This document shows, piece after piece, positions 1-52,097 of a stretch of DNA of 52,097 nt. Location of the stretch: contig CAIOKE010000373.1 of NCBI GenBank assembly GCA_903858815.1, positions 1 to 52,097 on the forward strand, written 5' to 3'. A program made the translations under genes and the position numbers. The stretch's first letter is position 1, and each line of letters opens with the position of its first letter. Under the pieces are notes generated by a model, which saw nothing but the letters and a program-made list of their open reading frames with translations, was not told the DNA's origin and ran no database searches. The DNA comes from an uncultured Planctomycetaceae bacterium (GTDB lineage Bacteria > Planctomycetota > Planctomycetia > Planctomycetales > Planctomycetaceae).

Positions 1-346
1 ATCACCGCCCTCCTTGCGGCGCAAAATGCCAGCACAAAACAACTTGTGCAACTCGCAGCATGAAACCTTTGCGTCAGGCAAAGAAATGAACTGTTAGTAG
101 TACGAGGGAATTCCCGGATCCAGGACCGTTTTGTGAGGTAATCGCTGGATTTTTAAGGAAAACGGGGTCGGCTGTTCAAATTCCTCAAGCCTTCTGCGAA
201 ACTTCTTCGGATTCCGACTCGAACATTCCGAACATCTACGCTACACTTTGCGATTCTCTTGACGGCAGCATTCCTGGGTCTGTTCGTCTGAACAGCTGTG
301 TTTTATGGTGCTGTTTTTGGTTTTTTGCGGCTGGGGTTTTTGACTC
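1..346. other. Leader region upstream of rplU, no gene seen
   Basis: I find no convincing coding region or tRNA here. Two small symmetric elements are visible: a hairpin with 6-bp arms CTTTGC/GCAAAG at 67-83, and a perfect 10-bp palindrome GGGAATTCCC at 106-115. The long leader before a ribosomal protein gene could hold the rplU promoter and an autoregulatory leader, but I cannot point to a clear -35/-10 pair. Confidence 0.4.
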
Positions 347-700
347 ATGTTTGCTGTGATTGAAGACGGTAATCGTCAGCATCGGGTAGAGCAGGGCTCT
401 TTCCTTTCTATTGACTATCGCGAAGGTGTTGCAGAGGGTGAAGAGATCACCTTCGACCGCGTTCTGTTGGCGAACGGCGGTGGTCCCAGTGTCATCGGTG
501 CTCCGCTGATTCAGGGTGCCGTGGTGACTGGTCAGGTGAAGATTGCCACAGAGAAAGGCCCGAAACTGGAAGTCCAGCTTTTGCGTCGCCGCAAGAATTC
601 TCGTCGGCATACCGGGCACCGTCAGAAGCATACTCGCGTTCAGATCACCGGCATATCGGTGCCGGGTCTGCAGGTTGTAGCACCGGCTGAATCCGCCTGA
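347..700 (+). CDS. rplU: 50S ribosomal protein bL21
   Basis: Large-subunit ribosomal protein bL21, which binds 23S rRNA. The 117-residue product has the family's usual length (about 100-120). It opens with MFAVIEDGNRQHRVEQG, matching the typical L21 start (AVIxxGxxQxRV). It then shows the central hydrophobic stretch ending in VTGQVKIATEKGPK and the basic RNA-binding tail RRRKNSRRHTGHRQKHT. The last 15 residues, after ITGI, are a small extension. In most bacteria rplU is followed at once by rpmA (bL27). Here a strong intrinsic terminator follows and the next gene is an efflux adaptor, so rplU is probably monocistronic. The ATG start is favoured because it gives the conserved N-terminus. Confidence 0.96.
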   Translation: MFAVIEDGNRQHRVEQGSFLSIDYREGVAEGEEITFDRVLLANGGGPSVIGAPLIQGAVVTGQVKIATEKGPKLEVQLLRRRKNSRRHTGHRQKHTRVQITGISVPGLQVVAPAESA

Positions 701-737
701 TTTTTCAGGTGAGGGGCCGTTGTTCCGGGAATTGTGA

Positions 738-768
738 GCGAGTTGCTGGTTTAGCAGCTCGCTTTTTT
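738..768 (+). terminator. Rho-independent terminator after rplU
   Basis: A 10-bp stem (738-747 with 753-762, including one G-U pair) closes a 5-nt GGTTT loop and is followed directly by six T residues at 763-768. It lies 38 bp after the rplU stop and separates rplU from the efflux genes. Confidence 0.9.
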
Positions 769-847
769 GCTGCGCGGTGTTGAAGGTAGCAGTCCTTCAG
801 AGTGCAGCAGCTTTCTGGCAAATCGATTATTTCGGCAGAAGCGACCT

Positions 848-2260
848 ATGCATACATTCTCATTCGTTGCCTGGTTTGGCGCGGTGGTATTTCTGTCTGT
901 GTGTCTTGCGGGCTGTGGCCGCGATGGTGGGTCTGCCGAGGTTGCCACCGGGGCTGGTCCAGCGGCTGCCGCTGCCGCGCCACCGGCGTTGGTGCGAACG
1001 CAGGTAATCCGGGAAGAGGACGTATCGCCCGAATTTCGAGCGACGGGCAATGTGCGACCGCGGCATTTCAGCGTGGTGGCATCGGGTGCGGATGGAGTCG
1101 TGGCGGAGTTTCCGGTGGAGGTGGGTGAGTTTGTCCCGGCCGGGACTCTGCTTTCGAAGCTGCGGATGGAATCCACGGATCTGGAGCTGCAGGAGCAGGA
1201 GGCCCTGACGGAAGCTCGCGCGGCGGAGCTGGCGGAACTTCAAACGCCCCGGCGTGAGGACGTGGAAGAGTCGCAGGCGCGAGTTCAGGCGTTGCAGGTT
1301 ACGGCGTCCAATGCACAGCGCCGTCTGGAAGAGCTGCGAGCGCTCAGTCGGCGCGGTGCAGCAACTCAGTCTGAACTGCGTGACGGCGAAGATGCCTTTG
1401 ATGCGGCTCAGCAGAACCTGCTGGCTGCTCAGGCGGCCTATCAGCGCACAGCTTCGGGAGCTCGGGAAGAAAAGAAACAGCAGGCTTCCTCAATGCTCGA
1501 GTCTCAGAAGAAGCATGTTGATTTTCTGAAGGCTGAGCGTGAGAAGCGTCTGACGAAGGCTCCATTTGATGGCTTCGTGGTGGAAGAGCATACGTATGTT
1601 GGTCAATGGCTTTCAAAGGGAGCGCCTGTTCTGACTCTGGCTCGTCTGGACGAGGTGGAGGTGGAGGTGCAGATTGATCAGCAGTACATAGACCAGGTGT
1701 CTGCGGGTCGCGAGGTGACTTTGCGAGTGAGTGGCAGTGCAGGTGCAGGTGCAGGTGCAGGTGCAGCGACCACCGCTGAAGGGGCTCGAGAGTGGACTGG
1801 GCGTGTGGCCGCTGTTGTGCCGCGCAGCAACTGGGAACGCGGTTCACGCAGTTTCCCGGTCATTATACGAATTCAGAACGAGATTGATTCCAGCACGACT
1901 CCGCCCACTCCGGCATTGCGTGAGGGGATGATGGCTGAAGCCGCATTTCGCGGAATTCCCGTGAAGGCTCTGCTGGTGCCCAAGGATTCGGTCGTGCGAA
2001 CATCACGCGGTGCGTTCGTGTACGTGGTGAATCCAGCTGAGGAGGGCAAGCCTTTGAGTGTTCGTCAGGTACTGGTTTCTTTGGGGATTGGCACGGGTGT
2101 CTGGATTCAGGTTCAGGGCGAGTCGCTGGCGGCCGGTCAGCAGGTGGTGACAGAGGGTGCCGAGCGATTGCGAGCATTTCAGACCGTTTCGATTATGGAG
2201 CCTGCGAAGCAGGCCGCTGATGGTGGGGGTGGGGCGCCTGCAGGGGCTGTTCCGCAATAA
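848..2260 (+). CDS. RND efflux periplasmic adaptor (HlyD/MFP family) lipoprotein
   Basis: Membrane fusion protein that would link an inner-membrane RND pump to an outer-membrane channel. From the ATG at 848 it has 470 residues. The N-terminus is a lipoprotein signal: a hydrophobic stretch ending in the lipobox LAGC followed by GRDGG, so it is probably lipid-anchored. Next come a lipoyl half-motif (FPVEVGEFVPAGTLLSKL), a long heptad-rich helical hairpin (about residues 95-230), the second lipoyl half (KAPFDGFVVEEHTYVGQWLSKG) and beta-barrel/membrane-proximal domains. An in-frame GTGCAG-type hexamer repeat (1739-1766) adds an Ala-Gly run in the barrel region. An upstream in-frame ATG at 767 would put 27 hydrophilic residues before the signal, so 848 is preferred. 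The pump gene follows 90 bp downstream, presumably as one operon. No outer-membrane channel gene is nearby. Confidence 0.9.
   Translation: MHTFSFVAWFGAVVFLSVCLAGCGRDGGSAEVATGAGPAAAAAAPPALVRTQVIREEDVSPEFRATGNVRPRHFSVVASGADGVVAEFPVEVGEFVPAGTLLSKLRMESTDLELQEQEALTEARAAELAELQTPRREDVEESQARVQALQVTASNAQRRLEELRALSRRGAATQSELRDGEDAFDAAQQNLLAAQAAYQRTASGAREEKKQQASSMLESQKKHVDFLKAEREKRLTKAPFDGFVVEEHTYVGQWLSKGAPVLTLARLDEVEVEVQIDQQYIDQVSAGREVTLRVSGSAGAGAGAGAATTAEGAREWTGRVAAVVPRSNWERGSRSFPVIIRIQNEIDSSTTPPTPALREGMMAEAAFRGIPVKALLVPKDSVVRTSRGAFVYVVNPAEEGKPLSVRQVLVSLGIGTGVWIQVQGESLAAGQQVVTEGAERLRAFQTVSIMEPAKQAADGGGGAPAGAVPQ
1739..1766 (+). repeat. Hexanucleotide microsatellite GCAGGT inside the adaptor gene
   Basis: Four full copies plus a partial copy of the 6-mer GCAGGT, read in frame as alternating Ala and Gly. 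Because the unit is a multiple of three, length changes would alter a flexible loop without breaking the frame. Confidence 0.9.
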
Positions 2261-2350
2261 CGGTTTCCAGCAGAACACTGACTGTTCAGATCGTTGACGA
2301 CGGCATTTCGGCGGGATGTCACTGAGGCTTGCAGACTGGTTGGGTGGGAC

Positions 2351-5300
2351 ATGGATCTGATTCGGTTTTCCATTGAGAACCCTGTGAAGCTGACAGTCGG
2401 AGTGATTCTGGCTCTGCTGTTCGGCAGCATTGCCTACCTCGCGACTCCTGTGCAGCTGACGCCGGACGTGACTGAGCCGGAAATCACAATCTCCACCTTC
2501 TGGGCCGGCGCCAGTGCGCAGGAGATTGAGAAGGAAATTGTGGATGAGCAGGAAGAGCAGTTGAAGAGTGTGGAGGGGCTTGAGGAGTTTCGCAGTGAGA
2601 GCAGTGATTCGATGGGCATGATCACGCTCAAGTTCGCTGTGGGGACAGACCTCGCAGATGCTCGTGCTCGAGTTGCCGAAAAACTGAATCAGGTTCCCAA
2701 CTATCCCCCCGATGCTCGCGAGCCGGTGATTTCCACTGCGAACTCCGGTACGAAAGCGATTGCCTGGTTCATTCTGAAACCGATTCCTCCCAGTCGCGAA
2801 GATCTGCAGAACCTGATTGCTCAGGATCCGGCACTCAGAGAGCCTCTTGAGGGTCTGATGGCCGTGCCCGGTCCGATCAGTCTGCCGCGGATCAATCTGC
2901 TGTCTGAGCAGTATCCTGTGCTGCGGGTGTTTACCGAGGGACGCAATAATCCGGCACTGATGCGGAAGTTCGCTGAGGATTATATCGAAGCTGAGTTTGA
3001 GCGAATTGCCGGGATAGCGAATGCCAATGTGTTCGGTGGTCAGGAGCAGGAATTTCGAGTGGAGGTGCACCCGGCTCGTCTGGCTGCACTGGGGATCACG
3101 ATTGATGATCTGAGAGTGGCTCTGGCGGCACAGAATCAGAATGTTTCGGCGGGTGATATCCCGGAAGGCAAGCAGCGGAATGTTGTGCGCACGCTGGGAC
3201 AGTTCACGACTCCGGAGCAGGTTGGGGAAACGATCATTACGACTCGAGACAATGCGCCGGTAAGAGTTCGTGATGTGGCGGAAGCAGGTGTGGCCTACAA
3301 GAAGCCGGACGGCGTGGTGCGGCAGATGGGTCTGAACGCGCTGGCTGTGAATGCTCAGCAGGCACCGAATACAAATGTCAAGGAAATCATGGGGCCTCCG
3401 CGCCGCGAACTGGACCTGAATGGTGACGGAGACATTTCAGCTCTTGAACTGGCCGAATGTACTCGGATTTACGGACGCAATCTGCGGATTGCCTGCGAAG
3501 AGCTGAACCAGGGAATTCTCGCAACGAAGGGCCTGTACATGGAGCAGGTCTATGATGAAACGATTTACCTTGATTCGGCAACTGCCCTTGTTGAGAGCAA
3601 CGTGTATTCGGGCGGTGCACTGGCTGTGGTGATTCTGCTGCTGTTTTTGAAGAGTCTGCGGACGGTGTTGATCATTGGACTGTCGATTCCGATCAGCGTT
3701 ATTGCCACGTTCATTTTCATGAAGCTGTTTGGCCGCAGCATCAACGTGATCAGTCTGGCGGGGATGGCCTTTGCTGTGGGGATGGTGGCTGATAACGCCA
3801 TCACGGTTCTGGAAAACATTTTCCGTCATTATCAGATGGGTAAGTCGCCTCGCGAGGCTGCAGTTCAGGGGACGCAGGAGGTTTGGGGGGCGGTCCTTGC
3901 TGCGACGTTAACGATGATTGTGGTGTTTGTTCCGGTGATCTTTGTGCAGGGGCAGGCAGGGCAGTTGTTTCGTGATATTTCGCTGGCGATTGCCTGTTCC
4001 GTGGGGATCTCACTGATTGTCAGCATCACTGTGATACCTGCGGCGTCCGTCTGGTTGCTGGGTGGACTGAAGCTGGAATCGCTGGATTACGATATGAGCT
4101 TTGGTCCAACGGGGTTGTTTGGCCTTGTGCGTGTCAGTCACTGGCTGAATGAGGGGCTGGCCGGGACGATGAAGCGCCTGATGTCGGCTCGCGGCAGCTG
4201 GTTCTGGCGTCTGCTGGTGGTTGTGTTGTTCAGTGCGGGCAGTGTGTGGGCCAGTCTGCTGTTGTGGCCAGCAACAGAGTATCTGCCGAACGGCAATCGG
4301 AATCTGGTGATTGCCATCCTGCTGCCTCCGCCAGGCTACAATATCGATCAGATGATTTCGCTGGGGAACAACATTGAGCGGCAGCTGGCGCCCTACTGGA
4401 CAGGCGAAGCGGCTCCAGGCAGTCCGCGAATCAATGACTTTTTCTTCGTAGCGCGGGGGCGCAGTCTGTTTCTTGGGGCGAAGGCGGTTGATGAGCTGCG
4501 AGCGGGCGAGCTGATTCCGATTGTGGCACAGGCTGCGGGTTCGCAGCCTGGTGTGATTCCCATTGTCAGCCAGTCCAGTCTGTTTGACAGCGGACTGACC
4601 GGTGGCCGCTCGATTGACCTTGAGATCACCGGTCCTGATCTGGAGGAACTTGTTCAGGAGGCGCAGAAAGCGTTTGGCATGAGCATGGCAGCGTTTCCGA
4701 TGCCCGAGGGGAATCAGCTGCGTCCGATCCCCGGACTGGATCTTTCCAGCCCGGAACTGCACGTCGTGCCAAAGCTTGAGGAGTGTGCGGAGCTGGGAGT
4801 GACAACGGCCTCACTGGGTTATGCGGTGAACGCGCTGGTTGACGGAGCATTTGCTGGTGAGTATTCGCATGAAGGTCGCAAGATCGATCTGGTGATCTGT
4901 GGCGACGAAGACTACGCGGTGCATTCTCATGACCTTGAGAATCTGCCGATTCGAACACCGACCGGCCAGACCGTACGCCTGTCTGCTGTGGCTGATGTGC
5001 AGTTGAGTCGCGGGCCTGAGCAGGTCAATCATTCAGAGCGTCAGCGATCAATCACCATTCAGCTGACTCCGGCACAGGGGATTCCGCTGGAGGCCGCCAT
5101 GTTGCGGATGAATGAACAGGTGCAGAAAGCACTGATGGAAACGCCGCGATTTCAGAGTGGTTTGTATCAGATGCGTCTGGCGGGTACTGCGGACAAACTG
5201 GCTGATACGTGGTTTGACCTGAAGTGGAATCTGCTGCTGGCGCTGCTGCTCAGCTATCTGCTGATGGCCGCGCTGTTTGAATCATTCCTGTACCCGCTGG

Positions 5301-5836
5301 TGGTGATGATCAGCGTCGCGCTGGCGCTTGTCGGAGGTCTTGGTGGTTTGCGGATCATGAATATTTTCCAGCTGCAGCCACTCGATATGCTGACCATGCT
5401 GGGGTTTGTGATTCTGATCGGAACAGTGGCCAATAATGCCATTCTGATTGTGCATCAGGCCCTGAACTATATGCGTGAAGAGGGCATGGCTCCTGTGGAA
5501 GCAGTCTGTGAGACCGTGCGAACTCGCATGCGTCCGATTGTGATGAGCACACTTTCCACGGTGCTGGGAATGCTGCCTCTGGTGGTGCCTCTGCCGATCT
5601 ATGCTGACGGAGCGTGGGTGTGGAGTGTGGGAGCGGGCAGCGAGCTCTACCAGGGGCTGGGGGCCGTTGTGCTGGGTGGAATGGTGGTTTCGACGATTTT
5701 TACTCTGATTCTGATTCCGGCAGGATTCAGTCTGGTAATGGATGCTCGGATGCAGCTGACACGGCTGATCGGGGCGGTGCGAGGACGGCCAACCGGTTCA
5801 GCTGGCGGTTCGGGAGCGGCATCAGAAGGGGCTTGA
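2351..5836 (+). CDS. RND efflux inner-membrane transporter (AcrB/AcrD/AcrF family) with EF-hand-like insertion
   Basis: Proton-driven multidrug or solute exporter with 1161 residues, somewhat longer than AcrB (1049). The chosen start (2351) gives the classic N-terminus MDLIRFSIENPVKLTVGVIL. An upstream ATG at 2294 would add 19 atypical residues. Visible landmarks are TM1, the first porter domain, the TM2-TM6 block with the TM4 signature GMAFAVGMVADNAITVLEN (AcrB's Asp-Asp pair is Asp-Asn here), TM7, the second porter domain and the TM8-TM12 block containing GTVANNAILIV (Asn where AcrB has the proton-relay Lys). Asn at these positions occurs in other RND subfamilies. At residues 355-366 (3413-3448) the periplasmic part holds DLNGDGDISALE, a canonical 12-residue EF-hand loop, in an insertion of about 25 residues just before TM2. 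Its adaptor is encoded immediately upstream. The substrate cannot be told. Confidence 0.93.
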   Translation: MDLIRFSIENPVKLTVGVILALLFGSIAYLATPVQLTPDVTEPEITISTFWAGASAQEIEKEIVDEQEEQLKSVEGLEEFRSESSDSMGMITLKFAVGTDLADARARVAEKLNQVPNYPPDAREPVISTANSGTKAIAWFILKPIPPSREDLQNLIAQDPALREPLEGLMAVPGPISLPRINLLSEQYPVLRVFTEGRNNPALMRKFAEDYIEAEFERIAGIANANVFGGQEQEFRVEVHPARLAALGITIDDLRVALAAQNQNVSAGDIPEGKQRNVVRTLGQFTTPEQVGETIITTRDNAPVRVRDVAEAGVAYKKPDGVVRQMGLNALAVNAQQAPNTNVKEIMGPPRRELDLNGDGDISALELAECTRIYGRNLRIACEELNQGILATKGLYMEQVYDETIYLDSATALVESNVYSGGALAVVILLLFLKSLRTVLIIGLSIPISVIATFIFMKLFGRSINVISLAGMAFAVGMVADNAITVLENIFRHYQMGKSPREAAVQGTQEVWGAVLAATLTMIVVFVPVIFVQGQAGQLFRDISLAIACSVGISLIVSITVIPAASVWLLGGLKLESLDYDMSFGPTGLFGLVRVSHWLNEGLAGTMKRLMSARGSWFWRLLVVVLFSAGSVWASLLLWPATEYLPNGNRNLVIAILLPPPGYNIDQMISLGNNIERQLAPYWTGEAAPGSPRINDFFFVARGRSLFLGAKAVDELRAGELIPIVAQAAGSQPGVIPIVSQSSLFDSGLTGGRSIDLEITGPDLEELVQEAQKAFGMSMAAFPMPEGNQLRPIPGLDLSSPELHVVPKLEECAELGVTTASLGYAVNALVDGAFAGEYSHEGRKIDLVICGDEDYAVHSHDLENLPIRTPTGQTVRLSAVADVQLSRGPEQVNHSERQRSITIQLTPAQGIPLEAAMLRMNEQVQKALMETPRFQSGLYQMRLAGTADKLADTWFDLKWNLLLALLLSYLLMAALFESFLYPLVVMISVALALVGGLGGLRIMNIFQLQPLDMLTMLGFVILIGTVANNAILIVHQALNYMREEGMAPVEAVCETVRTRMRPIVMSTLSTVLGMLPLVVPLPIYADGAWVWSVGAGSELYQGLGAVVLGGMVVSTIFTLILIPAGFSLVMDARMQLTRLIGAVRGRPTGSAGGSGAASEGA

Positions 5837-6042
5837 GGGCCCGGTTTCCTGTCTTTCTGCCTCGGAAAATTCGGCTTTTCTCGAGTTTTGGCCAGTCCCG
5901 TCCAGGTTCTTCAATGTTTTGAATTCCCACGCAGGCATGTTTAGGATACGGGCTCACAGCGGTCGATGACCACCTCCGTCGAATCGCTGCATTGCCGGGG
6001 TTTTCAAAGTGCTCGTTTTAAGGCTATCAGGACATCAATTTC

Positions 6043-7116
6043 ATGCTGACAATTCCCGCTTCCGGAGCTCTGGACTTCCTTTCACTGGGCGCATTGATTC
6101 ACCGGCTGGATCCGGGAGTGATACCATTCCGCAAGGCCAACCAGTGTGCCATTCATGTCAGTGGCGGGGAATTCAACTGTGCTGCAAATCTGTCGGACTG
6201 TTTCCGGCTGAAGACCGGTATCACGACAGCCATGGTTGACTACCCGATTGGTGAGTTGATTCACGAACGTGTTCGGGCGATGGGTGTGCAGCCATTCTAT
6301 AAGCGGTTTGCCCACGATGGCGTCCGCGGGCCCAACATGGCCACGGTTTACAGTGATCAGGGCCATGGCGTTCGTGGACCGGTTGTATTCTACAACCGCA
6401 GCAACGAAGCTGCTGGTCTGCTGAAGCCTGGTGATTTCAACTGGTCAGAGATCTTTGCCGGTGGCGTCCGCTGGTTTCACAGTGGCGGCATCTTTGCGGC
6501 TCTGTCATCGACAACTCCGGAACTGATCATTGAAGGTATGAAGGCGGCCAAGGCCGCTGGTGCTGTGACCTCCTTTGACCTCAACTACCGCGCGAAACTC
6601 TGGCAGGTCAGCGGTGGTCTGGACAAGGCTCAGGAAACGCTGAATCGTATCGTCGAGCACGTCGATGTTCTGGTGGGTAACGAAGAGGACCTGCAGAAGG
6701 GACTGGGGCTGAAGGGGCAGGACGTGGAAGTTCACGGAAAGCTTGATCCGACGGCCTTCTTCGGCATGATGGAGGAAGTTGCCAGCAAACTGCCGAATGT
6801 AAAGGCTGTGGCGACAACGCTGCGCGAAGTGCATTCCACCAATCGTCATTCATGGAGTGCTGTGCTGTGGCTGGAGGGACGAACCTACCAGGCGAAGACG
6901 ATGGAACTGGATGTGATTGATCGAATCGGTGGCGGTGACGGATTTGCCTCCGGGTTGTTTTACGGATTGTTGACGGGCAAGGATCCTCAGACGGCTCTGA
7001 ACCTTGGCTGGGCTCATGGAGCACTGCTGACAACCTATCCGGGCGACACGACAATGGCGACCATCAAAGAAGTGGAAGCCGTGGCCTCCGGTGGGTCAGC
7101 GCGAGTCCAGCGTTGA
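6043..7116 (+). CDS. PfkB-family sugar kinase, probably 2-keto-3-deoxygluconate kinase
   Basis: Cytoplasmic ATP-dependent carbohydrate kinase of the ribokinase/PfkB family, 357 residues, a little longer than the usual 310-340. Visible are the N-terminal substrate-binding region with the glycine pair HVSGGEFNCAANL, the SFDLNYRAKLW segment typical of KDG kinases, VLVGNEEDL, and the C-terminal signature IDRIGGGDGFASGL, whose Asp is the expected catalytic base. The paired 6-phosphogluconate dehydrogenase gene 112 bp downstream suggests sugar-acid metabolism. KDG kinase is my best guess from the SFDLNYR and GGGDGFASG motifs. Fructokinase or another PfkB specificity is possible. The ATG at 6043 is used because a good Rossmann-like start follows directly. 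Confidence 0.8.
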   Translation: MLTIPASGALDFLSLGALIHRLDPGVIPFRKANQCAIHVSGGEFNCAANLSDCFRLKTGITTAMVDYPIGELIHERVRAMGVQPFYKRFAHDGVRGPNMATVYSDQGHGVRGPVVFYNRSNEAAGLLKPGDFNWSEIFAGGVRWFHSGGIFAALSSTTPELIIEGMKAAKAAGAVTSFDLNYRAKLWQVSGGLDKAQETLNRIVEHVDVLVGNEEDLQKGLGLKGQDVEVHGKLDPTAFFGMMEEVASKLPNVKAVATTLREVHSTNRHSWSAVLWLEGRTYQAKTMELDVIDRIGGGDGFASGLFYGLLTGKDPQTALNLGWAHGALLTTYPGDTTMATIKEVEAVASGGSARVQR

Positions 7117-7228
7117 TCGGTATGAGTATGAACGCAGGGGTCTGACACAGGACGATTTCCAGTTGTCTGCACGCCGTTCCCTTCTGTGGGCAGGTGTGGC
7201 AGCTTTTCTTCAGAGGCAGCAGGGCTCG

Positions 7229-8698
7229 ATGTCAAAGCATGATATTGGACTGATTGGTCTGGCCGTGATGGGTCAGAACCTGGTCATGAATATGGCCAAC
7301 AAGGGTTTCTCGGTCGGTGTCTACAATCGCACCACCGAGACGACTCACGAATTCCTGAAAGGGCTGGGAAGTCGGCCGGCAGGCGTGGTTGAAGCGGGGG
7401 CGGCTGAACGCATTCACGGCTATGACTCTCTGGAAGACTTCGTTAACAGCCTCGCTGCGCCTCGTCGTGTCATGATCATGGTGAAGGCCGGTAGCCCGGT
7501 GGACGCCGTGATTGACCAGCTGAAGCCACTGTTGGCTCAGGGAGACATCATTATCGACGGCGGCAATGCCGACTACACGGATACCAATCGTCGCCACAAG
7601 CAGTTGGCCGAGGAAGGTTTCCGATTTATCGGGACTGGTGTTTCCGGTGGTGAAGAAGGGGCACTGAAAGGGCCCAGCATCATGCCGGGCGGACATCCGG
7701 AAGCCTGGCCATTTGTTAAGGACGTCTTCCAGAGGATCAGTGCGAAAGTGGGGCCGAATGGGGACATTCCGTGCTGCGACTGGGTCGGTGAAGCCGGCGC
7801 CGGCCACTATGTGAAGATGGTGCACAACGGGATTGAATACGGCGACATGCAGCTGATCTGCGAAGCCTATTACATCCTGAAGTATGGCGTTGGACTGTCA
7901 AATCGTGAGCTGTTTGAAGTGTTCCGCGAGTGGAATGAGGGAGAACTCGAAAGCTACCTGATCGAAATTACTCGTGATATCTTCACGGTGCAGGATCGTG
8001 AGACCGGCAGTGATCTGGTGGATCTGATTCTTGACACGGCCGGGCAGAAGGGGACTGGCAAGTGGATGAGTCAGCATGCCCTTGATCTGGGTGTGCCGAC
8101 CACCTTGATTACGGAAGCTGTGTTTGCTCGCTGCCTTTCAGCCCAGAAGGATGCTCGAGTGCGGGCTGAAGCAGTGCTCAAAGGGCCGGATACAAAGTTC
8201 ACGGGTGACCGTAAACAGTTTGTTGATGACGTGCGGCAGGCTCTGTATGCCTCGAAACTCTGCAGCTATGCTCAGGGTTACGTACAGCTTGATGCAGCAG
8301 CAAAAGAATTCGGCTGGAAGCTGCAGAATGGCCCGATCGCTCTGCTGTGGCGTGGTGGCTGCATCATTCGATCGCGATTTCTGGAGGATATCAAGAAGGC
8401 CTTCGACAAGAACCCGACGCTCGAAAACCTGCTGCTGGACGACTTCTTCAGGTCGGCGATCGAGCAGGCTCAGCCGGCGTGGCGCCGAGTGGTTTCGACG
8501 GCTATTCAACTGGGATTGCCGGTGCCCGGCTTTTCAGCCGCTCTGACCTACTTTGACGGTTATCGCCGTGGTCGCCTGCCGGCGAATCTGCTGCAGGCGC
8601 AGCGCGACTACTTCGGTGCTCATACCTACGAACGTGTCGACAAGCCGCGTGGTGAAAAGTTCCACACGGACTGGATTCGTGAACGTCGTCTGTCGTAG
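7229..8698 (+). CDS. gnd: 6-phosphogluconate dehydrogenase (decarboxylating)
   Basis: Oxidative pentose-phosphate enzyme: 6-phosphogluconate + NADP+ to ribulose 5-phosphate + CO2 + NADPH. The 489 residues fit the long (E. coli-like) class, about 470-490. Motifs seen in order are the dinucleotide fold GLAVMGQNLVMNMA with NRT at the end of strand 2, IIDGGNADYTDTNRR, the family signature FIGTGVSGGEEGALKGPSIMPGG, the catalytic-Lys segment GAGHYVKMVHNGIEYGDMQLI, and a C-terminal region with RGGCIIRS and FSAALTYFDGYR. The start at 7229 gives the conserved MSKHDIGLIG. Longer in-frame versions back to 7091 would overlap the kinase and add 46 atypical residues. It probably shares an operon with the kinase. 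A strong terminator follows. Confidence 0.96.
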   Translation: MSKHDIGLIGLAVMGQNLVMNMANKGFSVGVYNRTTETTHEFLKGLGSRPAGVVEAGAAERIHGYDSLEDFVNSLAAPRRVMIMVKAGSPVDAVIDQLKPLLAQGDIIIDGGNADYTDTNRRHKQLAEEGFRFIGTGVSGGEEGALKGPSIMPGGHPEAWPFVKDVFQRISAKVGPNGDIPCCDWVGEAGAGHYVKMVHNGIEYGDMQLICEAYYILKYGVGLSNRELFEVFREWNEGELESYLIEITRDIFTVQDRETGSDLVDLILDTAGQKGTGKWMSQHALDLGVPTTLITEAVFARCLSAQKDARVRAEAVLKGPDTKFTGDRKQFVDDVRQALYASKLCSYAQGYVQLDAAAKEFGWKLQNGPIALLWRGGCIIRSRFLEDIKKAFDKNPTLENLLLDDFFRSAIEQAQPAWRRVVSTAIQLGLPVPGFSAALTYFDGYRRGRLPANLLQAQRDYFGAHTYERVDKPRGEKFHTDWIRERRLS

Positions 8699-8734
8699 AC
8701 GCTGCAAGACCATCACGGGTCTTTGAGATCCTTG

Positions 8735-8775
8735 TCCCGGACCGCTCTGTTACTGGAGTTGTCCGGGATTTTTTT
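8735..8775 (+). terminator. Rho-independent terminator after gnd
   Basis: The arms TCCCGGAC (8735-8742) and GTCCGGGA (8761-8768) pair perfectly and are followed by seven T residues (8769-8775). The 18-nt loop can form a short inner helix. It ends the kinase-gnd unit and insulates the metal transport operon. Confidence 0.85.
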
Positions 8776-8803
8776 GTCATCGAGGGAACCGCTGGACTGG
8801 CTG

Positions 8804-8832
8804 TTGGACAAAAGTGTAGCACAGGCTACAAT
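8804..8832 (+). promoter_or_regulatory. Sigma70-type promoter of the metal ABC operon
   Basis: TTGGAC at 8804-8809 and TACAAT at 8827-8832 are separated by exactly 17 bp, a near-consensus housekeeping promoter. It lies 48-64 bp before the candidate starts of the binding-protein gene. Its spacer and -10 box are covered by a perfect palindrome (see next entry). Confidence 0.6.
8815..8830. promoter_or_regulatory. Palindromic operator candidate over the -10 box
   Basis: TGTAGC-ACAG-GCTACA is a perfect 6-4-6 inverted repeat. Allowing one mismatch per side, the symmetry extends to the flanking AA and TT. It overlaps the -10 hexamer of the predicted promoter, the usual place for a repressor to act. 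The downstream operon encodes two DtxR/MntR-like domains, which makes a metal-dependent autorepression site plausible but unproven. Confidence 0.5.
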
Positions 8833-8895
8833 TACTCGCGAGGGCTCGGCTTTGGGTTGGCTGAGTGATGTGGTTATCGAGTGCGGGGGTGGCTT

Positions 8896-9918
8896 ATGCC
8901 GTTGGTATGGCAAGTCAGGCTGACATGTCTCCTGCTGATGCTGACAGGTGTCCTGCCATTGGTCGGTTGTGGCTCCAGTGGGCAGTCCGGGGTTGCTGAA
9001 GGGACGGCTGCAGTTGTCAATTCGAATTTTGAAGTCGTTGTTACTGTAGGGATGGCAGCCGATCTTGTGCGACGCGTTGGTGGTGAACGTGTGCAGGTGC
9101 GGCAGTTAATGGGCAGTGGTGTGGATCCTCATCTCTACAAGCCGACTCGTGACGACATCCGTCAGCTGATGTCCGGCGATCTGATTGTGAGTGTGGGGTT
9201 ATTGCTTGAGGGGCGGATGCAGGAGTCCGTTGCGAAGTTATCAGAGCAGCAGCGTGTGCTGGTGCTGGGAGCCTCCCTTCCGGCGGAGCGGTTGCTGACC
9301 GAGGAGGGGTCTGGAGGTCATCCGGATCCGCATGTCTGGATGGACGTCGCCCTGTGGGCCGACAGTATTCCGGCGATTGTGGGGGCATTATCCGAGACGC
9401 AGCCTGAGTATGCAGGGGAGTTCAGGCGCCGGGGTGAGCAGCTGACAGCCGAGTTGTCAGCATTGCATGAATTCGGCCTTGAGTGTGTGCAGTCGATACC
9501 TTCAGAACGGCGAGTGCTGGTGACATCGCATGATGCATTTCGTTATTTTGGTCGGGCGTATGGTCTCGAGGTGCTGGGAATTCAGGGGATCTCAACGGAG
9601 TCAGAGGCTGGATTGGTGCGGGTGAATGAACTGGTTGACCTGCTGGTGACTCGTCGTGTTTCTGCGGTATTTGCAGAGACCAGTGTTTCCCCGAAAAACC
9701 TGCAGGCGCTGATTGAGGGAGCTCGATCACGTAGCCATGAGGTGGTGCTGGGGGGCGAGTTGTTTTCGGATGCGATGGGTGAATCTGGTACTCCGCAGGG
9801 AACCTATTCCGGGATGCTGGAGCATAATCTGACCACGGTGACGGAAGCTCTTGGAGGTCGTGTACCGAACGGTGGTTTTACTGAATGGCGCAGGTTGCGG
9901 GAGTCTGTTCGTGAGTAA
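8896..9918 (+). CDS. Metal ABC transporter substrate-binding lipoprotein (Mn/Zn/Fe, ZnuA/TroA/YtgA-like)
   Basis: Periplasmic solute-binding protein of the cluster A-I metal importers, 340 residues from the ATG at 8896 (345 from the in-frame GTG at 8881). The N-terminus is a lipoprotein signal ending in LVGC. Metal-site landmarks are His in GVDPHLYKPT, His in HPDPHVWMD, His in VTSHDAFRYFGRAYGL, and the acidic ligand region VFAETSVSPKNL. There is no long His/Asp-rich loop of the kind typical of zinc-specific ZnuA, which leans towards Mn or Fe. Its stop overlaps the GTG start of the ATPase gene by 8 bp, so the four genes are almost certainly one operon in the order binding protein, ATPase, permease, permease, as in chlamydial ytgABCD. 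Confidence 0.92.
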   Translation: MPLVWQVRLTCLLLMLTGVLPLVGCGSSGQSGVAEGTAAVVNSNFEVVVTVGMAADLVRRVGGERVQVRQLMGSGVDPHLYKPTRDDIRQLMSGDLIVSVGLLLEGRMQESVAKLSEQQRVLVLGASLPAERLLTEEGSGGHPDPHVWMDVALWADSIPAIVGALSETQPEYAGEFRRRGEQLTAELSALHEFGLECVQSIPSERRVLVTSHDAFRYFGRAYGLEVLGIQGISTESEAGLVRVNELVDLLVTRRVSAVFAETSVSPKNLQALIEGARSRSHEVVLGGELFSDAMGESGTPQGTYSGMLEHNLTTVTEALGGRVPNGGFTEWRRLRESVRE

Positions 9919-10684
9919 TCCTGCGATACCATTATCGATCCAGGATCTGACGGTTGCGTGGCATCGTCGACCGGTCATCTGGGACGTTGAATTTGACGTT
10001 TCACCCGGGCGTCTGGTGGGAATCGTGGGGCCGAACGGGGCTGGCAAGAGTACGTTGTTGAAGGCCGTGATGGATCTGGTGCCGAAGGCATCGGGGCGTG
10101 TGGAGATTTTTGGTCAGCCGTGGCATGCCGCGCGTCATCGAGTGGGTTATGTTCCGCAGCGTGAGTCTGTAGACTGGGACTTCCCGGTCAGCGTGCTGGA
10201 TGTGGTGACCATGGGCCTGTATGGTCAGATTGGCTGGTTTGGCCGAGTTCGTCGGCGTCACCGTGAGGCGGCTCGCAGGGCGCTTGAACAGGTTGGCATC
10301 GGTGAGCTCGCGGATCGTCAGATCAGTCAGCTTTCCGGGGGGCAGCAGCAACGCACTTTTCTGGCACGGGCTCTGGTGCAGGAGGCAGATCTGTATCTGA
10401 TGGATGAGCCGTTCGCGGCGGTGGATGCTGCCACGGAGCAGGCGATTGTTGAAATCCTGCGTTCGATGCGAGCGGCAGGCCGAACGGCGGTTGTGATTCA
10501 TCATGATCTGCATACGGTGCCGGACTATTTTGATTCGGTTGTGCTGCTGAACATGCGAGTGGTGGCTGAGGGGCCGACACAGGAGGTTTTTACTCGTGAA
10601 AACCTTGAGCGAACCTATGGAGGTCGTCTGACTCTGCTGGAGGAGGCAACGGAGGCGCTGCGTCGTCGGGAGCAGCGTCTGTGA
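9911..10684 (+). CDS. Metal ABC transporter ATP-binding protein (MntB/ZnuC/YtgB-like)
   Basis: Cytoplasmic ATPase of the metal importer, 257 residues. Walker A GPNGAGKST, Q-loop region YVPQRESVDWDFP (QRE...DWDFP is typical of the Mn/Zn/Fe importers), ABC signature LSGGQQQR, Walker B LYLMDEPF, D-loop and switch His in VVIHHDL are all present. The GTG start at 9911 is chosen because it lies in the overlap GTGAGTAA with the upstream stop, and the product then begins just before the conserved beta strand. An earlier in-frame ATG (9851) would sit deep inside the binding-protein gene. Its end overlaps the next GTG start by 4 bp (GTGA). Confidence 0.94.
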   Translation: MSNPAIPLSIQDLTVAWHRRPVIWDVEFDVSPGRLVGIVGPNGAGKSTLLKAVMDLVPKASGRVEIFGQPWHAARHRVGYVPQRESVDWDFPVSVLDVVTMGLYGQIGWFGRVRRRHREAARRALEQVGIGELADRQISQLSGGQQQRTFLARALVQEADLYLMDEPFAAVDAATEQAIVEILRSMRAAGRTAVVIHHDLHTVPDYFDSVVLLNMRVVAEGPTQEVFTRENLERTYGGRLTLLEEATEALRRREQRL

Positions 10685-12150
10685 GTGTTCATCTGCAGAT
10701 ATTTGTGCAGCTGCTGCAGTCGGCAAGCGAGTGTGTACTGGTTTTGCTGGCAGCAGGGACAGGATTTCGCGAGCGGCTGAGCAGTCTGCTGCTCTTTGAA
10801 CACTACAACACTCGGATTGTTCTGCTGGGGGCAACACTGCTGGGGCTGGCCGCCGGGTTGGTCGGATGTTTTACTCTGCTTCGTCGCCGTGCGCTGGTGG
10901 GCGATGCGCTGAGTCATGCGACGCTGCCGGGTGTGGGGCTGGCCTTCCTGCTGGCTCCGCTGATGGGCTTCGACGGTTCTTCACGGCTGGTACTGCTGGC
11001 GGGTGCAGCAGCCAGTGGGATTGCCGGGGCAGTTGCCATTCTTTTTATTCGCAGTCTGCCTCGCCTGAAGGAAGATGCGGCGCTTGGGATTGTGCTGAGC
11101 GTGTTTTTCGGGGCTGGTGTTGCTTTGCTGACCGTGGTGCAGCAGGTCCCTGCCGGAAGAGCGGCTGGTCTTGACCGATACATCTTCGGTCAGACAGCTT
11201 CTATGACTGCTGCTGATGCTCGACTGATCGCTCTGACGGCAGCTTTGGTCGCACTGCTGATCGGGTTGAATTTTCGCTCATTGACGCTGCTGTGTTTTGA
11301 TGAGGGTTATGCTGCGGCGCGGGGATATTCGATCTCGTTGCTTGATCTGCTGCTGATGTCACTGGTTGTACTGATCACAATGATCGGGCTGCAGGCTGTG
11401 GGACTGATCCTGATGATTGCGATGCTGGTGATTCCCGCTGCGGCCGCTCGCTTCTGGACCAATCGCTTGTGGGTGATGCTGTTGATTTCCGGTCTGATCG
11501 GTGGACTGTCCGGTTTTTTCGGGGCCCTGCTCAGTGCTCTGTTTGCTGATCTTCCGTCCGGCGCTGTGATTGTTCTGACCTGTGGTGTTCTGTTTTTTGG
11601 CAGCCTGTTGCTGGGGCGTGAGCGGGGTGTCCTTGTACGTTCCATGCGACGCAGTGAACTGGCCGCGGCAATTGACCGGGAACATCTGCTGCGCGGGATT
11701 TGGGAGCTGCGAGAATCCGCTGGAGAGGAGTCGGCATCGGAATCGGACCGTCGAGCGGCTGGATTTGAGGAACTTCTGAATCTTCGGTCATGGAGTGCCG
11801 GGCGATTGCGTGCTCAGATCCGCAAAGCCTCAGCTGAAGGCCTTGTCTGGCTGAATTCACTGGGCGCTGTTGAACTCACACGACGCGGTGTGATGGAAGC
11901 CGAACGACTGGTGCATCATCATCGGTTGTGGGAACTGTATCTGATCACGCACGCCGACGTGGCAGCCTCGCGGGTGGACCGTGAGGCGGATGCGATCGAG
12001 CACGTTCTGGAACCCGAACTGATTGCTCGTCTTGAGGAGTTGCTGCTGCAGCGGCAGCGGGGTTCTGCGATTCCTGCAAGTCCTCACGATATCGCAGGTG
12101 CTGCTGTGCAGCAGTCAGTCGCTGCCGTGCAGGAGGATCGCAGGAAATGA
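10681..12150 (+). CDS. Metal ABC permease fused to a DtxR/MntR-like domain (YtgC-YtgR-like)
   Basis: Two-part protein of 489 residues. Residues 1 to about 312 are an ABC-3 family permease with multiple membrane helices and conserved GDALSHATLPGVGLAFL, GLQAVGLILMIAMLVIPA and DLPSGA. Residues about 325-405 look like a winged helix ending TRRGVMEAERL. About 405-460 matches the DtxR/MntR dimerisation and metal-binding segment: HHHRLWELYL, then READAIEH. By alignment to MntR/DtxR the likely ligands are H414, D437, E440 and H441. It lacks a DPHG-type C-terminal motif. Start and stop overlap the neighbours by 4 bp each (GTGA, ATGA). In Chlamydia, YtgCR has this same architecture and is cleaved to release an iron-dependent repressor. 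A similar role here is inference. Confidence 0.9.
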   Translation: MSVHLQIFVQLLQSASECVLVLLAAGTGFRERLSSLLLFEHYNTRIVLLGATLLGLAAGLVGCFTLLRRRALVGDALSHATLPGVGLAFLLAPLMGFDGSSRLVLLAGAAASGIAGAVAILFIRSLPRLKEDAALGIVLSVFFGAGVALLTVVQQVPAGRAAGLDRYIFGQTASMTAADARLIALTAALVALLIGLNFRSLTLLCFDEGYAAARGYSISLLDLLLMSLVVLITMIGLQAVGLILMIAMLVIPAAAARFWTNRLWVMLLISGLIGGLSGFFGALLSALFADLPSGAVIVLTCGVLFFGSLLLGRERGVLVRSMRRSELAAAIDREHLLRGIWELRESAGEESASESDRRAAGFEELLNLRSWSAGRLRAQIRKASAEGLVWLNSLGAVELTRRGVMEAERLVHHHRLWELYLITHADVAASRVDREADAIEHVLEPELIARLEELLLQRQRGSAIPASPHDIAGAAVQQSVAAVQEDRRK

Positions 12151-13499
12151 CTGATGCCCTGAGTTGGACATGGCATTACGACGGCGTGATCCTGCTGACA
12201 GGCATACTTTGTGCTGTGGCCGCATCGTTGCCCGGAAATTTTCTTGTGTTGCGCCGTACCAGTCTGCTGGGTGACGCGGTGAGTCATGCGGTACTGCCTG
12301 GGATTGCCGCCGCTTTTCTGCTGACCCACAGTCGGACAGGTCCGATACTGTTTGCGGGGGCTGTTGTGGCCGGGCTGCTCACAGCACTGCTGACAGAGTT
12401 GATACGGGATATCGGGTCTGTGGATGAAGGGGCATCCACAGGTGTGGTATTTACTACGTTGTTTGCGGCAGGTCTGGTGTTAATTGTACAGGCTGCCGAT
12501 TCTGTGGATCTGGATCCGGGGTGTGTTTTATACGGTGCTCTTGAGGACAGCCCGCTGCAGACCTTCCGGATGGGTGGGCTGGAACTGCCGCGGGTAACCC
12601 TGACTCTGGCCGCTGTGCTGCTGTTGAACCTCGTGTTTGTACTGCTGTTTTTCAAGGAATTGCTGATCAGTTCGTTTGATCCGGGGCTGGCAACAACTGG
12701 TGGCTACAATGCTCGGCTGGTGCATTATCTGCTGATGGTGATCGTGGCCATCACAGCTGTGGCCAGTTTTGAAGCGGCTGGCAATATCCTTGTTGTCGCG
12801 ATGTTCATCGTCCCTCCATCAGCGGCACTGCTGCTGACGACGCGACTGAGCCACATGATCTGGATCAGTGCAGGAATTGCAGCGACGGCGGCTGTCATGG
12901 GGCATTTCTCGGCTCTGATACTGCCACGGTGGGCTGGATATCGCAGTATCTCAACCGCTGGCATGATGACACTTTGTGTGGGTCTGTTGTTCCTTGCTGC
13001 GGCTCTGTTGTCACCTTCAGCCGGGGTGTTGACGGGATGGGTACGGCGAGTTCGACTGTCTCTCAGGATTCTCTGCGAGGATCTGCTGGCTCTGTTGTAT
13101 CGAATTGAAGAGCGAAGCGGGGCGCGGGAGATTTCGACGATAGCGAGTGTTGAGGAATTGTCTCGAAAACTTCTGTGCGGTCGTCGCATGCTGATCGTCG
13201 CTGGCTGGATCCAGGCTCGACAGGGACGGCTGACTCGCGAAGGAGACATCCTGAAGCTGACCGATACGGGGCGTCGTGAAGCTGCGCTGCTGGTTCGCTC
13301 GCATAGGCTCTGGGAATCGTATCTGGTAACCGAGGGGGTCGGTCGAGGCCGCATTCATCGTCAGGCAGAGACGCTTGAGCACTACACCAGTGAAGGTCTG
13401 CGCAGTCGCCTTGATACAGGGTTACCTGACGGTACTCTGGATCCGCATGGCAGTCCGATTCCGGGAGAACACGATTTCAGAAGCCCGCCCGATGCATGA
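12147..13499 (+). CDS. Second metal ABC permease, also fused to a DtxR/MntR-like domain
   Basis: Protein of 450 residues. Residues 1 to about 298 form an ABC-3 permease (LLGDAVSHAVLPGIAAAFLL, AAGNILVVAMFIVPPSAALLL). Residues 310-380 read like a DtxR winged helix: the first helix EDLLALLYRIEE, then ELSRKL, GWIQ, and the wing ILKLTDTGRREA. Residues 380-439 are a full metal-binding/dimerisation segment: VRSHRLWESYL, HRQAETLEH and the family's typical DPHGSPIP at 432-439. By alignment to DtxR/MntR the candidate ligands are H386, H404, E408, E411 and H412, so this copy looks more intact than the one in the first permease. The ATGA overlap with the upstream gene implies translational coupling. The 3' end overlaps the convergent gluQ-like gene by 23 bp. 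Confidence 0.9.
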   Translation: MTDALSWTWHYDGVILLTGILCAVAASLPGNFLVLRRTSLLGDAVSHAVLPGIAAAFLLTHSRTGPILFAGAVVAGLLTALLTELIRDIGSVDEGASTGVVFTTLFAAGLVLIVQAADSVDLDPGCVLYGALEDSPLQTFRMGGLELPRVTLTLAAVLLLNLVFVLLFFKELLISSFDPGLATTGGYNARLVHYLLMVIVAITAVASFEAAGNILVVAMFIVPPSAALLLTTRLSHMIWISAGIAATAAVMGHFSALILPRWAGYRSISTAGMMTLCVGLLFLAAALLSPSAGVLTGWVRRVRLSLRILCEDLLALLYRIEERSGAREISTIASVEELSRKLLCGRRMLIVAGWIQARQGRLTREGDILKLTDTGRREAALLVRSHRLWESYLVTEGVGRGRIHRQAETLEHYTSEGLRSRLDTGLPDGTLDPHGSPIPGEHDFRSPPDA

Positions 13500-14337
13500 C
13501 ATCAGCTGGTGTCAGTCCCTGCTGTCGCAGTGCCTGCACCGTTTCCGCTCGGTCTCGTTTTGCGAGTCGTTTTCCATCTGCGTCACGCAGCAGTGAGTGG
13601 TGTTGATACACGGGGATCGGCAGCTGCAGAAGTTCCTGCAGCAGACGATGCAGATGCGTGGCTTCAAACAGATCTTCGCCACGAGAAATGTGGGTGACTG
13701 CCTGTAGAGCATCATCATGAACAACACACAGGTGATAACTGCAGCCAATATCTCGTCGTACGAGCACGACATCACCCAGCAGTTCCGGTGCAGCCTGCTG
13801 CGGGCCACGATTCAGATCCAGCCATTCCATCGGCCGGCAGACAGTGGCCATGGCTGCAGCGAGATCAAGTCGCAGTGCAAATGAGTCTCCTCGATTGACG
13901 CGGAATTGTTGCTCATCTTTCGACAGGCGACGGCAGGTACCCGGATAGAGGGGGCCCTCGGATCCATGCGGGGCGCCGCCTGCGGCTGCAATCTCTCGCT
14001 GGATCTCCTGTCGCGTACAGAAACACGGGTAAAGCAGGCCTCGTTGCAACAGAGTCTCTGCGGTTTGACGGTATTCCGCCAGGTGCTGTGACTGGCAGCG
14101 AACCGGCACTGGCCACTGAAATCCCAGCCATGCCAGATCCTCGAAAATCCCTTCGGTGTACTCAGTGCGACAGCGAGTGAAATCGATATCTTCAATTCGC
14201 AGCAGGAATTGTCCGCCGGTTTCCAGGGCCAGTTGTCGAGCGTTGAGTGCCGAGCAGACATGTCCGCAGTGCAGCCGACCTGTCGGGCTGGGGGCAAAAC
14301 GGCTGAGTGTCGTTGCATTCATTCTAACGCAGTTCAT
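13477..14337 (-). CDS. gluQ: Glutamyl-Q tRNA(Asp) synthetase
   Basis: Class I synthetase-like enzyme that attaches glutamate to queuosine in tRNA(Asp). It is about 286 residues, the short GluQRS length, and lacks the anticodon-binding domain of full GltX (about 470). Motifs are the HIGH-region equivalent RFAPSPTGRLHCGH, LRIEDIDFTRCR, a zinc-type motif CFCTRQEI with YPGTC further on, HISRGEDLFEATHLH, and the KMSKS counterpart KRLAKRD. The start could be the ATG at 14337 or the ATG at 14322 (281 residues); neither has a clear ribosome binding site. It is convergent with the metal permease and divergent from the M48 gene. Confidence 0.9.
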   Translation of the reverse strand: MNCVRMNATTLSRFAPSPTGRLHCGHVCSALNARQLALETGGQFLLRIEDIDFTRCRTEYTEGIFEDLAWLGFQWPVPVRCQSQHLAEYRQTAETLLQRGLLYPCFCTRQEIQREIAAAGGAPHGSEGPLYPGTCRRLSKDEQQFRVNRGDSFALRLDLAAAMATVCRPMEWLDLNRGPQQAAPELLGDVVLVRRDIGCSYHLCVVHDDALQAVTHISRGEDLFEATHLHRLLQELLQLPIPVYQHHSLLRDADGKRLAKRDRAETVQALRQQGLTPADVMHRAGF

Positions 14338-14449
14338 TTGAGGATAGCGCAGATTCCGTGGCTGGTAGTATGGTAAAATCTGAGGTGATTTGCGAGATTT
14401 CGGAAGTTTGCAGGGAATTCCTTCAGAATGCGAACTATCGAGGAAACAC

Positions 14450-16942
14450 GTGCCTTCAAGACATACCTGTCCGGCCTGCAGTGCCACGCTGAATCTGAGG
14501 GATGAACTCACCGGAAGAAAGGTTCGATGTCCTCGCTGCCAGCAACCATTTGTGGTGCCTGCGGCGAGTGTTGCCGATTCCTTGTCGAATTCTCCACAGC
14601 CCGTTTCACGTATCGCTTCGGCCCCGGCCCCGGCACAGGCCCCGGCACAGGCCCCGGCCCCGGCCCCGGCACAGGCACTGGGGCGTTTCCTGCCACCACC
14701 AGCGCCCGAAAATCCAGAGGAATTGCGAAGTCGGATTCAACAGGCGTTTCTCACAGCGTCCATTGAGCCGGTCCGTGTTCCGCTGCTGTACAAGCTTGGA
14801 ATTCTGCTGGTTTCAGTGCTGATGGTGCTGCTGCCCCTGGTCTATCTGCTGATTATTGTATTGACTGGAATCCTGTTGTTCAGGCATGCCGTGGAAAACA
14901 TATGGGTGATCACTGCAATCAATGAAAAGATGGAAACGATTTCCGCTAAGGCCCTGATTTTCGGGCTGATGTTGTATGTGGCACCTCTGGTTTCCGGAGT
15001 GTTGCTGTTGATTTTTATGCTGAAGCCATTTTTTTCCCGGCAGGCTGAGCATACGGGGCGACGGACGCTGAAGCGTGCGGATGAGCCAATTCTGTTTGAT
15101 TTCGTGGGGCGTATTTGTCGGGCTGTCAATGCACCTGTTCCGACGCGGATTGATATTGATTGTCAGATCAATGCCAGTGCAGGATTCCGTCGAGGTCTGC
15201 TGAGTTTCTTCGGAAATGATCTGGTACTGACAATTGGTATGCCACTTGTGGCCGGGCTGAATATGCGACAGTTCGGCGGAGTTCTGGCACATGAATTCGG
15301 TCATTTTTCGCAGGGAGCCGGAATGCGGCTTTCGTGGCTGATTCGCAGCATGAACTACTGGTTTGCTCGGTTGGTTTATGAACGCGATTCGTGGGATGAA
15401 CGACTGGAGGAGTATTCAAAACGATTTGATAATGTATTTGGCCGAATACTGATGGTGGCTAGATTCACGGTCTGGCTGGTACGGCGACTGTTATGGGTCT
15501 TCATGCTTGTGGGGCATGTGATCAGCGGCTTTCTGATGCGTCAGATGGAGTTTGATGCCGACCGCTACGAAGCACGTTTCGCGGGTTCGAAAACTTTCGC
15601 TCGTACTGCTCGACAGCTGCATGTACTGGGAGTTTCGTGGAATGGCGCGATGTCGGACCTCAGCCTGCTTTATCACGAAGAACGATTGGTCGACAACTTT
15701 CCATCGCTGATACTGCTGAATGCAGAGCAGATCAGGGAGCGAGGACAGCGGGCGATTGACGAGGTGATCATCGAGTCGAAGACTGCTGCTTTTGATACTC
15801 ACCCCTGTGATCGTGAGCGGATCGCGCGTGCTGCGCAGGAAAAAGCTGACGGAATTTTTCAGCTGGAACTGCCTGCCGCTCATCTGTTTCGTCGTTTTGA
15901 GGAACTTTCAAAGGCAGTCACGTGGGATTTTTATCGCGAAATGCTGGGTAGCGAGCTGAAGAAGTCGCGGATTCATCCTATTGAAAAAATGGCGCGACAT
16001 CTGCAGGAAAAGCAGGATACATGGAAATCGCTGCATCGATTCTTCCAGGGACAGTTGGCACTGTACAGACCGTTTCAGGGCCCGGAAGAGGCTCAAAAAC
16101 CGGTGACAAATGCTGTGGCTGTGCTGGATCGACTGCGAAAGTCACGCGAATCCATGCTGCAGAAGGTCGAAGGCTTTCGTGAAAACTGGAAGCTGTTTGA
16201 TGAGTGTGATACGCGGCTGATCGAAATTCGTATGGCTGAGCTGCTGCTGCGAATAGGAATCCGGATTCCGCGGGATGAATTCTCCGTACCACTGACGACC
16301 GAAGAACAGATAGCCGCAGAAAAGGAAAGTGCTGAGGATCAGCAGGCAAAACTGCTGCCGCGGATCATCCCATTCGAGCAGGCCGCCGCCGCACGACTGT
16401 TTTCTGCACTCAGGCTGGCCCGCACCCCGGAACTGACCACCGTTCTGCAGGAAGCTCGGTTCTCTGCTGATGAGGTTGAGCGACTACTGGAATTGTTTCG
16501 ACTGATCAACGACTGGATTCAGCCCCTGCTGATGCTCAGAGATACACGGCTTGCACTGGGACGAATGCTGCATGAAATGTCGTCTGATGAGCAGAATGAA
16601 AAGCTGTTGCAGCAGATCAAACGCTTCATTGGCAGTATGTTTCGCCAGCTGCAGAGCGTGCAGGAGGCATTTGCAGAGTTCGAGTATCCCTTTGATCATG
16701 CTCGAAAGCAGATCTCCATCGCCGATTTTCTGGTGGAGTCACAGCCAGAAGAGGATGACCCTGGAGCGATGTATGAGGCTTCAGAAAAACTGGCTGAGCG
16801 CTTCCTGCAATTGCATACCCTTGTCTTTGGCAGGCTGTGTCAGGCTGCAGAGACGGTTGAGCAGTTCTTTGGGATGCCTCTGTTGCCAGAGCCTCCGGAG
16901 TCTGACGACGACGATGAAGAGAATGGCAGTGAAAACGAATGA
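14450..16942 (+). CDS. Membrane M48-type metallopeptidase with N-terminal zinc ribbon
   Basis: 830-residue membrane protein. The N-terminus has a two-CxxC zinc ribbon (CPAC ... CPRC, followed by QQPFVVP) of the kind common in planctomycete proteins, then a low-complexity Pro-Ala-Gln linker, then two strongly hydrophobic segments. The M48/HtpX-like peptidase core contains LAHEFGHFSQG, whose HEFGH is the HExxH zinc site, and further on EFDADRYEA, supplying the third ligand Glu. A long helical, charged C-terminal region (about 350 residues) has no assigned domain. I chose the GTG at 14450 because GAGGA lies 5 nt upstream and the ribbon follows at once. A TTG at 14390 is also in frame. Substrate and biological role are unknown; membrane protein quality control is the family precedent. 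Confidence 0.82.
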   Translation: MPSRHTCPACSATLNLRDELTGRKVRCPRCQQPFVVPAASVADSLSNSPQPVSRIASAPAPAQAPAQAPAPAPAQALGRFLPPPAPENPEELRSRIQQAFLTASIEPVRVPLLYKLGILLVSVLMVLLPLVYLLIIVLTGILLFRHAVENIWVITAINEKMETISAKALIFGLMLYVAPLVSGVLLLIFMLKPFFSRQAEHTGRRTLKRADEPILFDFVGRICRAVNAPVPTRIDIDCQINASAGFRRGLLSFFGNDLVLTIGMPLVAGLNMRQFGGVLAHEFGHFSQGAGMRLSWLIRSMNYWFARLVYERDSWDERLEEYSKRFDNVFGRILMVARFTVWLVRRLLWVFMLVGHVISGFLMRQMEFDADRYEARFAGSKTFARTARQLHVLGVSWNGAMSDLSLLYHEERLVDNFPSLILLNAEQIRERGQRAIDEVIIESKTAAFDTHPCDRERIARAAQEKADGIFQLELPAAHLFRRFEELSKAVTWDFYREMLGSELKKSRIHPIEKMARHLQEKQDTWKSLHRFFQGQLALYRPFQGPEEAQKPVTNAVAVLDRLRKSRESMLQKVEGFRENWKLFDECDTRLIEIRMAELLLRIGIRIPRDEFSVPLTTEEQIAAEKESAEDQQAKLLPRIIPFEQAAAARLFSALRLARTPELTTVLQEARFSADEVERLLELFRLINDWIQPLLMLRDTRLALGRMLHEMSSDEQNEKLLQQIKRFIGSMFRQLQSVQEAFAEFEYPFDHARKQISIADFLVESQPEEDDPGAMYEASEKLAERFLQLHTLVFGRLCQAAETVEQFFGMPLLPEPPESDDDDEENGSENE
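14620..14680 (+). repeat. GC-rich low-complexity repeat encoding Pro-Ala-Gln
   Basis: Imperfect tandem of GCCCCG and GCACAG hexamers, read in frame as alternating Ala with Pro or Gln. It forms the linker between the zinc ribbon and the first membrane segment. Confidence 0.88.
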
Positions 16943-16989
16943 CTGACGGAGTGTGACAGCCATCTGAGTTTCAGGGGGAGCGGTTCAGC

Positions 16990-18759
16990 ATGGTTGCGTC
17001 AGGGTCTGCAGAGAAATCATCTGCTGCACAGCCCGTGCTGGTTTTATTCCGCACTGCAATGCTGTTTGCGGTGCTTGCAATGCTGTCGCTGCTGCCTCTG
17101 CACTCCGTCCTGTCTGCTCCACTTGATCGCATTCCGGTCACTGTGACGGGTTCGGATACCGTCCCGCTGTTTAATGCGTGGACAATTCTGTGGAATTCAG
17201 CAGCACTAAAGCAGGGGGGCCACGGCTGGTGGGATGCGCCAATATTCTTCCCGGAAAAACGCACATTTGCATTCAGTGAACCGATGCCGATGACGGCACT
17301 GCTGCAACCGCTGGTTCAACTGTTTGGTTCAGCCGCACTGGCCTACAACTGCTGGCTGTCAGTAAATCTGTTTCTGAATGGGTGGCTGGCCAGCGTGCTG
17401 CTGCGACGCTGCGGTTGTCACTTCTGGTCGGCAGCAGCCGCTGGTTGTGCGATGACGATGCTTCCGCTGCTGCAGCAACAGCTGGAAGTGCTTCAACTGG
17501 CCTGCCTCTGGCCATCAATCTGGCTGCTGTCGAATCTGCTCCAGCTTTCAACCGTTGCTGAAGAACGCCTTTCAGGACTGCGACAGCCGACTATCCGAAT
17601 CCTTGAAACCACAGCGGCTGTCATCTGCCTTCCCGCCACATGTCTGCATCACATGATGTTTCTGGGGCTGTTACTGCTGATCTCCGGCTGGGTACTGATC
17701 CCGCTGTCAGCAGTGCGAAGGTGGGGGCTGTTAATCATGGCAGCGGGACTGCTTTCTCTGACACCAGTCCTGCTGCTGGTTCGCCCAGTTCAGCAGGTCA
17801 TGTCCGAGCATGGATTTGAGCGCAGAGAGCAGAATGTCGCTGTGTTGTCAGCCATGCCGTCGGATTATCTGCGTGCCCCACCAAACTCGCTCTGGGAAGC
17901 TGTACAATCGAGGACCGATCGCCCATGGAATCTGGGACCGGGCTGGCTGCGTCTGCTGCTGGCGTGCACGGCACCCATCCTGATCTTCTGCTCAAAGTCA
18001 TCACGATCCCTGAAACGCCTCGCAATTACACTGACGTTGTTTTCCAGCGTGTCCTTTGCACTGTCGCTGGGTGTCAATCTGGAACCCGGAGGGCTGCGCA
18101 TCTGGTCATTCCTGTGCGATTGGTTGCCTGGTATGGCGCAGGTTCGCAGTGCATTCAGGTTTGCCATCTTTTTTCAGGCAGGTGTCGTCCTGCTGGCCGG
18201 CGCGGGAATTGATTTGCTGCTGATAAAGACTCGAAGTGCTTTCAGCTGCATGCCCCAAATCCGGAGAGGCAGTATGGTCTGTCTTGTACTGTTGTTTGTC
18301 TTTGAGTCGTGGCCTGGCAGGACACGCAGTGTCACAGTGCCTCGCACGGATCAGATTTCTGACTGGGCGCAATATCTGCAGGGCAGGGTCGAGGCAGGGG
18401 AGGGGATCCTGATCCTGCCGTACGTGGCAGGATATGCACCGGACGACTTTGAATCGACAGTTCGCTGGATGATTCAGTCAACGGCGGCCGGTCTGCGGAC
18501 AGCCAATGGATACTCAGGTTTCTTTCCGGCAACTCACTACATGCTGCAGCAGCAACTTGGTCAGGGACTGACGGATTCTCTGATTGCGATGCTGCGGAGT
18601 AAAAAGATTCGCTGGATCATCACGATGGATTCCGATTCAGCAATCGAGGCCGATGCCAACGAATTGCTGCAGTGGCACTGGAGCAGTATGACTGGTGAGT
18701 GCAGAATCTATGAGGTTACGGGAGCAGACAGCGCGGTTTTGCAGATTACCACGCCCTGA
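16990..18759 (+). CDS. Polytopic membrane protein, GT-C glycosyltransferase-like
   Basis: 589 residues with about ten hydrophobic segments in the first two thirds and a soluble C-terminal part after about residue 440. The early loop GSDTVPLFNAWTILWNS followed by SEPMPMTALLQPLVQLFGSAALAYN resembles the first periplasmic loop and TM pattern of large GT-C/YfhO-type membrane proteins (acidic loop, then E-P...L-L..P...L.G...AYN). I see no motif that fixes a substrate. The C-terminal domain contains EGILILPYVAGY and NGYSGFFPATHY, also seen in proteins of that type. Lipid-linked sugar transfer is inference. The gene starts 47 bp after the M48 gene and may be cotranscribed. Its end overlaps the convergent PDZ-protein gene by 14 bp. 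Confidence 0.6.
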   Translation: MVASGSAEKSSAAQPVLVLFRTAMLFAVLAMLSLLPLHSVLSAPLDRIPVTVTGSDTVPLFNAWTILWNSAALKQGGHGWWDAPIFFPEKRTFAFSEPMPMTALLQPLVQLFGSAALAYNCWLSVNLFLNGWLASVLLRRCGCHFWSAAAAGCAMTMLPLLQQQLEVLQLACLWPSIWLLSNLLQLSTVAEERLSGLRQPTIRILETTAAVICLPATCLHHMMFLGLLLLISGWVLIPLSAVRRWGLLIMAAGLLSLTPVLLLVRPVQQVMSEHGFERREQNVAVLSAMPSDYLRAPPNSLWEAVQSRTDRPWNLGPGWLRLLLACTAPILIFCSKSSRSLKRLAITLTLFSSVSFALSLGVNLEPGGLRIWSFLCDWLPGMAQVRSAFRFAIFFQAGVVLLAGAGIDLLLIKTRSAFSCMPQIRRGSMVCLVLLFVFESWPGRTRSVTVPRTDQISDWAQYLQGRVEAGEGILILPYVAGYAPDDFESTVRWMIQSTAAGLRTANGYSGFFPATHYMLQQQLGQGLTDSLIAMLRSKKIRWIITMDSDSAIEADANELLQWHWSSMTGECRIYEVTGADSAVLQITTP

Positions 18760-20743
18760 GCAGAACGGACCATGCTGCAATCTGCTGCTCAACCGGACGT
18801 TCCTGACTGACAGCGGGAACCCAGAAACCAGCCTTGCGAAGCGATGTTCGACTGCGATCAAGCAGCAGGCGACTCTCGGGCTTCTGCCCATTTTCCAGGA
18901 GCAGGACAGATTGTCCGGTACCAGTCACTTCCTGCAGCAGAAAGTCGGAAATCCACCCTGTCTGCAGTACCAGATCCGCTGTGACTCGCGAGTTTCCGGA
19001 AGTGAACTGCCACGCCAGTTCGGTTTGAGGTGCAGCAGCCAGCAGGATCGGAGTCGCAGAGTCTGCATTGTACTTCGATGCGGCCAGCTGCAGACAGGCA
19101 AGGACTATTGGTGCATCATCCGCGGTCAGCGAAGTTCGACCGGTTGTTCTGGGAATGAGCAGCATCAGACGATATTCAGCCAGCAGGGGCCCCCACCGTT
19201 CAACAAGATCCGCTTCAGATTGCGTGTCTGCTGACAGCAGCACGATGGGCGCTGCGCGACGACCACTGCTCTGCGCTGGTGAAATCACGACGCAGCTGCC
19301 AAGGCCCTCGATAGGAACCTCTTCACGCGATGGCGCCTGCGACCCTGGGGCAGGAGGCTGAGGTTCGGCACCATTCAGCAATGCCGGACCTGTTGCAGGC
19401 AATGCCTGAGGAAATACGCTCGGCTGCAGTTTGAGGCTGCGTTCTTCACCTGTCTGCGGATCACGCCACTTCAGATCGACTTCGGAATCGGCCAGTAACT
19501 GCAGGTCAGGTTCCTGAAAGGATCGCAGTCCCTTCAGTGGTTTGTTGTTGACTGCAGTCAGTTCAAATTTCGTCGGGAGCCCCGCCCGAGCGGCCGGAGA
19601 ATCTGGTATCGTCTGGACGGACACGGGGACCGCTGGTGCAGGCTGAGGATTGAGCAGAGCCGGGGCATCTGCGATGGCTGGAACGACCTGTTTGGGAGTT
19701 ACTGCGGCTGCGGGCAGAATCAGGCCGGCATAACCGCGCTGCAGTGTCGGTAACTGTTCCACCAGTTGCAGCTGAACTTTGACAGGCTGGCCATCCCGCT
19801 CCAGAGTCAGCTCGACAGAATCACCCGCATAACGGGATGCCAGTACTTCCTCCAGACTGCTCAGGCGTTGAATTCTGAGGTCTGCTGCCTGCAGCAGGCG
19901 ATCTCCCACACGGATGCCGGCCGTCTGTGCAGGTGATCCGGGATGAATACGCTGCACCGAGACTTTCTCTGAGAATGGTCCGGGGGCTGTCAGTTGTAAA
20001 CCGGCAAGTCCCGGCCACAGATCTTTGCCTGCTGTGAGCTTTTCGACCACCGCGACAACGTCACTCATCGGAACGGCAAAGCCAATACCCGAATCATACC
20101 ACTCGATTCCGGATGATGGGTTACCACGTCCTCGCGGCGACAATGGTACCAGAATCCCGAGCACACCACCTGCGAGGTCAATCAGGGGTCCGCCATAGTT
20201 AACTGGTGAGATTCTGGCATCGGTTTGCAGTGCCCGACCATGTATACGGTTCAATGCACTGACAATCCCTGACGATACTGAGGGCACCGATGACTCATAA
20301 AAACGACCCAGTGCAAGAGCGTGCTGGCCCACCTGCAGCCGGTCACGCGGTACCACAGTTGCCGGGCTCCAACCCGATCCCTCCGCCCGCAGCAGTACCA
20401 GCCGTCGCACATGGTCGGTCGCAACGAGTGTTGCGGAGCGACGTTCACCGGACGAGGTTTCCACGCTGATGGCTGTGGGACGGCCCTGAAACGCGAAGCT
20501 GCTGGAGACGATCAGTCCGGCAGGCGAAATGACGACCCCGGTGGTAGCCAGTGAGCTGACAGTTGTTCCGTCAACCGTCTGCTCGCCCCCAATGACGCGA
20601 ATCCGCACAACGGAGGCAGAGGCCGCTGAGACAGCGGCCCGTATCTGCTCACCCGCATCCTGTGCCTGAGTCACCGATGAAAGACACACGATCAGCCAGA
20701 TGATCAATTTGGCCGACCGTTGTGGCAGATGTGCAAACCTCAT
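18746..20743 (-). CDS. HtrA-like PDZ protein with all three catalytic residues lost (pseudoprotease)
   Basis: Exported protein of 665 residues with a signal peptide (cleavage near VTQAQ). Residues 35-235 align to the trypsin-like HtrA/DegP domain, with ATTGVVISPAGLIV, the GIVSAL segment and QTDARISPVNYGGPLID. The catalytic triad is absent: the His position (HtrA NNHVV) is F83, the Asp position (TDLALL) is R114 and the Ser position (GNSGGPL) is Y183. Two PDZ-like domains follow (about 245-325 and 335-440; VQRIHPGSPAQTAGIRVGD is clear in the first). After a Pro/Ala-rich linker, residues 476-660 resemble an alpha/beta-hydrolase fold, but ILLAAAPQT stands where GxSxG would be expected, so this part may also be inactive. 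A peptide-binding scaffold or chaperone role is inference. Confidence 0.82.
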   Translation of the reverse strand: MRFAHLPQRSAKLIIWLIVCLSSVTQAQDAGEQIRAAVSAASASVVRIRVIGGEQTVDGTTVSSLATTGVVISPAGLIVSSSFAFQGRPTAISVETSSGERRSATLVATDHVRRLVLLRAEGSGWSPATVVPRDRLQVGQHALALGRFYESSVPSVSSGIVSALNRIHGRALQTDARISPVNYGGPLIDLAGGVLGILVPLSPRGRGNPSSGIEWYDSGIGFAVPMSDVVAVVEKLTAGKDLWPGLAGLQLTAPGPFSEKVSVQRIHPGSPAQTAGIRVGDRLLQAADLRIQRLSSLEEVLASRYAGDSVELTLERDGQPVKVQLQLVEQLPTLQRGYAGLILPAAAVTPKQVVPAIADAPALLNPQPAPAVPVSVQTIPDSPAARAGLPTKFELTAVNNKPLKGLRSFQEPDLQLLADSEVDLKWRDPQTGEERSLKLQPSVFPQALPATGPALLNGAEPQPPAPGSQAPSREEVPIEGLGSCVVISPAQSSGRRAAPIVLLSADTQSEADLVERWGPLLAEYRLMLLIPRTTGRTSLTADDAPIVLACLQLAASKYNADSATPILLAAAPQTELAWQFTSGNSRVTADLVLQTGWISDFLLQEVTGTGQSVLLLENGQKPESRLLLDRSRTSLRKAGFWVPAVSQERPVEQQIAAWSVLLRAW

Positions 20744-20878
20744 AGCCAGACCGGTCCCGTTCAGGTGTGCAGGTCCATAATCGTTCGGAGAACCTTAAAG
20801 CTTCCCACGACAGAAACCGCAGCATACCGAAACGTACCGGACTGGAAAAGTTGCCCGACTCTGGATCCCCTGATGCCT

Positions 20879-20896
20879 GCACTGAATCCTCAGTGC
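20879..20896 (-). other. Hairpin downstream of glnB
   Basis: The arms GCACTGA/TCAGTGC (7 bp) enclose a 4-nt loop, 31 bp after the glnB stop on the minus strand. No T-tract follows, so it is at best a weak or factor-dependent terminator, or an mRNA 3'-end stabiliser. Confidence 0.35.
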
Positions 20897-20926
20897 GGAC
20901 CTTAAAATGGCAGGGCAGTGGCACGA

Positions 20927-21265
20927 TCAGATTGCGTCAGTTCCAGTCTCACCCGTTCGAATACGTACGACGCCTTCAAGGCTGGAGATGAAGATCTTGC
21001 CATCACCAATCTGGCCGGTGCGAGCGGCTTCACAAATGGCTGCTACTGCGGCTTCCACTTCGTTGTCGTTAACGACAACTTCCATCTTCACCTTCGGCAT
21101 GAAATCCACCGTGTACTCAGCACCACGGTACGTTTCCTTGTGGCCACGCTGGCGACCAAAACCGCGAACTTCGGAAACCGTCATACCCTGAACGCCGATA
21201 CTGGTCAGTTTGGTTTTGACGTCTTCCAGTTTGTAGTGACGGATGACAGCCTCAAGTTTCTTCAT
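20927..21265 (-). CDS. glnB: Nitrogen regulatory protein PII
   Basis: Small trimeric signalling protein that senses 2-oxoglutarate and ATP/ADP and controls nitrogen metabolism targets. The 112 residues match the family length exactly. It begins [20 protein letters not shown]. It carries the T-loop with the uridylylatable Tyr in [10 protein letters not shown], the B-loop segment [11 protein letters not shown] and the C-terminal VRIRTGETG. It stands alone, without amtB or glnA next to it, so GlnB rather than GlnK cannot be decided from context. A 7-4-7 inverted repeat lies about 40 bp upstream of the start. Confidence 0.96.
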
Positions 21266-21304
21266 GTCTCTGCCCTAACCCCTGTCGTTTGGTTAAAGTC
21301 TCGT

Positions 21305-21322
21305 TGCAGATCGGAATCTGCA
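21305..21322. promoter_or_regulatory. Inverted repeat upstream of glnB
   Basis: TGCAGAT-CGGA-ATCTGCA, a perfect 7-4-7 palindrome 39 bp upstream of the glnB ATG. The position suits an operator or a leader hairpin; I do not recognise the regulator. I see no sigma-54 GG/GC promoter pair next to it. Confidence 0.4.
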
Positions 21323-21648
21323 GGAAACCCCGAAAATCACTGACCGATCAAAGACGTAGTCTGCGTGTTGTATCCGCTGTTGTCCCGCATGCACGTCTTG
21401 ATTTTCGGATCAAGTTGGGACGAGACGACAGTTTCAGCAGCCATACGACCTACAACCGGCGTATTCCGATCAGCAAAACTCATGCCGACACTTGATTCTG
21501 AATCTGAGCTGCTCAAAAACTGTGCGAAACAGCAGGTTTTTGTCGTGAGAAAAACGAAAACTCTAAATGCGTGCGATTGGAATGTGCATTTTTCTGGCCG
21601 ATTGCCTAAAAAATGGGCTCCGTGCTGTCGATTCGGGAATTTGCTGTC

Positions 21649-22635
21649 ATGTGGCTGATCGTTATTTTTTTTGTGGGAATGGTGGCCGGTTGGTCAGCGG
21701 TTCTCTGGGCTGCCAGCCTTGCTGAAGAGGCTCGCCCAGCCGGAATTCGCTGGTGTCGGGGCTGTGCTGCGCAGTTGCCTGTGTTTTCAGCAGTCGTTTC
21801 ATGGGCCGGTCATTGCTCGCGATGCCGTGCCAGAACATCCTCGGGACCGTGGCTGGCTGCTGTCGGAACGGGGTGTCTGTTTGCGTTTTTTACCTATCTG
21901 CTTGAACAGGGCTGTCAGACGGTAACAGAGGTTCGACCCGCGCTGGCTTTGTGGCAGGCAAGGCTGCCATTTCATCTGTTGCTTCTGTTTCTGCTGGTGA
22001 CGGCTGTGGCCGCAGACCTGATTGACTATGTCATACCAGATCAGATTATTGTGCCTGGAACTCTGGCGGCTCTGCTGTTTTCGTTTGCCAGCGGAGATCT
22101 CCAGTTGATTCATATCTGGGTGGACTGGAGTGATGAAATGGTGCAGGTCTACGGTCCGTGGCTGCCGCAATGGATGAAGGATCATCAGCACCTGCATGGT
22201 CTGGCGTGGAGTCTGTGCGGGGCAGTAACCGGAGCCAGTCTTGTGTGGGCTGGCCGAGTGGCCGCCAATCGAATTCTGGGTTTTCCGGCTATTGGTTTCG
22301 GTGATGTCACGCTGATGGCGATGATTGGTGCATTCATGGGTTGGCAGCCTGTGCTTTGTGTACTGGCCGTTTCGCCCCTCGCCGGAATAGTCCTTGGCCT
22401 TGCTGTCTTTGTACTGACGGGACGAAGTTTTATGGCCTTTGGTCCATGTCTGGCTGCTGGTGCAGTGATTGTCCTTTGCACGTGGAATGCGATCTGGGAG
22501 CAGCAGGGGCTGAGGATCATTTTCGGGCACTGGCCGACCATTGCCGGGCTTATTCTGAGCGCTTTTTCCCTGTATTGTCTGCTGCTGCTGGGCGTTCGTC
22601 TGTTTCGTGCAACGCCTGTCAGCCGTCTTCGCTGA
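21649..22635 (+). CDS. Prepilin peptidase (A24 family)
   Basis: Inner-membrane aspartic peptidase that cleaves and often N-methylates type IV prepilins or pseudopilins. It has 328 residues from the ATG at 21649. A short hydrophobic start is followed by a cytoplasmic zinc-type domain (WCRGC ... CSRCRAR), then about seven membrane helices. The two catalytic aspartates lie in AADLIDYVIPDQI and in GFGDVTLMAMIGAFMGW, the typical GxGD motif. An in-frame ATG at 21613 would add 12 residues and is possible. No other pilus or secretion gene is in the window, so the substrate pseudopilins, common in planctomycetes as DUF1559-type proteins, must be encoded elsewhere. Confidence 0.9.
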   Translation: MWLIVIFFVGMVAGWSAVLWAASLAEEARPAGIRWCRGCAAQLPVFSAVVSWAGHCSRCRARTSSGPWLAAVGTGCLFAFFTYLLEQGCQTVTEVRPALALWQARLPFHLLLLFLLVTAVAADLIDYVIPDQIIVPGTLAALLFSFASGDLQLIHIWVDWSDEMVQVYGPWLPQWMKDHQHLHGLAWSLCGAVTGASLVWAGRVAANRILGFPAIGFGDVTLMAMIGAFMGWQPVLCVLAVSPLAGIVLGLAVFVLTGRSFMAFGPCLAAGAVIVLCTWNAIWEQQGLRIIFGHWPTIAGLILSAFSLYCLLLLGVRLFRATPVSRLR

Positions 22636-22648
22636 CCATATCGTCCGG

Positions 22649-23188
22649 TCACTGGGTCAGGCGAGCGAACACTTCGTTGGCATCGGCTGCCGTGCAGAAT
22701 TCCAGGTTCAGATGCAGGTAATCACCACGGATACCCTGGAGGGACACAAGTCCTACCGGGCGGCCTTTGATGAATACGGCCAGCTGACTGTTCGGCTGCT
22801 GCTTCTTCGCCTGTTGTAAAACAGTGCATGCCGATGGTTTCAGATGCAGTCTCAGCTGACTTCGGAAATCCGTATCCTGCCAGCCGCGAAATGTCTGGAA
22901 GTCGGAGGCAGTCAGCAGTGGGGAGTCCATCAGTGAGATGGTCCTGCCGTCCGGGAGGACGCACGATCGTTCTGAGACCGTATCTGTCAGGATCTGGTAC
23001 ACCTGCAGCGGTGCCTGTGGAGACAGTTGTTCTCCTGAAAGGCGATTCAGAATGTAACTGCTGATTGTGATCAGGATCCACGCAAACACAGCCACTGCAG
23101 CCAGCAGAGTCCACAGACGTCCGCGAGGACGGATTTCGTGAGCTGTTGAATCCGCTGGCGGGGGTTCGGAATGAAGGCTGCTGTTCAT
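22649..23188 (-). CDS. Hypothetical membrane-anchored protein
   Basis: I do not recognise the family. The 179-residue product has a Pro-rich cytoplasmic head, one membrane helix (LWTLLAAVAVFAWILITISSY) and a soluble, mostly beta domain outside the membrane. The tail begins 14 bp from the convergent prepilin peptidase stop. The start lies only 18 bp after the stop of the upstream amidohydrolase-type gene on the same strand, so the two are probably cotranscribed. A coding identity is supported by the clear membrane segment, good spacing and the absence of a better ORF in this interval. Confidence 0.7.
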   Translation of the reverse strand: MNSSLHSEPPPADSTAHEIRPRGRLWTLLAAVAVFAWILITISSYILNRLSGEQLSPQAPLQVYQILTDTVSERSCVLPDGRTISLMDSPLLTASDFQTFRGWQDTDFRSQLRLHLKPSACTVLQQAKKQQPNSQLAVFIKGRPVGLVSLQGIRGDYLHLNLEFCTAADANEVFARLTQ

Positions 23189-23206
23189 GGAATCGCAGTC
23201 AGAGTT

Positions 23207-24082
23207 TCAGCGTTCACACCAGCGTTTCTGCAGGTCGGCAAACGCATCAACGCGGCGATCCCGGAAGAAAGGCCAGTGAGTCCGTGCGGTATTGAGGAGA
23301 CTCAGGTCACATTCTGCATGCAGGGTGGCTTCTGAATCATGGTCTGCCTGAGCGATGACGTTGCCATAGGGATCTGCCATAAAGCTGCCACCCCAGAATT
23401 GAATCTGCTGCTCAGTACCCACACGGTTTGGTGCGCCAACAAACAGCCCGTTGGCAATGGCGTGGCTGCGCATCATCGTCTGCCACGCGGAATACTGGCT
23501 GGCGCCGTAGACATCGCGTTCGCCGGGAATCCAGCCGATGGCTGTGGGATAGAACAGCATTTCTGCACCCTGCATCGCGGTCAGCCTGGCCGCTTCGGGA
23601 TACCACTGATCCCAGCAGATACAGACGCCGATTCGGGCATATCGAGTTTGAAAGGCGAGGAATCCCAGGTCGCCTGGGGCGAAGTAGAATTTTTCAAGGT
23701 ACAGCGGGTCATCGGGGATATGCATTTTGCGGTACAGTCCTGCGATGCTGCCATCAGCATCGAGGACGACGGCAGAATTGTGGTACAGGCCGTGTGTCCG
23801 ATGTTCAAACAGCGGAACGACCAGCACGACAGAAAGTTCCTTCGCTGTTTTCTGCAGCGCGACAGTGGTGGGACCGGGAATCGGCTCTGCCAGAGCAAAT
23901 CGATCGTGTTCTTCTGCCTGGCAGGGATACTGAAGGTTGAAGACTTCCTGGAGACATATGACCTGAGCACCGGCGGCAGCCGCTTCACGGATCCTGTGAA
24001 CAGCCCTCTGCAGATTGACATCCGGCTCAGGTACGCAGGTCATCTGGCAGAGTGCGGTACGAATTTTCCGGGGAGTAGCCAT
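23207..24082 (-). CDS. aguB: Carbon-nitrogen hydrolase, N-carbamoylputrescine amidase-like
   Basis: Nitrilase-superfamily enzyme, 291 residues, the usual length for AguB (about 290-300). The Glu-Lys-Cys triad is visible: Glu in ICLQEVFNLQYPC, Lys in LYRKMHIPDD and Cys in VCICWDQWYPEAARL. The motif CICWDQWYPE, together with LGFLAF and GAEMLFYPTAIGW, is characteristic of N-carbamoylputrescine amidases, which release putrescine, CO2 and ammonia in the agmatine route of polyamine synthesis. The usual partner agmatine deiminase is not in this window. The start at 24082 gives MATPRKIRTALCQMTC, a typical nitrilase start. Confidence 0.88.
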   Translation of the reverse strand: MATPRKIRTALCQMTCVPEPDVNLQRAVHRIREAAAAGAQVICLQEVFNLQYPCQAEEHDRFALAEPIPGPTTVALQKTAKELSVVLVVPLFEHRTHGLYHNSAVVLDADGSIAGLYRKMHIPDDPLYLEKFYFAPGDLGFLAFQTRYARIGVCICWDQWYPEAARLTAMQGAEMLFYPTAIGWIPGERDVYGASQYSAWQTMMRSHAIANGLFVGAPNRVGTEQQIQFWGGSFMADPYGNVIAQADHDSEATLHAECDLSLLNTARTHWPFFRDRRVDAFADLQKRWCER

Positions 24083-24263
24083 AGGCGTGTTTCAGAGAGC
24101 CCGCTGCAGGAATAAAAACAGATGAAGTTCTGTGAAAATCGTGGGGAGATCATAGCGAATTATTGGGGGCAGGCGAAGTTGAGCACCGGGATTTTGGCTT
24201 GTGCAGCTTCGATTCCGATTGTCCGCTTCACTGCAGCACAGGAATTGGCTGTAATATGGCCCC

Positions 24264-24938
24264 ATGAATTACCTGGCACACGGTTACCGATTTCTGGACT
24301 CACCACTGATGCTGGCGGGAACTGCCATCCCGGACTGGCTCAGCGTTGCCGATCGACGTGTGCGCATGCGAAGTCGCCGAATTCGTCCGCAACTTGAACA
24401 ACTGGATGCGGATTCACGTCTGGTCGCACTGGGGACTCTGCAGCACCTGGCGGATGATGATCTGTTTCATAACAGCGCCACATTTCTGATGCTGGAAGCT
24501 GACATGACTGGACGATTTCGTCGTCAGATTCCTGATCGCTTTGATCATCGTCCTGCATTCCTCGGCCACATCACGGTGGAACTGCTGCTGGACTGGTACA
24601 TCTATCGTGAACAGTCAGAAATTCTCGACCGATGGTATGATGCGATGCAGTCAGTGTGTCCGCAGCAGATACAGGCTGTGGTAAATCTGCTGGCTCCGCA
24701 ACCGACGGATCAGCTGGCTCCCTTCATTCGGCGTTTTCTGGAAGCGCGAGTCATGTATGACTATGCGGATGACAGTCGCCTGCTGACTCGCTTGAACCAG
24801 GTCCTGCGGCGCGTCACACTGGAGCCACTGGACGAGTGCTTTCTGAGTGTGCTGCGGGAGGGCCGACAGCTGCTGACGGAATTCGGGGCGAACCTGCTGC
24901 TGGCCGTCGAGTGTGAATCCGCAGGCAGGGCAGGGTAG
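24264..24938 (+). CDS. AcpH-like (acyl carrier protein phosphodiesterase family) protein
   Basis: 224 residues. It begins MNYLAHGYRFLDSPLMLAGTAIPDWLS, which resembles the start of ACP phosphodiesterase AcpH (MNYLAHLxLA...GNFxGD). It contains further conserved His/Asp positions that could form an HD-type metal site (LQHLADDDLFHNS, FLGHITVELLLDWYI). True AcpH removes 4'-phosphopantetheine from ACP. This protein differs enough in the middle that the substrate is uncertain. It stands alone between the divergent amidase gene and the DUF1080 gene, 25 bp before the latter. Confidence 0.6.
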   Translation: MNYLAHGYRFLDSPLMLAGTAIPDWLSVADRRVRMRSRRIRPQLEQLDADSRLVALGTLQHLADDDLFHNSATFLMLEADMTGRFRRQIPDRFDHRPAFLGHITVELLLDWYIYREQSEILDRWYDAMQSVCPQQIQAVVNLLAPQPTDQLAPFIRRFLEARVMYDYADDSRLLTRLNQVLRRVTLEPLDECFLSVLREGRQLLTEFGANLLLAVECESAGRAG

Positions 24939-24963
24939 GACTTAATCAAAGGAACTTCGGGCC

Positions 24964-25959
24964 ATGAAAAAAACGTTACTGACGGGAATTCTGCTGTTGC
25001 TGGGTGCTGTACCAGCGCCGATTTCAGCAGACGAGAAGGCACAGGGCTTTACTGCACTGCAGGCAGACAAGGCCGGCGCCGACTACGGTTTTCAGGGGGA
25101 ATATGCCGGGAAAATTCGCTCAAACGACACCGAGATTGATCTGGGCCTGCAGGTGATTGCTGAAGGACAGGGGCGATTCGCGTGGGTGGCATGGGTTGGT
25201 GGATTGCCAGGCGCGGGCTGGAATGGCGAAACGCCACTGCGAGGCGCTGGTGAGCGACAGGGCGACGCCGTCATTCTGAAAGGTGATACCGGTCGTGGTG
25301 AGGTCCGCGGAGGCAGTGTTTCTGTCTACAACATGGAAAACGTGCGAGTTGCAGAACTGAGCCGAGTGCAGAGAATGTCGCCGACTCTTGGACGCAAACC
25401 TCCCGAGGGCGCCATCGTGCTGTTTGATGGTTCTTCAGCGGACGAGTTCGAAGGAGGACGGCTGTCCGACGACAAACTGCTTATGCAGGGCTGCACCAGC
25501 CGCAAAAAACTGGGATCCGGCGAATTGCACGTCGAATTCCTGCTGCCATGGATGCCAAACGCTCGCGGACAGGGACGTGGCAACAGCGGAGTCTATCTGC
25601 AGGGGCGTTACGAAGTGCAGGTCCTTGATTCCTTTGGGCTGACTGGTGAGCAGAACGAATGTGGCGGAATCTATTCAATCAGTAAGCCGCTCCTCAATAT
25701 GTGTCTGCCACCGCTGGCCTGGCAGACCTATGACGTACAGTTCAAAGCCGCACAGTTCGGTGCTGATGGAAAGAAGCAGGCTGATGGATTGATTACAGTA
25801 CGGCACAACGGTGTCGTGATTCATGAACAGGTCAGGCTGACACATGCCACAACTGCGGCGCCGGTTGCTGAAGGGGCAGAGCCTGGGCCACTCTACCTTC
25901 AGGATCATGGCAACCAGGTGCGTTATCGCAATATCTGGTTTGATCCCGCGAAGCCCTGA
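24964..25959 (+). CDS. DUF1080 (3-keto-disaccharide hydrolase) family exported protein
   Basis: 331 residues with a Sec signal peptide (MKKTLLTGILLLLGAVPAPISA). The first third (about 30-140) is a beta-rich domain of unknown role. Residues about 150-330 are a DUF1080/3-keto-disaccharide hydrolase domain with a concanavalin-like fold: EGAIVLFDGSS, FLLPWMPNARGQGRGNSGVYL, YEVQVLDSFGL, NECGGIYS, WQTYDVQFKAA and the closing LQDHGNQVRYRNIW. Planctomycetes carry many such proteins, which are thought to act on sugars or glycan fragments in the periplasm. A strong bidirectional terminator lies 32 bp after the stop. Confidence 0.9.
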   Translation: MKKTLLTGILLLLGAVPAPISADEKAQGFTALQADKAGADYGFQGEYAGKIRSNDTEIDLGLQVIAEGQGRFAWVAWVGGLPGAGWNGETPLRGAGERQGDAVILKGDTGRGEVRGGSVSVYNMENVRVAELSRVQRMSPTLGRKPPEGAIVLFDGSSADEFEGGRLSDDKLLMQGCTSRKKLGSGELHVEFLLPWMPNARGQGRGNSGVYLQGRYEVQVLDSFGLTGEQNECGGIYSISKPLLNMCLPPLAWQTYDVQFKAAQFGADGKKQADGLITVRHNGVVIHEQVRLTHATTAAPVAEGAEPGPLYLQDHGNQVRYRNIWFDPAKP

Positions 25960-25990
25960 AAGTTATTTCAGGAACTGATGCTGAAAAATG

Positions 25991-26027
25991 AAAAGCCCCG
26001 TATCAGCCAGTCTGATACGGGGCTTTT
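25991..26027. terminator. Bidirectional Rho-independent terminator
   Basis: A perfect 16-bp inverted repeat (25991-26006 with 26012-26027) surrounds a 5-nt loop CCAGT. The outer AAAA/TTTT arms serve as U-tracts for both strands, so it ends both the DUF1080 gene and the convergent Gfo/Idh gene. Confidence 0.95.
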
Positions 26028-26051
26028 CTGTGTTCTGGACCAGTCAATGAC

Positions 26052-27167
26052 TCAGCCGAGATCCGCCTGAATATCAACCCAGCGGCGCTGGTCAAATGAA
26101 ATCAGAACCGAATCAGCCACGGCCTGAGCCAGAGCCCCATCGTGAAACCCGGGAACGGCATCCCGTTCTTCAATAATGGCCGACGTGAGTTCATAAACAA
26201 GATCATAGCGAAAAACAGTGCTGGGCTTGCCGTGTGACGGGTCACGCGGGCTTCCCGGGGCCTTCAGGAACTCAGACGGCACCGGCAGCTTCTCAAGATC
26301 CCGGCCGTTTCGTGACAGAATGATGTTGTTCGGGTCGGTCAACTGGTAGGCTGCTGATCCTTCGCTGCAGTTGACCTCTGCCCACTCGTAGCCCACACCA
26401 CCGTTGTTGTGGCCCTTCATCAGGGTACTGCCTTCCCAGACCCCTACTGCCCCACTTTCAAAGAAGCCGATCAGGCTGGACCAGTCGTCAACTTCTGAAG
26501 GCGGACAGGGAAGCCCGTCGGCCGTACGATCTCTGGGAGCAAACTGGGCAACAGCCCCGCAGATTGTGCGAATCGGGCCCAGCAGATCCTGAGCAAAATC
26601 GATGCGATGAATCGTCATATCAAACAGATCACCAGCACCTGCTGACTGCTTGTTCTGCCGCCAGCCCCAACTGGTTTCAGGCAGGTCCAGAAAACGCTGA
26701 CTACGGAAATGCCGGGGAGTTCCAAGCAGGCCGGTTTTCACGAGATGACGCACATATCGCATCGATGGGGCAAAGCGGTAGGTAAAGGCCGTCATATGCC
26801 GCACTCCGGCATCGCGAGCTGCCCGGTACATCTCGGCAGACTCCTGAAAATTCAGCCCCAGTGGCTTTTCGCACATCACATGCTTGCCATGTCGGGCACA
26901 TTCAAGAGCCTGCTCGCGATGCAGAAAGTTGGGAGTAGCGATGATGACCGCATCCACGTCCGGATCAGCAGCCAGCTGCCGATAATCCGTGAATGCCTTT
27001 AGCGGCCCCCATTCCGACTGCCGCTGATCCAGCAGTGCCTGATTGGGGTCACAGATCGCTGTCAGGCTGGAACGAGGATCCAGAAGGATCCCGGGAACGT
27101 GGTGGAAGTCTGCGACCGCTCCCGCTCCAATAATCCCATAACGCACTGCCGAAGGCATGTAATTCAC
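26052..27167 (-). CDS. Gfo/Idh/MocA family oxidoreductase
   Basis: NAD(P)-dependent sugar or inositol dehydrogenase-type protein, 371 residues. It has the Rossmann motif YGIIGAGAVADFHH, then ATPNFLHREQALECARHGKHV with MCEKPLGLNF (the EKP catalytic motif), and the C-terminal domain with GAGDLFDMTIHRIDFAQDLLG, whose HRID supplies the usual catalytic His/Asp region. No export signal is seen, so it should be cytoplasmic. The substrate is unknown. It is bounded by terminators on both sides and so is probably monocistronic. The start at 27167 or the ATG at 27158 are both possible. Confidence 0.92.
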   Translation of the reverse strand: MNYMPSAVRYGIIGAGAVADFHHVPGILLDPRSSLTAICDPNQALLDQRQSEWGPLKAFTDYRQLAADPDVDAVIIATPNFLHREQALECARHGKHVMCEKPLGLNFQESAEMYRAARDAGVRHMTAFTYRFAPSMRYVRHLVKTGLLGTPRHFRSQRFLDLPETSWGWRQNKQSAGAGDLFDMTIHRIDFAQDLLGPIRTICGAVAQFAPRDRTADGLPCPPSEVDDWSSLIGFFESGAVGVWEGSTLMKGHNNGGVGYEWAEVNCSEGSAAYQLTDPNNIILSRNGRDLEKLPVPSEFLKAPGSPRDPSHGKPSTVFRYDLVYELTSAIIEERDAVPGFHDGALAQAVADSVLISFDQRRWVDIQADLG

Positions 27168-27198
27168 CCTGATTCACAGCAACTGAAATGGCAAAGAA

Positions 27199-27226
27199 AA
27201 GGCCAGCACCTTGAAGTGCTGGCCTT
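27199..27226 (-). terminator. Rho-independent terminator after the TlpA-like gene
   Basis: The 11-bp arms AAGGCCAGCAC (27199-27209) and GTGCTGGCCTT (27216-27226) surround a 6-nt loop. On the minus strand they are followed by TTTTCTTTG. It lies 24 bp after the stop of the thioredoxin-like gene. Confidence 0.9.
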
Positions 27227-27250
27227 ATAATCAGCAGAGTTGTGAGTGAC

Positions 27251-28531
27251 TCACTTCTCTGATTTTTCCTTCTTCAGTTCGTCAAGGAACTGCCGAATCT
27301 GTTCCGCATTCTGCGGAGGCACAGCGTCACCCAAATTGGCAACCGCCTGTTCCTGCAGCTTGATGGCTCGGTCAAGGTCACCACTCAGGTGCACAAGATG
27401 CGACAGAGTATCAATCACCATGGCATTTTTGGGTTCCTGAGCGACTGCTTTCTCTGCAGTTGCAATCGCCGCTGCGATGACCGGTTCGGGAACTTTGGAC
27501 TGCGGATTGCTGGCCATCTGATAAACGGTCCACGCCAGCTCATTCATGTCCTCGGCACTTGCCTGCTTGTCGTCAGCAGCTGCTTTGACGAGGGCTGCTG
27601 CCTGTTCAACACGTTCCTTCACGATCATCAGCTGCAACTGCAGCCCCTTCAGTCGTCCCTTCAGTTCTGGTGGGCAGATTTCCATCAGCCTGGCCAGTTC
27701 GGCGAATCCTTCGTCAGTCCTGTCACCCTGAACCTTGGAAATCGCACCGTTCACCTGAATGCTGAATTTCATCTGATCCAGCATTGCCACATATTCCTTG
27801 TCCTCTGCGTTTGCCTTCTTTGCGTCATCGACAAGTGCCAGTGCTTCGGCAATTTTCCCGCGCTGCATCAGTGGACCAAGTTTCGCCTGCAGCAGTCCAC
27901 GCTCCTGCTCTTTGCGGAACGTTTCCAGAAATGCATTGCGATCCCACTTGTCACTGACGACCTGCTCAAGCGTGTCGTCCATCTGCATCGGATGGCCGAT
28001 CCACTCCACCAGTCCGGTCTTGCCCACAATAAAACAGGTTGGAATACCATTCTGACCAGCAGCTTCCATGTAGGCCGCATGGACCGAACGGTCCGGGTCT
28101 GTAGTCAGGCAGTAGGCACTGGTCAATTCGGCGTAGGTGGCAGGCTGAGCATTCCCTTCGCCAGGGGCAGCACCGCGCACAGGTCGCTTCAGAAACCCCT
28201 GAACAGTTTCCAGGTCCTCGTCGCTGATGCTGACGATCTGTACGCCACGCTCTGCATACTTCTTCTGGACTTCGACCAGGTGCGGCATGCTGGCAATACA
28301 CGGGCCACACCACGTTGCCCAGAATTCCACAACATACACTTTGCCGGCCGCAAACTTTGTGACTGGCTTGAAGGCACCTTTGCCGTCACTGACCCAGTGC
28401 TCGACGCTGATTTCAGGAGCCTTTGAGCCGATAGTCAGAGTCTGAGTTGCCTCGTCAGCAAGAACTGGTGCTGCAAGGGAGACGGCAGCAGCGAGCGCCA
28501 GCGATGCTGTGCCTGCGATTCGAGTCCACAT
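27251..28531 (-). CDS. Exported TlpA-like thioredoxin-domain protein with helical C-terminal repeat region
   Basis: 426 residues from the ATG at 28531, which starts a clean Sec signal peptide (MWTRIAGTASLALAAAVSLAAPVLADE). An earlier in-frame ATG at 28585 would place 18 polar residues in front of it. Residues about 30-200 form an AhpC/TSA-TlpA-like redoxin domain with the active site FWATWCGPCIASMPHL and the cis-Pro region GIPTCFIV. The remaining 220 residues are helical with TPR-like repeats (AIATAEKAVAQEPKNAMVIDTL, then HLSGDLDRAIKLQEQAV). This suggests an extracytoplasmic thiol-disulfide reductase with a protein-interaction tail. The partner is unknown. Confidence 0.9.
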   Translation of the reverse strand: MWTRIAGTASLALAAAVSLAAPVLADEATQTLTIGSKAPEISVEHWVSDGKGAFKPVTKFAAGKVYVVEFWATWCGPCIASMPHLVEVQKKYAERGVQIVSISDEDLETVQGFLKRPVRGAAPGEGNAQPATYAELTSAYCLTTDPDRSVHAAYMEAAGQNGIPTCFIVGKTGLVEWIGHPMQMDDTLEQVVSDKWDRNAFLETFRKEQERGLLQAKLGPLMQRGKIAEALALVDDAKKANAEDKEYVAMLDQMKFSIQVNGAISKVQGDRTDEGFAELARLMEICPPELKGRLKGLQLQLMIVKERVEQAAALVKAAADDKQASAEDMNELAWTVYQMASNPQSKVPEPVIAAAIATAEKAVAQEPKNAMVIDTLSHLVHLSGDLDRAIKLQEQAVANLGDAVPPQNAEQIRQFLDELKKEKSEK

Positions 28532-28690
28532 GATGTTGGTTTCCCTGGAAACAAGATTCAGCGAATCGCACCCGTGGCCACGCACAGACCCCGACTCCGC
28601 CGCGCATCAGACTATCAGAAAACCGCGAATCGGGGAAAATAGAGTTACACGGAATTTGAAAAAACGGGGAACTGAGTCGCCAACGGGGTG

Positions 28691-29419
28691 TCAGTAACCG
28701 TCGCTCACCACAGCCGTGGAAACGTTCAGAGGCGGCAAGCCAAGTTGTTGCCGGTATTCATCCAGAATGCTCTGTGTGGCGCTGGCACCAACCCGACTGA
28801 TCCCCAGTTCGCGACACCTGAGAACTCCGGCAAGATCCCGGATGCCACCGGCAGCCTTGACCTGCACGCCAGGACCGGAATGACGACGCATCAATTCCAG
28901 ATCCGCGAATGTCGCACCACTGGTTCCATAGCCCGTGGAGGTCTTCACCCAGTCCGCCCCCAGTTCGGTACAGATTTCACAAAGACGGATTTTCTGGTCG
29001 TTTGTCAGAAAACAGTTCTCAAAAATTACCTTGACCTGCTGGCCTGCCGCATGCGTCAGGTCGATCACAGACCGCAGATCCGCCCTGACAAAATCCCAGT
29101 CGCCACTCACAACGCGACTGATGTTACACACGAGGTCCAGCTCTTCTCCGCCATCCAGCAGGGCCTGTCGAGCCTCTGCGACCTTGCTTACTGTGGTATG
29201 ACCACCATGCGGGAAGCCAATGACAGTACTGGCACGGACTCCACTGCCCCGCAGCAGCTCGGCACAACGTGCCAGATAATGCGGCTGAATACAGACACTG
29301 GCAGCCTGATACGCAACCGCCAGTCGACATCCCTGCTCAAAATCCTGGATCGGCGTCGCGGGCTTCAGCAGCGAATGATCAATCATCCGGGACACACGCA
29401 GATACTCTTCAGTGGACAT
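28691..29419 (-). CDS. deoC: Deoxyribose-phosphate aldolase
   Basis: Class I aldolase that splits 2-deoxyribose 5-phosphate into acetaldehyde and glyceraldehyde 3-phosphate. It has 242 residues, in the family range (220-260). Seen motifs are IDHSLLKP, VIGFPHGG, ELDLVCNI (catalytic Asp), VKVIFENCFLT, the Schiff-base Lys in ADWVKTSTGYG and the second Lys in VKAAGGIRD. It is the third gene of a glyS-rraA-deoC run with gaps of 7 and 36 bp. The tail after SILDEYRQQ is about 20 residues longer than the catalytic core needs. Confidence 0.95.
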   Translation of the reverse strand: MSTEEYLRVSRMIDHSLLKPATPIQDFEQGCRLAVAYQAASVCIQPHYLARCAELLRGSGVRASTVIGFPHGGHTTVSKVAEARQALLDGGEELDLVCNISRVVSGDWDFVRADLRSVIDLTHAAGQQVKVIFENCFLTNDQKIRLCEICTELGADWVKTSTGYGTSGATFADLELMRRHSGPGVQVKAAGGIRDLAGVLRCRELGISRVGASATQSILDEYRQQLGLPPLNVSTAVVSDGY

Positions 29420-29455
29420 TCAGGTCGCCCCTGCCGTTTCTGAAACCCCGTTCGA

Positions 29456-30232
29456 TCAGTCCCGTTGCCCTGCCTGCCATTCCCCGTCTCGCTGGAATTG
29501 ATTCCGAGCATTAGCGGCAAACTGTCGTGATGCATCACCCAGTTGCTGGAGCAGTTGATCCATCGTCAGCCCGGCGGAATTTCGAGCCGCCTGGATCACT
29601 GTCTGACATTCGTTTGAATCCATGAACCTGGCAGCCTCCAGAATCTTCGGCTGAGCCTCAGGTTCTATCACCAGAAATCCGTGCTTGTCAGCATGGATCA
29701 GATCGCCCGGTCGAATCCGTCGTCCGAAGACCTCCACTTCGCAGCCAAAGTCCACTGGCTGGACTGCTCCGTGACCCACGCAGAGTCTGCGAGCGATGGA
29801 TTTGAATCCGGCATTGGTCATCTCATCCAGATCTCGAATCGCACCGTCCGTGATGGTTCCGACACATCCGAGGGCTCGATGCACGTTGGCATTGACCTCG
29901 CCCCAGAATGATCCAATCAGCCGAGGTTTATCGAGGTCCTGCACGACCACAATCTTGGGCCCCGGAACACTGGCCAGATATCGCCGATACTCGCTGGTCG
30001 CCGTGGGCTTCGAACGACGATGCTCAGGATTTGATGGTTCCACCCGCAATGTGACCGCATAGCCCACCATCGGTCCCATCTGCGGCATGAAATCCCGAGT
30101 CTCCTCGAGATTGAAGGCGTCCGCACAATGATCCAGTTTTGTGATCTGCTCCCAGCCGTTGTAGATAGTGGGAGTATTCCAGCGTTTCAGTTCAAGCAGC
30201 TCGGAATGACTGAGCAACGGTCGCTGTGACAT
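29456..30232 (-). CDS. RraA family protein (HMG/CHA aldolase-like)
   Basis: 258 residues, clearly longer than E. coli RraA (161). The RraA-like core contains GSFWGEVNANVHRALGCVGTI followed by TDGAIRDLDEM. The Arg-Asp of AIRD is the pair used by 4-hydroxy-4-methyl-2-oxoglutarate aldolases, so a metal-dependent lyase role is more likely than RNase E inhibition. VGHGAVQPVDFGCEVEVFGRRIRPGDLIHADKHGFLVI is the expected C-terminal part. Extra N-terminal (about 40) and C-terminal (about 50) residues are unassigned. It lies between glyS and deoC on the same strand, 7 bp after glyS. Confidence 0.88.
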   Translation of the reverse strand: MSQRPLLSHSELLELKRWNTPTIYNGWEQITKLDHCADAFNLEETRDFMPQMGPMVGYAVTLRVEPSNPEHRRSKPTATSEYRRYLASVPGPKIVVVQDLDKPRLIGSFWGEVNANVHRALGCVGTITDGAIRDLDEMTNAGFKSIARRLCVGHGAVQPVDFGCEVEVFGRRIRPGDLIHADKHGFLVIEPEAQPKILEAARFMDSNECQTVIQAARNSAGLTMDQLLQQLGDASRQFAANARNQFQRDGEWQAGQRD

Positions 30233-30239
30233 GATCGGA

Positions 30240-31703
30240 TCAGCCTTTCAGTCGGGTCTGGATCTCGTCAACGACTTTACTGACAGGAATACGTTCCTGC
30301 TGCAGCGTATCCCGATCACGAATTGTGACACAGCCGTCTTTTGCCGTGTCTCCGTCAATCGTCAGGCAGTATGGAGTTCCGATTTCGTCCTGTCGTCGAT
30401 AACGTCGACCGATGGCCGCCTGCTGGTCGTACTGCACACTCAGTCCTGCAGCCTTGAGTTCCCCGTAGATTTCCATCGCTTTTTCAGGCATTCCGTCCTT
30501 CTTGATCAGCGGGAAAACGGCAACCTTGACAGGCGCAAGACGCGGATGAAACCGCATCACAACACGTTCCTGCATCGCGCCGTTTTCGTCCGGCTGCTGG
30601 TCCTCATGATAGGCCTCGCAGATGAACGCTAAGGTACCACGATCGGCGCCGGCAGACGGTTCGATGACGTGTGGAGTGAAGCGTTCCCGAGTCTGATCAT
30701 CGAAGTAGGACAGGTCCTTACCACTGCCGCGATGCTTAGGCTGGCCGTCTGCTGTTCGTTCCAGTTCCAGCTGACCTGCAGCGTTCTTCGCCAGCTTGCC
30801 TTCCATGTGTGATCGCAGGTCGAAGTCCCCACGATGCGCGATCCCCTCCAACTCGCCATACTCGCCCGCATCAAGGAACGGAAATGCATACTCAATATCA
30901 GCTGTGCCGACGGAATAGTGCGCCAGTTCGTCCTGATGGTGATCTCGCAGTATCAGGCGTTCCCGGGTGATTCCAAGATTCAGATACCAGTTGTAGCGAC
31001 GATCCCGCCAGTACGTATACCACTCGCGTGACTGCGAGGGATGACAGAAGAACTCAATCTCCATCTGCTCGAATTCACGCGAGCGGAATGTGAAGTTGCG
31101 GGGAGTAATCTCGTTGCGGAAGCTTTTTCCCACCTGACAGATGCCGAATGGCAGTTTGACTCGACTGCTGTCGACGACGTTCTTGAAGTTCACGAAGATT
31201 CCCTGAGCCGTTTCCGGACGCAGAAAGGCAGCGTCATCGTCAGTTCCCAGCGCACCGATGATGGTCTTCATCATCAGGTTGAACTCGCGAGGCTCTGTCA
31301 GCCGGCAGCCAGTGTGCTCGCCCACACACTTACTGGGTTTCTGCGGACAAGGGGTGCTGGGAATATGGTCCTGACGAAAGCGACCCTTGCAGGCATGACA
31401 GTCGACCATCATGTCATGAAACAGATCATAGTGACCACTGCACTTCCAGACCTGCGGATGCATGATAATTGAGGATTCAAGCCCCACCATCTGAAACGTT
31501 GACGGGGCCCCTGCCGGCTGCAGCAGTTCGTTGTGGGCGGAGACCATATCTCGGTACCACACATCCCGCACGTTGCGCTTCAATTCCGTTCCCAGAGGAC
31601 CGTAGTCCCAGAAGCCATTCTGACCTCCATAGATTTCAGAATTCTGAAAGATGAATCCCCGTCGCTTGCACAACGCGACGATCTTGTCCATCGAACGACT
31701 CAT
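30240..31703 (-). CDS. glyS: Glycyl-tRNA synthetase, alpha2 (class II, archaeal/eukaryotic-like) type
   Basis: Charges tRNA(Gly) with glycine. It is a single-chain enzyme of 487 residues, unlike the alpha2beta2 GlyQ/GlyS of E. coli. Landmarks are MDKIVALCKRRGFIFQNSEIYGG, WDYGPLG, a Cys-rich zinc-like insertion (CHACKGRF ... CPQKPSKC ... GCRL), FLRPETAQGIFVNF (motif 2 region), FRNEITPRNFTFRSREFEQMEIEFF, HYSVGTADIEY, and the C-terminal anticodon-binding domain (LAPVKVAVFPL, VQYDQQAAIGRRYRRQDEIGTPYCLTID). The start is 31703, or the ATG at 31691, which gives MDKIVAL. It is first in a minus-strand cluster with rraA and deoC. Confidence 0.96.
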   Translation of the reverse strand: MSRSMDKIVALCKRRGFIFQNSEIYGGQNGFWDYGPLGTELKRNVRDVWYRDMVSAHNELLQPAGAPSTFQMVGLESSIIMHPQVWKCSGHYDLFHDMMVDCHACKGRFRQDHIPSTPCPQKPSKCVGEHTGCRLTEPREFNLMMKTIIGALGTDDDAAFLRPETAQGIFVNFKNVVDSSRVKLPFGICQVGKSFRNEITPRNFTFRSREFEQMEIEFFCHPSQSREWYTYWRDRRYNWYLNLGITRERLILRDHHQDELAHYSVGTADIEYAFPFLDAGEYGELEGIAHRGDFDLRSHMEGKLAKNAAGQLELERTADGQPKHRGSGKDLSYFDDQTRERFTPHVIEPSAGADRGTLAFICEAYHEDQQPDENGAMQERVVMRFHPRLAPVKVAVFPLIKKDGMPEKAMEIYGELKAAGLSVQYDQQAAIGRRYRRQDEIGTPYCLTIDGDTAKDGCVTIRDRDTLQQERIPVSKVVDEIQTRLKG

Positions 31704-32385
31704 GGGAGATCAATTCCAGTGATTGCGGAATGTTGAAACAGGGTGGCGCGCGGCGCTTATTGGTCGGTCGCTGCGGGGGCCTTCGAACCGTATAGTCTAG
31801 AGCTTTGCCGGGATTCAGAAAAGTCGCAGTGTCGTAAACCGCCCGGAACAGAATTTCCGAGAACGACGACTTCGGGCCCGGGGCCGTAACCGTAACAACC
31901 CCCTGGTGTCTCGTAACCACAAGTGATCAGACTTTGAACACGACGGCGATTTTGAGACAGGAGACTTCGCCGGATCTGAGAGCAGGCTGAGCGGGGCAAT
32001 GTCGGGATGCCCCGCTATTTGGCGTACTCGTAGGTGTCAAAAGAACACCTCCAATTCAACTAGTCCACAAGTTGCTCCGGATTTTGGAAGACTGGTATGA
32101 GATTTGATGCTAAGCGATCATCAATCGGCATCTCAGGATGCAGCGCTTGGGCAGCCGGTTGAGTTTTCGCTACTCATTGTGTTCCGGCAAACGGATCCCG
32201 CTCCCGGGCTCTGTTACGCCTTCTGAACATTTTGAGAAGCATGCTGTTTATAGTCCTGAGCGCAACAAGATTGACAGCTAGTTTCGGGTTTCGTTCCGGC
32301 ATTCGGTTGGTGGCAGGGTTCAGAAGTCTGCGTCGGCCTGCTGGATTTCCCTGAAATCAAAAACTGCAACCCCAAAACATCACTC
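31704..32385. other. Long intergenic region between glyS and a hypothetical gene
   Basis: 682 bp between divergent genes. No reading frame looks coding: the open frames have atypical composition and no recognisable motifs. The region should hold the glyS promoter and that of the gene at 32386, but I see no strong consensus promoter. The one clear structure is a hairpin at 31990-32016. Confidence 0.5.
31990..32016. other. GC-rich hairpin in the intergenic region
   Basis: The 9-bp arms AGCGGGGCA and TGCCCCGCT enclose a 9-nt loop. Only a short AT-rich stretch follows, so it may be a weak terminator, an RNA structure or a protein site. Confidence 0.5.
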
Positions 32386-32829
32386 ATGTCTTCCAGCGAA
32401 ACTCCAGAAGTCAGCCCTCCATCATGGCTGAGATGGTTTGTGAATGACGCCATTCGTGGCATCATGCACCAGACCGACTCAGCGCCTGTGGGGTGTCATT
32501 TCTACTTTGATGCTGAAAATGATCTCTGGGAAGTTACGTTGTTCGTCGGTCGCTCAGAAGTTCTGGGTGGTGCTCACGATGGTAAAACGGTTCCTGCTGG
32601 CCTTGAAGTTGACGTGACCCGCGTCATGGCGGCGTTTGATTCGGCCCCCGGGGTCTTATGGCAGGCTGAGCATGTCACACCCCACGATGAATTGGGGCCG
32701 CATCTGTCATTCGAAGGTGAAACTCGGGGGCACGACGTCTGGCTCAGGATCCTGCAGACTCCCCCGGACTGGGCCGGCGTAGGTCGATTGCTGCACGCAT
32801 CGACGGGCGAGTTCGAAGATCTCTGGTAG
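32386..32829 (+). CDS. Hypothetical protein
   Basis: 147 residues, no family recognised. It is acidic, has no signal peptide or membrane segment, and reads like a compact alpha/beta domain: SWLRWFVNDAIRG, CHFYFDAENDLWEVTLFVGRSEVLGGAHDG and a Trp-rich C-terminus (VWLRILQTPPDWAG). The GGAHDG segment and conserved-looking aromatic residues suggest a real protein. The ATG at 32386 is the only sensible start, though no strong ribosome binding site precedes it. It is followed by 121 bp and then the convergent rpsR terminator. Confidence 0.65.
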   Translation: MSSSETPEVSPPSWLRWFVNDAIRGIMHQTDSAPVGCHFYFDAENDLWEVTLFVGRSEVLGGAHDGKTVPAGLEVDVTRVMAAFDSAPGVLWQAEHVTPHDELGPHLSFEGETRGHDVWLRILQTPPDWAGVGRLLHASTGEFEDLW

Positions 32830-32950
32830 TTGACCGCAGTTTCCAGATCAGTGACCTGATCAACTGGCCGTCAGGCTGTGCTCTGGACAGCCGGCAGGGC
32901 ATAACACTGCAATTGGCGAGTGTCACCCTGATTTCGTGTTGATCCAAAAA

Positions 32951-32979
32951 AGGGGGTTGTGGCCTCGCCACAACCCCCT
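32951..32979 (-). terminator. Rho-independent terminator after rpsR
   Basis: Perfect 13-bp arms (32951-32963 with 32967-32979) around a CTC loop. On the minus strand a run of six T residues follows. It lies 32 bp after the rpsR stop. Confidence 0.94.
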
Positions 32980-33011
32980 GAATGTCTGGGAGACGCCGCA
33001 GCGTTCCTGAG

Positions 33012-33293
33012 TTATTCTTCAGCGACGAACGGCAGTAGTCCAATGAATCGAGCTCGCAGGATTGCGTCCCGGACGGCGCGCTGGAACAGAGCCGAGGTGC
33101 CGGTGCGACGACGGGGAAGAATGCGACCTTCGCGATCGATCAGTGTTCGCAGCGTCTTCAGGTCCTTGTAGTCGACGTACACAGGACGTGGCACGGAACC
33201 ACCAGCGGTAAACTGGCAGCTCATCTTCTTTTTCTTCAGACGAGCACGGCGTTTGCGAAGCTTCTTCAGGTCGGCGCGGGAAATTGTTGCCAT
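33012..33293 (-). CDS. rpsR: 30S ribosomal protein bS18
   Basis: Small-subunit protein bS18, 93 residues from the ATG at 33293 (98 from an in-frame GTG at 33308). The basic N-terminus [18 protein letters not shown] is followed by the S18 core: [39 protein letters not shown], with LARFI-type ending [10 protein letters not shown]. In many bacteria rpsR sits between rpsF, ssb and rplI. Here it stands alone, with its own terminator and a 541-bp gene-free region upstream. Confidence 0.96.
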
Positions 33294-33834
33294 TTTTCTG
33301 ACGGTCACTTTCTATGAGACACAACTGCGGGCAAAGAACCCCGTGTAGCGAGGCCAAACAGCGACAAGCTCACTGTTTTTTGGTGAAAATCCCACGGGAC
33401 GTTCCCATGGACGAATGTCACCAAGCGACCCTTGCCTGCCCGACGGACCGGTAAAAACCGGCGGGGTGAACGAATCGGAAGTCTATCCGGGAGTCAGGTT
33501 ATCGGCAACAGAAACCAGTTTTTTCCGGCATTTTCTGGAACCGTGCTGCGAATAGGAAAGTTCACGATACGGGCCGTCTGTTGCGAATCCTGCCTTCTGT
33601 ATGCAGGGATTGCATTTTGTGCATTTTTCCTGTTGTGAAGTCTGTGAGTGATACAGCGATTGCGTGGAATGCGAATCTTGAGTTTGCTCGCAGGTCCGGA
33701 TAGAATGCCAGTGGTTGAGAGCGAACAGGTATTGAGTTTGTTCGCGGAACGTGGTTGCGGGTGGCATTGAGGTCACCTTTCGGTTTCAGGCTTCGGATGA
33801 AGCGCTGGATGCTGGTGTTCAAGGAGGAACAGCG
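33294..33834. other. Divergent intergenic region between rpsR and a zinc-ribbon gene
   Basis: 541 bp with no convincing coding frame. It must hold the promoters of rpsR (minus) and of the zinc-ribbon gene (plus). Two copies of a 16-bp word, TTGAGTTTG(C/T)TCGC(A/G)G, lie at 33678-33693 and 33732-33747, and the second copy overlaps an inverted repeat at 33721-33745. Confidence 0.5.
33721..33745. promoter_or_regulatory. Inverted repeat upstream of the zinc-ribbon gene
   Basis: The arms GCGAACA (33721-33727) and TGTTCGC (33739-33745) enclose 11 bp. The site is about 90 bp upstream of the next start codon and overlaps one copy of a direct repeat. It is an operator or leader-hairpin candidate. Confidence 0.4.
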
Positions 33835-34245
33835 ATGAATCGATTGCCGGTTAGTTTTCTGCGTTTGTTTGACCCAGACGCAACGCATGAGCCTGCTGAA
33901 TCGGCGGAATTGCTGCCATTTGAGCCTGTTCAGCGCACCTCAGCCAGTCTTGCGATGGGTGCTGACGAGGAGGCCAATGTCATTCCGTTTGCCTCCGCTC
34001 GGCGCGCTCTTGTATTGAGTGGTCGGCACACACCGGCGTTGGGCAGAGCTCGCATGATTCACGCCAATAGTCAATGTTCGCGTTGCAGCGGACAGGACGT
34101 TGAGCCTCTGGAACTGGATGATGCAGTAGCCAGTTTTCGCAATGGTCAACCGGTACCTGGCACCGCCACGATCATCGGTTTTCACTGCAACGACTGTGGT
34201 TTCGAGTGGCCGGTTTATGAGATTTCCCGGCACGTGCAGCGCTGA
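33835..34245 (+). CDS. Small zinc-ribbon protein
   Basis: 136 residues. The start at 33835 is fixed by a strong ribosome binding site, AAGGAGG, seven nt upstream; an in-frame ATG at 33751 has none. The N-terminal half is low-complexity and probably flexible. The C-terminal half has two CxxC pairs (SQCSRCSGQDVEP and FHCNDCGFEWPVYE), a zinc ribbon like those in transcription-associated or RNA-binding proteins. I cannot name the family. It is followed 44 bp later by a PEGA lipoprotein gene and then a sigma/anti-sigma pair, all on the plus strand. Confidence 0.75.
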   Translation: MNRLPVSFLRLFDPDATHEPAESAELLPFEPVQRTSASLAMGADEEANVIPFASARRALVLSGRHTPALGRARMIHANSQCSRCSGQDVEPLELDDAVASFRNGQPVPGTATIIGFHCNDCGFEWPVYEISRHVQR

Positions 34246-34289
34246 CGGAGCTGTTGCGAGGCATTTTTCAGGGAAGGCGGGACGGACTG

Positions 34290-34688
34290 ATGCGCTGGCG
34301 GTTGCTGTTTGTGGCCGTGTTTTTGCTGCTGCTGCCCGGCTGTATGCATCGGCGAGTGACGATTCACTCGGTGCCGGAGGGTGCATTGCTGAAGGTTGAC
34401 GGTAAGGATGTCGGCTACACTCCGGCCCACTTCGATTTCACGTGGTACGGAACTCGAGAGGTTCAGTTATTGCTGGATGGTTACGAGACGCGGACGGAGA
34501 TGATTGAGGTGAACAGTCCGTGGTATCAGAAGTTCCCGCTTGATTTTTTCAGCGACAATTTTGCGGGTCGGCACATTCTGGATCACCGCCAGTTTACGTT
34601 TCAGATGCGTCCGCGGCGTGCGGATGATTCGGGTGACCTGATCAATCGCGGAAATGCGTTCCGCAACGAGGCTGTGCACGGTCAGTAG
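34290..34688 (+). CDS. PEGA-domain lipoprotein
   Basis: 132 residues from the ATG at 34290, preceded by GGGAAGGCGGG. A lipoprotein signal (LLFVAVFLLLLPGC, lipobox LPGC) is followed by a PEGA-type beta domain: RVTIHSVPEGALLKVDGKDVGYTPAHF, then VQLLLDGYETRT. PEGA domains are extracytoplasmic and often part of cell-envelope or S-layer-related proteins. The remainder (FPLDFFSDNFAGRHILDHRQFTF) occurs in many PEGA lipoproteins from Planctomycetes and Verrucomicrobia, as far as I recall. Its location just upstream of the ECF sigma gene may be coincidental. Confidence 0.85.
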   Translation: MRWRLLFVAVFLLLLPGCMHRRVTIHSVPEGALLKVDGKDVGYTPAHFDFTWYGTREVQLLLDGYETRTEMIEVNSPWYQKFPLDFFSDNFAGRHILDHRQFTFQMRPRRADDSGDLINRGNAFRNEAVHGQ

Positions 34689-34822
34689 CGTAGCCCATTC
34701 GATCGAAATTCCGGGATTTTTCGGGATTCTGTGGACATTCGGCGGTAGAATCAGGCGGTCTCGGCAATTTCCTCCAACACCGTCTCGCCCCTCTGCGTAC
34801 AACCAGCAGAGAGGGCGTACAG

Positions 34823-35500
34823 ATGATTCGCATGTCCGACCCGGACGCCACCGAACCTGATCTTGAATCGCAGCACTCGGCTGTGCCGGATGGCGGTGCG
34901 TCCAGCGAAGTGCGTCTGGTTCACGCAGCTCGGCTGGGGGATCAGCAGGCCTTTCAGCAGCTGGTGCTCAGGTATGAGCGTCGGGTCTTTCAGGTGATTC
35001 ATCGTTTTGTGACGGATCAGGGAACTGTTGCCGATCTTGCTCAGGACGCCTTTCTGCGAGCGTGGGAACGATTGTCTCAGTTTGACACGTCGCGACGTTT
35101 CGGTCCGTGGTTGTTTCGTCTGGCAGTCAATCTGACGTATGACCATCTTCGAAAAGTTCGCCGCAAGGGGCGTTGGTCGCTGTTTTCCGAGTTGTCAGAG
35201 ACGGTCGAGCCTGATCCTGGACAGGCTGATCCTCGCGACGAGATGGATTTGTCTCAGGAAGTGCGGTTGGTGCTTGCTGAAGTACCGGAAGCCTATCGCG
35301 TTGTGCTGGTACTGCGCGACCTGGAAGGTTTCTGTACGTCCGACGTGGCTGCGATTACCGACCGCAGCGAAGCCACAATTCGCTGGAGACTGGCTGAGGC
35401 TCGCAGGATGTTTCGTGATGCGTGGGAGCGGCGTCAGCGAAAGCATGAAGGTGGTTCCGAGGCAGTGGATGGTATTCTGACAGGTGAGGCTGACGTATGA
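34823..35500 (+). CDS. ECF-type RNA polymerase sigma factor (RpoE-like)
   Basis: 225 residues. Region 2 is seen in DQQAFQQLVLRYERRVFQVIHRFV and DLAQDAFLRAWERLSQFD, with PWLFRLAVNLTYDHLRKVRRKG at its end. Region 4 is seen in LAEVPEAYRVVLVLRDLEGFCTSDVAAI followed by a helix-turn-helix with TIRWRLAEARRMF. About 30 extra N-terminal residues precede region 2. The ATG at 34823 has GAGGG at a good distance. Its stop overlaps the anti-sigma start (ATGA), so the two are coupled, the usual arrangement of a sigma factor with its dedicated inhibitor. Confidence 0.95.
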   Translation: MIRMSDPDATEPDLESQHSAVPDGGASSEVRLVHAARLGDQQAFQQLVLRYERRVFQVIHRFVTDQGTVADLAQDAFLRAWERLSQFDTSRRFGPWLFRLAVNLTYDHLRKVRRKGRWSLFSELSETVEPDPGQADPRDEMDLSQEVRLVLAEVPEAYRVVLVLRDLEGFCTSDVAAITDRSEATIRWRLAEARRMFRDAWERRQRKHEGGSEAVDGILTGEADV

Positions 35501-35976
35501 ACTGCAACAGTGCCCGACAGTTGATTCTCCTTGATGCCGGTGGTGATCTTTACGCCGAAGAACAGTCATCGCTGCAGCAACATCTGTACTCATGTGTCGC
35601 CTGCAGTCAATACGCCGAGGGAATGCAGCCAGTGATGTCCGTTCTGTCCAGTCTGCGTGATGCTCCAGTGACCAGCACCCCGATTTCGGTCTGGCCGTCG
35701 GTTCGTGCGGCGATTCGGCTGCAGTCTGCAGCGACCGTTCCGGCTCGTCGCTTCAACCTGCAGGTGGCTGCCCTTGCCGTGTGTTCCCTGTCGTTGGCAG
35801 CTGCAGTGATTGTGCAGACTCTGACTACGATGCGAACAGCCGAGCAGCGCCCGCAGGCGTTTGTCCTGCCCGGCATCGAGGACACAGCGGCCAGCCTGCG
35901 TTCGGTTCCCGTCAGCCTGCAGTCACGTGACAGTCGCCTGCCAGGGCCACGGTTCACGTCGCCGGCCGTATTCTGA
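35497..35976 (+). CDS. Membrane anti-sigma factor with zinc-binding (ZAS) domain
   Basis: 159 residues. The N-terminal domain has the anti-sigma zinc motif HxxxCxxC in QQHLYSCVACSQY, with an upstream Cys in MNCNSARQLI. One membrane helix follows (LQVAALAVCSLSLAAAVIVQTL) and then a short extracytoplasmic tail. It would hold the preceding sigma factor at the membrane until released, by regulated proteolysis or a conformational change. Coding is translationally coupled to the sigma gene by the ATGA overlap. Confidence 0.9.
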   Translation: MNCNSARQLILLDAGGDLYAEEQSSLQQHLYSCVACSQYAEGMQPVMSVLSSLRDAPVTSTPISVWPSVRAAIRLQSAATVPARRFNLQVAALAVCSLSLAAAVIVQTLTTMRTAEQRPQAFVLPGIEDTAASLRSVPVSLQSRDSRLPGPRFTSPAVF

Positions 35977-36015
35977 CCAGTCTCCGTTTTTTCGGCGTAT
36001 TCGGCACCGGCTGGT

Positions 36016-38559
36016 CTACTGCGGCGACCCGAGGGATTGCTGGAGGAATCGGGTACGTTTTGCTGAAGCCCACGGTGTTTCACAGGCCCCATGGCCGGCA
36101 CCGGGAACCACTACAAACTCGAAGTCACGACCAGCCTGAACCAGTTCCATTGCGACCTGAGCTGTAGACGCCGGGTCCACGTTACGATCCAGTTCACCCA
36201 CGACCAGCATTAAGCGTCCCTGCACGCGGGCTGCGTGTTCGCGATTGGAATTCCGCTCATACACATCGCCGGTCGGGACGCCCATCCATTGCTCGTTCCA
36301 CCAGATCTTGTCCATCCTGTTATCATGGCAACCGCAGTCTGCAACAGCTGCTGTATAGAAATCCCCGTGCCAGATCAGGGCAGCCATCGCGTTTTGCCCA
36401 CCCGCAGACCCTCCATAGATGCCCACGCGTCTCGTATCCAACTGCGGAATCACATCAGCAGCCGCTTTGATCCATGCAATTCGGTCGGGGAATCCAGAGT
36501 CTTTCAGATTCTGCCAGCAGACGTCGTGGAAGGCCTTCGAACGCCACGCCGTGCCCATCCCGTCAATCTGCACGACGATGAATCCGGCATCTGCTATCTG
36601 ATGCTGATGTCCCCAGCGACTGCGGAATTCCTTGGGGACATGGTGGTCGTGTGGTCCTGCATAGATGTTTTCAACGACTGCGTATCGTCGGCCAGGCTGG
36701 AAATTCCGAGGAAAGTGCAGCAGACCCCAGATCATGGTTTGTCCATCGCGGCCAGGTGCCGCAAAACGCATCGGCAGTCGGCCACGTTCGAGAATGATTT
36801 CTGCAGCATCCGCTTCCTCCAGTACCGTCAGCAATCTACCGGCTGACGTCCTCAATTCGGTAATCGGAGGCAGATCAGTCCGCGAATATCTGGCGATAAA
36901 CCAGCGCCGATCGGGTGACCATTCCACGGTGTGTGTCCCATCACCGCTGGTCAGCAATTCGTGCGGGCCACCATTGAGAGCAACTTTGCAGAGGTGTTCG
37001 TGATACGGATCCTGGTCCGCAGCAATGCCAGTGGCAAAAAACCAGAGGGTGCCTTCGACCTCATCAACTCGCTCAATACGACGCATATTCCACTGTCCCG
37101 CCGTCACAGGGATTGGTGGGTCGCTGGAGTTCAGATCGTAAAGGTACAGATGGTTCCAGCCGGATCGTTCGCTGGCCCACAGCACGCGTTCGTTCTGCAG
37201 CCAGCGGAGCTCCATTTTACCGTCTGACGAGTATTGGATAAAAGTGCTGGAGTGCTCATCGATCACTGCACGCACCGCTCCATCAGCCAGACGGACTTCA
37301 AGCAGTCGCATGCGCTGATGGCCGCGTTCGTTGTACAGCATCCAGAATCGCGTTCCATCCGTACTCCATCGCTGAAATTCCAGCGACCACGGGTTCGGGA
37401 ACAGGCTGTTGTCCAGCCTGATTTCCGTTCGATCTGCAATCCGAAATAATCTTGGGATTGTCTGAGGAATGGGATCGCCGGGCTTCAGATAGGGATAGGA
37501 CTGCAGTTGCGGCTGCAGCTGGCTGGCAGGAGTACTTTCCACGTAGTGCACTCGCCGTTCCGGTACCTGCGTTGTCTGAAGTGCCAGCAGATACTGGGAA
37601 TCAGGAGACCAGACGGCGTCACAGATGTGGTCAGCATAATCCGCGCGTTCATAGTCCATTCCGATGGCCCTTGCCCGCTGAGCATCCCGGCGAAAGGTCT
37701 TGTGTGGCAGTCCGTCGGCTGCCAGTGCGAACTCCTGCTGATCCTTCAGGCTCTTCAGCCACAGGCCATGTTCACGGACGAATGGCTGCCATTGGCCATC
37801 AGGAGAATTTGTATTTTCGACTGCTGGCTGCCCGGTTGCCCGCGAGCGTCGTCCGCGTCGAGGTTCTCGCACAGTCACACCTGCCAGACACTCCACTGTC
37901 AGATTCCACGGATTATCCCCGGCGGCAGCTGTGGCACATCCGAGCGGGCTGTTGTCTTCGCGTTTGAAAAGCCACGTATGCCCGGCAAATGTATGCTGGC
38001 GACAGATTGTTCCCGGAGCAACCGTCTGATACTGCCGCTCCTGTCCATCGGTCGAAATCCAGAACATCACAACGGCGCAGTCAAGGCTGTTCGTAAGTAC
38101 GATTTCCGTCTCTGTGCCGGAGTCCTGAGAAGCCACAATCGGCAGGAATAGTTTCAGTGAATTCGCGGCCGCCGAATTCTCCTTTCTCAGGGTGCCATTC
38201 ATTGGATTCCAGAGAAACGTGCCGGCTGAGCCACTGAACCGCCAGTCACCCTCAGGCTGCAGGGGAAATTCGAGCGAATCAATCGGCAGTTGAGACTGCT
38301 GAACATCGCGGTGCAGAAGTTCTGAGAATGCTGCTGCAACCTTTGCATGATCGAAGGCATCCATTCGAACGCCAGATTCTGCATCAACCAGTACGAACTG
38401 TCGGCTATTCTGCGGCAGATCATTTCGATACCAGAAGCGAGTTCCCTCAGCATTCCAGTGAGGCTCAACACGGTCTCGATAAACGCGACCCTCAGCGATC
38501 GCTGAAACCGTCAGGTACAGAAAGCATAACAACAGACATGAAATTCTCTGAATGCACAC
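36016..38559 (-). CDS. Exported prolyl oligopeptidase-family (S9, DPP IV-like) peptidase
   Basis: About 847 residues. An N-terminal beta-propeller region (WSPDSQYLLALQT, VEWSPDRRWFIARYSR) is followed by the S9 alpha/beta-hydrolase domain. The Ser nucleophile is in GIYGGSAGGQNAMAAL, the Asp in LVVGELDRNVDP and the His in VVPGAGHGACET. The frame is open to 38856, but the stretch upstream of 38559 runs through a C-rich tract and overlaps the divergent gene. I therefore choose the GTG at 38559, which gives a plausible signal peptide (VCIQRISCLLLCFLYLTVSAIAEG). The exact start remains uncertain. The substrate is likely to be peptides in the periplasm. Confidence 0.85.
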   Translation of the reverse strand: MCIQRISCLLLCFLYLTVSAIAEGRVYRDRVEPHWNAEGTRFWYRNDLPQNSRQFVLVDAESGVRMDAFDHAKVAAAFSELLHRDVQQSQLPIDSLEFPLQPEGDWRFSGSAGTFLWNPMNGTLRKENSAAANSLKLFLPIVASQDSGTETEIVLTNSLDCAVVMFWISTDGQERQYQTVAPGTICRQHTFAGHTWLFKREDNSPLGCATAAAGDNPWNLTVECLAGVTVREPRRGRRSRATGQPAVENTNSPDGQWQPFVREHGLWLKSLKDQQEFALAADGLPHKTFRRDAQRARAIGMDYERADYADHICDAVWSPDSQYLLALQTTQVPERRVHYVESTPASQLQPQLQSYPYLKPGDPIPQTIPRLFRIADRTEIRLDNSLFPNPWSLEFQRWSTDGTRFWMLYNERGHQRMRLLEVRLADGAVRAVIDEHSSTFIQYSSDGKMELRWLQNERVLWASERSGWNHLYLYDLNSSDPPIPVTAGQWNMRRIERVDEVEGTLWFFATGIAADQDPYHEHLCKVALNGGPHELLTSGDGTHTVEWSPDRRWFIARYSRTDLPPITELRTSAGRLLTVLEEADAAEIILERGRLPMRFAAPGRDGQTMIWGLLHFPRNFQPGRRYAVVENIYAGPHDHHVPKEFRSRWGHQHQIADAGFIVVQIDGMGTAWRSKAFHDVCWQNLKDSGFPDRIAWIKAAADVIPQLDTRRVGIYGGSAGGQNAMAALIWHGDFYTAAVADCGCHDNRMDKIWWNEQWMGVPTGDVYERNSNREHAARVQGRLMLVVGELDRNVDPASTAQVAMELVQAGRDFEFVVVPGAGHGACETPWASAKRTRFLQQSLGSPQ

Positions 38560-38787
38560 GGCTGGTATCCAGGGCAGGACAGGTGGAGTTCGTCGCAAAC
38601 CCCTATTTCGCACGCTGCGGGCGGATTGTAAAGCCGGCAGAGCGAGGTTTGGCTGCAGGCTGACAGATTCCAAACAGCAGCATTTCCGACTCTGACCAGC
38701 CGCAAAACCCGTATTTCGCGGCGGAATTTCTGGACACGCACGGGCCAAAGACGATAGTCTGCTCAGGGTTGTTGAATGCTCTGACCT

Positions 38788-38819
38788 CCCGCCCCTCCAC
38801 CCCCCCCCCCGCCCCTCCC
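38788..38819. other. C-rich tract with C11 homopolymer; G-quadruplex motif on the minus strand
   Basis: Runs of C (3, 4, 11, 4 and 3) are separated by 1-4 nt and include an 11-bp homopolymer at 38800-38810. On the minus strand this reads as G-runs that fit the canonical quadruplex rule. It lies 19 bp upstream of the DUF1501 start, in the divergent control region. Confidence 0.9.
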
Positions 38820-38837
38820 GCCTGCTGACCCTCAGAC

Positions 38838-40235
38838 ATGACTTCTGGATTCCCATTCCGGCAATTCTCTTTGCGATCGGGTCGACGGGCTATTCTGCAG
38901 GCCGGCTTGATCGGTTCTGCGGCGATCAGTCACGGAGCGTCTGCCGCAGGCGCTGTGTCGAATATTGCAGCGAATGGGGCGCCGGGATTCGGTACAGCCA
39001 GACGCTGCCTGATGCTGTTTATGTGGGGTGGGCCCAGTCAGCTTGATACCTTTGATCCGAAGCCCTCTGCACCGGCCGAAGTTCGCGGAGAATTTGCCTC
39101 AGTCGAGACTGCTGTTCCCGGGATGCAGATCTGTGAACACTTTCGCAGGCTTGCGCCATTAACAGAACTGGTGACGCTGGTTCGATCGATGACGCATGAC
39201 GATCCGGCACATCTCAGCAGTGCCCATACGACACTGACCGGACATCTGCCGCCGGTGAATAAAAGTGATGACGAACCTCCCAGCCGCAGTGACTCGCCTC
39301 ACCTTGGCGCGCTGGCAGCACAGTTCCTCAAGTCACCCAACGGCCTGCCTTCGGCGGTTTCCATGCCGTGGCACACGCTGCACCCAGCGGCGCCTGGTGG
39401 GACTGCACCCGGGCAGACGGCCGGTTGGCTTGGACCAGCTGCCGATCCGATGCTTGTGACCGGCAATCCGGCAGCTCCAGGCTGGTCAGTTCCCGTATTC
39501 CAGCTGGCCGATGGACTGTCTGTGGCTCGGCTTGAACAGCGACGCGGGTTGCTGCGGTCACTCGATGCGGTACGCAGCGACACAGCCAGTACCGTCAGCC
39601 GGAATCTGACTGACCAGCAGACCGCCGCTTTCAATCTGCTTGGGTCATCCAGTCTGCAGGCGGCCTTCGACCTGCAGTCTGAACGACCGAGTACGCGTGA
39701 ACGATACGGGATGAATATTCACGGTCAGTGTGTCCTGCTGGCAAGACGACTGCTGGAACAAGGCGTACCGTTTGTTTCTGTGAACTGGCATAACGACGGA
39801 CAGAACTTCTGGGATACGCATGGGAATAATTTCAACAGACTCAGGAACTCACTGATCCCGCCGGCGGATCAGGCACTGGCGGCGGTTCTGGAAGACCTGC
39901 GTGACAGTGGTCTGCTGGATGATACGCTGGTTGTCTGGACAGGTGAGTTTGGCAGGCGACCACAGATTACCGCTGCAAACGCCGGACGCGAACATCACCC
40001 GTGGTGTTACAGCAGTCTGCTGGCCGGGGCTGGGATCCAGCGCGGCAGTATCTATGGCTCCAGTGATCGCATCGCCGCATACCCTCGCGATAATCCGGTG
40101 TCTCCGCGTGACCTTGGCGCGACAGTGATGCACGCACTGGGAATACCCAGCGACCGCACCCTGAATGATCTGAGCGGTCGACCACATCAGCTTTACGCAG
40201 GTCGACCAGTGGCAGGACTGTTCAGCGGAAGTTGA
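38838..40235 (+). CDS. DUF1501 family protein with Tat signal
   Basis: 465 residues. The N-terminus carries a twin-arginine signal (SGRRAILQAGLIGSAAIS). DUF1501 features follow: RCLMLFMWGGPSQLDTFDPKP, LTLVRSMTHDDPAHLSSAHTTLTGH (motif read across residues near 110-135), MPWHT, and near the end DTLVVWTGEFGRRPQI, REHHPWCYSSLLAGAGIQRGSIYGSSDRI and DLGATVMHALGI. The fold is related to sulfatases and alkaline phosphatases. The reaction is unknown; these proteins are abundant in Planctomycetes, often next to DUF1549/DUF1553 cytochrome-like proteins, which are absent here. No clear ribosome binding site precedes the ATG. Confidence 0.92.
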   Translation: MTSGFPFRQFSLRSGRRAILQAGLIGSAAISHGASAAGAVSNIAANGAPGFGTARRCLMLFMWGGPSQLDTFDPKPSAPAEVRGEFASVETAVPGMQICEHFRRLAPLTELVTLVRSMTHDDPAHLSSAHTTLTGHLPPVNKSDDEPPSRSDSPHLGALAAQFLKSPNGLPSAVSMPWHTLHPAAPGGTAPGQTAGWLGPAADPMLVTGNPAAPGWSVPVFQLADGLSVARLEQRRGLLRSLDAVRSDTASTVSRNLTDQQTAAFNLLGSSSLQAAFDLQSERPSTRERYGMNIHGQCVLLARRLLEQGVPFVSVNWHNDGQNFWDTHGNNFNRLRNSLIPPADQALAAVLEDLRDSGLLDDTLVVWTGEFGRRPQITAANAGREHHPWCYSSLLAGAGIQRGSIYGSSDRIAAYPRDNPVSPRDLGATVMHALGIPSDRTLNDLSGRPHQLYAGRPVAGLFSGS

Positions 40236-40250
40236 AGCGAAACAGACACT

Positions 40251-40730
40251 TCACTGAATGGAAATGATTCGCATCTTCAGCTTGCCGCGAGGAATCGGTA
40301 CCTCAATCTGGTCCCCGATTTTCTTTCCCATCATGGCAGTACCGATGGGGCTGGTGGTCAGAATCTTCATGACGTCCCCCTCGTAGTCCTCTTCGCCAGG
40401 ACCCACAAGTTCGTAGACCTCCTGATCACCACCCACGTCGACGGTCACTCGAGATCCAAAGACCACCGAGTCTGCAGGTCCCTCTGCACGCTCTGCAATG
40501 TAACATGAGGCCAGTTTGGACTTGAGCTGATTGATTTTGGCCTGCAGCAATCCCTGCGTTTCGCGGGCCGAGTGGTATTCAGCGTTTTCCTTCAGATCGC
40601 CTTCTTCACGGGCGGACTTGATCCGCTCTGCGATCGCCGGCATATCAATCTCTTCAAGCCGCCGAACTTCTTCGCGCAGTTTGTCATAACCTTCACGAGA
40701 AATGGGCTGACGTTCCATGGCAGGATCCAC
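40251..40730 (-). CDS. greA: Transcription elongation factor GreA
   Basis: Secondary-channel factor that stimulates transcript cleavage by stalled RNA polymerase. The 159 residues match GreA (about 158). The N-terminal coiled coil carries the acidic tip in [17 protein letters not shown], and the C-terminal FKBP-like domain has [31 protein letters not shown] and GKLKMRI. The start is 40730 or the ATG at 40718 (155 residues). It is convergent with the DUF1501 gene, with only 15 bp between stops. Confidence 0.95.
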
Positions 40731-40850
40731 ACACTGAGGTCAGGAAAGCAAACACAAAAAAACACACCGGAACCCACTTTCCGCGATTGGTTTCGCAGGG
40801 CCCGTGCGCCGAGGAGTGCAAATGGGGATGATCCGAAGAGCAAAGAAAAA

Positions 40851-40883
40851 ACGGGCGACTGAAATTGCGTTCAGTCGGCCCGT
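40851..40883 (-). terminator. Rho-independent terminator after the Gfo/Idh gene
   Basis: ACGGGCGACTGAA (40851-40863) pairs with TTCAGTCGGCCCGT (40870-40883) with one bulged base. The minus strand continues with six T residues, TTTTTTCTTTG. It separates the sugar pair from greA. Confidence 0.85.
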
Positions 40884-40928
40884 CTGTTTGTTACTCAGGG
40901 AAACTATACCCCGAAAATCGGGGGTGGG

Positions 40929-42074
40929 CTACGCAATTTCCTTCCACAGGCCACATTTCGCACTGTCCAGCACGGCCTGGCAGACCTTTTGAGTTTCAAG
41001 TGCGTCGCGGAATGTCGGATTGCAGGGACGGCCGGATTCAATTGCTGCGATGAAATCAGCGACTTGATGTACAAATGTATGCTCGTATCCGATCTGCAGG
41101 CCTGGAACCCACCAATTGCCCATGTACGGCATGTCGCCGTCCGTACAATGGACCTGGTGCCAGCCACGAACCAGTGAATTGTCAGCATGGTCAAAGTATT
41201 CCAGCCGATGCAGGTCGTGCAGATCCCAGCGGATGGAGGCTTTTTCGCCGTTGATCTCAAAGGTGTAAAGCGCCTTGTGGCCGCGAGCGTAGCGAGTCGA
41301 TTCGAAGAGCCCGAGCGAACCGTTGCCGAAACGGCAGAGGAATGCACAGGCATCGTCAATGCCGACCTTTTCGACTTTCCCGGTCAGGTTGTGCTTTCGT
41401 TCCTTCACGAAAGTCTCGGTCATGGCCGTGACACTGGAAATCGACCCGTTCAGCCAGATGGCAGTATCAATGCAGTGTGCCAGCAGGTCACCAGTTACCC
41501 CGGATCCAGCCGCAGCAGCATCCAGACGCCACAGTGCTGTGCCCCCCTGAGGCAGGTCAGCATTGATGGTCCAGTCCTGCAGAAAATTGGCGCGGTAGTG
41601 GAAGATTCTGCCGAGACGACCTTCATCGATGAGCTTCTTGGCGAGCGACACAGCGGGTACACGCCGATAGTTATACCAGACCGTATTCGCGACGCCGGCA
41701 GCTTCGATGGCATCGACCATCTTCTGACCCTCAATCGGATCCATAGCGAGCGGTTTTTCGCAGAGCACCATCTTGCCTGCCTGAGCAGCCGCGATGGCGA
41801 TTTCGGCATGCGAGTTATTGGGGGTACAGATATCGACGGCGTCGATGTCCTTCCGCTCCAGCAGTCGTCGCCAGTCCGTTTCGGTGGATTCGTACTGCCA
41901 CTGATCTGCGAACTTTCGCAGTTGATCTTCACTGCGACCGCAGATGGCCTTCAGTATGGGGCGGTGCTGCAGAGCAGGAAAGAAGTCGTTGACTCGCTTG
42001 TATCCATTGGAATGAGTACGGCCCATGAAGCCATACCCAATGACACCGATATTCAGAGGTTTTAAGTTTGACAT
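40929..42074 (-). CDS. Gfo/Idh/MocA family oxidoreductase
   Basis: 381 residues from the ATG at 42074, which gives [25 protein letters not shown], a normal Rossmann start. The frame is open further upstream, but that part lies inside the next gene. The EKP motif is in [11 protein letters not shown], the second domain has [20 protein letters not shown] and [17 protein letters not shown] with the catalytic His/Asp region. It is probably a cytoplasmic NAD(P)-dependent sugar dehydrogenase; the substrate is unknown. The upstream isomerase gene on the same strand ends 64 bp before it, so the two form a likely sugar-conversion pair. Confidence 0.93.
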
Positions 42075-42138
42075 AGCGGGAACTTTCAGGAAAAGCCGTA
42101 GGAGGGACTGGATGTGTACGAAGTAACGCTGCGGGAAC

Positions 42139-43170
42139 TCAGGTCCATCCGTGAGCATCGCGGACACGGAGCATGACGTCGAGAATAGTGTTCCAGGTTG
42201 AAACCTTTTCCAGAGTTTCGTTGGGGAACATGCAGCCATCCCAGCAGATGTGCTTGATACCACGCTCGGCCGCACCCTGCAGCCAGTAACCGGCACAGCG
42301 GACGATGTCCAGGCGGCCGTTCGGATCGTCAGCCGGACAGTGCTTGCCGGTCTTATCGTGCGAACCAGCGCCATGCACGTGGCCATCGTTCTGAGCCACA
42401 TGGAAGTCGATCGTCCATGGTCGCAGACGATTTGTCATTTCTGCATAGGCCGCCCAGAACTCTTCATCTGTGTAGCCCTCTTTGACGAGCGCACATTCAG
42501 GAGCGTTGTATCCGAGCAGGTACAGGTAGGTGTGGGCGAGGTCCGCCTGGAAGCCCAGAGTTTCAGGCATGCCGACTTCTTCCAGCAGGTTCAGCATGTC
42601 TTTCCAGCTGTGCATTCCAGCCCAGCAGATCTCACCTTCTGCTGCCAGTCGCTGGCCATGATCGGCAGCGATCTTTGCAGCTTCCCGAAACGTGCCGGCA
42701 ATGCGGGAAGTATTTGTTTTGGGGTTTTCACGCCAGCGAGCGACTCCGAATTCCGCTGAGTCGATGCGGATGACGCCATATTTTCGTACGCCGTGCTGTT
42801 CGAAGATACCAGCGATGCGGCAGGCCATCCGCACAGCGTTCATGAATTTTTCGCGAGCCACATCGTCGCCCATGGCAGAGTCGCCGACAGTGCCTGGCCA
42901 GACGGGGGCAACGAGGGATCCGACGCTGAATCCGTAGCTGGCGATCTGATCGGCGATGCGATGCAGTTCAGAGTCGCTGGCTTCGGGATTTGTGTGTGGC
43001 AGGAAGAGGAAGTAATCGATGCCATCGAACTTCTGCCCGTTGACACTGGCCGCGGCTGTCAGCTCAAGCATGCGTTCAAGACTGATGGCTGGTTCCTGCC
43101 CGGGACCATCACCCTTTCCCACAAGTCCGGGCCACATTGCGTTGTGCAGTTTGGGGGCGGAATTCGACAT
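42139..43170 (-). CDS. Sugar phosphate isomerase/epimerase (xylose isomerase-like TIM barrel)
   Basis: 343 residues of the AP endonuclease 2/xylose isomerase-like barrel family. Candidate metal ligands are the Glu in LAAEGEICW, the Asp and His in [11 protein letters not shown], the His pair in [16 protein letters not shown] and the Asp/Glu region in [13 protein letters not shown]. No signal peptide. Proteins of this type paired with a Gfo/Idh oxidoreductase are common in planctomycete sugar and inositol catabolism; here the oxidoreductase gene follows directly. The start ATG at 43170 lies just beyond the region of family similarity. Confidence 0.85.
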
Positions 43171-43454
43171 GCAAAAGCTCCTGTTTTCAGAAAATAACTG
43201 GCTAAAAAATCACGGTAGTGGACCCGTCGAAGACGGACCCAGCGGGCAGTCAGGGCAGCCACCGCGAAGGCAGCCTCCGCCGCAGCAGAATCGCCCGAAT
43301 GATCGGCGCCGGGACCAGCCGGAGTGAATCAGGGGGGCAGAAATCCGAAAAGCATGGAATAATGACGAAATCGGGGCTGTTTGAAAAGCCAAGGGCCGGT
43401 TTTCGGGCTGCACCGCCTGCTCCGGCTTAAGGAAACATGCCGTTAGTCGCCCGC

Positions 43455-44891
43455 TCAGCCAGCGTTTCGCTGTTCGCCGATCTGCGTCAGTTTGTTGTAA
43501 AGCGTCTTCAATGCGATCCCCAGATCTCTGGCTGCCGCCGGCTTGTCACCACGGTTCCTGTCCAGAGCGTCCCAGATCATTTCCTCCTCAACCTGCCGCA
43601 ACGTCTTCAATGGGCCAGACGACGCATAGACCGGACGCCATGGGGCTGCTGACAACTGTCCAGCCGACGGGCGCGGATCTTCCACCCCCGACTTCTGCAA
43701 CGAACGCGGCAGGTCGGACGGTTTGAGCACTTCGCCATCGGACAGAATCAATGCATGTTCGAGAACATTGCCAAGTTCACGGATATTGCCCGGCCAGCTG
43801 TGTGCCTGCAGCAGTCGGATAGTTTCCGGTGGCAGTATCGTCTCAGGAACACTGTCGCGTTTCAGATGGCGAGCAATCAGGTGCAGAGCCAGCGCCGGGA
43901 TATCCTCCAGACGCTCGCGCAGCGGAGGCAGATAAATCTCAAAGGTGTTGATTCGGAAATACAGGTCCTCGCGGAAGTGTCCCCGCTGCACCATCTGCTG
44001 CAGCTCGCGGTTTGTGGCACACACAATCCGGACGTCCACATGGGCCGGCTCATTGTCACCCACACGCCGAATTTCACCCGACTCGAGGAATCGCAGCAGC
44101 TTGACCTGCATCGCACGGTCCAGCTCACCGAATTCGTCCAGAAACAAAGTCCCCCCGTTAGCCACCTCAAACAAACCCGTACGATTGGAATCCGCCCCCG
44201 TAAAAGCACCCCGGCGGTGGCCAAACAACTCACTCTCAACCAGATTCTCCGGGATCGCTCCGCAATTCACGGCGACAAACGGCTCATTGCGACGATCACT
44301 CTGATCGTGAATTCGCCGCGCAACCATCTCTTTGCCCGTACCCGTCTCGCCCAGTATCAGCACGGCCGAATCCGTCGGTGCAATGCGATCAATCAGCTTC
44401 TGAACACGCTGCATCGGTGCCGATGAACCCACCAGATCAGAACGACCCTCCGCACGCTGCAGTCGCGTCTCAAGGGCGATCGCACGGTTCTGCAATGCCT
44501 TTTTTTCTGCAATCCGATCCAGCACATTGCTGATTTCAAACAATGAAACCGGCTTGGGAAGAAAATCGTATGCACCCATCCGAATGGCGCGGATCGCAGC
44601 GTCCCGATCACCATGGCCCGTGCTGATGACACAGGCCGTTTCCGGCGAATGTTCACGGAGAAAATCAATCACGTCCCAGCCACTGCCACCCGGCATGCGC
44701 AGGTCGACGATGGCAGCGTCAAATACGTTTTTCCCGGCAGCTTCTATGGCACTGCCAGGTGATTGACAGATCGTCGCCAAATGACCCATACGCGGCAATT
44801 CGTCGCGCATCAGTTCAGCAATCGAACTTTCATCGTCCACGAATAAAACTCGCAGACTGGTTCGCTTCCGTGTGCTCACCGACCACTCCAT
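43455..44891 (-). CDS. NtrC-type sigma-54-dependent response regulator
   Basis: 478 residues from the ATG at 44891. The receiver domain (about 15-130) has VLFVDDE and the phosphoacceptor Asp in AAIVDLRMPGGSGW, then the conserved Lys in DFLPKPVSLFE. The AAA+ domain has Walker A GETGTGKE, the sigma-54 contact loop GAFTGA (FGHRRGAFTGADSN), Walker B GTLFLDEFGEL and HSWPGNIREL. A Fis-type helix-turn-helix closes the protein (AARDLGIALKTLYNKL). A GTG at 44879 with GGAG six nt upstream is an alternative start. No histidine kinase gene is adjacent, so the partner kinase is elsewhere. It follows the methyltransferase gene on the same strand. Confidence 0.95.
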   Translation of the reverse strand: MEWSVSTRKRTSLRVLFVDDESSIAELMRDELPRMGHLATICQSPGSAIEAAGKNVFDAAIVDLRMPGGSGWDVIDFLREHSPETACVISTGHGDRDAAIRAIRMGAYDFLPKPVSLFEISNVLDRIAEKKALQNRAIALETRLQRAEGRSDLVGSSAPMQRVQKLIDRIAPTDSAVLILGETGTGKEMVARRIHDQSDRRNEPFVAVNCGAIPENLVESELFGHRRGAFTGADSNRTGLFEVANGGTLFLDEFGELDRAMQVKLLRFLESGEIRRVGDNEPAHVDVRIVCATNRELQQMVQRGHFREDLYFRINTFEIYLPPLRERLEDIPALALHLIARHLKRDSVPETILPPETIRLLQAHSWPGNIRELGNVLEHALILSDGEVLKPSDLPRSLQKSGVEDPRPSAGQLSAAPWRPVYASSGPLKTLRQVEEEMIWDALDRNRGDKPAAARDLGIALKTLYNKLTQIGEQRNAG

Positions 44892-44995
44892 GGCTCTTGA
44901 ACGGCATCCCTGCCGATCTTTGACGCAGTTCCCGGCACAACCTATAGATTTGTGGAGCATTCTGCCGGACTACCAGACTCACAAGTGTATCAGTC

Positions 44996-46765
44996 CTATG
45001 ACTGCGGGGCAACGCCCGTTTCACCAACTGAACCCGTTTCAGGCTCCGAATCAAGGCAAACCCACTCGCTGAATGTCGCTGCCTGACCCTGTCGTCGACC
45101 ACCGGAATCCTGCAAATTCCAGATCATCGCCCGCTCAATCAGGAATCGCCTGCCTGTACGGCTGATCCGTATTCCGCGGTAGTCGTCCACGAATCCGTCC
45201 CGCGCCGCTCGAGCCATCATTTCTGCCCGCTCATCACGATGCATTGGCTCCGCCGTCAGACGCGAAGGAATCGCTGTTAATGTGACGGCATCCATCTCCC
45301 AAAGCCTCTGAGCGGCAAGGTTGCCGTAATTCAAAACCGGGTCCGCCTGCGTTCCATGTGATACCACGACAAACGGCGCGTGATACAGTCGACGAGCTTC
45401 ATCAATCGGGTCCGTGCTGCGCGGTAACAGTTCTCGACCCAGCACACGCTGGTAAGAATCCAGCAGCAACTGAGCCTGCTGCAACCAGCCAGGCGTTTGC
45501 CAGATTTCAAGGGGCTGCTGGTCCGGCTGATTTGATTCTGTTTGAGGAATCTCAGCGACAGTCGGGGCCTCTGGCTGATGTACGGCAGATTCCAGTTCAG
45601 ATTCCGCTTCAGGCACGACAGGCACGCCGTCTGCACGACGCGGCGGGGGCCCCGGATACTGATAGAATTGGCACTCCAGTCTACCGTTGAACAGCTTGCG
45701 ACGACGCGCCGCTCGACGCCCAAACTGCTGCTCAAAACTCCGGTTGGATGTGATCACGTAAATACCCCACGTTGGCAGAGATGCAGTCACTCGACCCAAC
45801 TCACGATAGACCGCTGCTACCTCCTCCGGATCACCCAGACGCTCGCCGTAAGGCGGATTGCTGATCAGGACCCCGTAATCCACGCCCGTGCGAAAGTCAC
45901 TGACTTCCTGACAGCGAAACTGAATGTCGCCGGCAACGCCAGCCTCGTTTGCACCCTTTTCAGATAAACGAATGGCCGACGGATCATGATCAAAACCCAG
46001 AATCGGCAGAGCCATTCGAGGCTGACGCAGATCACGAGCCTCAGTGCGAACGTCACGCCAGATACGACGCTCAAGCCACCGCCAGTCTTCTGCAGCAAAT
46101 GAACGTCCAATGCCCGGAGCAATGTTGCGGCCTATCAGCGCCGCCTCGATCGGCAGCGTGCCACTGCCACAAAAAGGGTCCACAAACTGCCGATCCCGAT
46201 TCCAGTAACTCAGCTGAATCAACCCTGCTGCCATCGTTTCACGCAAGGGGGCCGCACCCACAAACTCACGGTAGCCACGCTTGTGCAGGCCATCACCAGT
46301 GGTGTCAATCGTCAGCGTCGCCACATCACGAAGCAGTGAAACTTCGATCTGAAACAACGAACCCGTTTCGTCAAACCGAAATCGCTGATATGTCCGTTTC
46401 AGACTCTCAACGATCGCCTTCTTGACTGCACCCTGAATCGCTGGAACCGCATGCAGTCGCGATAACACACTGCGACCAGCAACAGGAAATTTTGCGTCCA
46501 TCGGCAACAGATCAGACCACGGCAAGGCCTTCGTCTGATCAAATAACGCGTCGAAATCCGGCGCCGGGAATTCACCAACGCGAATCAGGACGCGGTCAGC
46601 ACTCCGCAACCACAGATTGCAACGCGCTATATCACGCTCATCGCCCTGAAAATGCACCTTGCCGTCCACAACACGCAAGCCCGTGTAACCCAAACGCTCA
46701 AGCTCGCGAGCTACCACGGATTCAAGGCCAAAGGTCGATGTCGCTATCAAATCAAAACGTGCCAT
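44996..46765 (-). CDS. THUMP-type RNA methyltransferase fused to a MEKHLA domain
   Basis: 589 residues in two parts. Residues 1 to about 375 are a class I SAM-dependent RNA methyltransferase of the RlmL/TrmN type: N-terminal THUMP-like region (FDLIATSTFGLESVVARELE), the segment HKRGYREFVGAAPLRETMAAGL, SAM motif I DPFCGSGTLPIEAAL (196-210) and the catalytic NPPYGERL (303-310). It most likely methylates guanosine N2 in rRNA or tRNA. After a Pro/Gln/Glu-rich linker (about 383-420), residues 425-570 match the MEKHLA domain: LLDSYQRVLGREL, LYHAPFVVVSHGTQADPVLNYGN, LWEM, PSRLTAEP, RDGFVDDYRGIRIS, GRRF and WNLQDSGGRRQGQAATF. The frame is continuous with no sign of a frameshift. Confidence 0.88.
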   Translation of the reverse strand: MARFDLIATSTFGLESVVARELERLGYTGLRVVDGKVHFQGDERDIARCNLWLRSADRVLIRVGEFPAPDFDALFDQTKALPWSDLLPMDAKFPVAGRSVLSRLHAVPAIQGAVKKAIVESLKRTYQRFRFDETGSLFQIEVSLLRDVATLTIDTTGDGLHKRGYREFVGAAPLRETMAAGLIQLSYWNRDRQFVDPFCGSGTLPIEAALIGRNIAPGIGRSFAAEDWRWLERRIWRDVRTEARDLRQPRMALPILGFDHDPSAIRLSEKGANEAGVAGDIQFRCQEVSDFRTGVDYGVLISNPPYGERLGDPEEVAAVYRELGRVTASLPTWGIYVITSNRSFEQQFGRRAARRRKLFNGRLECQFYQYPGPPPRRADGVPVVPEAESELESAVHQPEAPTVAEIPQTESNQPDQQPLEIWQTPGWLQQAQLLLDSYQRVLGRELLPRSTDPIDEARRLYHAPFVVVSHGTQADPVLNYGNLAAQRLWEMDAVTLTAIPSRLTAEPMHRDERAEMMARAARDGFVDDYRGIRISRTGRRFLIERAMIWNLQDSGGRRQGQAATFSEWVCLDSEPETGSVGETGVAPQS

Positions 46766-47300
46766 GCCAGTTCCTGGTCAAATGATCAGGTTTTCGCCTC
46801 AGCGGGAGGCTTTTATTGACCCGACCAACCACCCATTGAACGTCCCGGAGAAAGGGAAGTCAAATCAACGTTCGGCGAATCTTTCCAGCAGCATTTCCCT
46901 GACCAAAACTCACTATTCTGGAAAATCAGTCAGGTGCAGAGACACGAGGGACAAAAAGGAAATCAACAGGAAATGATGTCCGCGGCAGCAAATCGCGGAT
47001 CATTCCCGGCGAAAAATCACAGCAGGCACAATCCGCGGCAGCTGGATGACCTGATCCTGCATTATTGGAAAACACTGCACCGCCACCCAGAGGTTTCCGC
47101 CAACGGCCCGCCCCTGGACCATAGAGCACCAACGTGGGTCGCTGATCCAACAACGCTCGGTTCGGCAGGACCCTCACTCTCCCGATGGGAACTTGGCGTG
47201 CCCTGAAAACTGAAAACTGAAAACTGAATCCCCACTTCGCATGCCACCCACCTGAGCGACTTTTCAAAGATCGCTGAAGACGCTGTTAATCGCCGCCAAT
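46766..47300. other. Intergenic region with a heptamer repeat; possible dispersed element
   Basis: 535 bp without a convincing gene. Several frames on both strands stay open for 90-115 codons, but none has a recognisable protein pattern. The region contains a 7-bp tandem repeat (47203-47228) next to a GC-rich block. It may be a dispersed intergenic repeat or an RNA element rather than coding DNA. Confidence 0.45.
47203..47228. repeat. Tandem heptamer CTGAAAA, 3.7 copies
   Basis: Three perfect copies of CTGAAAA plus a partial fourth, with no interruptions, at the edge of the GC-rich block. On the minus strand it reads TTTTCAG. Confidence 0.95.
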
Positions 47301-48695
47301 TCAGGGCTTGTGGCGTTCTGTCGGGACTGCAAGGGCAACTGCAATGTCCATCACGTTGGTGTGTGTTGCGCCAGTTCGCAGCAGCCCACCGACCGCCTGC
47401 AACAGTGTCCATGAATCGTGTCGTCGCAGATACGCTGGAATATCCAGCCCCGCCTTATGAATCTGAGCGAGAACTGCGTCGTCAAGAATTCCCCCGGCAG
47501 CATCTGTCGGGCCATCCTCTCCATCCGTTCCACCGCTCAACAGAGCCCAGTTGTGTGCCGGTCCCGTCTGCGTTCTGTGGGCAAGTTCGGCTGCCGCAGC
47601 CGCCGCCAGCACGAATTCCTGGTTCCTGCCCCCAAGGCCCGGTTCCGTACCGGCTGTTGCGACGTTGACTGTCGTTTCACCACCTGCCAGCAGACAGATT
47701 CTGCGTTCTGCGTCCTGTTGCTGTCGCAACTGCAGCTGCTGGTAGAATGCTGCTCCTGCTTCCGCTGCGGCGCCCTGCAGATCGGAATGAATATCAACGA
47801 CGTGGTAGCCCAGTCGCTCGGCACAGGCAGCAGCTGCCCGCAATGAGACCGCATTGCTGGCAACAGCCTGCCACGCCAGAGGAACACAGACCGGCTCGGG
47901 GGGGCGGTCAACAGCTTCACTGAAAAACTTCAATACTCGAGTTGGCAGGTGTTCGAAGAGACCGCGACGCCGGAGTATTTCCAGTGCCGCCGCCGGTCGT
48001 GATTCCATGGGCACTGTTGGTCCAGAGCCGATCACCTGTGGTGGATCTCCGATCACATCTGAGATCGCCAGTGTGGCCAGCAGTTGAGCACGACAGGCAG
48101 CAGCGAGGCGACCGCCTTTGACCAGAGACAACTGAGTTCGTACAAGATTCAGTTCGTGAATCGGCGCGCCGCTGCGGGATAACAGCCGAGTCACTGTCAG
48201 TTTCTCTGCCAGCGAAAGACCCGGCACAGGTCTGCAGAGCAGGGCACTGCCCCCTCCCGAAAGCAGCATGACACAGAGATCCCGAGGCGTGCAGCCACCA
48301 ACCAGCTGCAGGATCCGGTCCGTTCCAGCAAGCACCTGTTCGGTTGGTTCATTGACGCCAGCAGGTCGCCCACCGTGCAGGTGGATTTTCTGCAGGGGCC
48401 TGAGACAGTTGTCAGGAACATTGACCCAGCCACTCAGTTTTTCGAACAGGGGCGAATCACGCAGTGCATCCTCAAGCCCGGCTGCCATTCCGGCCCCTGC
48501 TTTACCTGCACCCACCACGATGACGCGATCAATCCCGGCCAGAGGCAGAGTCTGCCCGGCGATCTGAAGACTGTGGCTGTCAATTCGAGGATGGTGCGAT
48601 ACGGCAGACCGTGAATCGGCTGCCGCGACGGCTGCCTGCCAGATCTGTCGGGCATCGTCACGAAGCTGACTGGTGTGTTCCGGCTGTTCATTCAT
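47301..48695 (-). CDS. Glycerate 2-kinase (MOFRL family, GckA/TtuD-like)
   Basis: ATP-dependent glycerate kinase of class II, making 2-phosphoglycerate (or hydroxypyruvate reductase by older naming). It has 464 residues from the ATG at 48695; a longer in-frame start at 48761 lies inside the upstream gene. The N-terminal DUF4147 part shows VIVVGAGKAGAGMAAGLE, MLLSGGGSALL and LNLVRTQLSLVKGGRLA with ISDVIGD. The MOFRL part shows CLLAGGETTV, GLGGRNQEF and LLSGGTDGEDGPTDAAGG. Its ATG overlaps the esterase stop (ATGAATGA), so the two are probably translationally coupled. Confidence 0.93.
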   Translation of the reverse strand: MNEQPEHTSQLRDDARQIWQAAVAAADSRSAVSHHPRIDSHSLQIAGQTLPLAGIDRVIVVGAGKAGAGMAAGLEDALRDSPLFEKLSGWVNVPDNCLRPLQKIHLHGGRPAGVNEPTEQVLAGTDRILQLVGGCTPRDLCVMLLSGGGSALLCRPVPGLSLAEKLTVTRLLSRSGAPIHELNLVRTQLSLVKGGRLAAACRAQLLATLAISDVIGDPPQVIGSGPTVPMESRPAAALEILRRRGLFEHLPTRVLKFFSEAVDRPPEPVCVPLAWQAVASNAVSLRAAAACAERLGYHVVDIHSDLQGAAAEAGAAFYQQLQLRQQQDAERRICLLAGGETTVNVATAGTEPGLGGRNQEFVLAAAAAAELAHRTQTGPAHNWALLSGGTDGEDGPTDAAGGILDDAVLAQIHKAGLDIPAYLRRHDSWTLLQAVGGLLRTGATHTNVMDIAVALAVPTERHKP

Positions 48696-49623
48696 GCGGT
48701 GACGCCTCGGTGGGCCGAACAGCGGTGAGATGCCGATCAAACCAGCGAGCGAATCCGACAATATCGAAAATCATTGTGGGCCAGCCATGACCCTTACCAG
48801 GTCGCACTTCCAGCTGCACGACAGCCGCCTCTTTACGAGCAGCCTCGACAAATCGCTGTGACTGATCCAGTGGTACCAGCGTATCGGCATCTCCGTGCAC
48901 AATCAGCGTAGGGGGCATGCGAGACGTCACGTGATAGATCGGGGAAAGTTCATGCCCCAGTTTTTTCCATTCATCAAGTGACTCGGCACGCGGTCCGAAA
49001 CCTTTGCGAAAACTCTTCGGCGGGCCTCCGTCCCCGGGATTCTCGGTGGATGTTCCCAGATTCAGCAGGTCTGTGGGCGGATAGAAGCACGCCACACACT
49101 GCACTTCACTGGAGGCCCTTTCAACGAGGTCTGCGGCAGTTGGATTACCAGCCTTACCGCCAGTCCCCAGCATCAGCGAGAGATGCCCGCCGGAACTGCC
49201 ACCGATCACTCCGAACCGCTGTGGATCCACACCGTACTGCTGCGCGTTCGTGCGTACGAATCGCACTGCTCGCGTCACGTCCTCAACAATGCCACTGATC
49301 GTGCATTCCGGCTGGGAGACATGCCGAATGGCGAAGACCGTATAGCCTTTGCGCAGGAAGGGAGCAAACAGGAAGGGACGTACTGAGCCTGCTCCCGACT
49401 TCCAGCTGCCACTGACCATCATCAGCACGGCCGCACCGTTCTGCCGGGGTGGCGTAAACACATCCAGCAGCAGTGGAGTCTGGTCACGCTGCCCGTACTG
49501 CACTTCGGCTGTCAGTCGATACGGGGCGTGTGCCCAGTACCAATAGAATCCGCCTGCTGCCGCAGCCAGAATCGCCAGCGGTAACCCCAGCCAGAACGCT
49601 GCTTTTTTGAGCCAGTAAACCAT
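48688..49623 (-). CDS. Membrane-anchored alpha/beta hydrolase (BD-FAE/esterase-lipase type)
   Basis: 311 residues. An uncleaved-looking N-terminal membrane helix (FWLGLPLAILAAAAGGFYWYW) is followed by an alpha/beta hydrolase domain. The Ser nucleophile is in VIGGSSGGHLSLM, the Asp in VHGDADTLVPL and the His in GKGHGWPTM. The fold resembles carbohydrate esterases and lipases such as the BD-FAE group, so an ester or acetyl substrate on the outer side of the membrane is likely. It is coupled to the glycerate kinase gene, and the PhoD-like gene stop lies 27 bp upstream of its start. Confidence 0.87.
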   Translation of the reverse strand: MVYWLKKAAFWLGLPLAILAAAAGGFYWYWAHAPYRLTAEVQYGQRDQTPLLLDVFTPPRQNGAAVLMMVSGSWKSGAGSVRPFLFAPFLRKGYTVFAIRHVSQPECTISGIVEDVTRAVRFVRTNAQQYGVDPQRFGVIGGSSGGHLSLMLGTGGKAGNPTAADLVERASSEVQCVACFYPPTDLLNLGTSTENPGDGGPPKSFRKGFGPRAESLDEWKKLGHELSPIYHVTSRMPPTLIVHGDADTLVPLDQSQRFVEAARKEAAVVQLEVRPGKGHGWPTMIFDIVGFARWFDRHLTAVRPTEASPHE

Positions 49624-49650
49624 CGGGCACCTGAATTCCGGAAGAAGTTG

Positions 49651-50763
49651 TCAGCGACCGCTGAATCTGAGTTCACTGAATCGAACAGTCCGCCGTACTC
49701 GGGCACGCCCCGTCATATCATGAATCTTCAGTTCCACTGAAGGTGTTGTACCCCAGTTGATTTCCAGCATGCCGAAGTGAAAGTCCATGCAGGCGTCGCC
49801 CAGTCGATTGCCGTTCGGTTCCAGTCGATCCCAGTCCTGGTTCAGGCCACTTGCCGTCAGATCGTACAGTGGGTAACAGTTGGGGGCCTGGAGTCGGGAC
49901 AGTTCGCCCCAGTGCACGTCCCCCGAAATAAACAGCACTCCCTCCGCTCGCGTCTGGCGAATCAGTTCCACCATCCGCAGCAGCTCGTGCGGCAGATTTG
50001 TCCACGATTCCCAGCCATTATGCTCGTGAGCAAACTGGATACTGCTACCGATGATTCGCAGATCAGCCGGCTCCTGCAGGCGTTCTTTCAGCCATTCCCA
50101 CTGGGCTGCACCCAGCAGAGTTTTCTGCGGGTCGGTATCCGGCAGATAGTCATTCTTCCACGAACCCTGCGGGGACTTGAACAGAGAGTCGCGGAAGGTA
50201 CGAGTATCCAGCAGAATAATCTGCAGACAACGGCCACTGCCCGGTTCACCAAATCGATAACTGGTATAGATGCCTTCGTGACTGCGACGAGGACTGCTCA
50301 GAGACTCATTCCAGAACTTCAGGAAAATCTCCTTCGACTCCTTTTGCAAAGGGTATTCCCGGCCGGCATCGTTTTCGCCATAGTCATGATCGTCCCACGT
50401 CGCAATCAAGGGGACTGCAGCACGCAGTTGTTGAAATTCCGGACGCCGGCCAAGTGTGTCATAACGTTGCTGCAAGACCCGCATGTCGCGGGTATCACCA
50501 TAGATGTTGTCACCCATGTAGATGAATAATTCAGGTTTCCATTCCAGCACCGTTCGCAGAATTCCCTGGGGTTCATCCTGAGTTGAGCAGGATCCGAAAG
50601 CAATTCTTGAAATCGTCGCGTTGACCGCCGGCGCCGGTGCCGGTGCTGGTGCTGCCGGGACGTCGTCAGCAGTGGAACTGGCTGACAGCGGCAGCAGCAG
50701 GGCTGCAATCAGCAGGGCAGGCTGAAGTCTTATGGTGTCTTTCTGATGTAGCAGCGGTAGCAT
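49651..50763 (-). CDS. PhoD-like metallophosphatase, exported
   Basis: 370 residues from the ATG at 50763. A signal peptide (LQPALLIAALLLPLSASSTA) is followed by a short Ala-Pro repeat linker, then an alkaline phosphatase D/metallophosphoesterase domain. Metal-site motifs are GSCSTQDEP, YMGDNIYGDTRD, ATWDDHDYGENDAG and the closing histidine motif FISGDVHWGE. PhoD enzymes are Ca/Fe phosphodiesterase-type phosphatases. The family assignment is firm, the substrate is not. The frame is open upstream of 50763, but that part overlaps the adjacent gene. It sits 7 bp from the stop of the ceramidase-like gene and is probably cotranscribed with it. Confidence 0.9.
   Translation of the reverse strand: MLPLLHQKDTIRLQPALLIAALLLPLSASSTADDVPAAPAPAPAPAVNATISRIAFGSCSTQDEPQGILRTVLEWKPELFIYMGDNIYGDTRDMRVLQQRYDTLGRRPEFQQLRAAVPLIATWDDHDYGENDAGREYPLQKESKEIFLKFWNESLSSPRRSHEGIYTSYRFGEPGSGRCLQIILLDTRTFRDSLFKSPQGSWKNDYLPDTDPQKTLLGAAQWEWLKERLQEPADLRIIGSSIQFAHEHNGWESWTNLPHELLRMVELIRQTRAEGVLFISGDVHWGELSRLQAPNCYPLYDLTASGLNQDWDRLEPNGNRLGDACMDFHFGMLEINWGTTPSVELKIHDMTGRARVRRTVRFSELRFSGR
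50627..50656 (-). repeat. Ala-Pro coding microsatellite in the PhoD-like gene
   Basis: A GGTGCC/GGTGCT-type hexamer tandem that reads on the minus strand as alternating Ala and Pro. It forms the linker after the signal peptide. Confidence 0.85.
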
Positions 50764-50770
50764 GGATGAA

Positions 50771-52097
50771 TCACTTTTCCTCAGACGTACGACCGGCTGC
50801 TGACTGCAGCAGACGAATACTCTCTTCAACCAGCAACTCACCACCCCCCGGAGCAATGGTGCTGTTGGTTGTCTCATACCCGCCGCCGGCAAAAGCCGCG
50901 CGAGTCGGCACATAGTAGGTCTCAATTGCGTTACAGAGTTCCAGAACCATGGTGGTCCGGAATGGGCTGGCACGACGGATTGCCAGTCCCAGCTCAACAA
51001 AGACTTCACCGGGCAGGCAGACAATCGCGAAGTCTTTTCCGAACGAGATCGTATGTACTTCGACTGGAAGTGCCTGCCCAGCCCCGGCCAGTGCAATTGT
51101 GGTTCGGCGAGCAAGTGCGGCCTTTTCAGCAGGAACCAGACGCGGAAAATTGCGGATCTGGTCAATCATCACTGTGCGCCCTGCGGCGACGTGATCATAA
51201 AAATCCACATTCTCTCCGGACTGTACGCGTGCAAGTACAGCGAGTGATTGAGTCACTTCGGGAACTCCTGCCGGTCTCAGTGGCAGGTGGACAGTTGCAG
51301 ACCGGACATTCAGCACCGGGTTTTCAATTACCTGCAGTTCCTGCAGCCCGCTGCTGATCGTTTGTCCCAGAGCCCTGCCAATGACTTCCGTGGTGTTGCG
51401 TTCCCTGCCGCGCGGGGCCACATGGTTAATGTCACCACAGCAGCCAGTACCGAACAGCGAAATCGTGTCGGCACCAAGAGTGTTACGCACGGCTTCATGA
51501 ATGAACCGCGGATAGTCAGCACTCCAGCGTGTCCCGCCGACGGTGTCCAGATGCAGCGCGAAACTGCTGAGCACCCCCTGAGTGCGACCGTCTGCTGTAC
51601 GAGCAGCCAGCAGCGGGATTTCTGGATCAATCGGTCCTGCTGAACGCACTGAACCTGCAGCCTCCAGCCCAACCCACGTTCGTACACTGCCGTCACGCTG
51701 GACAAATCGCCGATTGAATGACACCGGGGTCTGCTGTTCCGTCCAGCCCCCGTACAGACTGATCGGAGTTAATCTGCGATGACCGTCAACGATTGCTGCA
51801 ACAGTATTTTCCACCAGCAGATCCATATACTTCAGGCGATCGGCGGAAGGCACTGGATTGCCTGCAAAAGTTGTTGTTGTTTCAGGTCGCTGTGCTGACA
51901 ACCACGCGGTAAAGACGGCTGCGTAGTCAGGAGCGGTGTGGGAATGTGTGGCCGTCACAACGATGGCGGCAGCCGGGATTCCTGTCTGTTCAGAAGCACG
52001 CTGTCGGACGATTCGGGAAAAATCCGTCCAGACCGCAATCAGGTCGCAGACAACGATGGCAGCCTGCTGCTGCCCGTCGCTGAAAACGGCAGCGCGG
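50771..52097 (-). CDS. Neutral/alkaline ceramidase-like protein (5' end beyond the window)
   Basis: Partial: 441 residues are visible and the frame is open at the window's right edge, so the true start lies outside. The visible part begins RAAVFSDGQQQAAIVVCDLI and continues with GIPAAAIVVTATHSHTAPDY, the His-rich motif of the neutral ceramidase N-terminal domain. GTGCCGDINHVAP matches the segment that holds the catalytic Ser in ceramidases (GDVSPN), but Asn stands there, so ceramide hydrolysis by the known mechanism is doubtful. FAIVCLPGEVFVELGLAIRR and YYVPTRAAFAGGGYET are typical C-terminal family segments. Planctomycetes carry many such paralogues of unknown substrate. Confidence 0.85.
   Translation of the reverse strand, partial: RAAVFSDGQQQAAIVVCDLIAVWTDFSRIVRQRASEQTGIPAAAIVVTATHSHTAPDYAAVFTAWLSAQRPETTTTFAGNPVPSADRLKYMDLLVENTVAAIVDGHRRLTPISLYGGWTEQQTPVSFNRRFVQRDGSVRTWVGLEAAGSVRSAGPIDPEIPLLAARTADGRTQGVLSSFALHLDTVGGTRWSADYPRFIHEAVRNTLGADTISLFGTGCCGDINHVAPRGRERNTTEVIGRALGQTISSGLQELQVIENPVLNVRSATVHLPLRPAGVPEVTQSLAVLARVQSGENVDFYDHVAAGRTVMIDQIRNFPRLVPAEKAALARRTTIALAGAGQALPVEVHTISFGKDFAIVCLPGEVFVELGLAIRRASPFRTTMVLELCNAIETYYVPTRAAFAGGGYETTNSTIAPGGGELLVEESIRLLQSAAGRTSEEK

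Follow-up and report, generated by a model that had tools for sequence, protein, structure and literature searches.

Both permeases of a metal importer operon from an uncultured Planctomycetaceae bacterium end in a DtxR/MntR-type domain, as confirmed by concordant Pfam matches and predicted structures. Our comparative analysis suggests, with a probability of roughly one half, that these fused domains are not the repressors of their operon and would instead form an asymmetric metal sensor that brakes import, presumably by gating the permeases. The operon lies in a window of 52,097 nucleotides, the whole stretch of DNA analysed here, and its four genes (Table 1) most likely encode a TroABCD/PsaABC-type divalent-metal importer with Mn2+ as the probable substrate. 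The GTG start of the first permease (P1) overlaps the stop codon of the ATPase gene, and the ATG start of the second permease (P2) overlaps that of P1. The ATPase matches NCBIfam Mn/Fe ABC ATPases at ~6e-66, below the curated cut-offs of those families. No Rfam families were found in 8600-13600 and no tRNA genes in the whole window.

Table 1. Features of the importer operon and its upstream region (window coordinates)
Feature	Coordinates	Strand	Evidence and remarks
Sigma70-like promoter, TGGACA, 16-bp spacer, TACAAT	8805..8832	+	Consensus match, use not proven by it
Operator GTAGCACAGGCTAC overlapping the promoter	8816..8829	.	GTAGC-N4-GCTAC; assigned to standalone MntR
Periplasmic metal-binding protein, ZnuA/TroA family	8881..9918	+	Pfam ZnuA 4.7e-68; GTG start, later start possible
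ABC ATPase of metal importer	9911..10684	+	Pfam ABC_tran 1.1e-31; GTG start at 9911 probable (from sequence)
P1, ABC-3 permease + DtxR-type domain	10681..12150	+	489 aa; Pfam and AlphaFold2 model vs PsaBC and DtxR
DtxR-type domain of P1	11629..12084	+	Residues 317-468; Pfam, fold, ligand positions
P2, ABC-3 permease + DtxR-type domain	12147..13499	+	450 aa; Pfam; C-terminal model vs DtxR-family structures
DtxR-type domain of P2	13026..13481	+	Residues 294-445; Pfam, fold, ligand positions

The presence of such domains on both permeases, claimed in an earlier note on this DNA, is borne out by profile and structure searches. In P1, an ABC-3 permease at residues 44-310 (7e-61, 206.5 bits; Pfam cut-off 20.1) is followed by Fe_dep_repr_C (PF02742) at residues 400-456 (5e-13, 49.2 bits; cut-off 27), and in P2 the same two families occupy residues 16-287 (1e-40, 140.2 bits) and 372-439 (3e-17, 62.8 bits). 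AlphaFold2 modelled P1 with a mean pLDDT of 74.8; in this model, residues 32-335 match PsaBC (7kyp; Z 33.3, 283 aligned, 31% identity over the permease part) and residues 328-467 match DtxR (Z 11.5, 116 aligned). For P2 as a whole the model is of low quality (mean pLDDT 55.7), with the permease part mostly below 60, but the C-terminal domain is predicted mostly at 73-86, and residues ~305-445 match DtxR-family structures (Z 14.8, 129-135 aligned). A complete winged helix and dimerisation helices are predicted in both domains. A chance domain match was rejected since Pfam scores and folds are concordant, and a frameshift or misjoined gene pair since both fusions recur in related genomes; an oddity of the source genome alone and an assembly-made fusion were likewise considered and rejected.

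The metal ligands of the two domains, named in DtxR numbering as used in PMC2628430, differ. P1 presents H335, H414, E418, D433, D437, E440 and H441, followed by SPHD at 467; these correspond to H10, H79, E83, D98, D102, E105, H106 and SPHD, a non-canonical variant set by virtue of D98 and D102. The earlier note had correctly read the two Asp residues and the lack of DPHG. By comparison, P2 presents D312, H386, E390, H404, E408, E411 and H412, followed by DPHGSPIP at 432, corresponding to D10, H79, E83, H98, E102, E105, H106 and DPHG, the canonical DtxR/TroR-type set. The claim that P2 keeps every aligned ligand holds for this set and fails for the full MntR set, as MntR E11 is replaced by Ala in P2 (and by Arg in P1). 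Both ligand patterns are invariant across the window's family (D98 and D102 in 25/25 P1 domains; H79, E83, H98, E105, H106 and DPHG in 27/27 P2 domains) and are therefore not due to chance. A canonical metal site occurs in 49 of 54 two-permease loci, exactly one subunit being canonical in 47 of these 49. This conserved asymmetry is consistent with the split role or heterodimer that had been suggested from the window, and would fit either. In one locus (L115), P2 has Gln at E83 and was classed as degenerate, though otherwise close to canonical.

The DNA-reading helices are conserved quite differently from the metal region. The genome also encodes a standalone MntR; among solved structures, its closest relative is E. 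coli MntR (2h09; 9.4e-25). Among eight congeneric genomes, mean identity over HTH helices 2-3 is 0.80 for MntR, 0.47 for P1 and 0.28 for P2, whereas over the metal region it is 0.75, 0.86 and 0.75, respectively. Pooled pN/pS over six pairs is 0.23 (P1) and 0.30 (P2) in the HTH as against 0.016 and 0.043 in the metal region. The fused HTHs, P2 most of all, diverge within a genus whose operator stays constant, and neither P1 nor P2 has the conserved DNA-reading helices of a DtxR/MntR repressor. Such low conservation weakens the label of repressor, though it does not show that DNA binding is absent. The fused HTHs are still under some purifying selection at these pN/pS values and have a positive mean net charge of ~+3; together with the winged helix complete in the models, these features make DNA binding possible and count against the brake.

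The link from the end of the permease profile to the first ligand position spans 31 or 31-32 residues in 59/59 P2 and 61/62 P1, a fixed length that indirectly appears to speak against a free linker. Such a linker, with two different conserved metal sites right beneath the channel, would also suit cytosolic domains that relay or buffer the imported ion and do not close the permease; relay alone would leave unexplained why a repressor fold that dimerises, winged helix included, is retained, and we regard this explanation as very improbable.

A strong domain on both subunits is found in 42 of the 54 two-permease loci, most of which were chosen because they carry the domain; the pairing is thus conserved among relatives. 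Of these 54 loci, 13 have one domain degenerate or absent and 4 have both degenerate (D98-type domains counted as present). With some loci lacking one or both, the fused domains evidently are dispensable in places, which counts against the brake. The degenerate and absent domains would fit an old fusion that helps the permease pair to assemble or stay stable and regulates nothing. The low pN/pS of the metal region and the nearly invariant ligands stand against such a relic or structural domain, to which we give very little credence. Outside Planctomycetota, a true double case is present in a Nitrospinaceae MAG (L012; P1 27.0 at a cut-off of 27, P2 50.9), whose genome (G187) was, among the hits listed for the 18 genomes of the phylum sample, the sole one to have a pair of hits of fused length on the same contig, as judged by open-frame length and place rather than sequence. 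Two Anaerolineae loci (L017 and L018), which our profile had called double, were rejected as intact doubles because their sites are degenerate; L017 is without a Pfam repressor domain. A restriction of such fusions to Chlamydiae is not supported, since a review states that permease-repressor fusions occur in 11 phyla (PMC5599777). Fusion beyond Chlamydiae is already on record, and the doubling on both permeases is apparently the new part: no published account of it was found in the open-access literature searched, and Thompson et al. 2012, the primary paper on YtgR, may itself list such cases.

Upstream of the operon, the inverted repeat noted earlier at 8804-8832 is present and overlaps the sole sigma70-like promoter match in 8690-8960, a region whose shuffled versions gave a mean of 0.0 matches. 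The exact GTAGCN4GCTAC pattern has one copy in the 6.39-Mb assembly, at this site, compared with 23 for the reversed control pattern, and of 61 related operon loci, 22 carry the box with at most one mismatch. The upstream region of E. coli mntH carries ATAGCAAAGGCTAT, and the TAGC-N4-GCTA core is common to this K-12 site and the window operator. MntR and box occur together in 21 of the 61 loci, MntR without box in 5, box without MntR in 1 and neither in 34, an association with a Fisher p of 1e-10 that is not corrected for kinship. MntR and box each change just 4-5 times on the tree, and a kinship-corrected pair test gave 1.9 concordant and 0 discordant (p 0.5), so the Fisher value overstates independence. 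In the sole box-only genome (G001), a standalone MntR was searched for and not found, and in the five with MntR alone no box lies within ~500 bp; both observations count against the brake.

A different site, TTTTGA-N4-TCAAAA (up to 1 mismatch), is present in 14 of the 34 loci with neither MntR nor box (expected 0.05) and in a 3-bp-spaced form in one further such locus, and in 0 of the other 27 operon loci. All 15 genomes with this site encode a standalone long DtxR (>100 bits), and the reported T. pallidum tro operator oligo contains TTTGATGCATCAAA (PMC2628430). Given the MntR-box and DtxR-TTTTGA/TCAAAA patterns, the operator type changes with the standalone regulator, with fused domains in both sets. 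The site at 8816-8829 resembles an E. coli-MntR-like operator and probably follows the separate MntR. In the four Stieleria/Rhodopirellula-type genomes (L008, L009, L010, L013), the MntR recognition helix is altered, and TTAGC-N4-GCTAA-like sites lie before mntR, with no such box before the operon.

These patterns bear on the idea, put forward in the earlier note, that the fused domains repress their own operon through the repeat. One form of it, in which proteolysis would free one or both C-terminal domains as a metal-dependent dimer that represses the operon, has a precedent in Chlamydia trachomatis (PMC5599777, PMC6504234), where the related fusion YtgR is reported to bind DNA and be cleaved (PMC5599777), a report that also speaks against the brake. 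The retained winged-helix fold and metal sites and the box-only genome G001 would agree with such release; the operator that tracks the standalone MntR/TroR class, the HTH divergence under a constant operator and the short link of fixed length to the membrane domain argue against it, and we consider it rather unlikely. Own-operon repression by the fused domains thus appears poorly supported by the sequence comparisons, with residual DNA binding by P1 possible.

Dual control would leave MntR as the main repressor, with tethered P1 contacting DNA or sequestering a regulator and P2 doing no more than providing the canonical metal site, and would couple transport to transcription. The P1 HTH is the less degraded of the two, with its 47% identity in the genus, positive charge and a P1-specific conserved RSW motif, and a membrane-anchored repressor role is discussed as possible for YtgC (PMC5599777). 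On the other hand, the P1 HTH departs from the one that standalone long DtxRs conserve (the short standalone group, mixed with truncated fused proteins, was left out of this comparison), and no second conserved operator was noticed among simple dyads upstream of the operon. We judge dual control quite improbable.

The brake is favored on account of an MntR-type operator that overlaps the promoter, the shift of operator type with the standalone regulator, fused HTHs that diverge while their metal regions stay conserved, the asymmetry of the metal sites and the fixed linker length; these are computed results, from which Mn2+ as the substrate, pairing and gating are inferred. In this transporter-borne brake, both permease subunits have acquired a C-terminal DtxR-type domain, and a standalone MntR, or a TroR-like DtxR in other lineages, would occupy the promoter operator. 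The tethered P1 and P2 domains would presumably pair on the cytoplasmic face, so that each transporter would have a canonical metal site alongside a variant one. At high cytosolic Mn2+/Fe2+, metal binding may tighten this pair and lock the permease by way of the helical link, short and of fixed length, that joins it to the last transmembrane helix, resulting in trans-inhibition. The stricter form, in which an obligate P1-P2 heterodimer would respond to cytosolic Mn2+/Fe2+ by closing the importer and MntR or TroR would handle transcription, is put forward tentatively, at slightly less than even odds. If it is true, most permease-repressor fusions across phyla may be gates, with chlamydial YtgR as the exception.

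Permease-repressor fusions have so far been interpreted through the chlamydial YtgR model, in which cleavage is followed by repression. If a dedicated MntR holds the operator alongside the planctomycete fusions, this architecture can do a different job, and direct post-translational control of a metal ABC importer by feedback would be testable in free-living, culturable bacteria. D98/D102 of P1 versus H98/E102 of P2 would then provide a handle on how two non-equivalent sites set a transport threshold.

Compared by published descriptions with YtgC/YtgCR of Chlamydia trachomatis, the planctomycete proteins likewise join an ABC-3 permease to a DtxR-type winged-helix/metal domain, and ytgABCD likewise encodes an SBP-ATPase-permease-permease operon (PMC5599777, PMC6504234). 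The descriptions of ytg place the fusion on a single permease, YtgC, whereas both are fused in the planctomycete locus. The YtgC domain is described as cleaved off and binding the ytg operator, whereas the planctomycete operator instead appears to follow a separate MntR; YtgR is described as the sole iron-dependent regulator identified, in contrast to the planctomycete genome with its separate MntR.

With the PsaBC/TroABCD-type Mn2+ importers, the locus shares the permease fold of P1 and an SBP of the ZnuA/TroA family; unlike P1 and P2, the PsaBC chains listed (258-290 residues) are too short for a C-terminal repressor domain. The fused domains share fold, metal ligands and winged helix with the DtxR/IdeR/MntR/TroR repressors, from which they differ in being membrane-tethered and in their non-conserved HTH sequence. 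By comparison with P1, the standalone long DtxRs have H98 and E102 in place of D98 and D102. In MetNI of E. coli, the regulatory domain sits on the ATPase, whereas in the planctomycete importer its proposed counterpart sits on the permeases. The proposed logic is alike, as a cytosolic ligand on the paired C2 regulatory domain is described to shut MetNI (PMC12357092). The domain is a different one and the ligand is methionine versus metal; the likeness to the logic proposed for the planctomycete importer is one of analogy, not kinship.

The operon consists of four closely packed genes whose stops overlap starts. As the earlier note had claimed, both of its permeases (P1 and P2) extend into a DtxR/MntR-like domain, with Pfam PF02742 matches above the curated cut-off at residues 400-456 of P1 (5e-13) and 372-439 of P2 (3e-17), and AlphaFold2 models concur. 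In structure searches, residues 32-335 of the P1 model resemble PsaBC, the permease of a Mn importer (7kyp, Z 33.3), and residues 328-467 resemble DtxR (Z 11.5), while the C-terminal domain of P2 resembles DtxR-family structures (Z 14.8; top match, manganese-dependent repressor 5zr6). No permease appears among the best 50 matches listed for P2, because the membrane part of its model is poor (mean pLDDT 55.7). By the domain tests of the DtxR/MntR family, both C-terminal parts are members. Downstream, an overlapping ORF is presumably glutamyl-tRNA-synthetase-like, judged by motifs such as FAPSPTGRLHCGH; the gene upstream of the hairpin we take to be 6-phosphogluconate-dehydrogenase-like.

Features of the operon and its flanks in the window
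Feature	Positions	Strand	Remark
Terminator-like hairpin and T-run	8753-8766		Between preceding gene and operon promoter
Box GTAGC-N4-GCTAC	8816-8829		Overlaps the region's sole sigma70-like promoter match
Four-gene operon	8881-13499	+	
Binding protein, ZnuA/TroA family	within 8881-13499	+	First gene
ABC ATPase	within 8881-13499	+	
ABC-3 permease P1	10681-12150	+	Extends into DtxR-type domain
ABC-3 permease P2	12147-13499	+	Extends into DtxR-type domain
ORF	13477-14511	-	Overlaps P2 3' end by 23 bp

The metal sites of the two domains are retained and asymmetric. In DtxR numbering, with site residues taken from PMC2628430, P2 domains carry D10-H79-E83-H98-E102-E105-H106 and a DPHG motif, whereas P1 domains carry H10-H79-E83-D98-D102-E105-H106 and SPH. 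The two Asp residues noted earlier at aligned ligand positions of P1 are fixed across the window's family, as is the P2 core: D98 and D102 occur in 25/25 P1 domains, and H79, E83, H98, E105, H106 and DPHG in 27/27 P2 domains. With a canonical site defined as H79, E83, H98, E105 and H106 all present, exactly one such site is found in 47 of the 49 two-permease loci having any, although these are related genomes representing few independent events.

Site combinations in the 54 two-permease loci
P1	P2	Loci	Remark
D98-type	canonical	35	
degenerate	canonical	5	
without domain	canonical	1	
canonical	degenerate	4	
canonical	without domain	2	
canonical	canonical	2	L134, L135, one genus
degenerate	degenerate	4	
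D98-type	without domain	1	

The DNA-reading sequence of the fused domains, by comparison, is not conserved in the alignments, and conserved DNA-reading helices, expected of a repressor, are found in neither P1 nor P2. Within one set of eight congeneric genomes, helices 2-3 of the helix-turn-helix (HTH) show a mean pairwise identity of 0.80 for the standalone repressor MntR, 0.47 for P1 and 0.28 for P2; for the metal region it is 0.75, 0.86 and 0.75, respectively. In the nine-member genus set, which adds genome G001, permease identity is 0.72-0.73 and linker identity 0.59, so that the P2 HTH evolves more quickly than the linker. Six close pairs, several with pS near saturation, give pooled pN/pS values of 0.23 (P1) and 0.30 (P2) for the HTH and of 0.016 (P1) and 0.043 (P2) in the metal region. 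The HTH values indicate that some constraint remains, which speaks against a plain relic.

The earlier proposal that the fused domains repress their own operon through 8804-8832, as in Chlamydia YtgCR, is poorly supported. The box tends to track MntR: among 61 loci with readable upstream sequence, box (0-1 mismatch) and MntR are both present in 21, both absent in 34, MntR alone in 5 and box alone in 1 (Fisher p 1e-10, uncorrected for kinship). Kinship matters here: an ATPase tree has 5 changes for MntR and 4 for the box, and independent pairs come to 1.9 concordant and 0 discordant, too few for significance. The window's box is the sole exact copy in the assembly (reversed control pattern, 23), and its TAGC-N4-GCTA core is common to the E. 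coli K-12 mntH upstream sequence AACATAGCAAAGGCTATGTT, which we take to be the E. coli MntR site. The genome's third and last PF02742 match lies in a standalone protein, G000:C283:35389-35766. It shows the ligand pattern of MntR, and among solved structures E. coli MntR (2h09, 9.4e-25) is its best match. MntR occurs in 26/64 genomes at E ~6e-37 or better (next best, 2.9e-18); in G001, which has a perfect box, the search among the 64 genomes found none. At L008, L009, L010, L013 and L125, all with MntR, no box lies within ~500 bp upstream of the operon. In the first four (Stieleria/Rhodopirellula-type), the recognition helix of MntR reads VTHATVNN, and mntR itself is preceded by TTAGC-N4-GCTAA-like sites.

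A second dyad, TTTTGA-N4-TCAAAA (≤1 mismatch), resembling a T. pallidum tro operator oligo in PMC2628430, occurs in 14 of the 34 loci with neither box nor MntR (0.05 expected), L118 among the 34 having an N3 form, and in 0/27 other loci. All 15 genomes with the dyad encode a long standalone DtxR (> 100 bits). The operator thus seems to follow the standalone regulator, the fused domains being found alongside either type of operator.

Permease-repressor fusion itself is already known: the YtgR authors found it in 11 phyla, according to a review (PMC5599777). The double fusion is a variant that we did not find in the open-access papers searched, nor did we find planctomycete cases there. The survey covers 79 ABC-3 permease loci, 54 of them with two permeases. 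They were collected by querying with P2 or, in most cases, chosen for a PF02742 match, so that frequencies are not population rates; an in-house profile places the domain on both permeases at E < 1e-20 in 42 of the 54 two-permease loci, and some trace on both in 50. Beyond Planctomycetota, one double case, in a Nitrospinaceae MAG, is Pfam-confirmed, and this type looks sporadic in its phylum; L011, titled Desulfatitalea, is double by in-house profile and by ligand signature. The permease tree has 71 rows on the P1 side and 62 on the P2 side. When 83 repressor-type domains are placed in one tree, built on a short alignment and leaving many forks open, a starred branch (98) separates 23 standalone from 60 fused domains. 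The P1 domains group together, as do the P2 domains (2 and 3 changes, respectively), which makes it possible, not proven, that one ancient fusion was passed down to both permease lineages.

Other arrangements were also seen. Three genomes have P1 and P2 fusions that are not adjacent, with domains kept in both: 3.5 Mb apart on one contig in G021 (L096/L095) and on different contigs in G020 (L094/L093) and G023 (L099/L098). A distinct single-permease fusion type with longer open frames (506-778 aa) occurs in other Planctomycetota (L112, L113, L131, L133, L136, L137; e.g. L131:7592-9109). In L131 the repressor domain is followed by a FeoA-like segment scoring 0.0014, a weak match below cut-off, and this type may be a complete DtxR, SH3-like domain included, joined to one permease.

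Between the point where the permease profile ends and the first metal-ligand position lie 31 residues in 59/59 P2 and 31-32 in 61/62 P1, and in both AlphaFold2 models a long helix begins ~5 residues past the last membrane helix. This fixed helical link, together with two different kept metal sites, the loss of the DNA-reading sequence and the presence of a repressor of its own, encoded separately, fits a model in which the P1 and P2 domains would pair as a heterodimeric, transporter-borne metal sensor that would inhibit import from inside; we infer the pairing, metal choice and inhibition. L120, L114, L124 and L126, in which exactly one of two permeases lacks the repressor domain, offer natural single-domain controls for this gating idea. 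The proposed inhibition would follow the same logic as MetNI trans-inhibition, as described in PMC12357092.
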